From: a virus
DNA: 46,056 nucleotides
Strand: one strand, 5' to 3'
Virus record (IMG/VR): IMGVR_UViG_3300028398_000003
Location: 1-46,056 of that record
Positions 1 through 46,056 of this stretch are shown here, piece by piece. Numbering within the stretch: the first letter of the stretch is position 1; every line of letters starts with the position of its first letter. The translations under genes were made by a program, and so were the position numbers. Under the pieces are notes generated by a model, which was not told the origin of the DNA, ran no database searches, and saw only the letters and a list, made by a program, of their open reading frames with translations.

Positions 1-127
1 TAATACAGGAGATAAAGTAAGTATGAGTTACAACTTTTCAGGAACAAAAATAAACTAAGGAGCAATGATGAAAAATGAAAACACAGAGGATTTAAATCCT
101 ATTGAAAAGCATGTGTATCTACACTAT
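1..127. repeat. Terminal direct repeat, left copy (circular assembly overlap)
   Basis: The first 127 bases are identical to bases 45930-46056. The repeat cuts through the end of the C1q-domain gene and the start of the next gene, and joining the two ends restores both reading frames. 127 is a common assembler k-mer length, so this is most simply the overlap of a circular contig rather than a biological terminal repeat. Confidence 0.95.
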
Positions 128-433
128 ACAGATAGAAAACAAGCCCAAGACGATGGGTGGTGGTTGTATTATAGTAATGTTTTATCAAAAAAAGGAGTTA
201 AATCTCCAAATTCTTTTGCAATGAATATCGCAAAAGAATTTTTAAATGGTTCTACATTCGAATCAGCTTTTTTAAAAGAAAATCTTCCTTTAGAATCAAA
301 AAAAGGGATTTTGAAAATGGCAAGAATTGCTTTGCGAAAAGAGTGGGTAAAACAAGCAATATCAGAAGGATTACAAGCAATTGAAGAAGATAGAGAAGCA
401 AACTATCCTACATTTCCCAATTTTAAAGAGTAA
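65..433 (+). CDS. Hypothetical protein at the tail-fibre-assembly position
   Basis: A 122-aa soluble, charged protein with no signal peptide or membrane segment. I do not recognise the family. It starts at an ATG behind AAGGAG and ends just before the tail sheath gene. It lies between the fibre/C1q genes (at the other end of the window, joined through the circle) and the sheath, which is where P2 keeps its tail-fibre assembly gene G. A fibre chaperone role is a positional guess only. A second ATG follows immediately and may be the true start. The first 63 bases recur at the far end of the window because of the circular overlap. Confidence 0.7.
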   Translation: MMKNENTEDLNPIEKHVYLHYTDRKQAQDDGWWLYYSNVLSKKGVKSPNSFAMNIAKEFLNGSTFESAFLKENLPLESKKGILKMARIALRKEWVKQAISEGLQAIEEDREANYPTFPNFKE

Positions 434-436
434 AAA

Positions 437-1585
437 ATGAACTTAAACTTCGGAATAAACGGATTAATCTCCGTAAGAGCGTCAAGACCAATCGCCGTTG
501 AAAGCTCAACACCAATTGGTATGGCAGTAACAGCCAATAGTGATGAAATTGGATTTAAAAAATTCAATAATGCTGAAGAGGGCTTAAAATGGTGTGAAGA
601 TGAAAACATCACGGATGGAACTCTAAAAAAGTCACTATTGGGTATCTATCTACAAGGGGTTTCTAACCCTCTTGTAGCGTACATCGTAAAACTAGATACA
701 GATGATACAAAAAACAGAGATGCCATCTCAAAAGCAATTGAGAAGATGCCACAGGCTTATACTATCACAGGTATCAAGCCTAATCTTTTAATTGCACCTG
801 ATTACAGTAAAGATAATGGTATTGGTGCAAAGCTAGATGCTATGGGTGCGAAGATGTGGGCGACTGGTATTACTTGCAGTCAAGATAATAATGAGGCTGA
901 TAGTAATACCTATATCTCAAATTTTGGAAGTAGATTTTTACTCATCACCAATGGTGTAAGCCATATTGATGGACTTAAAATTTCAAATGATGTAATGATT
1001 GCTGGAAATATTGCCTATTGGGACAATGGTGGAGACAATGGATTTGACCCATTTGGTTGGGCAAAAGACCACTCTAACCGAGTCATTAGAGGGATTAGCT
1101 CTGCTACAAGAGCAGACGGAACTTTTATAGAGTATATACCTATGGGAGATTGTGAAGCTCAACGACTTCGACAAAAAGGAATGACTCACATTGTGCGAGA
1201 TGAGGGCTGGAGGCAATATGGCTTTGAAACGACTGACATTGACCCTATTTGGCAACCTCTTGACCGTGTTAGGACATTTTACAGACTACTTGAAACAATG
1301 ATTAAAAGCATCAAATGGGCTAGAGATAGAGAAGCTGATATTTTGCTCTATGTCAAAAAGTCCATTGAAGAGTTCTTTAGAGAACTCCAAGGAAACAATG
1401 TTATTATCGGATTCAAGGTCTATTTTGACATGAACAAAAATACCAAAGCAACTGTGACAGCAGGTAAATTCTACTTGACAATGGAAATACAAGATGTTCC
1501 AGCTGTTAGAGAGCTAAATTTGGAACTTGTTTATGTTGATGATTACTCTGAAGTTCTCTTAAATTTTATTAATGGAGGAGAGTAG
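437..1585 (+). CDS. FI: Contractile tail sheath protein (P2 FI-like)
   Basis: A 382-aa protein matching the tail sheath family of P2-like myoviruses. It polymerises around the tail tube and contracts to drive it through the host envelope. The conserved C-terminal half is recognisable: a stretch with WQPLDRVRTF near residue 275, followed by helices and a C-terminal beta region ending in a hydrophobic strand. Length is close to P2 gpFI. It is followed without a gap by the tube gene, the standard sheath-tube order, so the two are probably co-transcribed and produced in high amounts. Confidence 0.93.
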   Translation: MNLNFGINGLISVRASRPIAVESSTPIGMAVTANSDEIGFKKFNNAEEGLKWCEDENITDGTLKKSLLGIYLQGVSNPLVAYIVKLDTDDTKNRDAISKAIEKMPQAYTITGIKPNLLIAPDYSKDNGIGAKLDAMGAKMWATGITCSQDNNEADSNTYISNFGSRFLLITNGVSHIDGLKISNDVMIAGNIAYWDNGGDNGFDPFGWAKDHSNRVIRGISSATRADGTFIEYIPMGDCEAQRLRQKGMTHIVRDEGWRQYGFETTDIDPIWQPLDRVRTFYRLLETMIKSIKWARDREADILLYVKKSIEEFFRELQGNNVIIGFKVYFDMNKNTKATVTAGKFYLTMEIQDVPAVRELNLELVYVDDYSEVLLNFINGGE

Positions 1586-2092
1586 ATGGCAATGATTAAA
1601 CCACAAACCCTTGTAGATGCTAACATTTGGATTAATGGGAAACATCACTTGGGTGTAAGTTCTAAAGTGAAGTTACCCAATATCGAGTTTTTAAAAACTG
1701 AACAGAAAGCTGGAGGGTTTGAACGAGAAATTTTTAACGGAATTTTAGGGAAGATGGAGGGAGAGTTGACGTTTAGGACGTTCTCTGATAAAGCATTTGA
1801 TGCTGCTAAACTCTCTTACCAATCAAGTGACCATACAGAAATATTGATTAAAGCTTCTTATTACCAAAACGGTAAAAAATATCCAATTGTTGCTAATTGG
1901 AAAGGTAATGCCAATGTAGAAGATAAAGAGTTTGAAGCTGGTGGAGAGGTCGAGAGAACATTAAAAATGAGTATTGTTGTTGCAGACTTAACTATCAACG
2001 GCAAACAAGAGTATCAGATTGATAGCGATAATATGGTATTGATTGTTGGTGGTACAGACCTTTTAAGTGACCTTCGTGGTCAAATTATGTAA
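1586..2092 (+). CDS. FII: Major tail tube protein (P2 FII-like)
   Basis: A 168-aa protein of the P2 FII tail tube family. Its hexameric rings stack inside the sheath to form the DNA conduit. It has the beta-rich composition and size expected of the family, with an N-terminal motif on naming the component (DANIWINGKHHLGVSS) and a central GGFEREIFNGILGKMEGEL segment typical of FII proteins. The ATG follows the sheath stop codon directly, with GGAGGAG upstream as ribosome site. Its neighbours, sheath upstream and the E/E' assembly chaperone downstream, confirm the call. Confidence 0.92.
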   Translation: MAMIKPQTLVDANIWINGKHHLGVSSKVKLPNIEFLKTEQKAGGFEREIFNGILGKMEGELTFRTFSDKAFDAAKLSYQSSDHTEILIKASYYQNGKKYPIVANWKGNANVEDKEFEAGGEVERTLKMSIVVADLTINGKQEYQIDSDNMVLIVGGTDLLSDLRGQIM

Positions 2093-2101
2093 GGATAACA
2101 G

Positions 2102-2419
2102 ATGGCAGTTCGTGGATTAAAAAATATAAAAATAGTTAAAAATGATTGTAGCGTTGAAGATAAAGGTGAGTTTATTTTAATCACCTTTGACAACCCTATT
2201 ACAGTTGACGGTGTAGAGATACAAGAGTTCAAACTTATTAAGCCAACGCTTGAAGATTTAGAAGTAGCAACAGAGGGTGCTGATGGTGGTGGATATGGTG
2301 CGATGAATAATCTTCTCTCTACTTTTTTAGAGCCTAAGATTGCACCAGATGAGTTTAAAACTATATTTACGATTAAAGAGCATAGCTCACTTATTGAGGT
2401 TTTGGGAGTTTTTTTGTAG
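2102..2419 (+). CDS. E: Tail assembly chaperone gpE (short form)
   Basis: A 105-aa protein at the position of P2 gene E, between the tube and tape measure genes. In P2-like phages this product and its frameshifted longer form coat the tape measure protein during tail assembly. The frame ends at a TAG directly after a T TTT TTG heptamer, the same slippery sequence used in P2 E/E'. Residues 25-80 resemble the phage tail protein E / gp41-like family (ITVDGVEIQEFKLIKPTLEDL). It overlaps the E' reading frame. Confidence 0.85.
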   Translation: MAVRGLKNIKIVKNDCSVEDKGEFILITFDNPITVDGVEIQEFKLIKPTLEDLEVATEGADGGGYGAMNNLLSTFLEPKIAPDEFKTIFTIKEHSSLIEVLGVFL

Positions 2420-2568
2420 ATAAAAACTCTATTGTAAGTATGGTTTCCATTATTGCCTATGTCTTGCATTTTGGGTATAGAGAGATAATGGAGATGCGTG
2501 TTGATAAGGCTAAAAAATATTATAAACAATCAGTAGAGATTTTGGAAGCCAAAAATAAGCATTTTTAG
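2102..2568 (+). CDS. E+E': Tail assembly chaperone gpE+E' (predicted -1 frameshift product)
   Basis: If ribosomes slip back one base on T TTT TTG (2410-2416), translation bypasses the TAG and continues for 50 codons to a TAG at 2566-2568, giving a 155-aa protein. The extension starts VDKNSIVSMVSIIAYVLHFG and ends in a Lys-rich helix. It has no good start codon or ribosome site of its own, so it is best explained as a fusion. Position, arrangement and slippery sequence match the known P2 E/E' frameshift, in which the minor long product is needed for tail assembly. That the shift occurs here is inferred. Confidence 0.82.
2410..2416 (+). promoter_or_regulatory. Programmed -1 frameshift site T TTT TTG
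   Basis: The heptamer is in the correct phase (T TTT TTG) and the zero-frame stop TAG follows immediately. The alternative frame stays open for 50 codons. The same heptamer is used by P2 gene E. Confidence 0.82.
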
Positions 2569-2590
2569 TGTGCTAGAGTAGTCTAGCACA
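2569..2590 (+). other. 9-bp perfect hairpin after E'
   Basis: TGTGCTAGA and TCTAGCACA flank a four-base loop (GTAG), starting one base after the E' stop. No T-run follows, so it is not a standard terminator. It may tune mRNA stability or tape-measure translation. It lies too far downstream (over 150 bases) to be the frameshift stimulator. Confidence 0.5.
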
Positions 2591-2648
2591 GTGAAAAGGG
2601 CTTATAGAGCTTGTGGGGACTTAGTTTAAACTTAAAAAAGAGGATATT

Positions 2649-5600
2649 TTGAAGAGTGTAGAGTTAGTATTAAAAATTGGTGCAAAAGTTGGTGGAATGA
2701 TGAGAGGAATGCAATCTGCTACCAACTCTGTAACAAAAGTTCAACAGACGATAGAGAAGCTGAACTCTAAAAAGATTAATATTGTTGCTAATGATAGCTC
2801 TGTAAAAAAAGTTAAAGATAATATAGAAAAAATAGATAATCAACTTGATGATTTAAAAAAAAGAAAAACAGAAATCTCTTTGGGTCTAAACAAAAATAGA
2901 GAGGCAGAGCTAAATGAGTCTATAGTAAAGATAGAGAATAAAATAGATACCCTAAAATCAAAAAAAGATACCATTGAGCTTAAAATAAAGGCAACAACAG
3001 ATACTAAAGAGTTAAAAAAACTCAATCGTCAGCTTAAAAGTACTCAAACTAAAATAATAGGGCTTTCAGAAGAGAAGCTAAAAGTAAAAGAAGAGTTCAA
3101 TGAAGTTAGAGATGCAAATAAGACCGTTACTAAAGAGCTTAAAAAAACAAGTAATGAGATAAAAAAAATAAATGGTCAAAAACTTGAACTTAAAGATGAA
3201 CTTAAAGAGGTTCAAAAAGAGGCATTAGAAACCAATTCTACCATCAAAAATATAGAGAAAACAGTTAATCGGCTCAACGGTACAACTCTTAAGATTAAGC
3301 AGATTGTAGAACGGAGAGAGATTTTAAAAACTGAACTTCTTGGTAATGTTCAAAAAGTTGCTAGTATGGGTGTAGCTTTAGGGGGTGTTGCTTTTGGGAT
3401 TGACAGGATAAATAAAGCAACAGTTCAGATGTCAAATTTGGCTGATACTGTGGGATTGAGCTTCAATACCGTTAATGCTCTTGGTTCTGCTGTAAAGGGT
3501 ATCGGTTTAGATTACGAACATGTAACCGACATTATGGAGGAGCTTAACAATAAGATTGGTGAATCTAAAGTAGTTTACCTTGATTGGCTCAAAGAGGACA
3601 AAGGAAAAGGAAAAGAGCTTAAATTAGTTGGTGGTGTAGACGATGCTTTTAAAGGTTTAGACTTCTCTTTATCAGATAAGAGTTTCAAGGGTCTAAACTA
3701 TGAAGAGCAATTTAAAAAGTTTTCTGGACTCAAAGGAGATAAACAATTTGAGATAGTTATGGATACAGCTCTTAAAATGAAGGACCAACAAAAGGCTGCT
3801 TCTATGGTTGATATTTTGATGGGTGGAGAAGCCAATAAAATATTAAGTTTTTTACGAAAACAAGGTAAGAGTTATAAAGAGTTTATAGAGGACAAAAAGA
3901 AGCTAATTTTCTTAGATGAAGAGGGGCTAAAAGGTGCTAAGGCTTATGCAAAGGCATCAGCTACAAGTGCTTCTATTGTTAGTTCTGTTTTTCAACAGTT
4001 CAGTGGAATTGGTGGGGGCTTTATGAGTCCTGTATTGGATAAATTCAATAAATGGTTAGTGCTTAACAAAAAGATAGTTAAATCAAATATAAAAGGTTTT
4101 TTTGTTGGTATCAAGTCGGCTCTTGGGAGTGTGGGAAATGGAATTGATTATGTTTATGGGAAACTCAAACCTCTTACTAATCTTTTAGGAATTACAAGCA
4201 ATGAAGCCAATAAAGCTGGAGAGAGTGGAGAGAGGTTTGGTAAAGCTCTAACTTATATCGGTGCAGGGCTTGGTGGGCTGTTGGCTGTCAAAATGGCAAT
4301 AGGTGCAACAAAAATAGCAACAGGCTATGCATCAAATGGTATTCGGCTACTTAGGCTTAGTTACTTAAAATTAAATGCAGTTGCTTTGGCTACTCGTGGG
4401 AGTACGGCTTTGTCTATGTTGTCTTTTAAAAATCTTGGCAAAGTAGCAAAGGCTACAGGTCGAATTATGTTGAGAACTCCTATTGGTTTAGCTATCGCAG
4501 GTATTGCTCTTGGTGCTGTTATGGTTCGAAAATATTGGGAACCGATTAAAGGCTTTTTTGTTGGGGTTGTTCTTGGAATTGGGGATGCATTAGGCACTGT
4601 CAAGACTATTTTTAGTACAGTTTTTGGAGCGATGGAGTATTACATACGACCTATCATTACTATTTTAGAGCCTATAGGAGATATATTTAAGACGGTTTTT
4701 GGTACTGCTGTTGGATATATAAAACAGCTTATTAAGCCTCTTTCTAGTGTGTCGGACAGTGTAGCTAGTGCTACGGCAAACGGTCGGAGTTTTGGACAAT
4801 GGCTTGGTTATATTGGTGCAGGTGTTGGTGGGGTTTTGGCTCTTAAAGGAGCGTTTATGATTTTAGCTCCTGCCATTGGTGCTGTGGGCAGTGTCTTAGC
4901 TTTTGTTGGTAGAACCCTCCTCCTTAACCCAATAGGATTAGCAGTTACTGCCATAGCAGGTAGTGCTTATCTTATCTACTCAAACTGGGGAAAAGTGAGT
5001 GGATTTTTTAGCTCTTTATGGAGTGGTGTTAAAAATATATTTAGTTCTGCATGGGAGGGAATAAAAAGCATTTTCTCCTGGACCCCTCTTGGAGTACTCG
5101 CAAATAATTGGCAACCGATTTTAAATTTTATTGGTGGCATTGGTACAGGTGTTAAAAATCTACTTGGTAGTGCGTGGAATGGATTAAAGAGCATTGTTTC
5201 GTGGAATCCTTTGGACTTTGTGGCTCAAAAATGGAACGGCTTGATGAACTTTTTTTCTAATTTTTCACTCAAAGATGCAGGAAGCAAAATAATTAGCTCT
5301 GTCATAGATGGAATGAGTGCCACATGGCAGAAACTTACCAAAAAAGTAGGAGACATTACCAAGAGCATTAGAGACTTCTTTCCTTTCTCTCCAGCAAAAA
5401 AAGGAGCTTTGACCGACATACATCGCATAAAGCTAATGGAAACCGTGGCTAGTGGCATAAATGACAAAGTTCTAGCAAAGTCGGTCAATAATGCGACAAT
5501 CAAAGCTAGAAAGGCTCTAAAACTTGGAACAGCTGGATTAGCTCTTAGCTCATCTATTGCAGTTGCCAATCCCACACAGAACAATAACGTTTCATCAGAA

Positions 5601-6107
5601 AACAGAGTATTTCAAACAAAAGAGATGTTCTCTCAAGCAAATATCAATCATATCAAAGATAGAAGCTTTAAAACTCAAGAGATTTTATCTCAAGCGAATC
5701 TACCAACACTTCAAGATAGAAGTTTTTCTACAATAGAAAATCTCAAACTTGCAAAAGTGCCATCTCTTCAAAATAGAGCATTTCAAACAAAAGAACTTCT
5801 CTCAAAAGCAAATATCAATCCTATAAAAGATAGAAGTTTTGAGACATTTGAAGCACCAAAACCGTTTACCATCGCTTCATCAGATGCGATAGCAGGTCAA
5901 AATCAAGATAGCAACGTAAATAATTATGTAAATAATAGCCAAATAACTGTATCTATAGGCGATATAATCGTACAGACAACAGATGGTAAAGTTTCCGAGC
6001 CACATCTACTACAAGAGCAAATAAAACAATTGGTTCAAGATGGCATAGAAGAGGCAAACAATAATCATCAAGATAGACAATTTGCAGATATAGGAGGGCT
6101 TGGGTAG
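2649..6107 (+). CDS. T: Tail tape measure protein
   Basis: 1152 aa, the longest gene, as expected for a tape measure protein, which sets tail length and is ejected ahead of the DNA. The start is TTG at 2649 behind AAGAGG; MKSVELVLKIGA reads like a typical tape-measure N-terminus. Residues about 40-225 are highly charged coiled coil. The middle (about 520-830) has several Gly/Ala-rich hydrophobic segments able to span membranes. WxxL-type repeats (SSLWSGVKNIFSSAWEGIKS) occur around 785-860. Near residue 920 is a DITKSIRDFFPFSPAKKGAL box found in many P2/Mu tape measures. The C-terminus carries four 19-residue repeats. It lies between E/E' and U, as in P2. Confidence 0.93.
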   Translation: MKSVELVLKIGAKVGGMMRGMQSATNSVTKVQQTIEKLNSKKINIVANDSSVKKVKDNIEKIDNQLDDLKKRKTEISLGLNKNREAELNESIVKIENKIDTLKSKKDTIELKIKATTDTKELKKLNRQLKSTQTKIIGLSEEKLKVKEEFNEVRDANKTVTKELKKTSNEIKKINGQKLELKDELKEVQKEALETNSTIKNIEKTVNRLNGTTLKIKQIVERREILKTELLGNVQKVASMGVALGGVAFGIDRINKATVQMSNLADTVGLSFNTVNALGSAVKGIGLDYEHVTDIMEELNNKIGESKVVYLDWLKEDKGKGKELKLVGGVDDAFKGLDFSLSDKSFKGLNYEEQFKKFSGLKGDKQFEIVMDTALKMKDQQKAASMVDILMGGEANKILSFLRKQGKSYKEFIEDKKKLIFLDEEGLKGAKAYAKASATSASIVSSVFQQFSGIGGGFMSPVLDKFNKWLVLNKKIVKSNIKGFFVGIKSALGSVGNGIDYVYGKLKPLTNLLGITSNEANKAGESGERFGKALTYIGAGLGGLLAVKMAIGATKIATGYASNGIRLLRLSYLKLNAVALATRGSTALSMLSFKNLGKVAKATGRIMLRTPIGLAIAGIALGAVMVRKYWEPIKGFFVGVVLGIGDALGTVKTIFSTVFGAMEYYIRPIITILEPIGDIFKTVFGTAVGYIKQLIKPLSSVSDSVASATANGRSFGQWLGYIGAGVGGVLALKGAFMILAPAIGAVGSVLAFVGRTLLLNPIGLAVTAIAGSAYLIYSNWGKVSGFFSSLWSGVKNIFSSAWEGIKSIFSWTPLGVLANNWQPILNFIGGIGTGVKNLLGSAWNGLKSIVSWNPLDFVAQKWNGLMNFFSNFSLKDAGSKIISSVIDGMSATWQKLTKKVGDITKSIRDFFPFSPAKKGALTDIHRIKLMETVASGINDKVLAKSVNNATIKARKALKLGTAGLALSSSIAVANPTQNNNVSSENRVFQTKEMFSQANINHIKDRSFKTQEILSQANLPTLQDRSFSTIENLKLAKVPSLQNRAFQTKELLSKANINPIKDRSFETFEAPKPFTIASSDAIAGQNQDSNVNNYVNNSQITVSIGDIIVQTTDGKVSEPHLLQEQIKQLVQDGIEEANNNHQDRQFADIGGLG
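5604..5858 (+). repeat. 19-codon tandem repeats in the tape measure gene
   Basis: Four 57-bp units begin at 5604, 5661, 5718 and 5775, plus a 9-residue partial unit at 5832. The protein consensus is R-x-F-x-T-x-E-x-L-x-x-A-x-(6)-[DN]. Units differ in DNA sequence, so the repeat is conserved at protein level and is not a recent slippage product. It covers residues 986-1070. Confidence 0.85.
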
Positions 6108-6491
6108 ATGATGGCCATATTGGGTAGTTTCATTTTTCAGATGAAGCCAAACAGTCGAGGTGTAGCAGAATATAATGGTATGGACACTACAGAAGAGTTT
6201 AGATATGCTACACATAAAAAAATAGATGCATTTGATACACATCAAGATATATCAAGATATGCTCAAAGATTCACGATAAAAGGGGATTTAATTCTAAAAA
6301 AAGTTCATGTTATTGACCCCATATCAGATTGGGCAAAATTGAAAATCCCTACTGTGTTTGCCATTGCAGACACAGGCGAGGTTTGGAATGTAATTATCAA
6401 GTCAATAAAGCGTGGGCGTAGCATTATGGACAAAGGTGGGTTACATTTTCAACAAAGCTTTAGCGTAGAATTAGAAGAGGTGCTAGATTGA
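6108..6491 (+). CDS. U: Tail protein gpU (tail terminator)
   Basis: A 127-aa protein of the P2 gpU family, a small protein needed to finish the tail tube. The N-terminus GSFIFQM followed by a region on comparing Mu/P2 substrates, and the C-terminal stretch of strands (QQSFSVELEEV) match the family. The gene starts right after the tape measure stop codon and overlaps gene X by four bases, as in the compact P2 T-U-X-D order. Confidence 0.88.
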   Translation: MMAILGSFIFQMKPNSRGVAEYNGMDTTEEFRYATHKKIDAFDTHQDISRYAQRFTIKGDLILKKVHVIDPISDWAKLKIPTVFAIADTGEVWNVIIKSIKRGRSIMDKGGLHFQQSFSVELEEVLD

Positions 6492-6688
6492 CAATATATA
6501 TAGTTAAAGATGAAGATGAGAGGCTTGATACGGTTGTCTATAATCATTACAAAGATTTGAGCAATATTTTTACAATACTAGAGCTTAATCCTCATATCAA
6601 TAGAGATGTTTTTTTAGAAGTCGGAGCTGAGATAAAACTCCCATATTTTGCTATCAAAAAAGTAAAAGAGATACAATTATGGGATTAA
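6488..6688 (+). CDS. X: Tail protein gpX (LysM-like)
   Basis: A 66-aa LysM-like protein of the P2 gpX family, a small baseplate hub-associated protein. It has the family's pattern: an N-terminal YIVKDEDERLDTVVYNHY, then LELNPHI and EVGAEIKLP. Translation starts at TTG inside the TTGA overlap with gpU's stop, implying translational coupling. It overlaps gpD by ten bases. Confidence 0.88.
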   Translation: MTIYIVKDEDERLDTVVYNHYKDLSNIFTILELNPHINRDVFLEVGAEIKLPYFAIKKVKEIQLWD

Positions 6689-7617
6689 CAAAACCTAATT
6701 ATAGATTAACACTTAGTGGAAATGTAGTCAAAAAAAACTATGTCAAATCTATAAGTTTTAAAGATGAAATAGATAATAAATCAGATGAGATAACAGTGCA
6801 AACAACGCGAGAATTTCCAAGACCCTCATTTGGAGATGTGGTTACATTGGAACTAGGGTATAAAGATAGTGGATTGTCTTTTATGGGAAAGTTTTTCGTT
6901 CAAAGCCATACCATCACTAATCAAAATCTAACCTTCCGTGCAACTGGTGCTGATTGGACGGAAGAACTGAAAAAAAAGAAAAATAGAAAATGGGAAAATA
7001 TAGATATAAGTGGAATTGTAGGGAAAATAGCAGGAGAGCATGGGCTTGGAAACAAATGTGATAAGAGCCATTTTTTCAGACATGAGGCACAAACGCATGA
7101 GTCTGATATTCATTTTTTACAAAGATTAGCAAAGTTTTTGGATTCTACTTTGAGCATAAAAAATGCTAAGATATTGTTTTTAGATAAAAATACGTCTAAG
7201 CCACAATACTCTTGTAATTTTAAAGAAGCTATTAGCACTAGCATAGAGCTTGTAAACAAAACAAAATATAAATCTGCAAAGATGACATATCGAGATACTA
7301 AAAAAAATAAAGATATAACAGTAACAGTTGGAGGTGGAACACCTGTACTGGAGCTAAAAAAAAGTTTAGATAGCTTTTCTAAAACAGATACCCCCTTAAA
7401 AGAGAATGCAAAAACATTTGCACAGCATCAATTGGACTTAGCAAACGTAGGAACAATAAGAGGAAGAGTGACCATAGATGGTAGTACATCTCCAAAAGCA
7501 GGTGGAGAGATAAATGTCAAAAAAAGTAAATATGATGATGGTATTTATAAGATAAAGAGGGTTACCCACACATTAAACAGCAATGGGTGGGTAAGTGTTG
7601 TGGAGTTTGAGGGTTAA
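6679..7617 (+). CDS. D: Baseplate hub protein gpD (late control protein D family)
   Basis: A 312-aa member of the P2 gpD / late control D family, equivalent to the T4 gp27 hub that joins the tail tube to the spike. Typical pieces are visible: SISFKDEIDNKSDEITVQ near residue 25, HTITNQNLTFRATGADW around 75-92, and a QTHESDIHFLQRLAK segment near 140. It is the last gene of the tail operon. It converges on the minus-strand block with a 4-base overlap and no room for a terminator between them. Confidence 0.9.
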   Translation: MGLTKPNYRLTLSGNVVKKNYVKSISFKDEIDNKSDEITVQTTREFPRPSFGDVVTLELGYKDSGLSFMGKFFVQSHTITNQNLTFRATGADWTEELKKKKNRKWENIDISGIVGKIAGEHGLGNKCDKSHFFRHEAQTHESDIHFLQRLAKFLDSTLSIKNAKILFLDKNTSKPQYSCNFKEAISTSIELVNKTKYKSAKMTYRDTKKNKDITVTVGGGTPVLELKKSLDSFSKTDTPLKENAKTFAQHQLDLANVGTIRGRVTIDGSTSPKAGGEINVKKSKYDDGIYKIKRVTHTLNSNGWVSVVEFEG

Positions 7618-8204
7618 ACAAGCTTTTTAAAAGCCAACTCAAAATTCCTAAATTCATGCAGATTTTTTAAAAGTATTTCAACTCTCTCTAAATCCACTAT
7701 AAAGACAGGAGAATTTCTATAGCTCTCCTCTGTCTTTAACAGAACTTTGGAATCTAGCAATCTTGGTAGCCAACGGCTAAATGCTGTAGGGTTTAAGAAC
7801 CCAGCTTTTTGATAAATTTCCTTTTGATAAACCTCTTTTTTTTCTAATTTAAGAAGAGCCTCTACTATAGGAATTAAATTTTTATGGTTTTTAGTATTGT
7901 ACCAAGAACCATTGAATTTAAAAATCTTATGCTCTTCGCAAGAATTAAAATCAGTTAAAATCCCTCTATAAAATTGAGGTGCGATTGCACCAGTATTTTT
8001 AATAAGTTTTATTTTATTTGTGTGGTAAATTCTAATATCATTATTTATATCAACTTTTATATATTTAGCATTATATAATGCACGAATATAATTTGAGATT
8101 CTAATAATATTAAAATCTGTTTTATGGTGTAGTTCATCTACACTCATCTCTTTTTTTTGCAACAGCTCATAAATGGATTGTTGCATTGTTTTAATTTGCA
8201 TCAT
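7614..8204 (-). CDS. Winged-helix protein, end of the ParB/PAPS-reductase operon
   Basis: 196 aa. Residues about 5-60 (MQQSIYELLQKKEMSVDELHH then a recognition-type helix and a YIKV wing) read as a winged helix-turn-helix. Residues 115-175 (VEALLKLEKKEVYQKEIYQKAG) look like a second one, so this may be a double-wHTH DNA-binding protein. Its ATG overlaps the TAA of the ParB-like gene (TAATG), so it is translationally coupled. It could regulate the operon or guide the upstream enzymes to DNA. I do not recognise a named family. Confidence 0.72.
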   Translation of the reverse strand: MMQIKTMQQSIYELLQKKEMSVDELHHKTDFNIIRISNYIRALYNAKYIKVDINNDIRIYHTNKIKLIKNTGAIAPQFYRGILTDFNSCEEHKIFKFNGSWYNTKNHKNLIPIVEALLKLEKKEVYQKEIYQKAGFLNPTAFSRWLPRLLDSKVLLKTEESYRNSPVFIVDLERVEILLKNLHEFRNFELAFKKLV

Positions 8205-8707
8205 TACAAACCTTTTACCCAGCTACGACTAAACTCTTCATTCTTATATAAGTTTGGAAGTCCAGACTGCATTTTAAACCTCAATAGCTCTTCAGCAGAC
8301 ATATTCAAAGCTTTACATATGTCTTTGTCACTCATCTTCATATTAACCATTCTAGCCACCATGTCGCTAGTTGGGTCAATTTGATGCTTACCTCTTGCTT
8401 CGTTAAAAGCTACAGTAGCACTCATCATTTTTTCCATCTCTAAATCCAAAATAATTACTGGAACTTCTTTTAATTTGAAATGATTTTTCAAAACAGTTAA
8501 TCTATGGAAACCATCAACAACTATATATTTGTCAATATTTTCTTGATATATAACTGTTATTCCATAGGCAAGACCAAAAGTTTCTATGGAATAAATAAGG
8601 TACTTCATCTCAGCCGAAGCTACTTTATTCGGATTGTAATCATTTGCCTGAATCTTATCTATTGGCACAATAATCGGTGTCATGCATGTTAATTCTACTT
8701 TTTTCAT
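8204..8707 (-). CDS. ParB/Srx-fold domain protein (IbrB-like)
   Basis: A 167-aa single-domain ParB/sulfiredoxin-fold protein. The N-terminal PIDKIQANDYNPN and the nucleotide-site motif VDGFHRL (residues 64-70) are typical. In the fold family, members bind or hydrolyse NTPs on DNA or act as nucleases. C-terminal residues 115-150 (MVNMKMSDKDICKALNMS) form a helix-turn-helix. Together with the upstream PAPS-reductase-like gene it makes the IbrA/IbrB-type pair known from E. coli, where the pair raises eib gene expression by an unknown mechanism. Biochemical role here is unknown. Confidence 0.82.
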   Translation of the reverse strand: MKKVELTCMTPIIVPIDKIQANDYNPNKVASAEMKYLIYSIETFGLAYGITVIYQENIDKYIVVDGFHRLTVLKNHFKLKEVPVIILDLEMEKMMSATVAFNEARGKHQIDPTSDMVARMVNMKMSDKDICKALNMSAEELLRFKMQSGLPNLYKNEEFSRSWVKGL

Positions 8708-9126
8708 TATTTTTTTCCTTTATTAATAAATAATCTCATTGTGAAGTACTTACCTCTTTTTGAGATTTCATAAAAACCAAATTGTTCTAATATTGGTTTT
8801 GAATTATCTGTAGCTGTTGCTGTTATTTTTTTAACATTTTGTTGTTCTTTGCAAAATGCTATTCTTTCTTTTAAGAGTAACTTATATACTCCATTTCCTC
8901 TAAACTTTTCAAATACATAGGAGTGATGAAGTGTAGCAACTTCTTTTCCAATAGACACAGCTCCAAAGCCTACGACCTCCCCTTTTTCTTTGCATATCCA
9001 CCAAGTATAGCTATCATCACTGCTGATTGCTATACCTAATGCTTTTCTAATTTTTCTTGAAGCAACAATGCTCCCAAGACTACACCAAAGTTCTTTTTCA
9101 TTGTGTTTATATTTTTTTAATTGCAT
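8707..9126 (-). CDS. GNAT-family N-acetyltransferase
   Basis: 139 aa. Start chosen at the ATG overlapping the preceding TAA (TAATG), behind AAGGA; a longer start 18 bases upstream lies inside the previous gene and is less likely. The GNAT core is visible: EVVGFGAVSIGKEVATLHHSYV (strand beta4), then the acetyl-CoA loop FRGNGVYKLLL (R/QxxGxG/A-like), and a C-terminal ILEQFGFYEISKRGKYF. The substrate is not evident. Being sandwiched between PAPS-reductase-like and ParB-like genes suggests a nucleic acid or partner-protein substrate. Mu Mom is a known GNAT-like DNA-modifying enzyme, but I see no specific Mom signature. Confidence 0.82.
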   Translation of the reverse strand: MQLKKYKHNEKELWCSLGSIVASRKIRKALGIAISSDDSYTWWICKEKGEVVGFGAVSIGKEVATLHHSYVFEKFRGNGVYKLLLKERIAFCKEQQNVKKITATATDNSKPILEQFGFYEISKRGKYFTMRLFINKGKK

Positions 9127-10199
9127 TATAATATATCCTTCCATTTTGATAAGCTATCTCTATCGCTTCTTTCAACTACTGGCACTGAATTTTCATAATC
9201 ATTTATCAATAATTGTTTAACCTGTTGCTTCAGAACAGCTACTGACTCTGATTTAGTTTCAAATCGTTTTCTAAATCTTCTTTTTTTTTCATCAGAGACA
9301 GGAATATTTTCAAGTAAATAATCTCTATATTCTTTCCAGTCTTTAAATTTTTTAGGAAGTTTTTTATTGTCATATATAAATTGTTCCTTGCCATATTTGG
9401 CAGCACTTCTAACGCCTTTTAGACGCTTAACTAATCTATCATAGTTATTAGGTTCAAACTTTTGTAGGCTAGTCAAACACCTAAAACTTTTTTCATGAAC
9501 CAAGTTTGAAACTCTTAGGCTTGATATCCCTTGACCACTAACCCACATCCAATCGTAGGCTTTATTGTAAGGTACATTGAACTTACCTATGTAAGTCCAA
9601 ATGTCCTCAAATGTCCAGTCATAAATTGGATAAAACTTAATTGTTTTACCTTTACCTTTACTACACCAAGGAATATTAGGCAGACCAGGATGTGAAGTAA
9701 CAGCTCCATAACGGTTAAGGCTCTCTTCGGCTCTAAGTCCGATTAAAAAAGCTGTATTTTGTTGAGCTTCATACCATTCCAAGAATGCATAGAATCTATC
9801 AGGAGCATCAGTTGAATGAATTGAAATATCTTCTTTCTCTCGTATCCACTCCACCCCATCTTCCCATGCATGTAACATATCCTCTTCATAAGAAGTGGAA
9901 TTTGTCATTCTAATAGGTACTTGAAACCAAGCTCTCTCAATGTTTGGCTTTTTCATAAGCTCTCTCATTAAGTCGATAGTACTGTCATATTCTGCCTCTT
10001 GGTCAAGAAAGAATAGTACAATCTTTTTGTTTCGCTCCATAGCAATATTATATGTCAAGTCAAATAGTACAGTGCTATCTTTCCCTCCACTAACACTACA
10101 AACAACCCTGTCATATCTATCAAAAATCATGTTAATCCTCTCTCTTGCAGAGGTCAAAACATCTTTTTGTAAATAAATCTTTCTGCCACTCTTAGACAT
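9126..10199 (-). CDS. PAPS-reductase/PP-loop family protein (IbrA-like)
   Basis: A 357-aa adenine nucleotide alpha-hydrolase (PP-loop) family protein with the signature SGGKDS at residues 37-42. Further landmarks are FFLDQEAEYDST near 65, GLRAEES near 155, and FYPIYDWTFEDIW near 190, the latter two standard in phage PAPS-reductase-like proteins. The C-terminal region (from about 230) is an accessory domain with basic helices, as in IbrA (DUF3440-type). True PAPS reductases make sulfite; phage members with ParB-like partners have no established reaction, and some relatives (DndC, SspD) act in DNA phosphorothioation. The start overlaps the preceding gene by eight bases. Confidence 0.85.
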   Translation of the reverse strand: MSKSGRKIYLQKDVLTSARERINMIFDRYDRVVCSVSGGKDSTVLFDLTYNIAMERNKKIVLFFLDQEAEYDSTIDLMRELMKKPNIERAWFQVPIRMTNSTSYEEDMLHAWEDGVEWIREKEDISIHSTDAPDRFYAFLEWYEAQQNTAFLIGLRAEESLNRYGAVTSHPGLPNIPWCSKGKGKTIKFYPIYDWTFEDIWTYIGKFNVPYNKAYDWMWVSGQGISSLRVSNLVHEKSFRCLTSLQKFEPNNYDRLVKRLKGVRSAAKYGKEQFIYDNKKLPKKFKDWKEYRDYLLENIPVSDEKKRRFRKRFETKSESVAVLKQQVKQLLINDYENSVPVVERSDRDSLSKWKDIL

Positions 10200-11220
10200 A
10201 ACTCATCTCCTTTGTTAAACTATTTATTTGACTCAATTCACTTTCTATTTTGGAATATAAATGTGTATCAACACCCATATCACCCAATATGTGAAAAACT
10301 TTTGTATCTTTAATGGCTTTACTCTCTGCATCTAATAGAAAATAAGACTTAACTATTGGGGATTCTGCATAGATAATATTATCTACATCTCCAATGTGAC
10401 CTTTTTGATAAGAGGTACAAACAATATTTTTATTTCTACCAATTATTTTTTTAACAGCAACAGCATAACTACTTAAATTAAAATAAATAACTGTCGTACC
10501 CTCTAAATAAAGGGCTAACTCTGCTACTTTTTCTCTTCTTGAACTAAAAGCATGAGCTGTATCAGCAAGACGCGTAATAATTCTAGTAATATTTTTCTCT
10601 TTGGCAAAAAGCTCATCTTTTTTAACTTGATAACGCTTCAACTCTTCAGGAGTGGAAGTAATTTTTATAACTTTTCTATCCTCTACTAAGAATTGAGAAT
10701 AATCAATATCTGTAACCTTCATAATCTTTTCAGCTAACAGTTGATGGTCATGTCCATCAACTATCGTTCCATCTTCTAACTGTTCTTGATAATTTTCTTT
10801 AAAAGCATAGAAATGTGCGTGACCCAAAACTGCACGAGAAATATAAACATAAGTAGTATATAAATAAGAAATATCAAGAGTAAACGGAACAATATCAATG
10901 ATATATTTATTTTCCATTTTAACTTTCATAGCCAATCTATATAAATATTTATACTTGCTCGAAGTAATTAACGGATACCTAGATGGATTTTCCATTATTA
11001 AAATAGTATCTTCATTTAAAATACTATTTACAGTCAACCACTCATCATCCTTTGTAATATCTTCAAAGGTGACACAATATGCACCTTTAAAACTCTTTTT
11101 TCTATTTTTAGGATAGATATAAATAACATCATTTTCTATAATCTTATTTTCTATGATTTTTTCAATAAACTTCTCTTTTCTCCTTTCATCTTTCGATATT
11201 AATACATTTTTATCCATCAT
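10192..11220 (-). CDS. Degenerate SNF2-like paralogue lacking ATPase motifs
   Basis: 342 aa. By eye it aligns end to end with the neighbouring SNF2 helicase but has lost every catalytic motif. There is no Walker A. The DESS box corresponds to LIMENPS (74-80), LTGTPLTNGIVSLYSQ corresponds to DIVPFTLDISYLYTTY (109-124), and the arginine-finger motif QAEDRCHRIGQ corresponds to LDAESKAIKD (296-305). Fold landmarks such as VIYFNLSSYAV (244-254, versus VIIWAKYHYDI) are kept. It probably partners or regulates the active helicase. Start and stop overlap both neighbours, so expression is coupled. The homology is inferred without a database search. Confidence 0.7.
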   Translation of the reverse strand: MMDKNVLISKDERRKEKFIEKIIENKIIENDVIYIYPKNRKKSFKGAYCVTFEDITKDDEWLTVNSILNEDTILIMENPSRYPLITSSKYKYLYRLAMKVKMENKYIIDIVPFTLDISYLYTTYVYISRAVLGHAHFYAFKENYQEQLEDGTIVDGHDHQLLAEKIMKVTDIDYSQFLVEDRKVIKITSTPEELKRYQVKKDELFAKEKNITRIITRLADTAHAFSSRREKVAELALYLEGTTVIYFNLSSYAVAVKKIIGRNKNIVCTSYQKGHIGDVDNIIYAESPIVKSYFLLDAESKAIKDTKVFHILGDMGVDTHLYSKIESELSQINSLTKEMSYV

Positions 11221-12620
11221 AAACCCTTTATAAAATTTTCCAAAGACTTTTTGTCCTTGACTTTTTCAATCTCTTTTCTAAAAGCCTCTGCAACAGAAGC
11301 TTTTGACCAAATCGCACCTAATATTCTCTCATCTATACTATCAGAGCAACAAATATCAATATAGGTCACTTTTTGCTCTTGACCGATGCGATGACATCTA
11401 TCCTCTGCTTGTACTCTCTTTGAGTAAGAGAAGCTATTATTATAAAATATAGAGTAATGAGCCTCTACAAGAGTAAGACCAAATCCTCCAGATGATTGAG
11501 TAATGACTAAATACTCTTTTGAAGTTCTCCATTCATCCAATACTTTTTCCTTTTGTTGTTCATTTAAAAGTCCTGTATAGTAAACTGCATTATCTCCAAG
11601 AGCCTTTCTAATAAGTTCAATATCATAATGATATTTCGCCCAGATAATTACTTTTTTATCTTTCGGTATAGAGTAAAGCACATCTTCAAGTGCATCAACC
11701 CTATACATATCATCAAAATAGAGAGGTTCACTTCTATCTATATTTCTATATCCACTAACTATCTGCTGTAGAGCTTGAAATAGTTTGAAAATATCAACAG
11801 CAGAAAACTCTGTTGGGTCTATCATCTCCAAGAACTCAATTTTGGCATTATCATACGCTTCTCTCTGCTCTTCACTCATCTTAAAGTATCGTGTATCATA
11901 GACCTTTTCAGGTAAATCTAAACACTCTTCTTTTGTAACTTGATAGACATAAGGGGCTATTTTAGCAGCCAAATACTCTTCATGTAGAGTATTAATTATC
12001 ATACCTGGATATTTTTCTGAATAGACTAGATGGTTATTAGCAAAGCTATAAAAACTTTGATAATCTAAAATCTTTGGGCTTAAAAACTTCATTTGACTAT
12101 AAAGAGATACAATCCCATTGGTAAGGGGTGTACCTGTAAGAATAAATCTATATTTGCACTCTTTTGTAATAAATGATAATCGTTCAGCTCTTTTAGATTT
12201 ATGATTAGCAATAAATGATGATTCATCTACAATTACACAAGTATCGCTATCAACCAAAGCATTAAGAGCTAAAGTAGTTCTATCACTTTGGCTAATGGAC
12301 TCTAGTCCAACTATATACCAAGATGTATTAGGCATATTGGCATCATCTGTTTTATTATCAAACACATAAATATCTGAAATATTTGTGTGCTTTAAAATCT
12401 CTTTACGAATAGTCTCTTTTGTAGATACTGGGCAAACCCATACAACTTTAGAGATTCTATCAGCTCTTTGTCGAACCATCTCTATAGTTGTTAGAGTTTT
12501 GCCTGTACCCATCTCCATAAAGAGACCAGCAACTCTTACAAATTTAGTTTGAACTGTAAATTTCTCTACAGCTCTTTTTTGATGTCCCATCAGTGTTGAG
12601 TTAATCAAGAAGGGTTGCAT
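11217..12620 (-). CDS. SNF2-family DEAD/DEAH helicase
   Basis: A 467-aa two-lobe SF2/SNF2 ATPase. Motifs in order: Walker A MGTGKT (37-42), motif II VDESS (131-135), motif III LTGTP (161-165), motif V GGFGLTLVEA (378-387), motif VI QAEDRCHRIGQ (404-414). These fit the phage SNF2 group, which translocates on double-stranded DNA without strand separation and can remodel DNA-bound proteins. It lacks the N-terminal accessory region of longer relatives, which may be supplied by the upstream 359-aa gene; the two overlap by 20 bases. Confidence 0.93.
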   Translation of the reverse strand: MQPFLINSTLMGHQKRAVEKFTVQTKFVRVAGLFMEMGTGKTLTTIEMVRQRADRISKVVWVCPVSTKETIRKEILKHTNISDIYVFDNKTDDANMPNTSWYIVGLESISQSDRTTLALNALVDSDTCVIVDESSFIANHKSKRAERLSFITKECKYRFILTGTPLTNGIVSLYSQMKFLSPKILDYQSFYSFANNHLVYSEKYPGMIINTLHEEYLAAKIAPYVYQVTKEECLDLPEKVYDTRYFKMSEEQREAYDNAKIEFLEMIDPTEFSAVDIFKLFQALQQIVSGYRNIDRSEPLYFDDMYRVDALEDVLYSIPKDKKVIIWAKYHYDIELIRKALGDNAVYYTGLLNEQQKEKVLDEWRTSKEYLVITQSSGGFGLTLVEAHYSIFYNNSFSYSKRVQAEDRCHRIGQEQKVTYIDICCSDSIDERILGAIWSKASVAEAFRKEIEKVKDKKSLENFIKGL

Positions 12621-13680
12621 CTATTTCTCCCTCCTTTGGTGTGAAGTCTTTTTCTGTACTTGTAACTTTGATAGACTCTTTACCTTTTTTTAGACTAGGA
12701 ATAAGTTGAGCTTTTTTAAAGGCTTTTGCCTCTTCTAAAAGCTCTAAAGCCTTTGGTGTAAATCTAAAGTCATACTCATTCGCAAAATCTTCTACAGCTT
12801 CAAACTGTTCTGATTTTACATCTACTGTTGGGTTGTCCCATTTTGAAGTGGGTATTTTTCTAGCTTCGGCATAAAAATCTTCGTAGTATCTTTTCCATTT
12901 GATGCTAAACTTTCCTTTGTAGGTCCGTATCCATCTTGTATGTTCAGGTTCATAAATACCCTCTATGGCTTTTTTTCTTAATTCTTCATCAAAAATTCTA
13001 ACGATAAAACCCTCTATCAAGAGTAAGTTTCCTATTTCTGAAATTCTATCTTCTTTTGAACCTGTGGTAATAGATAATTTTCTATACCATCTAGCATTCC
13101 CCCAACTAAAACCATGAGCCTTCACTAAAGTTCTGAAATCTTCTCTTTTTTCAGGGAACTCAATACATATTTTTTCATCTTCAGCAAAGATATAAGCTAC
13201 AGTTTCAGACAAAGCAGTCTCTGGGCGAATAGTTGCCTCTAGTTCTGCTTCTTTTTGTAGTTTCTGTTCTAAATCTTTCTTAATCTCAACCTCTTCATCT
13301 TCAATCTCTTCTAAAAGTTTGTTAAGTTCTCTGCCTCTTCTATCTATCCAAAAAGAAGCTGATGTATTTTTGAAGAGTTTGGTTATTTTATAATTTGTAG
13401 AGCTATCTACAACTAAATTAGAACTTGCTTGAACAAAAGAAGCTCTAATAGTTTCAGCCCAAGCTATTTGTTTTTCAGAACCAACCAATAGAGGTAATCC
13501 CTCTTCTCTATTCTTCTCTGCATTTTTTTCATTGATTTGGCTAACTCTCTTTTGCTTACACTCATCACACTCATGTGACCAATGGTCTGCTCTCCATTGT
13601 CTATCTCTGCTATTGCCACCCCAGGTATGAAAATCCATACTTTGACCACAAGTGTCACACTTAACTACATATCTTGCCAT
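12601..13680 (-). CDS. Zinc-ribbon protein, probable accessory subunit of the SNF2 helicase
   Basis: 359 aa. Residues 9-42 carry two CxxC pairs (CDTC and CDEC, with intervening His) forming a zinc ribbon. Residues 115-160 are acidic coiled coil. The C-terminal region (about 250-325) reads like the segment placed before the motor in some phage SNF2 helicases (IPTSKWDNPTVDV, then VEDFANEYDFRFTPKALELL). With the 20-base overlap to the helicase gene this suggests a split helicase in which recognition and motor parts are separate polypeptides. Start ATG behind GGAG on the minus strand. Confidence 0.65.
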   Translation of the reverse strand: MARYVVKCDTCGQSMDFHTWGGNSRDRQWRADHWSHECDECKQKRVSQINEKNAEKNREEGLPLLVGSEKQIAWAETIRASFVQASSNLVVDSSTNYKITKLFKNTSASFWIDRRGRELNKLLEEIEDEEVEIKKDLEQKLQKEAELEATIRPETALSETVAYIFAEDEKICIEFPEKREDFRTLVKAHGFSWGNARWYRKLSITTGSKEDRISEIGNLLLIEGFIVRIFDEELRKKAIEGIYEPEHTRWIRTYKGKFSIKWKRYYEDFYAEARKIPTSKWDNPTVDVKSEQFEAVEDFANEYDFRFTPKALELLEEAKAFKKAQLIPSLKKGKESIKVTSTEKDFTPKEGEIDATLLD

Positions 13681-13706
13681 TTTTTACTCCTATATGATAT
13701 AATATA

Positions 13707-13755
13707 GGGTCGGTTTCCAAAACGACCCATTGAGCGAATCTGAACTATTCGCTCA
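13707..13755. other. Two tandem hairpins between minus-strand genes
   Basis: GGGTCG/CGACCC (13707-13712 with 13723-13728, extendable by TTT/AAA) and TGAGCGAAT/ATTCGCTCA (13731-13739 with 13747-13755, 9 bp, 7-nt loop). No T-run follows on either strand. They lie just upstream of the zinc-ribbon gene and just after the alternative-frame stop of the preceding gene, so they may be an attenuator, an RNA-processing signal or protein-binding sites. Confidence 0.5.
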
Positions 13756-13816
13756 CCTAACTAAAGCCACTCTTTAAGTAACTTCAAATTCTCTAAAATC
13801 TTTTCAGTATCTCTAT

Positions 13817-14194
13817 TTATAATATTCCTAAGATTTTTTTTCTAATTTGTTCAAGCTTTTCAGCTCTTTGGAACATCGCATCGTCCGTAAATGGACTTTG
13901 CATCACCTTTGTGAGTGTCTCGGCTATTTGGACTAGCAGAGAATATCTACCTGCTTTTGCAAGACCCTCTAGCTCTTCAATCTCTTTGTCGATGTCAGCT
14001 TTACTCTCTCGAAGAGTTGCTAATTCTTCGAGAGAGATACCATTTTCCTGGCATATAATGCCAAGATACATGGTGTCAAATTTCAGAGGTTGTTTTTTCG
14101 CAACCTCTGCAATGTTTTTTACCCAGCAAAAATCTGATTTTGCTAGTTTGGTAAAGTTTATTTTGTTGTTTTTGTTTTTGAACTCTTTAAACAT
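13817..14194 (-). CDS. Hypothetical coiled-coil protein, possible -1 frameshift at its end
   Basis: 125 aa, unrecognised. Residues 55-80 form a charged helix (LATLRESKADIDKEIEELEG). The start ATG overlaps the upstream stop (TAATG). Six codons before the stop is a run of eight A on the coding strand, in phase as A AAA AAA (13841-13835). A -1 slip there would replace the last five residues with a 24-residue, leucine-rich helix (NLRNIINRDTEKILENLK...) ending at 13761, immediately before the two hairpins. The longer 144-aa form may be real, either by slippage or because the A-run length varies. Confidence 0.68.
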   Translation of the reverse strand: MFKEFKNKNNKINFTKLAKSDFCWVKNIAEVAKKQPLKFDTMYLGIICQENGISLEELATLRESKADIDKEIEELEGLAKAGRYSLLVQIAETLTKVMQSPFTDDAMFQRAEKLEQIRKKILGIL

Positions 14195-14544
14195 TAGTAT
14201 ACCTCATAGAGTTCGAAGAGGTATTCTCCAAACTCCTTCAATGGCATTTTTGCAATATCTTCAAAATTGCCAAAGAGCTTCCCTCTGCCATCAGCGGTAA
14301 TATAATAGAACCGTCCGATTACTATTTTTTTCGCATAGTCAAAAGACCAACCGAATGTTTTCATCATGTGTTCAATTCTGCCATCTAGTGCAGAATATGG
14401 ATTTTCTGTCTCTACTGGAAGATTATACTTCCTAGCAGAAACAGAATACTTTGCCTTTTTCCAGGCAGATTTCAATGCTTGAGACATACTCACGCTATAA
14501 GTACGTCTCAATGCATGAGCATAAGTCATTATTTTTTTCATCAT
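14194..14544 (-). CDS. Hypothetical protein, first gene of the helicase/ParB operon
   Basis: 116 aa. The start is placed at 14544 (MMKKIMTYAHAL) because AAGGA lies six bases upstream and the promoter -10 box overlaps the longer possible start at 14574. The N-terminal motif LRRTYSVSMSQALKSAWKKAK is a short helical module common at the start of small plasmid and phage proteins. The remainder (GWSFDYAKKIVIGRFYYITADGRG) is unrecognised. It begins a series of nine tightly coupled minus-strand genes. Confidence 0.7.
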   Translation of the reverse strand: MMKKIMTYAHALRRTYSVSMSQALKSAWKKAKYSVSARKYNLPVETENPYSALDGRIEHMMKTFGWSFDYAKKIVIGRFYYITADGRGKLFGNFEDIAKMPLKEFGEYLFELYEVY

Positions 14545-14572
14545 TTGTTGTCCTTTATGTTTTGACAAAGAC

Positions 14573-14578
14573 ATTATA
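14573..14578 (-). promoter_or_regulatory. -10 box of the nine-gene minus operon
   Basis: The minus strand reads TATAAT here, which would start transcription near 14566, 22 bases before the 14544 ATG. No good -35 is present, and the operator-like site at 14591-14604 occupies that region, so the promoter may need an activator or be controlled by a repressor. Confidence 0.55.
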
Positions 14579-14590
14579 ACACTATAAATC

Positions 14591-14633
14591 TTAGATATAT
14601 CTTAAATTTAGTAAAAAAATAAGATACATCTAA
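14591..14633. promoter_or_regulatory. Pair of operator-like 14-bp sites
   Basis: TTAGATATATCTTA (14591-14604) and TAAGATACATCTAA (14620-14633) are inverted relative to each other with 13 of 14 positions matching, and each is nearly palindromic around AGATRTATCT. Their starts are 29 bp apart. The first overlaps the -35 region of the minus-strand promoter, as expected for repressor sites. The cognate regulator is unknown. Confidence 0.55.
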
Positions 14634-14650
14634 AATGTTTTTCATAAAAT

Positions 14651-14690
14651 GGGGTGTGAGTATAACCCCTGTTATGCAGGGGTGTGAGTA
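14651..14690. repeat. Direct repeat GGGGTGTGAGTA with internal hairpin
   Basis: GGGGTGTGAGTA occurs at 14651-14662 and 14679-14690. Between them ACCCCTG/CAGGGGT (14665-14671 with 14677-14683) forms a perfect 7-bp stem with a TTATG loop. Bases 14662-14677 are the exact reverse complement of a 16-mer in the tandem repeats at 35.57 kb. It lies between the 36-aa gene's stop and the downstream operon's promoter and may terminate the upstream operon or bind protein. Confidence 0.5.
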
Positions 14691-14703
14691 GAGGGGTGGT
14701 TAT

Positions 14704-14814
14704 TTAGTGTACATTTCCGTACACAATAAGCTCTAAAATTACCCACCAACCAATGGCAACGGTGGATGCTAATACTGTTACTATTGCTAGTAGTTTGCCT
14801 AATTTATTCATCAT
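14704..14814 (-). CDS. 36-aa single-pass membrane peptide
   Basis: A short gene whose ATG lies inside the end of the 212-aa gene (ATGATGAATAA overlap), behind AGGAG. The peptide MMNKLGKLLAIVTVLASTVA... has a transmembrane segment at about residues 6-33 with WW in its outer half. Coupled translation and a strong ribosome site support it. It may act with the large membrane protein two genes upstream in the same operon. No homologue recognised. Confidence 0.6.
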   Translation of the reverse strand: MMNKLGKLLAIVTVLASTVAIGWWVILELIVYGNVH

Positions 14815-15442
14815 TTTCTCCTTTCTCTTCTATTATCAGATTTTGTTTTTTCATCATTTTGTTTAGGATTTCCAAGGCTTCATACATGCCGACATTTGAC
14901 ATGTATCTGCCTCTCCCCCATTGCTTGATTAGCCCCCACTCTTGAAACTGTGAGAGCCAATATCTCTTGGCTCTTTTGCCATTTTCTCCACCCAGACCTT
15001 TACCGACCGACCATTGGGAGGGAGGAACTAGCATGTCTAGCTCCCCCTTTTGACCATTGTTCCACAACTCTGTTATGATTAGTATAGGACTAATTAGAGT
15101 CCCGTACCATTCTTGGTATTGTTTGTTTTGATTTATGGCTTCTTGGTATTCACTAAGCTTACGCTCATGTTCAGTTGTCTGTTTGGTTGTGAGAGTTTCA
15201 AGTTTCTTTTTATCAACCTCTACTTCTCTCATCATAAATTCTATGGCTTTTTGAAAGTCTTTTCTTTCATTTTCAAGTGTAGCTACAGCTATCTCTAAAG
15301 CATTCAAAATTTGTTTACTATCGTTTTGGTGCAGAATGATAAAATTCTCTACCTCTTCTGCTAAACAAATGTTATAAATATGACCATTGTCATTTATTTG
15401 ATGAACGGATAGCTGATTCACGGATAGCTGACTCTTAGGCAT
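14804..15442 (-). CDS. Hypothetical coiled-coil protein with possible C-terminal wHTH
   Basis: 212 aa. Residues 40-110 form a charged coiled coil. Residues 140-195 (SVGKGLGGENGKRAKRYWLSQFQEWGLIKQWGRGRYMSN in part) look like a winged-helix module. The N-terminus contains the short repeat QLSVNQLSVHQ, mirrored in a repeated CGGATAGCTGA at DNA level. Its start overlaps the end of the upstream membrane protein gene by eight bases. Family not recognised. Confidence 0.7.
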   Translation of the reverse strand: MPKSQLSVNQLSVHQINDNGHIYNICLAEEVENFIILHQNDSKQILNALEIAVATLENERKDFQKAIEFMMREVEVDKKKLETLTTKQTTEHERKLSEYQEAINQNKQYQEWYGTLISPILIITELWNNGQKGELDMLVPPSQWSVGKGLGGENGKRAKRYWLSQFQEWGLIKQWGRGRYMSNVGMYEALEILNKMMKKQNLIIEEKGENDE

Positions 15443-16877
15443 CTAAACTCTTTTGTTCTGATTGCTTTTGCACTATATCTAATAGTGCTTTTGCTTTTTG
15501 TTCGTATAAGTTAGCCTTAATCCCATGTGCATATCCTGTTACTGCTTCTTGCACGATTCCGTTTGTCGCTTCGCCTATCATGTGGGTTGCTTGAGTGAAC
15601 CCCTTAATGTTTTCTGCTTGTTGGTTTAACCCTGCGACATGGCTCAAGTTTTGCATCTTGGATATGTTCCCTTGAACTAGTAGCTGTTGGTTAAAACTTC
15701 GTGCTTGGTCAACTCCCATTCGTGATATATGAGCAGACAAAACACTCATAGCATTTGTATTATTATTAAGTGTATCTAGTTGCTCATGAATAGAGTTTTC
15801 TAAGTTTTTATTGCCCAAAAAGTCTGACAATAACCCACCAAAAGAGGTTATCTCAATGAATATTACTATGGCAAATAAAAAAATAAGTCGTTGGAACTGC
15901 TCATCATTCATCTGTGCGTCCACGTTTCCAATCATCACACCTTTTTCTTTCGTTTTAGCTTCTACTTTTGCTTGTATTGATTCTATTGAAGCTTCTATAT
16001 CTTTTTGACGTGCAAGATTTCTATCCTCTTCTTTCTGTAACTCTTCTAACTGTTTTCTACCTGTTCTAACATTTTGATTGAGTCTTCTTATATCTTTTTT
16101 ACTTAATCGACTCATTTTCTTCTCTTTTATATCATTTAGATTTTCATCTATTTTATTTCTAGTTATTGAGATTGCACCAATTCTATCTCTTAGAGAGTCC
16201 AATTCCTTATTGTAGCCGTCAATCGACTTTTGATAACCCTGAATCACTTTATCTACAGCACTAATTTTAATACCGTCTTTATCATTGGTATTATTGTTTT
16301 TTAGGATTTTTTGCTTCTCAACTACCGTTTTTGTGTAGTTCCCAATAGCCCTGTAGTCAAAGTACATTGAAGCCAGTAACCCCATGATTGCTAACCAAAT
16401 AAGAATAACTCTTGGTATAGCTCTCCATTTTCTATTAACCAATCCATTGCTAGTTATGTGGGTCATCACTAAAATGATAAGGGTAATAAATACCCCCAAA
16501 CTTGCAACTCCAAATTCAGAGATTACCGTTTTGAGGAACGGCACATGGTAATCTATGTCATAGACAATTCCAGTGAATTTCACAAGTGCCGATATAATAA
16601 GACCCACATATCCTATACCTGTAAGTACAGATAGAACTCTGTTAACGTTTTTTGTAGAGTTTGTTTCCTTTACCTTATCAATAAGTTCATTTTTCGCGAT
16701 ATGTTCGGGTGTTCCGACTACTGTATTTGTAGCTTGTGCCACTGGGTCTTTGGGAAGCAAATCTTCTATCTCTGCTATTGTACTATCAATACTAGAGGAA
16801 ATTTCATCTAACCTTGGTGCTTCTGTGCTTATTGTGGTTGAGGTAGGGGCATCTGTGGTTGTATTTTCGTTATTCAT
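15435..16877 (-). CDS. Large membrane protein with four TM segments and a long coiled coil
   Basis: 480 aa. A Ser/Thr/Glu-rich N-terminal region (1-75) is followed by three membrane segments at about 80-101, 122-142 and 153-173, a charged coiled coil at about 205-312, and a fourth membrane segment at about 330-350. A soluble Gln/Asn/Ala-rich tail follows. The layout resembles membrane sensors or scaffold proteins of some mobile elements, but I recognise no family. ATG behind AAGGAGAG. It belongs to the promoter-proximal minus operon with the 189-aa, 212-aa and 36-aa genes. A role in superinfection exclusion or membrane association is speculation. Confidence 0.75.
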   Translation of the reverse strand: MNNENTTTDAPTSTTISTEAPRLDEISSSIDSTIAEIEDLLPKDPVAQATNTVVGTPEHIAKNELIDKVKETNSTKNVNRVLSVLTGIGYVGLIISALVKFTGIVYDIDYHVPFLKTVISEFGVASLGVFITLIILVMTHITSNGLVNRKWRAIPRVILIWLAIMGLLASMYFDYRAIGNYTKTVVEKQKILKNNNTNDKDGIKISAVDKVIQGYQKSIDGYNKELDSLRDRIGAISITRNKIDENLNDIKEKKMSRLSKKDIRRLNQNVRTGRKQLEELQKEEDRNLARQKDIEASIESIQAKVEAKTKEKGVMIGNVDAQMNDEQFQRLIFLFAIVIFIEITSFGGLLSDFLGNKNLENSIHEQLDTLNNNTNAMSVLSAHISRMGVDQARSFNQQLLVQGNISKMQNLSHVAGLNQQAENIKGFTQATHMIGEATNGIVQEAVTGYAHGIKANLYEQKAKALLDIVQKQSEQKSLDA

Positions 16878-16925
16878 TTTCTCTCCTTATAGTTATTCCT
16901 CCCCATAAGAGGAGAGAGGGTGGGG

Positions 16926-17495
16926 TTATGCAGATTTCTTATTTAAGAAATCTCTACAAACCTTAGAGGCTTCCATATTGATATGGCTTAATTTCCATGA
17001 TGTGAAGTCATTTACTCCATATTGTGCTAAGTTTGGTAGTGGCTTATCTTTGTTCGTAACTGCCATATAGGTTAATAGCTCACTAAGTTTAATGCTCTTT
17101 GGGCTAATTCTTTTTTTAGACTCTGGAAAGTTTTCCTTATACCACTTTTCATACTCTCCACTAATATCGGTTTGCACGTCTTCCACATCTTCACTATTAA
17201 TATCGAATGTAAAGAGGTCTTTAAACTCTGCTATAACTTCGATTCTCCATTTGCTTAATGAGTCTCTTGGGTCTATCTTATCCTCAAACGCTAGTTGTCT
17301 AAACTTGTTCTTTGTAGTATCATTAAGATACATTAAAGTTCTAATTTGAGTATAGTTTAAATCTCTCTTCATTGTTGGGGCTTTACTGTCCAATTTATCG
17401 TGATACTCTTTACATATTGCCTTGACCAATCTTCTCTTCGATGATGTTGTCAACGTAGTATTTTTTGTTTCTTGATTGCTATTTTTCTCTGCCAT
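16926..17495 (-). CDS. Hypothetical protein, first gene of the promoter-proximal minus operon
   Basis: 189 aa, starting MAEKNSNQETKN at 17495 behind AGGAG. A longer frame reaching 17573 runs through operator repeats and is rejected. The N-terminus is polar; residues 25-80 are basic helices (KRRLVKAICKEYHDKLDSK). The protein contains SPKSIKLSELLTYMAV near 125. It is soluble and unrecognised. It sits directly downstream of the CCGAAGAG operator array, so it is the first gene under that control. Confidence 0.7.
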   Translation of the reverse strand: MAEKNSNQETKNTTLTTSSKRRLVKAICKEYHDKLDSKAPTMKRDLNYTQIRTLMYLNDTTKNKFRQLAFEDKIDPRDSLSKWRIEVIAEFKDLFTFDINSEDVEDVQTDISGEYEKWYKENFPESKKRISPKSIKLSELLTYMAVTNKDKPLPNLAQYGVNDFTSWKLSHINMEASKVCRDFLNKKSA

Positions 17496-17528
17496 TTTAT
17501 AACTCCTAATAGTTATTTTTTTTGTTGT

Positions 17529-17625
17529 TTCCGAAGAGTATGTAAAATGAAACACAACAGCTCTTCGGAACACTTTTGGTGGTATCCGAAGAGCTGTCGC
17601 TTCTGATGTTGACTGCTCTTCGGAA
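17529..17625. promoter_or_regulatory. Two identical-geometry operator modules (TTCCGAAGAG-22-CTCTTCGGAA)
   Basis: Four copies of a 10-bp element alternate in orientation: TTCCGAAGAG 17529-17538, CTCTTCGGAA 17561-17570, ATCCGAAGAG 17584-17593, CTCTTCGGAA 17616-17625. Each inverted pair is separated by exactly 22 bp, with half-sites 32 bp (about three helical turns) apart, so one protein face could contact both. The inner pair also forms a 13-bp stem (ACAGCTCTTCGGA with its complement, 15-nt loop). The array is upstream of the 17495 operon start. Confidence 0.75.
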
Positions 17626-17669
17626 ACGGATTAAATTTAGCTTATTTTTTAAGCCAAAAACCTCTTGTT

Positions 17670-17694
17670 TTGTGCGATTTTCTTCCTCGCACAA
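17670..17694. other. 8-bp hairpin TTGTGCGA/TCGCACAA
   Basis: A perfect inverted repeat (17670-17677 with 17687-17694, 9-nt loop) between the operator array and the divergent regulator gene. It may be a further protein-binding site; no T-run makes it a terminator. The surrounding 17496-17831 region has no convincing gene and is AT-rich toward its right end. Confidence 0.4.
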
Positions 17695-17796
17695 GATAAT
17701 TATATTAGCTAGTTCATTAATTAAAACTTAAATATTTAATAAAAATGAAAATATTTTAAAAAAAAGAAACATTTATTTTCTAAAAAAGAAAAAAAC

Positions 17797-17832
17797 TTGA
17801 TTTTTTTTTAAAATATGACTATAATTCATTTA
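17797..17832 (+). promoter_or_regulatory. Near-consensus promoter giving a leaderless mRNA
   Basis: TTGATT (17797-17802), a 17-bp spacer and TATAAT (17820-17825). The expected transcription start is at or next to the A of the ATG at 17832. No ribosome binding site precedes that ATG, which agrees with a leaderless message like that of lambda cI from PRM. Confidence 0.65.
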
Positions 17833-18131
17833 TGAATAAAGAAATACAAGAGGAAATAAACAAACAAATAAGCATAATAGAAGAGGCTTCCAAGAGAATA
17901 AAAGCTCTAAGTGGAACAACATCTAAGAGTAATATGATTACAAGTAGAGAAGAGTTCAATAAAATAATAAACAATTTTGCTACATCTCCTGCGATGAAAA
18001 CAAAGTTATTGCAAGGCAAAAGACCTTTAAAAGATTTTGAAATGTACAAGCTTGAAGAGCAAGGAATACCTTTGTGGGCTTGGAAAGATTTAAACTGGTT
18101 TTTTAAATTACTTCGCCCTAAAGAAAAATAA
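17832..18131 (+). CDS. Small probable DNA-binding regulator (leaderless)
   Basis: 99 aa. The N-terminal 30 residues are a charged helix (EEINKQISIIEEASKRIKAL). The C-terminal half, AMKTKLLQGKRPLKDFEMYK then GIPLWAWKDL, has the shape of a helix-turn-helix with an aromatic tail, similar in style to small phage regulators. It is transcribed divergently from the minus operon whose operators lie just upstream, the usual place for a repressor. No family is identified; repressor function is inferred from position and the leaderless promoter. Confidence 0.65.
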   Translation: MNKEIQEEINKQISIIEEASKRIKALSGTTSKSNMITSREEFNKIINNFATSPAMKTKLLQGKRPLKDFEMYKLEEQGIPLWAWKDLNWFFKLLRPKEK

Positions 18132-18442
18132 ATTTTCCAAAAAAGAAACTATTTTATTTTTATTTAAGCTAAATAATACTATTATTCCCAAAGAGAAACA
18201 AGAAAGAATAAAAAAGATAAAAAGTTTGTGCTTTTTTTTACAAAGTATAAAATTTTAATTACTTTTCTTAACATTTCTCTAATTGTATGCAATTAATTAA
18301 TAAAGAAACAGATAAAATCGTTATCAAATAAATCTAATGATATATTTGATAACTATTTTATATAGTTAGTGTTCTTTAATTTAAAACAACTTTTTAAACT
18401 ATTATTATTTTTTGTTTCTCAATATATATATATGGAGGAACA
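18132..18442. other. 311-bp AT-rich intergenic region with an 11-bp inverted repeat
   Basis: No supported gene. It contains GTTATCAAATA (18320-18330) and its exact complement TATTTGATAAC (18343-18353) with a 12-bp spacer, a plausible regulator or excisionase site. A weak AAAAAG...CTTTTT stem followed by T's near 18220 could end the regulator transcript. A short (TA)n run precedes the integrase ribosome site. Confidence 0.5.
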
Positions 18443-19522
18443 ATGAAAAGTTTTGATAAGAAAGTTTCTATAACTGTTAGAAAATACAAAAGTGGAAAAA
18501 AAGTAATACAACTAAGACGATTACCCATTTCAAAATATGGCGATGTAAAAGTCGTAACTGGAGATGAACCCACTGAACAAAATATCATTCACTATAAAGT
18601 GAATGGGCTTGACGAATTTCTGAGATTGACAGAGAAAGAAAAGATTCAAACTTTCATGGATTTTGCAGAAGAAACGATGCAAATCATAAATGCAAACGTA
18701 AGCAATGCAGAAAAAAATGATAGAAAAAGGCATCTTGAAAAGTATATCTATCCTACTTTTGCTGATATAAAACTAGATAATATAACTTCTAAAAAAATAG
18801 AAGTTTGGCAATCTAAGCTTTTATCTCAAAAAGGAGCAGACTATACAAGAAGAGTCAAACATCTTTTCAAAAGACTTTTATCAAGAGCTGTCGTACACAA
18901 TCAAATCATGGCAAACCCAATGATTGGGACAGAAAAGATAAAAGGAAGTCATAAGACTATTAGAGAAATTTACAATTTGAATGAAATAAAATTGATGATA
19001 CATCATTCAGATGGTTGGTTAAGAGTCTTTATACTAACTAGAATTTTTCTAGGTGTTCGCTCACATGAATCAATAGGATTAAAGTGGACTGATTTTGACT
19101 TTATTCAAAAGAATGTTAAAATCAGTAGAGGGATTCGTTTTGGAAAATTTACAAAAGCAAAAGGCAAAGAGAGAATAGTGGATGTTCCACAAACTCTCAT
19201 AGATGCTCTAATGAAACATAAAGAGCAAAGTAAAAGCGAATGGGTTTTTACAAATAGTAGAGGCGAATACTGGAGTGATTGCTCAAGTATTACAAAAAGA
19301 CATTTTAAACCTCTCTTGAAAGAGATAGGAGTAAAATATAAAAGCTTCTACAGCTTACGACATTCATATGCAACACTTTTGCTAATAGGGGGACAATCAT
19401 TACCCTATGTATCTAAACAGTTGGGACATACAAAAGTTTCTACTACTACAGAGTACTATATTAAATATATAACAGAAGCTGGAAGTAGAGAGAGAACAGA
19501 AGAAATTCTAAAGCTAGATTGA
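18443..19522 (+). CDS. int: Tyrosine-type integrase next to attP
   Basis: A 359-aa phage integrase. The N-terminal part has an arm-binding-type region and a SAM-like core-binding domain (about 60-160). The catalytic domain shows R206 (GVRSHESIGLKW), R306 in YSLRHSYAT, H329 (QLGHTKVSTTTEYY) and nucleophile Y338 or Y339. The usual HxxR histidine is replaced by Tyr303, a substitution seen in other phage integrases. GGAGG precedes the ATG. The partial tRNA 80 bp downstream marks the attachment site it should act on. Confidence 0.93.
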   Translation: MKSFDKKVSITVRKYKSGKKVIQLRRLPISKYGDVKVVTGDEPTEQNIIHYKVNGLDEFLRLTEKEKIQTFMDFAEETMQIINANVSNAEKNDRKRHLEKYIYPTFADIKLDNITSKKIEVWQSKLLSQKGADYTRRVKHLFKRLLSRAVVHNQIMANPMIGTEKIKGSHKTIREIYNLNEIKLMIHHSDGWLRVFILTRIFLGVRSHESIGLKWTDFDFIQKNVKISRGIRFGKFTKAKGKERIVDVPQTLIDALMKHKEQSKSEWVFTNSRGEYWSDCSSITKRHFKPLLKEIGVKYKSFYSLRHSYATLLLIGGQSLPYVSKQLGHTKVSTTTEYYIKYITEAGSRERTEEILKLD

Positions 19523-19527
19523 TTTTG

Positions 19528-19549
19528 GAACTTTTATAGAACTTTTATA
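19528..19549 (+). repeat. Putative integrase arm-type sites
   Basis: GAACTTTTATA is repeated in tandem (19528-19538, 19539-19549), with a diverged third copy following. AGAACTTTTTA recurs at 19721-19731 on the far side of the tRNA fragment. Direct repeats flanking the crossover site are typical of integrase arm sites. Confidence 0.5.
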
Positions 19550-19600
19550 GAACATCTTTATAAAAACAATAGAAAAGATACCCAAATATAGGGGCATGTG

Positions 19601-19652
19601 GACTCGGCTCATAACCGAGTGGTCGAGAGTTCGAGTCTCTCCCGACCCACCA
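19601..19652 (+). other. attP: attP core: 3' part of a tRNA (CAT anticodon)
   Basis: The segment contains an anticodon arm with loop CTCATAA (CTCGG/CCGAG stem), a T arm GAGAG-TTCGAGT-CTCTC, and the 3' acceptor strand CCGACCC with encoded ACCA. The 5' acceptor (GGGTCGG expected) and D arm are absent upstream, so it is not a complete tRNA. Integration at this sequence would restore the 3' end of a host tRNA-Met or tRNA-Ile2 gene. Which of the two cannot be told from the fragment alone. Confidence 0.82.
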
Positions 19653-19753
19653 CTTCTTATAACATCTTAACAAAAATCAATAACAGTTTAAATATATTAT
19701 ATTGTGTTTCTAATATTTTTAGAACTTTTTAGGGACGCAAATTGTTTAACTAT

Positions 19754-19848
19754 GTTAAGAGATAATAGACGGTCTATTATCATACATTCCCCCTCATAAG
19801 ATTTTCATTTTTTTCCATTACTTTTTAGATCGTCTCTTATCTCTTAAC
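19754..19848. promoter_or_regulatory. Operator-like inverted repeats
   Basis: GTTAAGAGATAATAGACG (19754-19771) faces CGTCTCTTATCTCTTAAC (19831-19848), matching at 17 of 18 positions. The left arm is also half of a 21-bp palindrome GATAATAGAC-G-GTCTATTATC (19761-19781). Three copies of the GTCTMTTATC element thus occur within 90 bp, upstream of the structured leader. Excisionase, repressor or integrase binding is possible. Confidence 0.6.
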
Positions 19849-19863
19849 GAGATAAAAAATGAT

Positions 19864-19944
19864 TTAGGGAGGAGGAGTGAGATTTAAGCTGTGGTTAGTA
19901 TTTGCCTTGCTCCTCCTTCTCCCTAAGTCGCAAATACTAACTAC
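19864..19944 (+). ncRNA. Structured leader with two interleaved long stems (pseudoknot or switch)
   Basis: Stem A: TTAGGGAGGAGGAG (19864-19877) pairs with 19913-19926 over 14 bp with one G-U. Stem B: GTGGTTAGTATTTGC (19891-19905) pairs with 19930-19944 over 15 bp with one G-U. The order A-B-A'-B' is that of an H-type pseudoknot or of two competing hairpins. The 3' end lies two bases from the AGAGGAG ribosome site of the following gene (ATG 19958), so the structure could control its translation. The strand and RNA function are inferred. Confidence 0.6.
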
Positions 19945-19957
19945 TAGAGGAGAAAAA

Positions 19958-20179
19958 ATGAACAGTGAGAAGATAAAAGATATTATTAAAGATGCAGAAG
20001 AGAAATTAGAAATCGAATTAAAAGAGGGAAAAACAACTTCTTTTGAGATAAAAGGTCAAAGTGTTTTAATCCCAACTGCAATAATAAATCTAGTACACAC
20101 TCTAAATCCTAAAGATGATAAAAAGCGAGAAGCTATTACCAATGAGCTTTTTAGGGATAAGAAAAATGCAAAAATGTAA
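19958..20179 (+). CDS. Small hypothetical early protein
   Basis: 73 aa, starting MNSEKIKDIIKDAEEKLEIE at 19958 behind AGAGGAG. An upstream GTG frame that would add a signal-peptide-like N-terminus is rejected because it runs through the interleaved stems and lacks ribosome-site spacing. Acidic helix, then beta (SFEIKGQSVLIPTAII), then basic tail. Unrecognised. Overlaps the next gene by 14 bases. Confidence 0.65.
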   Translation: MNSEKIKDIIKDAEEKLEIELKEGKTTSFEIKGQSVLIPTAIINLVHTLNPKDDKKREAITNELFRDKKNAKM

Positions 20180-20375
20180 GAAATGCAAAAAAGAGAAGCC
20201 AAAAAAAGACTTCAGAAAAAATCCTACATGTAAAGCAGGTGTGATAAGCACCTGCAAAAAATGCGAGAAAAAGATTAGGAGCTTAGAGTCTAAACAACCT
20301 CCCACCATGAAACTAAAAGGCAAAGAGCTGTTAGTAAGAGGGAAGATTCATTATTTTAGAGGAAGTGTATCATGA
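20166..20375 (+). CDS. Small zinc-ribbon protein
   Basis: 69 aa, MQKCKKCKKEKPKKDFRKNP... The pattern CxxC-x(4)-KPKKDF-x-KNPTCKAGVISTCKKC is the small zinc finger often found alone in phages or before HNH nuclease domains; no HNH residues follow. Likely nucleic-acid binding. Start chosen at the ATG before the first Cys pair. Confidence 0.65.
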   Translation: MQKCKKCKKEKPKKDFRKNPTCKAGVISTCKKCEKKIRSLESKQPPTMKLKGKELLVRGKIHYFRGSVS

Positions 20376-20417
20376 GTTTTAATTATGTTACAATTGCAAA
20401 AAACAGTAAGGAATTTC

Positions 20418-20645
20418 ATGAAAAAGAATATTGTCAAGAGGGTGTGCGAGGAGCTGGGTATCAATCAATCGGAGTTGGCAAAAAAACTAGGGGTAAGTGT
20501 ATCAAAAATATCCGAGTACAGCAATGGAAAAAGAGAGATGCCAAAGATAGTAGATGTTTCTCTAAAATTAATTTTAGAAAACACAGAACTAAAAAAAGAT
20601 TCAGAACTCTTAGATTTATTATCGAAAAGAGTAACAAAAAGCTAA
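20418..20645 (+). CDS. HTH XRE-family regulator
   Basis: 75 aa. Residues 6-45 are a classical Cro/C1-type helix-turn-helix (INQSELAKKLGVSVSKISEY, then NGKREMP). The ATG follows AAGG with suitable spacing; a longer start upstream is less likely. A competing open frame across the same DNA is discarded because only this frame gives a recognisable protein. It lies just before an operator-like palindrome and promoter, so it may act as Cro or repressor for the early genes. Confidence 0.8.
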   Translation: MKKNIVKRVCEELGINQSELAKKLGVSVSKISEYSNGKREMPKIVDVSLKLILENTELKKDSELLDLLSKRVTKS

Positions 20646-20650
20646 ATTTA

Positions 20651-20701
20651 TTTCCCATTGGGAAAAAAATAAGCTATTCTTTTTCCCAAACTAGATATAA
20701 T
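20651..20701 (+). promoter_or_regulatory. Candidate operator and promoter after the XRE gene
   Basis: TTTCCCATTGGGAAA (20651-20665) is a 15-bp palindrome. A further half site TTTCCCA lies at 20682-20688, followed by a TATAAT -10 box at 20696-20701; no clear -35. Next gene starts at 20732. Binding by the adjacent XRE protein would be the simplest model. Confidence 0.45.
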
Positions 20702-20731
20702 CCAATTATCTTAAAGATAAAAGGATTAAAC

Positions 20732-20968
20732 ATGACACGAGAATTCTTCTCAAAACTAATCACACACGAACATATTGAAAATGAGTTAGAGCGTAAGCTC
20801 AAAGGTTTCATAGGGCTTTTTGAAAGCTTTGAAATCTCTACAGATGATGAAGCTCTTCGTGAAGCTTTTGTTCTTCTTGCTGATAGTATGAAGAATATTG
20901 TTGAAATTGATATAGCTGACTTGAAAAAAAGAGTTGAGTTTATGAATGATGCCTTGGAGGTTGCGTGA
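20732..20968 (+). CDS. Small hypothetical early protein
   Basis: 78 aa starting MTREFFSKLITHEHIENELE behind AAAGGA. All-helical, acidic, with IDIADLKKRVEFMNDALEV at the end. Unrecognised. The longer frame extending to 20372 is a shadow of the XRE gene. Overlaps the next gene by one base. Confidence 0.65.
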   Translation: MTREFFSKLITHEHIENELERKLKGFIGLFESFEISTDDEALREAFVLLADSMKNIVEIDIADLKKRVEFMNDALEVA

Positions 20969-21192
20969 TGATTAAAAAATTCAAAATAAATGCAGGATAC
21001 TCAAACATTAAATTTATCTCTTTTCATAGAAATAGGGATTATATATCTATCTTTTTTGATAGCTATGAATATTTAGGATATGAATTGGTATTATATATGG
21101 AGGATAACCTTGTAGCTTGTTTACCTATCACTCGGAATGACTTTAAAGAAGAGTTAAAGAAATTTGAGGCAAAGGAGGTAGAAAATGCCTAA
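20968..21192 (+). CDS. Small hypothetical early protein
   Basis: 74 aa. Start at the ATG in TGATG overlap, with GGAGG eight bases upstream; a GTG three bases earlier is possible. Mixed alpha/beta (FKINAGYSNIKFISFHRN...YISIFFDSYEYLGYELVLY). Unrecognised; part of a run of small coupled early genes. Confidence 0.65.
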   Translation: MIKKFKINAGYSNIKFISFHRNRDYISIFFDSYEYLGYELVLYMEDNLVACLPITRNDFKEELKKFEAKEVENA

Positions 21193-21433
21193 AATGAAAA
21201 CATTTTTTACAACTTCTATAAACGATGTAGAGATAGAGCTTGTTCAGTGCTTTAGACGAAACAAGGGTTATACTCTTCTAACTCACAAATTCAACGGTTT
21301 CATTTGCTGGTGCTTGGTCTGCAAAGATGAAGCAGTAGAGCTTATTAATGATTTTGACTTTTCAGAAATCATTGACACCATGGTGGCTTGTGTTCGTGCT
21401 GAAGTTCGTGTTGATGATGTGGTGGGTGTGTAA
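21185..21433 (+). CDS. Small hypothetical early protein
   Basis: 82 aa, ATG behind a strong AAAGGAGG; overlaps its upstream neighbour by eight bases. Contains ICWCLVCKDEAVEL, three Cys that could bind metal. Its N-terminal half (FFTTSINDVEIELVQCFRRN) resembles the preceding protein's beta-strand pattern, so the two could be distant paralogues. Confidence 0.62.
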   Translation: MPKMKTFFTTSINDVEIELVQCFRRNKGYTLLTHKFNGFICWCLVCKDEAVELINDFDFSEIIDTMVACVRAEVRVDDVVGV

Positions 21434-21435
21434 TA

Positions 21436-21777
21436 ATGCAATTAGTATACAGATATTGTGATATGGACGACTGTACAGAAAAAGCATTTCAGCTAACAGT
21501 AGAAGCAAAAAAAGAGATAAACAGAATTACTAACGAAGAAGTAGAAGACATATGTTTTGAATGTGCAATTATGCTGACCTCTTGCTCTTTGCCCCTTTTA
21601 ATAAATGATGAAGAGGAAGAAATCGACATTAAGTGTTGTTGGAATTGTAAGCACTTTGAGCAAGAGGTTAAGAGTGAGCATTTTAGCGAGTTCTCTATGT
21701 GCTGTAAAGATGATGAGAATCCTTACAATGTAGAAAAACATTATAGATGTTCGGAGTGGAAAAATGACTCCAACTAA
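21436..21777 (+). CDS. Cys-rich putative zinc-binding protein
   Basis: 113 aa with many cysteines: YCDMDDC near residue 8, ICFEC at about 40, CCWNC at 68-71, MCCKDD and YRCSEW at the end. This suggests two zinc sites. Unrecognised. Last of the small early genes before the hairpin region. Confidence 0.62.
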   Translation: MQLVYRYCDMDDCTEKAFQLTVEAKKEINRITNEEVEDICFECAIMLTSCSLPLLINDEEEEIDIKCCWNCKHFEQEVKSEHFSEFSMCCKDDENPYNVEKHYRCSEWKNDSN

Positions 21778-21786
21778 CTACAAGTT

Positions 21787-21871
21787 CTAGCACCAAATGG
21801 TGCTAGTAGCCATATAAGCCCTCCTAGGAGGTTTTATATGGCTAGGATAATTCAGGTAAATAATTCTAGCC
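21787..21871 (+). other. Three consecutive hairpins upstream of the dnaB-like gene
   Basis: H1: CTAGCACC/GGTGCTAG (21787-21794 with 21799-21806). H2: AGCCATATAA/TTATATGGCT (21808-21817 with 21834-21843) with an inner CCTC/GAGG stem. H3: GGCTAG/CTAGCC (21840-21845 with 21866-21871) plus AATT/AATT. H2 and H3 share bases 21840-21843 and so compete. There is no T-run after any of them. Attenuation, a processing site or a single-strand initiation structure are possible. Confidence 0.6.
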
Positions 21872-21896
21872 TAATCTTATTAAAAAAAGGCTAAAA

Positions 21897-23216
21897 ATGA
21901 GCAAATTATACAACATAAATATAGAGAGAGCTATTCTCTCTTCTATTCTCTTTGATGGAGAGATATTTGAAGATGTTAAAATCAAAATTACGGCATATAC
22001 TTTTTATCTACCGTTTCATCAGTATATTTTTGGAGCTTATGAATCTTTGGCTCAAAAAAACTTACCTATTGATGAGATATTCTTAACTAAAGAGTTGGGC
22101 GACAAGATGAATGAAGTTCAATTTATTGAGATTATGAGTGCAAATGCTATCTCAAACCTAAATGCCTACGTTGATGACTTGAAAGAGTTACAAAGAAAGA
22201 GAGAACTAAATCAAATCTCTTTAAAAATAAAACAAGAGATAGAGGAAAAGAGCAGTGAAGAAATAATAACAACAATAGCAAAGAGCATTGAGCTTATAGA
22301 CAAAGACAGCGACGACTTTATAGATATAGAGTCGATTATGAATGAGTTTGAGCAAGACGTAGCATCAGCTGGTAAAGAAGACCTAGGAAAAGTTTTACCT
22401 ACAGGTATAAAAGAGTTAGATGCAATTATTGGTGGCGTAGAAGAAGGAGAAGTTGTAATTATTGGGGCTAGACCAAGTATGGGAAAAACATCTGCCGTTA
22501 CGACAATGATTGCAAACTGGGTAGAAGACCCTAGCTGTGGTATACTATTTGATTCTTTAGAGATGAAGAAAAAACAGATAGTTCGCAGAATTGTATCTAC
22601 TCTGTCAGATACTACACTCTATGATTTGAAAAAAGGGTTTATTAAAGATTTTAGTAAATATAAAAGAAGCATAAAAATTATTAAGGAGAGTGGATTAATT
22701 ATCCATGATAAAAATGGAGTAAACTTTAATTATATTAAATCTAAGGCACAAAGAGTGCTTAGAAAAAATAAAAATATAAAAGTTTGGATAATTGACCATA
22801 TTGGAGAAATTTCTTACAAAGACCCTCGTTTCCTACGAATAGAGATGGGAGAGGTAATGAGTGGAGTAAGAGCAATAGCTAAAGAGTTTGGAATAAGTGT
22901 AATAATTTTGTCACAATTAAACAGAGAAGTTACAAATAGAAAATCAAATCGTCCTACTCTTGCAGACTTGAGAGAGAGTGGAGAATTAGAGCAGAAAGCA
23001 GACAAAGTTATCTTGCTACATAGAGAAAGTTATTACCAAAGAGGAGAAAAAGTAAGAGAACCCGATGTAACAGAAGCAGAAATGATAGTGGCAAAAAACA
23101 GAGATGGTGCTACAGGCATCAGTAAAGTTAATTTTGAGGGTAAGTATACTAGATTTACCAATAACAGCGTAAAAATTACATTTTATGATGAAAATAACCC
23201 TATGAGAGAACTGTAA
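21897..23216 (+). CDS. Replicative DNA helicase, DnaB family
   Basis: A 439-aa DnaB-type hexameric helicase. The N-terminal domain (NIERAILSSILFDGEIF) matches the DnaB N-lobe. The RecA-like motor has Walker A GARPSMGKT (190-198), Walker B VWIIDHIGEI near 300, the SQLNREV motif near 340, and the DLRESGELEQKAD segment near 365. It unwinds the fork 5' to 3'. The next gene overlaps it by one base and carries the origin, so the phage probably brings its own initiator-helicase pair, with no need to recruit host DnaB. Confidence 0.93.
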   Translation: MSKLYNINIERAILSSILFDGEIFEDVKIKITAYTFYLPFHQYIFGAYESLAQKNLPIDEIFLTKELGDKMNEVQFIEIMSANAISNLNAYVDDLKELQRKRELNQISLKIKQEIEEKSSEEIITTIAKSIELIDKDSDDFIDIESIMNEFEQDVASAGKEDLGKVLPTGIKELDAIIGGVEEGEVVIIGARPSMGKTSAVTTMIANWVEDPSCGILFDSLEMKKKQIVRRIVSTLSDTTLYDLKKGFIKDFSKYKRSIKIIKESGLIIHDKNGVNFNYIKSKAQRVLRKNKNIKVWIIDHIGEISYKDPRFLRIEMGEVMSGVRAIAKEFGISVIILSQLNREVTNRKSNRPTLADLRESGELEQKADKVILLHRESYYQRGEKVREPDVTEAEMIVAKNRDGATGISKVNFEGKYTRFTNNSVKITFYDENNPMREL

Positions 23217-24118
23217 TGATACCCTACATAACTATTAAAATACCTGTACCGTATATGAATAAACTCCTAAAGAGTAACAAGAACAAATTCCACGCATTTA
23301 CTGAATGGTTAGCCGTAAACGAGCAGATAGAATTTGGTATCCTAGAGAAGATGCACTCTCTCAAGTTTTTTCAAGAGAGCTGGGGACAATGGGAAAGAGG
23401 GAAATGTATAAAATTAAAATCTAGCCAACTGGTTAGAAATTGGCTAGAAGAGTTTGAAATGGAAATGGAAAAAGCAGATGCTTCATGGAGCTTGAGACGA
23501 TGGGAACGCTCTGCTAGAGCTAGAAATAACTCTCTGCCAAATAGCTCTGCTCAAAAACAGACTGCACCCCAACTGCACCCCAACTGCACCCCAAAAGTGC
23601 CTTTAAACGCCGATATAAAGGCATCTGGAAAAACAGACTGCACCCCAACTGCACCCCAACTGCACCAAAAGAATATATATGATGATGATGGGGGAGATTT
23701 TGAAGAAAAAAAATGGATTAGAGAATTTGAAAATCTATTTATGTCATATAGAGCTTTTAATGCTAAATATGCAGGTAAAAAAGCTGAAGCGTTGAATACT
23801 TATATTGCTTTTAGAAAAAAAGGCAACAGCATAACAGTTCAAGAATTGAAAAAAGCAATAATCTTCTACATGAAAGATAAAGATATTAAAAAGAAAAATG
23901 GATTTAAGAGTTTTATTGAAAATGAACTATATTTTCAATATGTAGATAAAAACATAAATTTTAAATTAGATAATGGGAAAATTGTCAATGGTATATGGAG
24001 TTATACAGAAGAGATTCTGTATGTAGAAAATAAAGCATTTGGAGCATTAAATAGAGAGAGATTTCAATCTTATTTACAAAATGGCAAAATTGAATTATTA
24101 GATGAGAGGGTAGCGTAG
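23216..24118 (+). CDS. Replication initiator (lambda O-like), gene contains the origin
   Basis: 300 aa. The N-terminal 100 residues look like a winged-helix DNA-binding domain of phage initiators. Residues 105-150 are a low-complexity linker encoded by the iterons. The C-terminal half (about 160-250) reads like the helical replisome-organiser domain (FMSYRAFNAKYAGKKAEALNTY, FKSFIENELY). Domain order, internal iterons and adjacency to a DnaB helicase parallel lambda gene O. The start codon overlaps the helicase stop (TAATG). The specific family is inferred, not matched. Confidence 0.72.
   Translation: MIPYITIKIPVPYMNKLLKSNKNKFHAFTEWLAVNEQIEFGILEKMHSLKFFQESWGQWERGKCIKLKSSQLVRNWLEEFEMEMEKADASWSLRRWERSARARNNSLPNSSAQKQTAPQLHPNCTPKVPLNADIKASGKTDCTPTAPQLHQKNIYDDDGGDFEEKKWIREFENLFMSYRAFNAKYAGKKAEALNTYIAFRKKGNSITVQELKKAIIFYMKDKDIKKKNGFKSFIENELYFQYVDKNINFKLDNGKIVNGIWSYTEEILYVENKAFGALNRERFQSYLQNGKIELLDERVA
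23561..23669 (+). repeat. ori: Replication origin: six 11-bp iterons in two triplets
   Basis: ACTGCACCCCA occurs at 23561, 23572, 23583, 23637 and 23648, with a diverged sixth copy at 23659. The two triplets are 76 bp apart and separated by an inverted repeat TGCCTTTA/TAAAGGCA (23598-23605 with 23616-23623). Because 76 is not a multiple of three, the triplets are read in different frames (QTAPQLHPN versus TDCTPTAPQL), so selection is on DNA. An AT-rich stretch follows from 23667, suitable for unwinding. Confidence 0.8.
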
Positions 24119-24646
24119 ATGAGTGGATTAAAACAATTGTCTCTTTTTGGAGAGTTTAAATTAACAAAGCAAGATAAAAAAATAATAAATCTATTGTTCT
24201 TCAAAGAATATTTTTTTACAAGATTAACTGGAAGATGGGAGATAAAAGACGGGAAAATCTTCTATGAGTACAACGGGGAGAGTTATCAAATTTATTGTTT
24301 ATACAGAAATGGTTTGAAACCTACTGTGTCAGATATAGAAAATCTGAACATATCAGAAGAATGTAAAGAGAATTTTTTACTTGCTATGAAAAGAGTTGGA
24401 GTTATGAATGCTTATAATATTGTAGAAAAATACAATAAACCGACTTGGATTAGTGCATCTAATCCAAAGAGAAAGCTAACTGATGATGAGTTAGCAAGAA
24501 TAATAGATATAGTAGATATGTTTATTATAAACTCTCTTTACATAGAAGAGAGTGAAGAGAGTGTGCCAGGCTGTCATGATGGCAACTGTTTAGAAAAGAA
24601 CATATTAAAGGGAACACTCTCTTTTAACAGCAAAGAGAGCTGGTAA
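24119..24646 (+). CDS. Hypothetical replication-associated protein with a clamp-binding motif
   Basis: 175 aa. Residues 6-10 read QLSLF, matching the bacterial sliding-clamp binding consensus QL[SD]LF, followed by GEF. The rest is mixed alpha/beta: WEIKDGKIFYEYNGESYQIY, and ISEECKENFLLAMKRVGVMNAYNIVEKY resembles a helix-hairpin segment. The ATG directly follows the initiator's stop. It may couple phage replication to the host beta clamp, or sequester the clamp. Family unknown. Confidence 0.68.
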   Translation: MSGLKQLSLFGEFKLTKQDKKIINLLFFKEYFFTRLTGRWEIKDGKIFYEYNGESYQIYCLYRNGLKPTVSDIENLNISEECKENFLLAMKRVGVMNAYNIVEKYNKPTWISASNPKRKLTDDELARIIDIVDMFIINSLYIEESEESVPGCHDGNCLEKNILKGTLSFNSKESW

Positions 24647-24653
24647 AAACTAA

Positions 24654-24670
24654 AATCCTCTATGAGGATT
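24654..24670 (+). other. Hairpin after the replication operon
   Basis: AATCCTC (24654-24660) and GAGGATT (24664-24670) with a TAT loop, eight bases after the stop codon. The following bases are AT-rich but not a T-run, so it may be a weak terminator or an mRNA end-stabiliser. Confidence 0.45.
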
Positions 24671-24712
24671 ATAAATATTCATAAAACTCTAATTGAATAT
24701 ATCTTTCGCTAT

Positions 24713-24922
24713 TTATAGAGCGTCTGGTGATACTTTTTCAAAGAAATCATTCATAATTTCTTTGAAATTTTCTTGAGAGTATATTAACTCTTCTACTATT
24801 TCTCCCAAACTTTTCCCTGTCATGTCTTTTATATGCTCTACATAAAATGTAGCATATAGAGACATATAGATACCTCTCGTCTCTTTTCTCCTAAAGGCTT
24901 TTGGCACGAATGTTTCACTCAT
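24713..24922 (-). CDS. Small hypothetical protein, possibly RHH-like
   Basis: 69 aa on the minus strand between replication and lysis genes, with AGGAG seven bases before its ATG. IYMSLYATFYVEHIKDMTGK then SLGEIVEELI could be a ribbon-helix-helix fold, but this is uncertain. Its opposite orientation and own upstream AT-rich region suggest a separately expressed gene, perhaps in the prophage. Confidence 0.6.
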   Translation of the reverse strand: MSETFVPKAFRRKETRGIYMSLYATFYVEHIKDMTGKSLGEIVEELIYSQENFKEIMNDFFEKVSPDAL

Positions 24923-25029
24923 TTTATCTCCTATTTTTTTTTGTTTCTTATTTTTAAATATCTGCTTATTAACTTAATTCTTTATATATATTATTATATC
25001 TAAAATAAATAATAATATTAAGGTTTTAT

Positions 25030-25440
25030 ATGGTAGATGAAGCAATTAAAGTCGTAAGTGAAACCAAAATTTCAGCTAGTGGAATTTTATTGGCTAGTAG
25101 TGGCTCTGCTATGACTTATGGGGCATTGACAGTTAGTTACCAAGATTTAGTTTTAGGCTTTGCTGGTTTTCTTCTTTCTGTATTTTCTTACTATTATGAG
25201 TATAGCCATAGTACAGAAGAGAAAAATAGGCATCAGGTCTTTTCGGAGATGTTTAAGCATCTCATCTTTGGTACTTTTGCATTTCCTGCAATGTATAGTT
25301 TTATGCTACTTAAGTTTCATTTTTCTTTTTCCATTAACATTTTTGTTGCAGTTGTTGTTTCTTATTCAATTATGAAGTTTGTAAGTGTTGGCGTAAGTGG
25401 TAGCGTTGCTTTAATTAGAACTTGGCTAGGTAATAAATGA
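25030..25440 (+). CDS. Putative holin
   Basis: 136 aa, start ATG behind AAGG. Hydrophobic segments at about 14-33, 38-56, 77-95 and 100-122. The charged middle (EYSHSTEEKNRHQ) separates two halves. As the first gene of the lysis cluster, before spanins and endolysin, it most likely makes the inner-membrane lesion that releases endolysin. No specific holin class is recognised. Confidence 0.65.
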   Translation: MVDEAIKVVSETKISASGILLASSGSAMTYGALTVSYQDLVLGFAGFLLSVFSYYYEYSHSTEEKNRHQVFSEMFKHLIFGTFAFPAMYSFMLLKFHFSFSINIFVAVVVSYSIMKFVSVGVSGSVALIRTWLGNK

Positions 25441-25670
25441 TGGCTTTAATTTTCTTGAAAATGGTTATTGCTGTTTTGTTTGCTATGTCTTTTTTTCACA
25501 AGATGTATAGCCGTAGTGTTAGCATGTTTATGGTGTTGGTTATTGGGTTTTTATGGATGCTTCTGACTTCTTTTAAGATGGGAGATGTTGGTCTTTGGAT
25601 TATTGGTATTGGTTTGTTATTTATGTATTGGAGAGCAATGCAGAAACCAGCTACGGATAAGGTGTTGTGA
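25437..25670 (+). CDS. Small membrane protein (holin or antiholin)
   Basis: 77 aa with three hydrophobic stretches (about 2-20, 28-46, 50-66). The start overlaps the preceding TGA (ATGA). In this position it is a second holin or an antiholin partner of the upstream protein. Confidence 0.6.
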   Translation: MMALIFLKMVIAVLFAMSFFHKMYSRSVSMFMVLVIGFLWMLLTSFKMGDVGLWIIGIGLLFMYWRAMQKPATDKVL

Positions 25671-26023
25671 TGATTGGTAGTTTTAATTTGTTGGGATTGA
25701 TTTACAATGGTCGTAAATATATTTTAGCTCTTGGGGTTATTGTTTTGCTTTGGGGGTTAGCTCTTGGGGTTAAGGATTATTATTATGATTGGCATATTAA
25801 GCCTGTACTCGACTTACAAAAAGAGCTGAAACGGTATAAAAATGATTTAAACAGTACTCATGCTTTGTTAAGGTCTTGTGAAAATAAGAAAAAGGTTAAA
25901 GTTTTTGTAACCGAAAATAATAGTGTCTTTAATAATTTGAGAGAAACAATCAAGGAGGTTGAAGATGAAAAGAGTGGCATTGTTGAGTTTAATGACTCTG
26001 ATTATGGTTGGATGTACAAATAA
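25670..26023 (+). CDS. Inner-membrane spanin (Rz-like)
   Basis: 117 aa. One N-terminal membrane anchor (about 17-36) is followed by a periplasmic helix (VLDLQKELKRYKNDLNSTHALLRSC), the usual i-spanin design. The outer-membrane partner gene begins inside this one in another frame, as in the overlapping Rz/Rz1 arrangement. The start is the ATG in the TGATG overlap. Confidence 0.75.
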   Translation: MIGSFNLLGLIYNGRKYILALGVIVLLWGLALGVKDYYYDWHIKPVLDLQKELKRYKNDLNSTHALLRSCENKKKVKVFVTENNSVFNNLRETIKEVEDEKSGIVEFNDSDYGWMYK

Positions 26024-26321
26024 AGAGTGTAACCCTCGTGTTGAGTACTTGAAACAAAAGTTTCCAAGGTTGGAAACGGTTGAGGTTAATACTTCGGTTG
26101 AGATACCCTCATATTTAATTAAAAGAGAAAAGATTTCCATTGTTGATAAAAATGTGACAATGTCGTTAAAGACATTTAAAAAAATAAAAATGGGTGATGC
26201 GTTAAAAGTTGATTATTTAAAAAAGCGTTTGAAGCTTTTTATTTATATTTATAAAGTGCTTAATAATCAAGTGAAGAAATATAACAAGGAGTTTATAGAT
26301 GGACAGAGAAACAGCGATTAG
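25965..26321 (+). CDS. Outer-membrane lipoprotein spanin (Rz1-like)
   Basis: 118 aa, MKRVALLSLMTLIMVGC..., with a lipobox ending at the Cys near residue 17, behind GGAGG. It starts within the Rz-like gene in the +1 frame, the hallmark of spanin pairs. It is longer than classical Rz1 and lacks its proline richness. The spanins fuse inner and outer membranes after cell wall degradation, which implies a Gram-negative host. Confidence 0.75.
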   Translation: MKRVALLSLMTLIMVGCTNKECNPRVEYLKQKFPRLETVEVNTSVEIPSYLIKREKISIVDKNVTMSLKTFKKIKMGDALKVDYLKKRLKLFIYIYKVLNNQVKKYNKEFIDGQRNSD

Positions 26322-26793
26322 GAAAATAACTAAAAAGTGTAAAGAGCTTGGTGCTTCAAAGCCTGAAGCTATTCAATATGTTGTGGCAACGGTAGACCAT
26401 GAGACAGCTGGAACTTTTAAACCTGTTGAAGAGGCTTACTGGGTAAAAAATGCAGATGCTTATAGACGGCGTAAGTTTAAATATTATCCATATTATGGTC
26501 GTGGGTTTGTTCAACTTACGCATAAATACAACTATGAAAAGTTTAGTGATATTATGAACATTGATTTGGTTGAAAAGCCTGAATTGGCTTTAGAATTTGA
26601 CAACTCTCTGTTTATTTTAGTCTATGGAATGATACATGGTGTCTTTACAGGTAAGAAGCTTGATGATTATTTTAATCAAGGTGGTTCTAACTTTATTGAA
26701 GCTCGTAGAATTATAAATGGGAGTGACAAAGCAAAGAAGATAGCGTTTATGGCTCAAAATATTAGAGTGGAGTTGGTAGATGAAGTTTTATAG
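26299..26793 (+). CDS. Endolysin, GH19 chitinase/lysozyme-like
   Basis: 164 aa. VATVDHETAGTFKPVEEAYW places the catalytic-type glutamates at residues 35 and 44/45. YYGRGFVQLT (65-74) and the C-terminal ARRIINGSDKA are standard in phage GH19-like muramidases. There is no signal peptide, so export depends on the holin. ATG behind AAGGAG; the gene overlaps the o-spanin end by 23 bases. Confidence 0.85.
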   Translation: MDRETAIRKITKKCKELGASKPEAIQYVVATVDHETAGTFKPVEEAYWVKNADAYRRRKFKYYPYYGRGFVQLTHKYNYEKFSDIMNIDLVEKPELALEFDNSLFILVYGMIHGVFTGKKLDDYFNQGGSNFIEARRIINGSDKAKKIAFMAQNIRVELVDEVL

Positions 26794-27166
26794 TAATATA
26801 GATGTCTCTCCACTTTCTAATCATAGGTATATTTTAAATAGAGAGTTTAGATATAGAGATGTTGTTGTGCCTGTTGGATTTGTGACCAATGGTGCTGATA
26901 TACCAAGGGTGTTTTGGTCTTTTTATCCTCCTAATAGAAGTGATTATTTACCTGCTGTTATCGTGCATGATTATCTTTGTTCTTTTCAAGAGTTTGAAAA
27001 AGCTGATAGATATTTTAAAGAGATATTAATTGCTCTTGGTATTAGTGATTTTGATGTTTTTGTCTTGTGGGGTGGGGTTAGGATTTACTCTCTTTATATG
27101 AGAAAACCAATTAATAAGTTAAAAAAATGTTGTAGGGGTAAAATAGGGGTAAAAAGTGAAAAATAA
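26780..27166 (+). CDS. DUF1353 family protein
   Basis: 128 aa. The family signature is clear: VPVGFVTNGADIPRVFWSFY, then PAVIVHDYLC and ADRYFKEIL. DUF1353 proteins are common in phage lysis or tail regions and have no established function. A fragment of another allele of this gene type (coding SLPAVIVH) survives at 31.51 kb at the edge of the inserted cassette. Confidence 0.85.
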   Translation: MKFYSNIDVSPLSNHRYILNREFRYRDVVVPVGFVTNGADIPRVFWSFYPPNRSDYLPAVIVHDYLCSFQEFEKADRYFKEILIALGISDFDVFVLWGGVRIYSLYMRKPINKLKKCCRGKIGVKSEK

Positions 27167-27302
27167 AAAGCTTTTTAAACCCCTAAAATGTGGGGTTTTG
27201 TTTGTATTGTTAAAGAAAAGTAAGAGTTTTCTTATATTACCCTATGGTATGCCCTATATTTGGGGGTTTGCTCCTATTTTACCTATTTTTATTAGGGGTA
27301 AA
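27133..27302. repeat. TAGGGGTAAA boxes around the second recombinase promoter region
   Basis: TAGGGGTAAA occurs at 27133-27142, 27144-27153 and 27293-27302, and TTACCCTA at 27237-27244 is a near-match in reverse. The last copy doubles as the recombinase ribosome site. They may be autoregulatory or recombination sites; evidence is only the repetition. Confidence 0.4.
27177..27198 (+). terminator. Rho-independent terminator after the lysis genes
   Basis: AAACCCC (27177-27183) pairs with GGGGTTT (27192-27198), followed by TGTTTGTATTGTT. A reasonable terminator separating the lysis operon from the second recombinase. Confidence 0.6.
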
Positions 27303-27304
27303 CG

Positions 27305-28387
27305 ATGGGGGTAAAAAAAGGTTTTGTTAATTCTAAAAAATATGGTGCAAAAGTTAAGCTCTATTATCCAGCTGACCACAAGAGTAGCAAAGAGATTATC
27401 TATTATGTTACATATAAAAAAGCTGATGGAAAAAAGGAGGTCACGCCTGTTGGTAAAAAATCAAATGGTTGGAATGAGAAGAGAGCATTTAACCAAAGAG
27501 CTAAATTGATTGATAAAGATAAGTTTGGTACAGGTGTACATAATGAGTCAGTTACTGTTGGAGATTTGGCAGTTGAATATTTTGAATGGGCTGAAATTCA
27601 CAATAGGTCTTGGTTAAAAACTTTTCAAAAATATAACAAGCATTTATCTTATTTAGATGACAGAGTTGTTGTTTCTTTGAAAGATTTAGACATTACAAGG
27701 CTTCAAAAAAAGTTAAAAGATAAAAAAATGGCTGATTCCTATAATAATGATATTGTAGGGATATTGACGGCAATAGTGAACTTTGGTGTCAAAAAAGGCT
27801 TTTTAGATTTTAGCCCATTTAAGGATTTGAGAAAAATGAAGATTGATAATAGTCGTAAAAGATTTTTAAATCAAGATGAGATAAACAGACTTTATAAAGC
27901 TGTTGAAAACAATAAGTATCTTTATAATTTTGTTGTGTTGGCTCTTGGTATTGGTGCGAGAGCTGGAAGTATTTTAAAAATTAAAAAAAGTGATATTGAT
28001 TTTAAAAATATGAATATATCAATAGAGGATGTAAAAAGAGGTTCACACTACACTAATCCAATCAATCAATTGATATATGATACTTTTATAGATTTTGAAG
28101 AGGAGAGTTTGGTCGGTGGAGTTTCATACCATACTTTTTATCATGTTTTTAAAAAAGTTTTAGATGAGCTTTTCAATAAAAAATTGAAGCCAAAAGATGA
28201 GAATAGAGTGAGAATGCATACTCTTAGGCATACTTATGCTTCTCATTTAGCTCTTAACAATACTCCTTTAGACAAAATGCAAAAGCTCTTGAATCACGCA
28301 GACATCAATATGACGCTTCGGTATGCTCACTTGATGCCTGATGCTGGAGAGGAGTTTGTGAAAAAATTATATAGTGAAAGTGAGTAG
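27305..28387 (+). CDS. Second tyrosine recombinase
   Basis: 360 aa with a full catalytic set: R219 (GIGARAGSILKI), K244 (EDVKRG), H305 and R308 (MHTLRHTYAS), H331 (LLNHADINMTLRY) and nucleophile Y340. The N-terminal region carries an AP2-like or arm-binding beta segment (IIYYVTYKKADGKKEV) and a SAM-like core-binding domain. It is unlike the first integrase in sequence and sits in the late region between lysis genes and dam, with no tRNA fragment nearby. It may resolve phage genomes, or be a relic of another integrated element. Confidence 0.9.
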   Translation: MGVKKGFVNSKKYGAKVKLYYPADHKSSKEIIYYVTYKKADGKKEVTPVGKKSNGWNEKRAFNQRAKLIDKDKFGTGVHNESVTVGDLAVEYFEWAEIHNRSWLKTFQKYNKHLSYLDDRVVVSLKDLDITRLQKKLKDKKMADSYNNDIVGILTAIVNFGVKKGFLDFSPFKDLRKMKIDNSRKRFLNQDEINRLYKAVENNKYLYNFVVLALGIGARAGSILKIKKSDIDFKNMNISIEDVKRGSHYTNPINQLIYDTFIDFEEESLVGGVSYHTFYHVFKKVLDELFNKKLKPKDENRVRMHTLRHTYASHLALNNTPLDKMQKLLNHADINMTLRYAHLMPDAGEEFVKKLYSESE

Positions 28388-28392
28388 AAAGT

Positions 28393-29172
28393 ATGAAATT
28401 TAAAAGGTTAAAAGCTCCGTTTGGCTGGGTTGGTGGCAAGAGTAAATTGGCTAATGATATTGTAAAGATGATGCCTGAACATAATATGTATATTGAAGTG
28501 TTTGGTGGAGGTCTAAATGTTTTGTATGCAAAGCCTAAGATTAATTTGGAAGTAGTAAATGATATTAATGGAGAGTTGATTAATTTACATAGACATATTA
28601 AAAAGAGTCCTGAAAGTTTAAGCTTTTATCTCAAGCAATTTTTGATTAGCCGTGAATTGTTTTATGATATGAAGTTTAATAGATATAAGCCTCGTAATGA
28701 TATTGAGAGAGCGGCCATTTATTTTTATATGTTAGGTCAGAGTTTTGGTAGTATGGGTTCTACTTATGCGATGCATACCAAAAGTGGTAGAAAACCTAAA
28801 AATATTTACAAAAGTTTTCAGCAGTGGTCATTAAGACTGAGACATACGACAATTGAAAACATGAGCTTTGATAAGCTGATTGAGACTTATGATAAGGAGG
28901 GTGTGTTGTTTTATTGTGACCCTCCTTATTATAAGACAGAAAATTATTATAAAAATACAGGGGGTTTTGGAGAGGTCGAACATAGACTTTTATCAGAGAA
29001 ATTAGGCAAAATAGATGGTAAGTTTTTGGTTAGCTATAACGATTGTGCATTTATTAGAGAGCTTTATAAGGATTTTAAGATTATTAATTCTAAAGAGGTT
29101 GAATATACTCTTGGGAAGAATGTTCATAAGAAATCTAAAAAAGTTAGTGAAATTTATATCGTGAATTATTGA
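28393..29172 (+). CDS. dam: DNA adenine methyltransferase (Dam-like)
   Basis: 259 aa, class D12 N6-adenine methylase. AdoMet motif PFGWVGGKSKL (9-19), EVFGGGLNVLY (35-45) and catalytic DPPY (176-179), with the C-terminal KKVSEIYIVNY typical of the family. Probably methylates phage DNA against host restriction. Its TGA once overlapped the start of the gpZ-like gene (TGATGAAG); an insertion has since separated them, and codons from residue 217 on are duplicated at 31521. Confidence 0.92.
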   Translation: MKFKRLKAPFGWVGGKSKLANDIVKMMPEHNMYIEVFGGGLNVLYAKPKINLEVVNDINGELINLHRHIKKSPESLSFYLKQFLISRELFYDMKFNRYKPRNDIERAAIYFYMLGQSFGSMGSTYAMHTKSGRKPKNIYKSFQQWSLRLRHTTIENMSFDKLIETYDKEGVLFYCDPPYYKTENYYKNTGGFGEVEHRLLSEKLGKIDGKFLVSYNDCAFIRELYKDFKIINSKEVEYTLGKNVHKKSKKVSEIYIVNY

Positions 29173-29205
29173 TGAAGTTCTATCTCTCCTAGATAAAAAA
29201 CTTTA
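29171..29205 (+). pseudogene. Truncated duplicate of the gpZ-like gene's 5' end
   Basis: Matches 31624-31659 except for one A missing in an A-run, which breaks the frame. It directly follows dam, the ancestral position of the gpZ-like gene. The join uses the GATGAAGTT repeat found twice near the start of the intact gene, so about 30 bp were deleted between the two repeats. Confidence 0.8.
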
Positions 29206-29229
29206 TAGAACCTCTCTAAAGAAGTTCTA
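29195..29229 (-). terminator. Terminator for the minus-strand zinc-ribbon gene
   Basis: On the minus strand TAGAAC...GTTCTA (29229-29224 with 29211-29206) is followed by TAAAGTTTTTT, a plausible weak rho-independent terminator seven bases after the gene's stop. Confidence 0.5.
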
Positions 29230-29235
29230 AAAACT

Positions 29236-29535
29236 CTATATGATGGCTTCACTCCCACAGTGTGGGCAAAAAGGCTGGACTCTTGGAGTTGCAGATAATA
29301 ATAATTCCCCTCCACAGTCGTTACAACTGTGCCAATTGGTTGGGATAACAACTTCTTCCCACCCACAATCTCCATGCCAATTCTCATATTCATGGGCATT
29401 TGCTATAAAAGTGAAATACAAGTCTCCATTTTTATTTCTTCCTTTTGTGAGTACCATGCACTCATCCATATTCATATCCTTGCACTCTTCTGCAATCAAT
29501 CGTGATTCATTTTTACTCAAATCTGTCTTTTCCAT
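29236..29535 (-). CDS. Zinc-ribbon protein in the inserted cassette
   Basis: 99 aa, MEKTDLSKNESRLIAEECKD..., start at 29535 behind AAGGA; a longer frame is less likely. C-terminal CNDCGG and CPHCGS pairs form a zinc ribbon. The middle segment is beta-rich (GDLYFTFIANAHEYENWHGD). Divergent from the 243-aa gene across a shared operator region, so it may be the cassette's regulator or antitoxin-like component; this is inference. Confidence 0.7.
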   Translation of the reverse strand: MEKTDLSKNESRLIAEECKDMNMDECMVLTKGRNKNGDLYFTFIANAHEYENWHGDCGWEEVVIPTNWHSCNDCGGELLLSATPRVQPFCPHCGSEAII

Positions 29536-29599
29536 TTTTAAATCCTTAGGTTTTGATAGGTGTATTATTACATATTCTTCCCATTTTGTCAAGTGTTTT

Positions 29600-29643
29600 T
29601 AGTAAAATACTACTATTTTTTTAAATTTAGTAAAATATTACTA
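29600..29643. promoter_or_regulatory. Two 16-bp palindromic operators between divergent genes
   Basis: TAGTAAAATACTACTA (29600-29615) and TAGTAAAATATTACTA (29628-29643), spaced 28 bp, with one mismatch between them. They sit inside the 165-bp intergenic region of the divergent cassette genes, the usual architecture for autoregulation. Confidence 0.65.
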
Positions 29644-29672
29644 TTTTAAGATTTTGTTTAGGGCTTTGGTGT

Positions 29673-29678
29673 TATAAT
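29673..29678 (+). promoter_or_regulatory. -10 box for the cassette's plus-strand genes
   Basis: TATAAT, 34 bases before the 29707 ATG and 30 bases after the second operator. The operator's proximity to the presumed -35 region suggests repression. Confidence 0.5.
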
Positions 29679-29706
29679 TTTTTTATCAAAATAAAAAGGA
29701 TTGATA

Positions 29707-30438
29707 ATGGCACGATATGATACATGGTTTGATGAGGGAAGTGGTTATGACACTTCCGATGGCAATGAATTTGATGTCTATACAGGACATGAAATTCTAA
29801 GATTAAAGAGAGTTAGAAAAATACTGAAACCTTTTGAATATGAGTTATTCTCGCTTTTTATAAGCGAGAATGAGACTATTCTAAACATGCTTTTGCCTAT
29901 ATGGAATAGTAACAGCAGTCAAACAGACGTTGCAGTAAAAGCCATCTCCGATGTCAGAAATGAAATTGGGAAAGAGCTAGAGCCTTTATTGGCAAAAGTT
30001 GCTGTAATAAATGAGTATAAATTACCAATAAAGTTTGTAAAGGATATTACACCATTGTATGAAAAATGTAAGGGGAAGATGACCCCCAAAGAGAAAAAAC
30101 TATCTATAATAGATAGTTTAGAATGGGAATCAGTCAAATGGGAAGATTTTTACAAGTCAAAATATATCAATGGAGAGTGGAAAGAAATTGGGGATTCAAA
30201 AAGTTTTACATATATTGATACAAACCTATATGAACTCCTCTTAACTTTAAAAGGAGGGGTTAAGAGTGTAGATAAAAATGGAGAAGTGAGATACCATATC
30301 CCAAGAATTATAAAGATAATAGACCATCACATGACGTGGTCTAAGAAGCCGTTTACTGATTGGGAGTTTACAAAACATGAAATCAGTGACATTAAGAGAT
30401 GGTTTGATGTGAAAAAACTATTAGATTTTTTAAATTAG
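29707..30438 (+). CDS. Hypothetical cassette protein
   Basis: 243 aa, start MARYDTWFDEGSGYDTSDGN chosen at ATG 29707, six bases after AAGGA. Acidic N-terminus, helical middle, basic C-terminus (IKRWFDVKKLLDFL). No motif recognised. Eleven bases upstream of the kinase gene, so they form an operon. The pair plus divergent zinc-ribbon gene resembles a self-contained accessory module such as an exclusion or toxin-type system, but no function can be assigned. Confidence 0.7.
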   Translation: MARYDTWFDEGSGYDTSDGNEFDVYTGHEILRLKRVRKILKPFEYELFSLFISENETILNMLLPIWNSNSSQTDVAVKAISDVRNEIGKELEPLLAKVAVINEYKLPIKFVKDITPLYEKCKGKMTPKEKKLSIIDSLEWESVKWEDFYKSKYINGEWKEIGDSKSFTYIDTNLYELLLTLKGGVKSVDKNGEVRYHIPRIIKIIDHHMTWSKKPFTDWEFTKHEISDIKRWFDVKKLLDFLN

Positions 30439-30449
30439 CAAAGGATTAG

Positions 30450-31148
30450 ATGATGAACATTTTTAAAATAAACGGAGGTATAAATCTCTCTAAGTTATCA
30501 AAATTTATGGGGTATTCTCCCCAAAAACTAAAGTCTGCTAGAGACAAAGTCAAAAACTCTCTAACGGTAGAGCTTAAAGAGAAAAACCAAAAGCAATATG
30601 ACGCTTTGGTTTTAGGTGGTCTTGCGATGTATGCAAAACTAACAAAAGAGGAGATTGTAAAAATGATAAAAAAACCTACAGTTGTTATAATGGTTGGTCT
30701 TCCATGTAGTGGTAAGAGTACCTACATCAAGGAAAACTTAAAGGGGTTCAGTGTCGTTAGCTTCGACAATTACATAATGAATCGCTTTGACAAAAATAAC
30801 TACAATAATGCTTATTTAAAGTATTCAGCTTTGGGTAGAACCGAAAAAAAGCTTATCTTTTTAGAGATTCGCAATCAATATTGCGAGATGGTAATAAAAA
30901 ACGAGAACATAGTTGTCGATTTTACGAACCTTGACCCAAAAGAAATGGGTCGTAATTGGTTAGATATTCTCCCATCTAATTATAGGAAATCTGGGGTAAT
31001 GCTAACCCCACCCATGGAATTAATCCTCAATAGGAATAGCAACCGTAAAGACAAGTTTATTCCCATTGATGTCTTAAATAGCATGAAAAAGCAATTTGAG
31101 AAGAGCAACTATCAAGATATATTCGATACTCTTATTATTATCGAATAG
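30450..31148 (+). CDS. P-loop kinase (polynucleotide-kinase/AAA_33-like) in the inserted cassette
   Basis: 232 aa. Walker A GLPCSGKST at about residues 78-86; SFDNYIM near 103 holds the acceptor-binding Asp; VVDFTNLDPKEM near 150; and NRNSNRKDKFIPIDVLNSMK near 195 matches the lid and C-terminal pattern of the PNK/AAA_33 group. N-terminal 70 residues are an extra helical domain. It could phosphorylate a nucleic acid end or a small molecule. Zeta toxins share the fold, so a toxin role is possible but unproven. Confidence 0.75.
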   Translation: MMNIFKINGGINLSKLSKFMGYSPQKLKSARDKVKNSLTVELKEKNQKQYDALVLGGLAMYAKLTKEEIVKMIKKPTVVIMVGLPCSGKSTYIKENLKGFSVVSFDNYIMNRFDKNNYNNAYLKYSALGRTEKKLIFLEIRNQYCEMVIKNENIVVDFTNLDPKEMGRNWLDILPSNYRKSGVMLTPPMELILNRNSNRKDKFIPIDVLNSMKKQFEKSNYQDIFDTLIIIE

Positions 31149-31222
31149 GAAATGAGAGGGATTACCTCCCCCTGTTTTAAGGTGCATAGAGAGAAGATTG
31201 AAGATGAATCAGGAGAAAGATT

Positions 31223-31351
31223 TTGAGCAAAATAAAAGATTTTGACACTAACATAGGGTGTACCTACTATCATGATTGTTGGGGTTGCAATTACTACTCT
31301 GACTGTGCAAAGAAAATATTAAAAATGATATGCTTAAGCAGATTAAACTAA
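31223..31351 (+). CDS. 42-aa Cys-rich small ORF
   Basis: TTG start eight bases after AGGAG. The peptide contains CTYYHDCWGCNYYSDC, four cysteines in 16 residues, which could be a small metal- or disulfide-stabilised protein. It is the only plausible gene in the 445-bp gap 31149-31593, which otherwise shows only AT-rich DNA and the recombination junction. Uncertain. Confidence 0.4.
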   Translation: MSKIKDFDTNIGCTYYHDCWGCNYYSDCAKKILKMICLSRLN

Positions 31352-31508
31352 TATGTAACTCATATGACGCTGACTAAGCACATTGTCAAACAAGCTATAT
31401 TTAAGGAGAAGTGACGATAGCGTAACATAGAAGTTTAAAAGGCTTATATAGCTTGTTTAAGTGATAAGTGATAAAGGTTTAATACACTATAATTTAGAAA
31501 TTTAATTC

Positions 31509-31589
31509 TTTACCTGCTGTGATTGTGCATTTATTAGAGAGCTTTATAAGGATTTTAAGATTATTAATTCTAAAGAGGTTGAATATACT
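31509..31589 (+). pseudogene. Recombination junction: DUF1353 scrap fused to a dam 3' fragment
   Basis: 31509-31520 (TTTACCTGCTGT) matches the DUF1353 gene at 26947-26958, and with the next bases still reads SLPAVIVH, so it comes from a DUF1353 allele. 31521-31589 is a perfect 69-bp copy of dam (29041-29109). The switch lies in the shared GATTGTGCAT. The last 63 bases of dam are missing from this copy. Confidence 0.85.
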
Positions 31590-31593
31590 ATTG

Positions 31594-32157
31594 ATGAAGT
31601 TTACAACAAAGATTGAGGGAATAGATGAAGTTCTATCTCTCCTAGATAAAAAAACTTTAAACAAAGTAGTTAATAGAACTGCTAATGATGAGGGGAGAAG
31701 ATTTAACACTTATATGGCTAAAAATATTCGTAAAGAATATAACATTAAAAGCTCTGATATTAAAAGTAAAGTGAAAATTAGAAAAGCAAGTGGAGATGAG
31801 AATAGTTTTATCATGACTATCTCATCTCCACGATTGGATTTAACAGAGTTTATATCTTCTGTAAAGACAAAGAGAATTACTGTTAATAGGAGGGGTAAAA
31901 GGCATAGAGCTACAAGAAGAGTAGTAAGAGTAAAAGTAAAGAGAGGTAAAGCCAAAGAGCTTAAAGGGGCTTTTTATGTTCATGGGTCACTCTTTAAACG
32001 TAAAGGGAAAAGTAGAATGCCTATTAAAAAGTTATCAACTATTTCTGTTACGGATATGTTTAGAAAAGATATTGTAGAAGATGGATTTAAAAAAGTAGAA
32101 GAGAGTTATCCTAAGAGTTTAGAGAGAAATTTAAACTTTTATCTCTCAAAAAAATAG
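31594..32157 (+). CDS. Z: Minor tail protein Z-like
   Basis: 187 aa, true start MKFTTKIEGIDEVLSLLDKK at 31594; upstream codons in the same frame are dam remnant. It fits the phage minor tail protein Z (GPZ) family: N-terminal helices, very basic middle (RGKRHRATRRVVRVKVKRGK) and C-terminal SLERNLNFYLSKK. It lies just before the packaging region, away from the other tail genes. Its original ribosome site was inside dam; AGAGG in the dam fragment may serve now. Confidence 0.75.
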   Translation: MKFTTKIEGIDEVLSLLDKKTLNKVVNRTANDEGRRFNTYMAKNIRKEYNIKSSDIKSKVKIRKASGDENSFIMTISSPRLDLTEFISSVKTKRITVNRRGKRHRATRRVVRVKVKRGKAKELKGAFYVHGSLFKRKGKSRMPIKKLSTISVTDMFRKDIVEDGFKKVEESYPKSLERNLNFYLSKK

Positions 32158-32242
32158 TTTTTTTCCAAGGTACTTCTAGGGCTTTGGGAATACGGGTCAG
32201 GAAATGAACCCCATAATCTGACAATTTTTCATCTTTTTTTGG

Positions 32243-32348
32243 ATGGCACATTTTTTAGTTGAAAATACTAACAGTTCCCACAGCTTAGGCTTTGAGTCGA
32301 TGGCACATTTTTATGTGCCATGGCACATTTTTAATTTATGGCACACTT
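32243..32348 (+). repeat. cos: Terminase-binding (cosB-like) repeats
   Basis: ATGGCACATTTTT at 32243-32255, 32300-32312 and 32320-32332, plus ATGGCACACTT at 32338-32348. An inverted copy creates the 16-bp palindrome ATGTGCCATGGCACAT (32313-32328). Located just before the Nu1-like gene, as lambda cosB R sites are. The nick site (cosN) probably lies in 32160-32240, but I cannot place it. The 32158-32359 gap has no gene. Confidence 0.65.
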
Positions 32349-32359
32349 AAGGAGCTATT

Positions 32360-32917
32360 ATGGAATTATTAACACAAGTAGAGATTTTAAAGGAGCTGAA
32401 TAGTTATTCTAAAACTTTAATAACTCGTTCATCTTTGGGTAAAAGAGTTAAGAGAGGTCAGATTAAATTTTATTATAAAGACAATACTAAAAAGAAGTTT
32501 TATAAGCTTGATGAAGTTGCTAGAGTTTATGGAATAAAAATTAATGAAATTGAGTCTTCTACTCCTACGAATATAAAGAAAGATGAAGATTTATTTAATC
32601 CTGAAAACTTAGGAGAACTAAATAAATTACTGAAAGAAGCAGATACTCCAATGATAAAAGTTTCTGTTATTGATACTTTTTGGGCAGGGAAAATAAAAGA
32701 GCTAAAGTATAAAGAGAATAGCAGAGAACTGATACCAATGCATGAAGCCTTGGGTGTTATTCAAATCGCTATAACGAATTTTAAAACAAAGATGTATGAA
32801 ATCCCTCATCAATTAAAAGCACAGTTCCCTGATGCAAGTGATGTTATGATTGATGAACTACATCTTAAAATAGATAAAGCATTTTATGAGTTCTCTAAAG
32901 CTTCAATACAGCAGTAA
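32360..32917 (+). CDS. Terminase small subunit (Nu1-like)
   Basis: 185 aa. N-terminal MELLTQVEILKELNSYSKTL is a short winged-helix/MerR-like DNA-binding start as in Nu1-type subunits. The middle is helical with a Lys/Glu-rich dimerisation region, and the gene directly precedes and overlaps the large subunit by 32 bases. It should bind the repeats immediately upstream and recruit the large subunit to cos. ATG behind AAGGAG. Confidence 0.78.
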   Translation: MELLTQVEILKELNSYSKTLITRSSLGKRVKRGQIKFYYKDNTKKKFYKLDEVARVYGIKINEIESSTPTNIKKDEDLFNPENLGELNKLLKEADTPMIKVSVIDTFWAGKIKELKYKENSRELIPMHEALGVIQIAITNFKTKMYEIPHQLKAQFPDASDVMIDELHLKIDKAFYEFSKASIQQ

Positions 32918-34715
32918 ACAAGCCCTAGAGCTTCTCTTATCATTACAAGGATTATCTAAACCCAAATCAAAATTAACAGGTTCGCAGTGGGCTGATGAGT
33001 ATTATCATCTCTCTCCTGAATCTTCCTCCTCTCCTGGTAAATGGACAACACTACCATATCAAACAGAAATTCTTGATGTTATGTGTGATACACAGAGCAA
33101 ACAAGTGACTTTTAAAAAGTCTGCTCGTGTTGGTTACAATAAGATGTTAAATGCTTGTATTGGCTATTTTATACACCAAGACCCATGCTCTATCCTCTTT
33201 GCACAACCAACCGATGATGAAGCCTTTGGTATCTCTGAAGATGAGATTGACCCTATGATTAGGGATAATGAAGTCATAAAAGAATTAGTTGAACGTCCTC
33301 GTGTAGATGGTCGTGTTAAAAAGGCAAAGACTGCTAAAAAGTTTTACCCTGGGGGCATCTTGGAAATGATAGGGGCATTCTCTCCAAAAAACTTTAGGCG
33401 TAGGACTGTTAGGGCATTTATTGCAGATGAAGTTGATGGGTGGAATATTGGTGCTGGTAACGAGGGGGACCAGTTATCTTTAGGGAAAAAAAGAACTAAC
33501 GATTTTTGGAATAGAAAAAATATTGTAGGTTCAACACCTAAACTTAAAGATACCTCACGGATAGATGCAGAGTTTAAAAATGGTGACCAAAGGTATTATC
33601 ATGTTCCATGTCCTCATTGTACTCACATGCACCCTTTCGAGTTCGACAACTTCTCTTTTGAGCGTGATAAAGATGGCGAATATGTAGAGGGTTCTGCTGT
33701 TTTCTCTTGCCCCGAGTGTGGTTCTCTTATAGAGGAGAAACATAAACGTCAAATGATAGAAAAAGGTAGATGGGTAGCCAAAAAGCCTTTTAGGGGTCAT
33801 GCTTCTTTCTTTATTTGGTCAGCTTACTCATACTCTGCTAACTCTGATTGGGGTTCTATTGCTAAAGAGTACTTGGAGACTGAAACAGATAAATTAAAGC
33901 TTCAACCGTTTATCAATACCGTTCTAGGAGAGGTTTACGATGAAAAGCCTGTAGAAGTTGATACTACAGGACTTATGAATAGAAGAGAGGTTTACGGCTC
34001 TGTTGTGCCTAAAGATGTTTTGTTCTTAACATGTTCAGTCGATACTCAAAACAATAGATTAGAGTATGATGTGAGTGGTTGGGGAAAAGATGAAGAGCAG
34101 TGGAGTATTGACCGTGGTGTAATCTTTTCAGACCCAAAACTAGATAGTACCTGGGAAACGCTAGATGACATCTTGATGAATAGAGAATACAAACATCCAG
34201 CAGGTAAAATGAAGATATATGCCACAGCGATTGATTATGGTGGAGCAAGGGGTAAATATGTGGCTAAATACTGTAAACCAAGGTTCAATAAACGAATATA
34301 TATGATAAAAGGTTCAAAGTCTCATACAGCCCCTATTGTTACCCATAGAGATGCCTCTAAAAACAAATATAACACACAGTTTTTTACTTTAAATGTAAAT
34401 GATTTAAAAACTTTGGTAGCTGATGGACTTGAGCAAGAGCAAAAAGGGGCTGGGTATTATCATTTTCCTAAAACAGATAAGTTTGATGATGATTTTTTCA
34501 AGCAGTTATTATCAGAAGAAAAGAAAAACGGAAAATGGATTAAAAAATATAGAGGCATAAGAAACGAAGCATGGGATTTAAAAGTTTATCAGCTTGGATT
34601 GCTTGAGGTACTGATTGATGACTATAAAAAGATTTGTAATAGAAATGAACCTATTGTTATTGGTAAAAAGAGAAGAGTTCGTAGTAGGGTTATTAGTGGG
34701 GGAATTAAGAGATAA
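32886..34715 (+). CDS. A: Terminase large subunit (lambda gpA family)
   Basis: A 609-aa packaging motor and cos nuclease of the lambda gpA family. It has the deviant Walker A KSARVGYNK (78-86; lambda has KSARVGYSK), Walker B IADEVDGW near 180, zinc finger CPHC/CPEC (about 240-283), and CSVDTQNNRLEYDVSGWG near 385 starting the nuclease domain. This supports packaging by cohesive-end cleavage instead of headful cutting. Confidence 0.93.
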   Translation: MSSLKLQYSSKQALELLLSLQGLSKPKSKLTGSQWADEYYHLSPESSSSPGKWTTLPYQTEILDVMCDTQSKQVTFKKSARVGYNKMLNACIGYFIHQDPCSILFAQPTDDEAFGISEDEIDPMIRDNEVIKELVERPRVDGRVKKAKTAKKFYPGGILEMIGAFSPKNFRRRTVRAFIADEVDGWNIGAGNEGDQLSLGKKRTNDFWNRKNIVGSTPKLKDTSRIDAEFKNGDQRYYHVPCPHCTHMHPFEFDNFSFERDKDGEYVEGSAVFSCPECGSLIEEKHKRQMIEKGRWVAKKPFRGHASFFIWSAYSYSANSDWGSIAKEYLETETDKLKLQPFINTVLGEVYDEKPVEVDTTGLMNRREVYGSVVPKDVLFLTCSVDTQNNRLEYDVSGWGKDEEQWSIDRGVIFSDPKLDSTWETLDDILMNREYKHPAGKMKIYATAIDYGGARGKYVAKYCKPRFNKRIYMIKGSKSHTAPIVTHRDASKNKYNTQFFTLNVNDLKTLVADGLEQEQKGAGYYHFPKTDKFDDDFFKQLLSEEKKNGKWIKKYRGIRNEAWDLKVYQLGLLEVLIDDYKKICNRNEPIVIGKKRRVRSRVISGGIKR

Positions 34716-34775
34716 AATTCAATTATTAATAGAAAAATGTTATCATGATACTTCAATTAAAAAAAAGGAAAAACG

Positions 34776-35087
34776 ATGAAAAATTTATTACTTGTAGTAA
34801 TAATGGGCTTAGTTATGATGGGTTGTTCAGACCCCAAAGAGGATATTTTAGGAAAATGGAAAAGTACTGATGCGAAAATGGAGCTTTTCAAAGATGGAAC
34901 AGTCTCTATAGAGAAAAAAGGAACACCGTTTAGTGGAACATACACCATTCTTGAAGAAAACCGAATCAAGATGACCATTGTTGCAATGGGCATGGAGATG
35001 ACAAGAGTAGCTTCTTTTAAGCTGTCGGACACAGAACTACTTTTAACTTCTGAAGATGATGGTAAAGTAACCACATATAATCGTTAA
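34776..35087 (+). CDS. Lipoprotein moron between terminase and portal
   Basis: 103 aa, MKNLLLVVIMGLVMMGCSDP, with lipobox Cys at about 17. The mature domain (GKWKSTDAKMELFKDGTVSIEKKGTPFSGTYTI) is a small beta-barrel-like fold common in bacterial lipoproteins. It has its own AAGGAAAA ribosome site and 60-bp AT-rich upstream region, so it is probably a moron expressed apart from head genes. Superinfection exclusion or lysogenic conversion at the cell envelope is possible. Confidence 0.78.
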   Translation: MKNLLLVVIMGLVMMGCSDPKEDILGKWKSTDAKMELFKDGTVSIEKKGTPFSGTYTILEENRIKMTIVAMGMEMTRVASFKLSDTELLLTSEDDGKVTTYNR

Positions 35088-35109
35088 AAAATCAAAAAAA
35101 GGAAAAACA

Positions 35110-35352
35110 GTGAGAAAAACATTTGTAATAATTGTGGCTATTTTAGCTCTAGGCTCTTCTCTCCATGCTAAAGCGAAATATTGTAAAGACTTCCCCACGC
35201 AATCGGCTGCTCAAAAATATTTTAAATCTAAACAACCAGGTTGGAAAAGACTTGATGGTGATAAAGATGGTGAAGCTTGTGAGTGCCTAAAAGGTGGAAG
35301 TGGTTATGGTAAAAGTTCTTGTACTCGATGGCGTAAGAAATATAACAAATAA
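35110..35352 (+). CDS. Secreted Excalibur-domain protein
   Basis: 80 aa, GTG start behind AAGGAAAA. Signal peptide residues 1-20 (cleavage after SSLHA), then an Excalibur calcium-binding domain (24-60): YCKDFPTQSAAQKYF and the hallmark LDGDKDGEACE. Such domains accompany extracellular nucleases or stand alone in secreted proteins. Unusual within a phage head operon; grouped with the lipoprotein as an accessory secreted module. Confidence 0.82.
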   Translation: MRKTFVIIVAILALGSSLHAKAKYCKDFPTQSAAQKYFKSKQPGWKRLDGDKDGEACECLKGGSGYGKSSCTRWRKKYNK

Positions 35353-35542
35353 TGAAAATTACATTAGGGCTTTTGGTACTTATACCATCAGTTCTATCTA
35401 CATCATCTTTCATAAACAAAGAAAACTGCTTGAACTTCAATCTAAATTTTTAAATTATCCCGAAACTTACAAAACCATTGGCGATGCCATTCGTAGATGT
35501 CAAATCATCAAGAAAGAAACTCAAAAGAAAGATAGGGAGTAA
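35352..35542 (+). CDS. Small exported protein, frame broken or -1 frameshifted
   Basis: ATG overlaps the Excalibur stop (TAATG). The zero frame gives 33 residues, MKITLGLLVLIPSVLSTSSF..., a signal peptide, then TAA at 35451. The stop follows A AAT TTT (35444-35450), a canonical -1 slippery heptamer in phase. A -1 slip continues as LNYPETYKTIGDAIRRC... to 35542, total 63 aa with two Cys. Either programmed frameshifting or a one-base loss in a T-run. Confidence 0.5.
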
Positions 35543-35554
35543 TAATACCCCCTC

Positions 35555-35623
35555 TCCTAACCACTTAGCATAACAGGGGTTATCCTAACCACTTAGCATA
35601 ACAGGGGTTATCCTAACCCCTTA
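35555..35623 (+). repeat. 28-bp tandem repeat (2.4 copies) with hairpin
   Basis: Units 35555-35582 and 35583-35610 are identical; a partial third starts at 35611. Each contains GCATAACAGGGGTTAT, whose reverse complement is at 14662-14677. AGGGGTTA (35603-35610) and TAACCCCT (35614-35621) form a hairpin with a TCC loop. In the 200-bp gap before the gpW-like gene; possible terminator or protein site. Confidence 0.7.
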
Positions 35624-35639
35624 GTAGAACACCCATTTT

Positions 35640-35690
35640 AAAAACCTCTTATTTTAAAAAACTTCTTATTTTAAAAAAACTCCTTATTAA
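35640..35690 (+). repeat. AT-rich short tandem repeat
   Basis: Three imperfect copies of about 18 bp on the theme CTTCTTATTTTAAAAAA follow each other. Together with the 28-bp repeats they fill the gap 35543-35743, which holds no gene. Confidence 0.55.
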
Positions 35691-35743
35691 CTTAAATTTT
35701 AAAAACTGTTAAAGTTAGATTTAAATTAATAAAGGAGAGAGCC

Positions 35744-36001
35744 ATGGAAGATGTCGATTACTTAAATTTAACACTTGCTAAAAGACTTATTAATGTGCGT
35801 AGAGCCATTGATAAAGCTGAAACGGCTCAATCCTACAAGGTAAACAATCGTGAAGCCGAGAGAGCCAACCTAGCTACACTTTACGCTAGAGAACAACAAC
35901 TTCTTAAAAAAATTTCAAAATATGGAACTGACTATGTAGAGGGTGCAAAAAAAAGCACTCGAACTCCGTTTAAAATGGTAGGTACAGATGTCAAATTTTA
36001 A
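35744..36001 (+). CDS. W: Head-tail connector gpW-like
   Basis: 85 aa, lambda gpW family: N-terminal helix LAKRLINVRRAIDKAETAQS, central helix with REAERANLATLYAREQQLLKKI, basic C-terminus. In lambda gpW joins the portal to complete the DNA-filled head. It overlaps the portal gene by 14 bases, as expected. ATG behind AAAGGAGAG. Confidence 0.8.
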   Translation: MEDVDYLNLTLAKRLINVRRAIDKAETAQSYKVNNREAERANLATLYAREQQLLKKISKYGTDYVEGAKKSTRTPFKMVGTDVKF

Positions 36002-37520
36002 AATAACTCCCAATTTAATTGATAAAACCATTTCGTTTTTTTCTCCTCAAAGAGGATTGCTAAGACTAAAACATAAAGCACAAATGTTTAAGCTTCAAGA
36101 GCTTGGCTATGTAGGTGCTTCAAAGTCTCGTAAAGCTACAAGAGGGTGGGATGTATTTGGTGGCTCATCTGATACCGATGATTTACCATACTTACAAACA
36201 CTTCGTGAAAGAAGCCGTGACCGTTATCGTAATGACGGACTCATCACTGGAGCTATCAATACAAAAGTAGTGTCGGTGGTTGGTACTGGTCTTACCGTAC
36301 AAAGTCAAGTTGATTTTGAATATTTGGGGATTAGTGAAGAGGAAGCTATTCGTTGGGAGCAAGATGCAGAACGAGAATTTAATTTTGTCGCTAAGTCAAA
36401 AAATTGTGATGCTTCACGAACCCAAGATTTTTATGATATGCAAACAACTGTACTTCTCTCAATGTTTATTAGTGGAGATGTATTTGCCTTATTGCCAAAG
36501 TTAAAGAGAAAAGGCACATTGTATCAGACAACTATAGCACTTATAGAGGCTGATAGAGTATGTAATGAAAATGACCAAATAGATAGTGTTGATGTTGCTG
36601 GAGGTATTGTTGTTAATGAACTGAATGAGCCTGTTGAGTACCACATCTTAAAGGCTCACCCTTATGGATTAGACTATGCACAAAAAGAGTGGATAAAAGT
36701 ACCTGCATATGGTAAGGAGAGTGGCAGATTAAATGTTATTCATCTCTTTAAAAAAACACGACCAGAGCAAAGAAGAGGTGTGCCTATTCTTGCACCTGTA
36801 CTAGAGAAGCTAAAACAGCTAGATGACTATACCAACGCAGAGCTAACGGCTGCTCTTATCTCTGGTCTCTTTAATGTTTTTCTAAAAACAGATGAAGATG
36901 CACCTGAAGAGGATGAGGGAGATTTAAATTTAACAACAGGAGGGGTTTCTAGGCTCTATAAAGGAGAAAGTATTGATATTGCCAATCCTACACGCCCAAA
37001 TCCTGCGTATGACCCATTTACAAGGGCTATCTTACGCCAAGTAGCAATTGGGCTTGATATGCCGTTTGAGATAATGATTAAACATTTTGAATCCTCCTAT
37101 ACGGCTGCACGAGCCTCTTTTTTGGAAGCTTGGAGAATATACAAACAAGATAGAGCCAAAATAGCTAAAAATTTCTGTCAACCTTTTTATGAAGCGATTA
37201 TTGAAGAGGCAGTTCTAATGGGACGACTTGATGCACCAGGGTTTATGGAAGACCCATTTGTTAGAGCCTCTTATCTTGGCTCAACTTGGTCTGGACCCTC
37301 TGCTGGACAGATAAATGAAAAAGTAGAAACAGAAGCAGCAGAAAATCGTGTAGAAGCTGGTTTCTCAACTGCCGAGTTAGAAGCAGCAAATATCAATGGT
37401 ACAGATTATGAGACAAACATGAGACGTAAAAAACAAGAGAACAAACTTATGATAGATGCGACACCTGAAGAACTGAGAGGTTCTAAAAAGTGGAAAAAGG
37501 AGAAAAAACAAATTGCCTAA
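35988..37520 (+). CDS. B: Portal protein (lambda gpB family)
   Basis: A 510-aa lambda-type portal. SRDRYRNDGLITGAINTKVVSVVGTGL (partly 65-90) is the usual N-terminal signature, followed by WEQDAEREF, KTRPEQRRGVPILAP near 260 and the C-terminal YTAARASFLEAWRIYKQDR near 370. It forms the dodecameric DNA gate. The protease gene overlaps its end by eight bases. Confidence 0.92.
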   Translation: MSNFKITPNLIDKTISFFSPQRGLLRLKHKAQMFKLQELGYVGASKSRKATRGWDVFGGSSDTDDLPYLQTLRERSRDRYRNDGLITGAINTKVVSVVGTGLTVQSQVDFEYLGISEEEAIRWEQDAEREFNFVAKSKNCDASRTQDFYDMQTTVLLSMFISGDVFALLPKLKRKGTLYQTTIALIEADRVCNENDQIDSVDVAGGIVVNELNEPVEYHILKAHPYGLDYAQKEWIKVPAYGKESGRLNVIHLFKKTRPEQRRGVPILAPVLEKLKQLDDYTNAELTAALISGLFNVFLKTDEDAPEEDEGDLNLTTGGVSRLYKGESIDIANPTRPNPAYDPFTRAILRQVAIGLDMPFEIMIKHFESSYTAARASFLEAWRIYKQDRAKIAKNFCQPFYEAIIEEAVLMGRLDAPGFMEDPFVRASYLGSTWSGPSAGQINEKVETEAAENRVEAGFSTAELEAANINGTDYETNMRRKKQENKLMIDATPEELRGSKKWKKEKKQIA

Positions 37521-38460
37521 AAGAAAAATTGATGCAAAACAGAATCTAAATTTTAATGTTCATCTTGGAACTGATGCGATTAATGCAGATAAAAAAACCG
37601 TCTCATTCATACTAAGCGATGAGACAATTGTTGGTAGAGGTTGGTATGACATGAAGTTACTTCATGGGGAAAACAATATTGACTTAGAACGAGAAAATAT
37701 TTTAAAAGTCTTCTATAACCATGACAGTAAAGCATTGCCCATTGGTAAATGGGAAAATTTAAGAGTAGAAGGTAAAAAACTTAAAGCAGATGCTGTTTTT
37801 GATACTGAAGATGAGTTTGCCATGAAGATTTTTGGAAAGCTTGAGAGAGGATTTTTAGAGTCTATTAGCGTTGGTGTCTCTCTTCTAAAATACGACATAA
37901 AGCAAAGAGACAAACAAAATGATTTAATCGTCGCTAAAAAGTGGGAGATATTTGAAGCATCTGTTGTAAATATTCCTGCTATTCCAAACGCAAAGGTAGG
38001 TTTAGAATTTGAAAATGAAAATAATAACAAGGAGAATAAGAGTATGACATTAGAAGAGTTAAGAAAAAATCATCCTGATTTATATAGTGAGGTGTTTAAT
38101 CTTGGAGTAGATAAAGAGGGTGCAAGAGTAAAAGCTATTGATAAAATTTTGAAGCCTGAATTAGCACATTATTTTACCGAACTTAAGTTTGATGGTGAAA
38201 GTACAGCAGAGCAGATTGAACTTGCTCAATATAGAAAGCTTGAAGAACTTTCTAAAGAGGAAAAAGAGAATCTAAATCTCCAAAAAGAAAAAATTGATAA
38301 TGATGGAATCTCTCTTGGTAATCAAGTCTTAGATATGGGGCTGGGTGGAAATATTGATAATAGTGATGATGCTAAAAAAATAGCAGCTGAAAAACTTCAA
38401 GATGAGGAAGATGAAAAAGCATTTTTTAGTGGGGTAAGTGGGGTAAAAAGAGATGGTTAG
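37513..38460 (+). CDS. Prohead protease fused to scaffold
   Basis: 315 aa, TTG start inside the portal end behind GGAG. Residues 1-165 resemble HK97-type prohead proteases: GWYDMKLLHGE, KVFYNHDSKALPIGKW, the FLESISVGV strand, and EASVVNIPAIPNAKVGL. Lambda itself uses an unrelated S49-type protease, so this is a module swap. The acidic helical C-terminal 150 residues fit a scaffold role. Confidence 0.82.
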   Translation: MPKRKIDAKQNLNFNVHLGTDAINADKKTVSFILSDETIVGRGWYDMKLLHGENNIDLERENILKVFYNHDSKALPIGKWENLRVEGKKLKADAVFDTEDEFAMKIFGKLERGFLESISVGVSLLKYDIKQRDKQNDLIVAKKWEIFEASVVNIPAIPNAKVGLEFENENNNKENKSMTLEELRKNHPDLYSEVFNLGVDKEGARVKAIDKILKPELAHYFTELKFDGESTAEQIELAQYRKLEELSKEEKENLNLQKEKIDNDGISLGNQVLDMGLGGNIDNSDDAKKIAAEKLQDEEDEKAFFSGVSGVKRDG

Positions 38461-38803
38461 AGAAACATATGAACCTGATAATTTGATTGCTGGAGATGAG
38501 TTTCCTTTTTATGCAAAACATAGAACCATTAAGCAGAGTGAAACACCATTGCTTAGAGGAACTGTTCTTGGAAAAGATGCTGATAACAAGTTTCTTGTTT
38601 CTGTTGCAGATGCAACAGATGGAAGCGAAGAACCAAGAGTTATTTTAGGTCAAGACATTGATGCAAGTGCAGGAGATGTTGAAGCATTGGTTTATGAAGC
38701 AGGTGTATTCAACGCTCGTTCTATGACTTTTGGTGATGGTCACACAGCACAAAGCGTTCAGTTTGAACCTTTTATGCAAAATATTAAAATAGTAGGAGCG
38801 TAA
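38453..38803 (+). CDS. Head decoration protein (lambda gpD-like)
   Basis: 116 aa. LIAGDEFPFYAKHRTIKQSE, GTVLGKDADNKF and VYEAGVFNARSMTFGDGH match the gpD decoration fold that trims capsid three-fold sites and stabilises full heads. It overlaps the protease by eight bases and is followed directly by the capsid gene. Confidence 0.87.
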   Translation: MVRETYEPDNLIAGDEFPFYAKHRTIKQSETPLLRGTVLGKDADNKFLVSVADATDGSEEPRVILGQDIDASAGDVEALVYEAGVFNARSMTFGDGHTAQSVQFEPFMQNIKIVGA

Positions 38804-38804
38804 T

Positions 38805-39851
38805 ATGGCATCTCCATTTGAGAGAAAAAAATTAACATATTTTGTAGAGCAGTTATATCCTGTAAAAATGGGGCTTTTTAATCTTTTTTTTAAAGGTAAA
38901 GAATCGGAACCTCACGATACCAAAGAGGTTCAAATTGAGATTGTTAAAGGAACACGAGGTGCATCGGAGTACTCTGTCCGTGGTACAACGGGTACACAAG
39001 TTGAAAACTCTGGTTATGAAAACTTTACGGTTACACCACCTTACATTTCTGAAAAGAAAATTACTACAGCTGGAGAGATGTACTCTAAAGATGTGGGGAA
39101 TGACCCATATAAGAAGAAAAAACAAAGAGGTAGAGCTTTAAAAAAACTTGCTGGTGACTTTAAAGAGCTTAAAGAGCGTGTTCAAAGAGCCTTACTACTT
39201 CAAGTTACCTCTGTTTTAGATGGTGGAGTATTGAAATACAAAATTGGGGACAAAGAGTACACTATTGATTATAAGATGCCAAAGGAGCATATTAAAAAAA
39301 CAGCTGCTAAAGATAAGTTTACAGCAGAAACATCTAATCCTATTGAGTTGTTGAGAGCCGACAAAGCTCTTGTAGCAAAGACCAGTGGGATTACGCCTGA
39401 TACCGTGGTGATGGCAAATGATGCGATTGATAAGTTTTTTGATAATCCAAAAGTAAAAGCTTATTATGACAATAGAAAGATGCTTATCTCTGCGATTAAG
39501 CTTGATGCAGTTGCGAACAAAGATGGCTTGGTAAATTACGGTACTGTCCTTGGTATGGAGCTTTATACCTACGAAGAATATGTAAATCATGGAACAACAA
39601 AAGAACCTGATATTCAGCCTATTATGCCAAATGGAAAATACTTTATGGGTGCTTCTGATGCAAAAGTATCTGTTGAATATGGTGCATTGCCTATCGTTGA
39701 AGATGATGTTGTCTATTTGGCTGATAAAAAAGAGGTAAGCTATGTAAAAACTGATGAAGAGAGTGAAGCCATGGTAGCAAAGCATAAGACAGCTCCTTGT
39801 ATTTCACTTAGCCAGTCGGATGCATTTTTGGTTAGAAGTGATTTAGTATGA
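38805..39851 (+). CDS. E: Major capsid protein (lambda gpE-like)
   Basis: 348 aa, lambda gpE family. RGASEYSVRGTTGTQVENSG, then FTVTPPYISEKKITTAGEM, and the middle TPDTVVMANDAIDKFFDNPKV are typical. HK97-like fold expected. Strong AGGAG ribosome site. Its place right after the decoration protein is standard for lambda-type heads. Confidence 0.92.
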   Translation: MASPFERKKLTYFVEQLYPVKMGLFNLFFKGKESEPHDTKEVQIEIVKGTRGASEYSVRGTTGTQVENSGYENFTVTPPYISEKKITTAGEMYSKDVGNDPYKKKKQRGRALKKLAGDFKELKERVQRALLLQVTSVLDGGVLKYKIGDKEYTIDYKMPKEHIKKTAAKDKFTAETSNPIELLRADKALVAKTSGITPDTVVMANDAIDKFFDNPKVKAYYDNRKMLISAIKLDAVANKDGLVNYGTVLGMELYTYEEYVNHGTTKEPDIQPIMPNGKYFMGASDAKVSVEYGALPIVEDDVVYLADKKEVSYVKTDEESEAMVAKHKTAPCISLSQSDAFLVRSDLV

Positions 39852-39928
39852 TTGAATTATCTTTAGCCGTTGCTAGGGTGTTATACCCAAAAGTAAGAGT
39901 TTATGGATTTCAAAAATCTACTAAATGA
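39848..39928 (+). CDS. Possible 26-aa coupled ORF
   Basis: Begins in the ATGA overlap with the capsid stop and ends inside the next gene: MIELSLAVARVLYPKVRVYG... No homologue and no separate ribosome site. It fills the 51-bp gap exactly, which is the only support. Confidence 0.25.
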   Translation: MIELSLAVARVLYPKVRVYGFQKSTK

Positions 39929-40226
39929 TGACCTAAAAGAACTCTTCTTCAACAAGGAAGAGTTCGCAACAGAAGTTCATCTCTCTACATTAGAAGAGCC
40001 TATTATTGGAATCTTCGATGAAAAAACAGAGGTTATTTTCGATAGTGCCTCTGAATATGGAGATGTTTCGGCTTTTGAGCCATCTGTTTTATTGAAAGTT
40101 TCTGATGCAGAGTTGATTGATTTTGAAACAGAGATAACGATAGAGGGAACACTCTATAAACTTAGAGAAAAAGACAAAGAAGATGTTGATTTAGTTCGCA
40201 TCTATTTAGAGAAAAGGAGAAATTAG
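39903..40226 (+). CDS. Head-tail joining protein (lambda FII-like)
   Basis: 107 aa resembling gpFII: N-terminal MDFKNLLNDDLKELFF, then GIFDEKTEVIF and a C-terminal beta region (EITIEGTLYKLREK). It would finish the head neck for tail attachment. Position between capsid and tail genes agrees. Confidence 0.72.
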   Translation: MDFKNLLNDDLKELFFNKEEFATEVHLSTLEEPIIGIFDEKTEVIFDSASEYGDVSAFEPSVLLKVSDAELIDFETEITIEGTLYKLREKDKEDVDLVRIYLEKRRN

Positions 40227-40427
40227 ATGATAGTAATGAAGCAAGACTTTAGTTTGAATGGCACTACTTTAGAAAAAGGTAAAAAGCTAAAGATAAAAAC
40301 AGGTTTTAGAAATATGGGTGATATTGATAAGAGCGTTGCTGATGCTTTGATTGCAAAGGGTGTTGCAGAAATGGTAAAAGATGAACCAAAGCCTAAACCA
40401 ACAGATAATAAACAGGGTAAAAAATAA
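40227..40427 (+). CDS. Small hypothetical virion-region protein
   Basis: 66 aa starting directly after the FII-like stop. SLNGTTLEKGKKLKIKTG followed by DIDKSVADALIAKGVAEMV and a Lys/Pro tail. Unrecognised; similar small proteins lie at this position in many phages. Overlaps the next gene by 47 bases. Confidence 0.62.
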   Translation: MIVMKQDFSLNGTTLEKGKKLKIKTGFRNMGDIDKSVADALIAKGVAEMVKDEPKPKPTDNKQGKK

Positions 40428-40803
40428 TCTTGAAGCCATAGATGGCATTGAGAAAGTTTTTGAATGGTTAAGTCGTCCGTTAGGAGAAAAAGAGTTTCCA
40501 GCTCTAATTCTCCGTGACCCTGATGACCACGTGGCTGATAGCTCTTTAGGAGTAACAGAAGCTCATTCTCTTAAATTAGAGGTTGATATTGTAGTTACCC
40601 CTGATGAGATAGAGGCTACAAGGGTGCGAGAGCTTATACCCCTTGTTAAACAAGCTGTGGGTGATGCAATCTCAAATGATGACTTTTATTATCATGGGAG
40701 TTACAAGGGTCGGACAATTATTGGAGAGCATAAAGATTATTTTTATGTTGCCTCAAGATTGACTTTTATGATAGATTTTGAAACAGAAAAATGGAGTGAG
40801 TAG
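40381..40803 (+). CDS. Putative tail terminator or completion protein
   Basis: 140 aa. EAIDGIEKVFEWLSRPLGEK, then ALILRDPDDHV, LEVDIVVTPDEI and a C-terminal SRLTFMIDFETEKW match the general pattern of phage tail terminators (Gp37/DUF1834-like). Assigned by pattern and position between the head neck and baseplate genes. Confidence 0.6.
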   Translation: MNQSLNQQIINRVKNNLEAIDGIEKVFEWLSRPLGEKEFPALILRDPDDHVADSSLGVTEAHSLKLEVDIVVTPDEIEATRVRELIPLVKQAVGDAISNDDFYYHGSYKGRTIIGEHKDYFYVASRLTFMIDFETEKWSE

Positions 40804-41496
40804 ATGATAAGCTTGGCAGAGCTAGAGCGTAGAATTAATAATGTTTGTCAAATTGGAACGATAAGTGAAGTCTATACTACTCAGCGTCCAAAAGACCATT
40901 ATGATTATGCTCTGTTTGCCAAAGTGGACATTATGGGTCGAACAACGGACTTTTTCCCTGTAATGGCACAGATGGGAGAATTTAAAAAGCACTATTGCCC
41001 TCCTTATGTTGGGGAACAGGTAATGGTGATGTGTCCGTTTGGTAATGCTAATATGGGCTATATAATGCGAGGGGTTTATTCGCATGATAAAGAGCCTATT
41101 ACTCACTCTATTAAAGATAGAACAACAGAGTATGTGGAGTACAAAGATGACACAAAAGCAGAGATAAGTTTAAAAGATGAACATATTAAATTGGTAACTC
41201 CAAATAAGATAATTATTAGAGTTGAAAACTCAAAGCCCATAGAGATTTTTGCAGAAGGTAAAGTTAGCATTGAGAGTAATAAAGATATTGCTTTAAAGTG
41301 TAAAAATGCAAAAGTTGAAGCGAGTGAAAGTATAGAGCTTAAAAGTAGCTCTTATCTTAAGATTGATGCTTCTAATTGCAGTTTAGATGAAGTTGGTAAC
41401 TTAACAGTTGAGGGAACAATTGGCGATATGATTGGAGATTTAACATTCCATACACATGAAGTTCTTTATGGAACACTTGCAGTCCCTAGGACATAG
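40804..41496 (+). CDS. V: Baseplate spike protein gpV
   Basis: 230 aa. The N-terminal OB-fold region (GTISEVYTTQRPKDHYDYAL ... RTTDFFPVMAQMG) is followed by a beta-helix spike with repetitive strands (KVSIESNKDIALKCKNAKVE) and the terminal FHTHEVLYGT. The HxH motif binds the iron at the tip in P2 gpV. It punctures the outer membrane. Confidence 0.9.
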   Translation: MISLAELERRINNVCQIGTISEVYTTQRPKDHYDYALFAKVDIMGRTTDFFPVMAQMGEFKKHYCPPYVGEQVMVMCPFGNANMGYIMRGVYSHDKEPITHSIKDRTTEYVEYKDDTKAEISLKDEHIKLVTPNKIIIRVENSKPIEIFAEGKVSIESNKDIALKCKNAKVEASESIELKSSSYLKIDASNCSLDEVGNLTVEGTIGDMIGDLTFHTHEVLYGTLAVPRT

Positions 41497-41509
41497 TTTG
41501 ATAAGTTTT

Positions 41510-41537
41510 AAAAATAGATTTAATGAAATCTGTTTTT
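41510..41537 (+). terminator. Terminator-like hairpin between V and the next gene
   Basis: AAAAATAGATTT (41510-41521) and AAATCTGTTTTT (41526-41537) pair over 12 bp with one wobble, ending in five T's. A second small stem AGCC/GGCT follows. Surprising inside a tail operon. Confidence 0.5.
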
Positions 41538-41572
41538 AAGCCTTTAGGCTAATAAAAACTATTGGAGACAGA

Positions 41573-42271
41573 ATGGTAACAACAGAACAAAACAACACCC
41601 CGATTGAAGAGGTAATTAAGCTTAATTTGGAGAGCCAAAAAGCTATGACTTTAGCAATTTTAGCAGAGATTAAAAATAGTGAGTATGATGATACAGAAGT
41701 GAAACAAACACTCGCTGACTATAATATTGCACTAAATGAAGTAAAAGAGATGGCAAAAGTGTTAGATGACTTAGAAAAAGGTCAAATTGAAACCATGCTA
41801 TTGAAACTGCTCAATAATGCAAATCTACAAGATATTCTTGCAGGTATTGCTGTAAAGGTAAACGGGAAAAGCTACTCAGTAAAATCTGTAGTTGAAGCAA
41901 TTGCTAATGTACCAAAGGTAGTAAAAGAGGAGATTGTAGAAGATGAAAATGGTGTAACAACAGGTAGAAAAATGACCCTTGAAGATGGTTCTATTGTTAC
42001 ATTGTCTGCGACTAAAACAGTAGCTGAAGATGGAAAAACCATTACCTTTAAATTCGCTGGAGACGTAAAAGGGTTTCCAGTAGAAATGGGAATGGTTCTT
42101 GCAAAGAAGACAACTACAGCTGGAACTATCAATGTAGATACTTGGATGCCAAAAGAGATTAGTCACATCGTGTTTGATGTAACACAGCTACTATCTGCAC
42201 CTGTAACAGCTCCTGCGAATGAGACTATTGCAGATACGAATGAAGATGGCACAGTAGGTAATGCTAACTAA
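41573..42271 (+). CDS. Hypothetical protein inserted between V and W
   Basis: 232 aa, start behind GGAG. N-terminal 80 residues are acidic helices (EEVIKLNLESQKAMTLAILAEI). Residues 130-200 are beta-rich (RKMTLEDGSIVTLSATKTV, then KTITFKFAGDVKGFPV). C-terminus Ala/Thr-rich, ending EDGTVGNAN. No P2 counterpart; separated from V by a terminator-like hairpin. May be an added virion protein. Confidence 0.7.
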   Translation: MVTTEQNNTPIEEVIKLNLESQKAMTLAILAEIKNSEYDDTEVKQTLADYNIALNEVKEMAKVLDDLEKGQIETMLLKLLNNANLQDILAGIAVKVNGKSYSVKSVVEAIANVPKVVKEEIVEDENGVTTGRKMTLEDGSIVTLSATKTVAEDGKTITFKFAGDVKGFPVEMGMVLAKKTTTAGTINVDTWMPKEISHIVFDVTQLLSAPVTAPANETIADTNEDGTVGNAN

Positions 42272-42695
42272 TCTGTCAGCTATAGAAGAGAGTCATAAAT
42301 TATCTTTTGACTCTCTTGCTAATGCTATTTCTATTTTAGAAGAGAAGATAGAGATTGGAAATAAAGTCTCTTGTATAGAGATGAAAATATTGCCATCTTC
42401 TACTACTTTTGAAGAAAAAAGAGAAAGTAATGGTAGATATATTGTTTCTGTATCAGATGAGATAATACGCTTATTAACTACTCCTTTGGGGAGTAGAGTA
42501 ATGCGACCAAAGTATGGCTCTGAACTCTACAAACTAAGAGATAGAGAGCTAAATACAGAGTGGAGGCTATGGGCGATAAAATATACATTTGAAGCAATAA
42601 ATCGCTATATAGAGCGTGTGAGGTGTCGGAAAGTTCTTTTTGAGCTACAGGGCGATGGAAAAATAAAAATGAAATTGGAATTGGAGGAGAGATAA
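42261..42695 (+). CDS. W: Baseplate wedge protein gpW (gp25-like)
   Basis: 144 aa. Residues 68-90 hold the gp25/gpW signature LLTTPLGSRVMRPKYGSELY. The first 38 residues before MKILPSSTTF may be an extension or the true start may be 42381. Gene overlaps both neighbours. It forms baseplate wedges with J and I. Confidence 0.88.
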   Translation: MLTNLSAIEESHKLSFDSLANAISILEEKIEIGNKVSCIEMKILPSSTTFEEKRESNGRYIVSVSDEIIRLLTTPLGSRVMRPKYGSELYKLRDRELNTEWRLWAIKYTFEAINRYIERVRCRKVLFELQGDGKIKMKLELEER

Positions 42696-43798
42696 TGGAT
42701 ATAAATAGCATAAAAATACCAGATGTTATCAAGCAATATGACTATGAATCTTTGCTCCAATATCATATTGACGAAGTAAAAAAAATATTGCCTGATTGGA
42801 AGCCTAGCGAGGGCGATTTGATGTTAATTGAGAAACAAGCATCTGCATTTAGAGAGATGCATCTAAGAGCAGAATTTAATGAATTGGCTCGTGCTTTTTT
42901 TCTTACAACTGCAAAAAATAGTGATTTGGATAACTACGCTGTTTTCTATGGAGTTGAGAGATTAAAGGGGTCAAAACCAACAGCAACTTATAGATTTGAG
43001 CTAAGCTCTAAGCTTGAATATGAGGTTATGATTCCCAAAGATACTCTTATGATAGATGATGGTGGAACAAAACAAGGAAAAATCCTTGAAGATGTTGTTT
43101 TTTATATTGGTGATGAACAAAAAGAGGCTCTTGTTGAGCTTGATGAGTATTGTCAAGCTTCTGATGTTGAACTTACAACACTACAAACACCTCTACCCTA
43201 TGTTTATAGAATAGAAGCATTAGAAGAGTTTGGTGGTGGTGCAACAAAAGAAGATGATGAGAGTTTAAGAAAAAGAATTTTATTATCTTTAGCAGATAAA
43301 AGCACTGCTGGTAGTGAAGAGACTTATAAGAGTTACACCTATAAAGCAGATGCTAAAATAGAAGATGTTTCTGTTTACTCTTTAATTCCAGGTGAAGTGC
43401 TTGTTTATCTGTATGCTCCAAATAGCGATGAGCATATATTAGAGCGAGTTCATAAAAGTTTAAGTGCTGAAGATGTAAGACCCTTGACAGATAAGCTAGT
43501 AATTAATTTCGCTGAAGAGATTAATTATGTGATAGATGCAACACTTAAAATATTTGAGAATAATGATTCTGCTCAAATCTACATAAATGCGATGGATAGT
43601 TTAGACCAAGGTTTGAAAAACCTTGAAAAAATCGGTGCTGATATTACCTTGAGTGAACTAAATGACTTTTTACGAGTAGCTGGTGTGAAAGAAGTTGTTT
43701 TTACTTCTCCTAAAAATCGTTTAACTATTGCTAGAAATCAAATAGCAATATGTAGTTCTAAAAAAATAAATTATGAGGTTTATGATGAGAAATACTAG
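42695..43798 (+). CDS. J: Baseplate wedge protein gpJ
   Basis: 367 aa, P2 gpJ / baseplate J family. LPDWKPSEGDLMLIEKQA near 30, ARAFFLTTAKNSDLDNYAVFYGVERLKGSKPTA (partly 65-95), and EEFGGGATKEDDESLRKRI near 180 are classical. TAATG overlap with W, GGAGG ribosome site. Confidence 0.92.
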   Translation: MDINSIKIPDVIKQYDYESLLQYHIDEVKKILPDWKPSEGDLMLIEKQASAFREMHLRAEFNELARAFFLTTAKNSDLDNYAVFYGVERLKGSKPTATYRFELSSKLEYEVMIPKDTLMIDDGGTKQGKILEDVVFYIGDEQKEALVELDEYCQASDVELTTLQTPLPYVYRIEALEEFGGGATKEDDESLRKRILLSLADKSTAGSEETYKSYTYKADAKIEDVSVYSLIPGEVLVYLYAPNSDEHILERVHKSLSAEDVRPLTDKLVINFAEEINYVIDATLKIFENNDSAQIYINAMDSLDQGLKNLEKIGADITLSELNDFLRVAGVKEVVFTSPKNRLTIARNQIAICSSKKINYEVYDEKY

Positions 43799-44645
43799 CT
43801 ATAAACCAACTTCTCTTTTACCGAAAGTTTACCCAATTGAAGAACATGCACTTGATATTGCTACAAGCGTTCGGATAGATGGAATCTCTTTAGAGTTACA
43901 ACGTATTAAAACTCTTGCTAATCCAAAAGAGTGTCCAGTAGATTTTTTACCGATTTTGGCTTATAGCTTTGGTTCTGATTTTTATTGGAAATTTAAAGAT
44001 TTAGATGAGAAACAGCAAAGAGAAATGATAGCAAATTCTTTACTTTTGCATAGAAAGAAAGGAACACTTTGGGCTATTAAAAAAGTTTTGGACATTTTAG
44101 GGTTTGAAACGGAAATAACGGAATGGTGGGAAGATAAAGAAGACCCATTTGGGATTAATCCTACTAAACCTTATACTTTTTCTATTGTTTTAGATATTAC
44201 AAAATTTTATCAAAATTCTAAAAGAGTTTTTAATGAGTATGAGCAGATAAGAGTTCTAAAGTATTTGCATATCTATAAAAATGTTAGAAGTCATTTTTAT
44301 TTTTACATTAAGGCTTCTTGTGAAAATAGAGTTTCTCTTTTGAGTAGTGTAAAAGTTGCAGAGATAGAAAATAGAAATGCAGTATCAAAAGATTATAAAA
44401 AAGATAGTGATGTTGCAGTTTCTCTTGTGAGTAGCATAGAAATTTCAGAGATAGAAAATAAAAGTGCTGTATCAGAACAGTATAGGAAAGATAGTGATGC
44501 AGATGTTGCTGTTGCTCTTAATCTCTCTACATTCGAAAGTGTTGTTCGATTTGGAGAGATAAAAAGACCAGTAGTAGCATTCTTAAAACCAATAATTGTA
44601 GCAACATTTAAAATACAGGAGGTAAATAGATGTCAGAGCCTATAG
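43782..44645 (+). CDS. I: Baseplate protein gpI with extended repetitive C-terminus
   Basis: 287 aa from ATG 43782 (an ATG nine bases earlier is also possible). The N-terminal 180 residues match P2 gpI: TSLLPKVYPIEEHALDIA, FLPILAYSFGSDFY, LHRKKGTLWAIKKVLDILGF. The remaining 100 residues are extra and include a tandem repeat (VSLLSSVKVAEIENRNAVS / VSLVSSIEISEIENKSAVS, about 30 residues each; DNA 44331-44510), perhaps a fibre-attachment extension. Confidence 0.87.
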   Translation: MMRNTSYKPTSLLPKVYPIEEHALDIATSVRIDGISLELQRIKTLANPKECPVDFLPILAYSFGSDFYWKFKDLDEKQQREMIANSLLLHRKKGTLWAIKKVLDILGFETEITEWWEDKEDPFGINPTKPYTFSIVLDITKFYQNSKRVFNEYEQIRVLKYLHIYKNVRSHFYFYIKASCENRVSLLSSVKVAEIENRNAVSKDYKKDSDVAVSLVSSIEISEIENKSAVSEQYRKDSDADVAVALNLSTFESVVRFGEIKRPVVAFLKPIIVATFKIQEVNRCQSL

Positions 44646-45337
44646 TGAGTGATAAGCTCATCCCTATCATCACGGATGTAGGGAAACAAGCACTTTTTAA
44701 AAAGGATATAGATGGACTCAAGATACAGATTTCGCATATTGCTTTGGGGTCTGGTCGATATACACCAACCACGGAGCAGACCACCCTGAAAAAAGAAGAA
44801 CTTAGGGAAGTATTTTTAAGCTCTCAAATAGATAAAGAAAATTATCAAATAACTCTAAACTCTATCTTTAGAGATAAAAGTAAAGAGTTTTGGGTTACAG
44901 AAATCGGTTTTTTCTTGGAAGATGGTACTCTTTTTGCTGTTTGGAGTCATGAGCAAACAGCATTAAGCTATAAATCTAAATTTGCAGAGCCTATATTTGC
45001 TTTGAACTTAAAGTTGATTGATGTCAATATTGATGCAATAGAAATTATTGATAATGGATCAGATTTGAAACTTAATTATTTAAGTGAATTTACTTTGTTC
45101 TCAAAATCATTTTCATTTATAAATACATCAATAATGCGTCTCTATGGATTGTTTTCAAATAGAGAAAAAGAAAATATTAGCTTTCAAATAAGCATTGCAA
45201 ATACAATCACAAATCAAAACATAACAACAATTAAAAGCCATATCCAAACTATGAAAAATATAGATAGTATTCAAAAACTTTCAATGACAAATAGTCATTC
45301 AATTACAAAAATACATAAAAGAGAGGTAGAAAGATGA
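44630..45337 (+). CDS. H: Tail fibre protein, N-terminal collar domain (gpH-like)
   Basis: 235 aa. Residues 8-150 match the phage tail-collar fibre domain (DUF3751): TDVGKQALFKKDIDGLKIQI, ISHIALGSGRYTPT, and FWVTEIGFFLEDGTLFAVWS. The C-terminal 80 residues are helical and Ser/Asn/Ile-rich, probably a trimeric stalk. Shorter than P2 gpH, with the receptor-binding part apparently supplied by the next gene. Confidence 0.85.
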   Translation: MSEPIVSDKLIPIITDVGKQALFKKDIDGLKIQISHIALGSGRYTPTTEQTTLKKEELREVFLSSQIDKENYQITLNSIFRDKSKEFWVTEIGFFLEDGTLFAVWSHEQTALSYKSKFAEPIFALNLKLIDVNIDAIEIIDNGSDLKLNYLSEFTLFSKSFSFINTSIMRLYGLFSNREKENISFQISIANTITNQNITTIKSHIQTMKNIDSIQKLSMTNSHSITKIHKREVER

Positions 45338-45987
45338 GTAAAAATCAAACGGAACAAATAGCAGAGCTAATAGAAACAAACACGAGATTGACTTCTGTAT
45401 TCCTTGAAAAAGAAGAGGAAATAAACAGTAAAATGGAAGAGTTTGTCGCTTGGAAAAATAGTCAAAATATTAATTTTAGTGCAAATGAATTTTATTGGGG
45501 TGCAACGCCAAATGTTACTTTTCCTAGTGTTTTAAAAGCAAAAACTAAAGAATTAAATGTAGGAGGAGCATACGATTCCGAAACAGGGGTTTTTACAGCG
45601 CCAATTGATGGAACATATATGTTCTGTGCTACAGTTTTTGTATCTACTTTCTCGGGGGCAAATGCAGACGGCAGTAAGGCAAATTATAATGATAAAAAAT
45701 GGCATGAGGATATTCTAGTAAATTTAAACCATTATTTAGCAAAAGAACAAATATTTGGTACAGGAAAAGGAGCTAATAAACTTGGAGAGATGTGGATAGG
45801 TGAAGATGGTGGTCTCATTGATGGGGATAAGCGAAAAAAATGGCATCGAAAATCAGCTTCAACCCAAGCAATAAAGTATTTAAAAAGAGGAGAAAAAGTA
45901 TGTTTAGAATTCCAAATTTGGAATGAAGCTAATACAGGAGATAAAGTAAGTATGAGTTACAACTTTTCAGGAACAAAAATAAACTAA
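45334..45987 (+). CDS. C1q-domain receptor-binding protein
   Basis: 217 aa. Residues 1-45 are a coiled coil (EQIAELIETNTRLTSVFLEK). Residues about 50-217 are a C1q-like jelly roll: LNVGGAYDSETGVFTAPIDG then TYMFCATVFVS, and near the end YLKRGEKVCLEFQIWN and SYNFSGTKIN. C1q domains trimerise and often bind surface glycans or proteins. ATGA overlap with the fibre gene, so they are made together; this is probably the host-recognition tip. It ends within the terminal repeat. Confidence 0.87.
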   Translation: MSKNQTEQIAELIETNTRLTSVFLEKEEEINSKMEEFVAWKNSQNINFSANEFYWGATPNVTFPSVLKAKTKELNVGGAYDSETGVFTAPIDGTYMFCATVFVSTFSGANADGSKANYNDKKWHEDILVNLNHYLAKEQIFGTGKGANKLGEMWIGEDGGLIDGDKRKKWHRKSASTQAIKYLKRGEKVCLEFQIWNEANTGDKVSMSYNFSGTKIN

Positions 45988-46056
45988 GGAGCAATGATGA
46001 AAAATGAAAACACAGAGGATTTAAATCCTATTGAAAAGCATGTGTATCTACACTAT
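45930..46056. repeat. Terminal direct repeat, right copy
   Basis: Identical to 1-127. Contains the end of the C1q-domain gene and, from 45994, the first 63 bases of the 122-aa gene annotated at 65-433. Confidence 0.95.

Follow-up and report, generated by a model that had tools for sequence, protein, structure and literature searches.

According to gene linkage across related loci, the adjacent phage genes encoding p359, an SNF2 ATPase, a twin of this ATPase, IbrA, a GNAT protein and IbrB form one conserved unit, associated far beyond chance. From its sequence, this set is best read as a variant of the IbrA-IbrB module, which is already named and functionally unsolved. We propose, with a probability of roughly 40%, that the encoded proteins constitute an ATP-dependent DNA base-modification machine.

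The unit was found in a 46,056-base virus record (the window, i.e., the whole stretch of DNA analyzed) with a 127-bp direct repeat at both ends. Because of this terminal repeat, the record is probably a complete circular assembly. Since it encodes a tail sheath, a tape measure, a terminase, a portal and two integrases, the source phage is, on its gene content, temperate and myovirus-like. The first 25 kb of the window have no near relative in the phage collection searched. The module lies on the opposite strand, after the tail genes; in Flavobacterium phage FCL-2 and in two other loci, L248 and L002, module genes are located between those for the terminase and the portal.

The first-pass annotation had described nine tightly overlapped genes spanning positions 7614 to 14640. 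All nine ORFs are present, encoded by the minus strand between 14574 and 7614 (table 1), but only seven, those for p359, SNF2, the twin, IbrA, GNAT, IbrB and a wHTH protein, overlap head to tail (7614-13680, minus strand), and the two others lie beyond a gap of 136 nt. The lower limit of 7614 is as described; the first gene, p126, begins at 14574, and the extension to 14640 merely adds upstream sequence. The overlaps are 20 nt at p359/SNF2, 4 nt at SNF2/twin (ATGATGG), 8 nt at twin/IbrA, 19 nt at IbrA/GNAT, and 1 nt at GNAT/IbrB, IbrB/wHTH and p126/p125 (TAATG in all three). The 136 nt separating p125 from p359 contain two strong hairpins (13755-13731 and 13728-13707; fold z −2.75, with 4 of 200 shuffled sequences folding equally well), a possible regulatory leader. 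No homolog of p125 was found in the comparison of loci. Similarly, p126 has no homolog among 275 loci and no confident family match, and is probably outside the conserved module.

Table 1. Features of the gene run, in window coordinates.
Feature	Position	Strand	Basis
p126, small orphan protein, first in the run	14194..14574	-	ORF call
p125, small orphan protein, separated by 136 nt from the overlapping genes	13817..14194	-	ORF call
Two strong RNA hairpins, within the 136 nt preceding p359	13707..13755	-	Sequence and fold z-score
p359, module-specific SNF2 partner	12601..13680	-	Homologs, model, Foldseek
SNF2 ATPase	11217..12620	-	Pfam, motifs
Twin, predicted ATPase-dead SNF2 paralogue	10192..11220	-	Alignments, model, PDB fold search, motif audit
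IbrA, predicted PP-loop ATP-pyrophosphatase, PAPS-reductase family, short form	9126..10199	-	Pfam, motif audit
GNAT acetyltransferase of the module	8707..9144	-	Pfam, locus comparison
IbrB, ParB/Srx-fold protein	8204..8707	-	Pfam, motif audit
wHTH protein, start overlapping the end of IbrB	7614..8204	-	ORF call, PHROGs

We collected loci from viral and genome contigs by using IbrA profiles, and also by using SNF2 alone and p359 alone, and scored every locus with profiles made from the window proteins. Among the 158 IbrA loci with enough flanking sequence on either side, a count that includes near-duplicates and the window itself (the non-redundant IbrA rows number 143), 157 encode an IbrB homolog in the same orientation and no more than 4 kb from IbrA, and in 118 the distance is at most 50 nt. 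An SNF2-like gene is present in 74 of these loci, a GNAT gene in 50 and p359 in 32. The searches with SNF2 and p359 provide linkage tests that are independent of IbrA as query. The closest SNF2 homologs, 48-52% identical, all belong to loci with p359, IbrA and IbrB (7/7), versus none of the 73 relatives at 29-33% identity, which rules out an ordinary phage helicase adjoining the other genes by chance. Full-length p359 homologs lie beside IbrA in 15 of 16 cases, the remaining one being at a contig end. The proposal that the genes form one system is thus borne out by these counts for all genes except the first two and that of the wHTH protein, which are not conserved; across relatives, the neighborhood search found the genes clearly linked and not, as would have spoken against a system, unlinked everywhere.

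Many loci encode IbrA and IbrB without SNF2, p359, GNAT or the twin, and these four are therefore optional parts. In L248, p359 and SNF2 are kept at 64% and 83% relative to the window, next to a long-form IbrA (429 aa, 32% identity) and an IbrB merely 45% identical, and the twin is missing. On the basis of this cassette, the p359-SNF2 pair appears able to associate with either IbrA block. The near relative L002 still has GNAT-IbrB, next to an IbrA reduced to a C-terminal remnant.

Searches of Pfam, PHROGs, NCBIfam and PADLOC gave no match to the twin, a protein of 342 aa. A fold search of the PDB with its AlphaFold2 model (seven sequences, pLDDT 88) retrieved SNF2, ISWI and CHD motors, with a best E value of 2e-10; according to this model, the twin has the SNF2 two-lobe fold. 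Walker A and motif VI are missing in the six twins tested and the DExx box is likewise lost; one twin has an isolated DEG, which lies away from the DExx position. By comparison, among 149 SNF2-like proteins, Walker A is found in 138, DE[SAG] in 148 and motif VI in 141. The twins have conserved motifs of their own, SRYP, DIVPFT, LGHAHFYAFKE, RLADTAHAF-SR and ESPIVKSY, and in the alignment with SNF2 proteins SRYP, DIVPFT and ESPIVKSY occupy the places of the lost motifs. Judged from the model and the alignments, the twin is a catalytically dead SNF2 paralogue, as the first-pass annotation had recognized. A pseudogene is ruled out by the intact ORFs in nine loci and by the invariant residues that they have in common.

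These nine loci, the window and eight others, always show the order SNF2-(GNAT)-twin-IbrA. The carriers include a viral contig (L092), in which no IbrB was seen, an acidobacterial MAG (L168), two Methylobacterium loci (L169 and L170), a Cohnella locus (L176) and a Prevotellaceae MAG (L179) with about 540 nt between the twin and IbrA. Searches with the twin alone as query added two loci, L282 and L283, with IbrB following the same gene order; patterns from a 7-row alignment recovered one known locus, and those from a tighter 4-row alignment the two new ones. Six carriers re-examined by genome search each encode one full-length twin. Single-sequence searches of viral contigs, GenBank phages and plasmids gave no match, and the 397 and 399 genomes sampled around two carriers (about 800) yielded only the known carriers, so that the full twin is rare.

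Many short-form IbrA proteins without a full twin have a gene of 246-291 aa immediately upstream. Four families of such partners match the twin profile with 93-98% probability and scores of 55-97, against at most 29 for shuffled controls and at most 17 for unrelated families. As none of the four directly matches SNF2 profiles, their SNF2 ancestry relies on the twin as an intermediate. A short partner or a full twin is located directly upstream of 31 of the 87 short IbrA genes (345-392 aa) versus 0 of the 81 long, full-length ones; the 789-aa fusion IbrA of L102 also has a twin-type partner upstream. In the IbrA phylogeny, the 30 rows with a partner all fall inside one 46-row clade, the partner label needing five changes, and the dead SNF2 partner therefore belongs to one IbrA branch. 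A glycosyltransferase-like family of neighbors, recognized by eye in other loci, was dropped, the single member tested having no Pfam match. The neighbor cluster of this family had also merged in twin-like proteins.

The window IbrA matches PAPS_reduct (PF01507, 2e-20) and half of DUF3440 (PF11922, positions 4-93 of 182), and its short form is common to a large clade. The PP-motif S-x-G-K-D-S is found in all 143 IbrA rows, with S37, G39, K40, D41 and S42 invariant. No column of conserved cysteines is seen across these rows and the CysH catalytic motif ECGLH occurs in one of the 143 relatives. IbrA scores 44 bits against a cut-off of 165 for the CysH model, and 26.7 bits against a DndC level of 290.4. 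Its closest defence profiles in PADLOC are DndC and BrxP, the latter matched over the PP-loop part alone (35 bits). Because the PP-motif is invariant, no cysteine is conserved and ECGLH is all but absent, IbrA would be neither a sulfate reductase nor a DndC-type sulfur carrier. On these motifs, it is best read as an ATP-pyrophosphatase adenylating some substrate.

The window SNF2 (PF00176, 2e-23) has intact motor motifs, namely Walker A (MGTGKT), DESS and QAEDRCHRIGQ. Its closest PADLOC profiles are ZorD, then DpdE, and also DrmD. Its partner p359 has a Zn-ribbon at the N terminus, followed by a helical segment that carries the motif SEKQIAWAETIR and by two repeats of an alpha/beta domain; C11, C38 and C41 are invariant and the structure model has a pLDDT of 87. 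The helical motif segment matches the anti-CRISPR protein AcrIF23 (E 6e-6), and Foldseek aligned the N-terminal region with AcrIF23 over 89 columns (probability 0.99, E 0.38). An AcrIF23-like N-terminal domain also stands alone in 12 loci without IbrAB. The alpha/beta repeats weakly match the XPB N-terminal domain in Foldseek (E 0.01-0.4). The repeated domain may be related to HARP, as in SMARCAL1, which we keep as a lead; no HARP match occurs among the Pfam families listed for the 23 members of p359. We infer that p359 is the DNA-recognition subunit of the motor.

The GNAT protein (Pfam, 3e-12) shows a weak match to RimI and has homologs in the neighborhood of 53 loci. IbrB matches ParB_N (2e-6) and carries a DGFHR and NDYNPN signature, DG.HR being conserved in 181 of 183 relatives. 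The SNF2, PAPS-reductase-like, GNAT and ParB-like assignments of the first-pass annotation are thus all confirmed by Pfam. The wHTH protein (phrog_2030, transcriptional regulator, 5e-6) was found in the window only among the loci compared, and is perhaps a local regulator outside the conserved module. Other neighbors appear interchangeable: DPPW-type amino-methyltransferase-like genes adjoin the module in 43 loci, and in nine related loci IbrAB lies beside type IV-B csf2/csf3-like genes, a further CysH-like gene being present in most of them.

In a base-modification machine, p359 and the active SNF2 would engage duplex DNA and move along it, and the dead twin would be a structural adaptor docking IbrA on the motor or on the DNA. 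IbrA would adenylate a group on the DNA; PP-loop enzymes usually act in this way on a base carbonyl. AMP would then give way to an amine or another nucleophile, and the GNAT would acylate the product. IbrB would bind nucleotide and DNA and set the site. The modified product might protect phage DNA, or mark DNA for expression or packaging. We favor this reading because the nearest defence profiles (DndC, BrxP and DpdE) are parts of DNA-modification systems, because the swapped neighbors, such as the amino-methyltransferase-like proteins, are nucleic-acid tools, and because the FCL-2, L248 and L002 genes sit between terminase and portal. The lack in IbrA of the cysteines of DndC and CysH counts against it, as do the optional nature of SNF2, p359, GNAT and the twin, the IbrA remnant of L002, and a transcriptional phenotype: IbrAB reportedly activates the eib genes in E. 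coli, in work by Sandt and Hill.

The genes may instead control transcription or antirepression, as a prophage co-activator in which IbrA-IbrB would act on promoter DNA or RNA polymerase with RapA-like remodelling by SNF2. We regard this as rather unlikely. IbrAB is annotated as a co-activator of prophage gene expression, the pair of Streptococcus phage CHPC877 adjoins cro-like and antirepressor genes, and the window IbrB gene overlaps that of the wHTH regulator. However, this regulator lacks conservation, the FCL-2 and L248 genes are amid packaging genes, and a PP-loop ATP-pyrophosphatase, a GNAT and amino-methyltransferase-like neighbors suggest covalent chemistry. It is unlikely that the function is counter-defence without DNA chemistry, in which p359 and SNF2 would strip or block host restriction or CRISPR complexes and a protein would be the substrate of IbrA, GNAT and IbrB. 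Proteins are common GNAT substrates, and the RimI match of the window GNAT, like the resemblance of p359 to AcrIF23, would fit such a role, but the latter is limited to one helical segment, and the solitary AcrIF23-like domains in loci without IbrAB suggest that it may be a shared adaptor.

An anti-phage defence borne by the prophage, modifying or degrading the nucleic acids or nucleotides of competitors, seems quite improbable to us, even though the phage has two integrases and is thus predicted to be temperate, the nearest PADLOC profiles of its SNF2 are ZorD, DpdE and DrmD, and copies of IbrAB occur within type IV-B csf2/csf3 loci. No nuclease effector was recognized in the operon, and the FCL-2 module lies amid late genes in a phage reported to be without integrases and repressors (PMC4541368). 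The automatic PF01507 annotation would make IbrA a real PAPS reductase boosting host sulfate assimilation, and viral cysH is usually taken as a sulfur metabolism gene and widely read in this way (PMC9301287). We give this reading hardly any credence: the motif audit rules out IbrA as a PAPS reductase sulfur gene (ECGLH in 1/143 relatives, no conserved cysteine, 44 vs. 165 bits), and the gene accompanies SNF2 and ParB and not cys genes.

Few auxiliary metabolic genes of viromes are cited as often as viral cysH, and we know of no biochemical function for IbrA-IbrB, although the pair has been named for years. The dead SNF2 paralogue, together with the reductase site missing in 143 relatives, argues that nucleic acid, and not sulfate, is what viral cysH of the IbrA type works on. 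The co-occurrence with csf genes provides a clue to what CysH-like proteins do in type IV-B systems, where their role is unsolved. More tentatively, and with doubt, phages and their hosts may possess a widespread, undescribed ATP-dependent DNA base-modification machine in which a live SNF2 motor works alongside an evolved, dead twin, and the twin presents the DNA to IbrA as a PP-loop ligase free of cysteines, with a GNAT and a ParB-like protein as further subunits. In sibling modules, amino-methyltransferases or RNA-guided type IV-B complexes would take the place of some parts. If so, part of the viral cysH "sulfur" genes catalogued worldwide would be the IbrA enzyme of such a machine.

As far as the literature searched shows, the p359-SNF2-twin-IbrA-GNAT-IbrB set is new: a search for it returned BREX, Dnd and unrelated papers, none with the full set, subscription papers being outside its reach. 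The first-pass annotation had proposed the operon as a candidate for an undescribed system, which stands for the full set but not for the IbrA-IbrB pair. It was right that the operon corresponds to neither Dnd nor Ssp nor Dpd, and the tests for Dnd and Dpd features failed. Dnd also combines a PP-loop ATP-pyrophosphatase (DndC) with a ParB-like protein (DndB), but the window IbrA is devoid of the conserved cysteines and an SNF2 motor replaces the ABC ATPase. DndA, DndD and DndE were found neither by PADLOC, whose negatives cover the operon genes and ten other window ORFs, some small ones being left out, nor in PHROGs scans. The Dpd 7-deazaguanine system has an SNF2 protein (DpdE) and a ParB-like ATPase (DpdB), comparable to SNF2 and IbrB, but the window has a PP-loop enzyme instead of DpdA; in the ORFs scanned, DpdA (TGT) and DpdC are lacking and the sole Dpd match is that of SNF2 to DpdE. 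The same scan gave no match to csf1, csf2 or csf3, nor to PglZ of BREX type 4, and IbrA does not match the Cys-rich region of BrxP.

Single components have counterparts elsewhere. As in phage Mu, where the GNAT-like Mom hypermodifies DNA, the window GNAT occurs in a phage and possibly in a DNA-modification setting, but it is ordinary by Pfam. The pairing of the weakly XPB-like p359 repeat with an SNF2 motor recalls SMARCAL1 and XPB, which combine a DNA-recognition domain with an SNF2 or XPB motor, except that it is split into two genes here and that the structural match has an E value of 0.01 or worse. CasCysH of type IV-B CRISPR has, like IbrA, a CysH fold with the PP-motif and without the catalytic cysteine, for which the same non-reductase reasoning has been published (PMC8175902); it is, however, a separate and shorter paralogue.

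The closest likeness is to the IbrA-IbrB module itself. In E. coli K-12, YbdN-YbdM represents this kind of pair (PMC9068703). The pair is named in the annotations of phages FCL-2 (gp08-09) and CHPC877 (gp28-29), and FCL-2 IbrA and IbrB, with two ORFs upstream, are common to a host genome (PMC4541368). As in the known pairs, the two core proteins are encoded by adjacent genes in a phage or prophage setting, the window IbrA having an intact PP-motif and its IbrB the DGxHR site; an SNF2-like gene is also next to the pair in FCL-2 (gp07) and CHPC877 (gp27). The window adds p359, the predicted ATPase-dead SNF2 partner and the GNAT, and its IbrA is without the full DUF3440 C-terminal domain, for which reason we call the set a variant and not a plain member of the IbrA-IbrB module.

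The two ends of the window carry an identical 127-bp direct repeat (1-127 and 45930-46056, one copy per end), which suggests that it is a complete circular genome assembly. It encodes two integrases (table below). The tRNA-like sequence following the first of these is possibly the relic of an attachment site. The pair of 73-nt repeats, which overlap the end of a methyltransferase gene and the start of a neck gene, looks like a recombination scar. Iteron-like 11-bp repeats (CTGCACCCCAA) lie within an orphan ORF of 300 aa located after a DnaB-like helicase gene; together, these repeats and the ORF are a possible replication origin and initiator.

Coordinates of integrases and repeats in the window
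Feature	Position	Remarks
Integrase gene, then tRNA-like sequence	18443-19649	tRNA-like part 19592-19649 (Rfam)
Second integrase	27305-28387	
73-nt repeat pair	29041-29113 and 31521-31593	99% identical, spacing 2.48 kb
Iteron-like 11-bp repeats	23542-23677	within orphan 300-aa ORF

Among relative loci of the IbrA-IbrB pair (L numbers), L088 (1612-10628) combines p359-SNF2-GNAT with a DPPW methyltransferase-like gene, a gene resembling the ATPase-dead SNF2-like partner and two IbrA-IbrB pairs in tandem. In L002 (2960-4019), a near relative (90%), only the final 42 residues of IbrA remain, behind the terminase, although GNAT and IbrB are intact. Apparent fusions place a partner-like protein within a 490-aa ORF (L172, 698-2170) and IbrA within a 789-aa ORF (L102, 7717-10086).

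A literature search found no published description of IbrA-IbrB associated with type IV-B csf2/csf3. Such csf2/csf3-like genes adjoin the pair in nine loci (L090, L091, L097, L101, L114, L177, L178, L203, and L232), most of which harbor a second, shorter CysH-like gene.

Short stand-alone homologs of the N-terminal domain of p359, the module-specific SNF2 partner, were identified without IbrAB in L263, L267, and L269-L274. This domain matches the anti-CRISPR AcrIF23, and these homologs may constitute a pool of Acr-like proteins.
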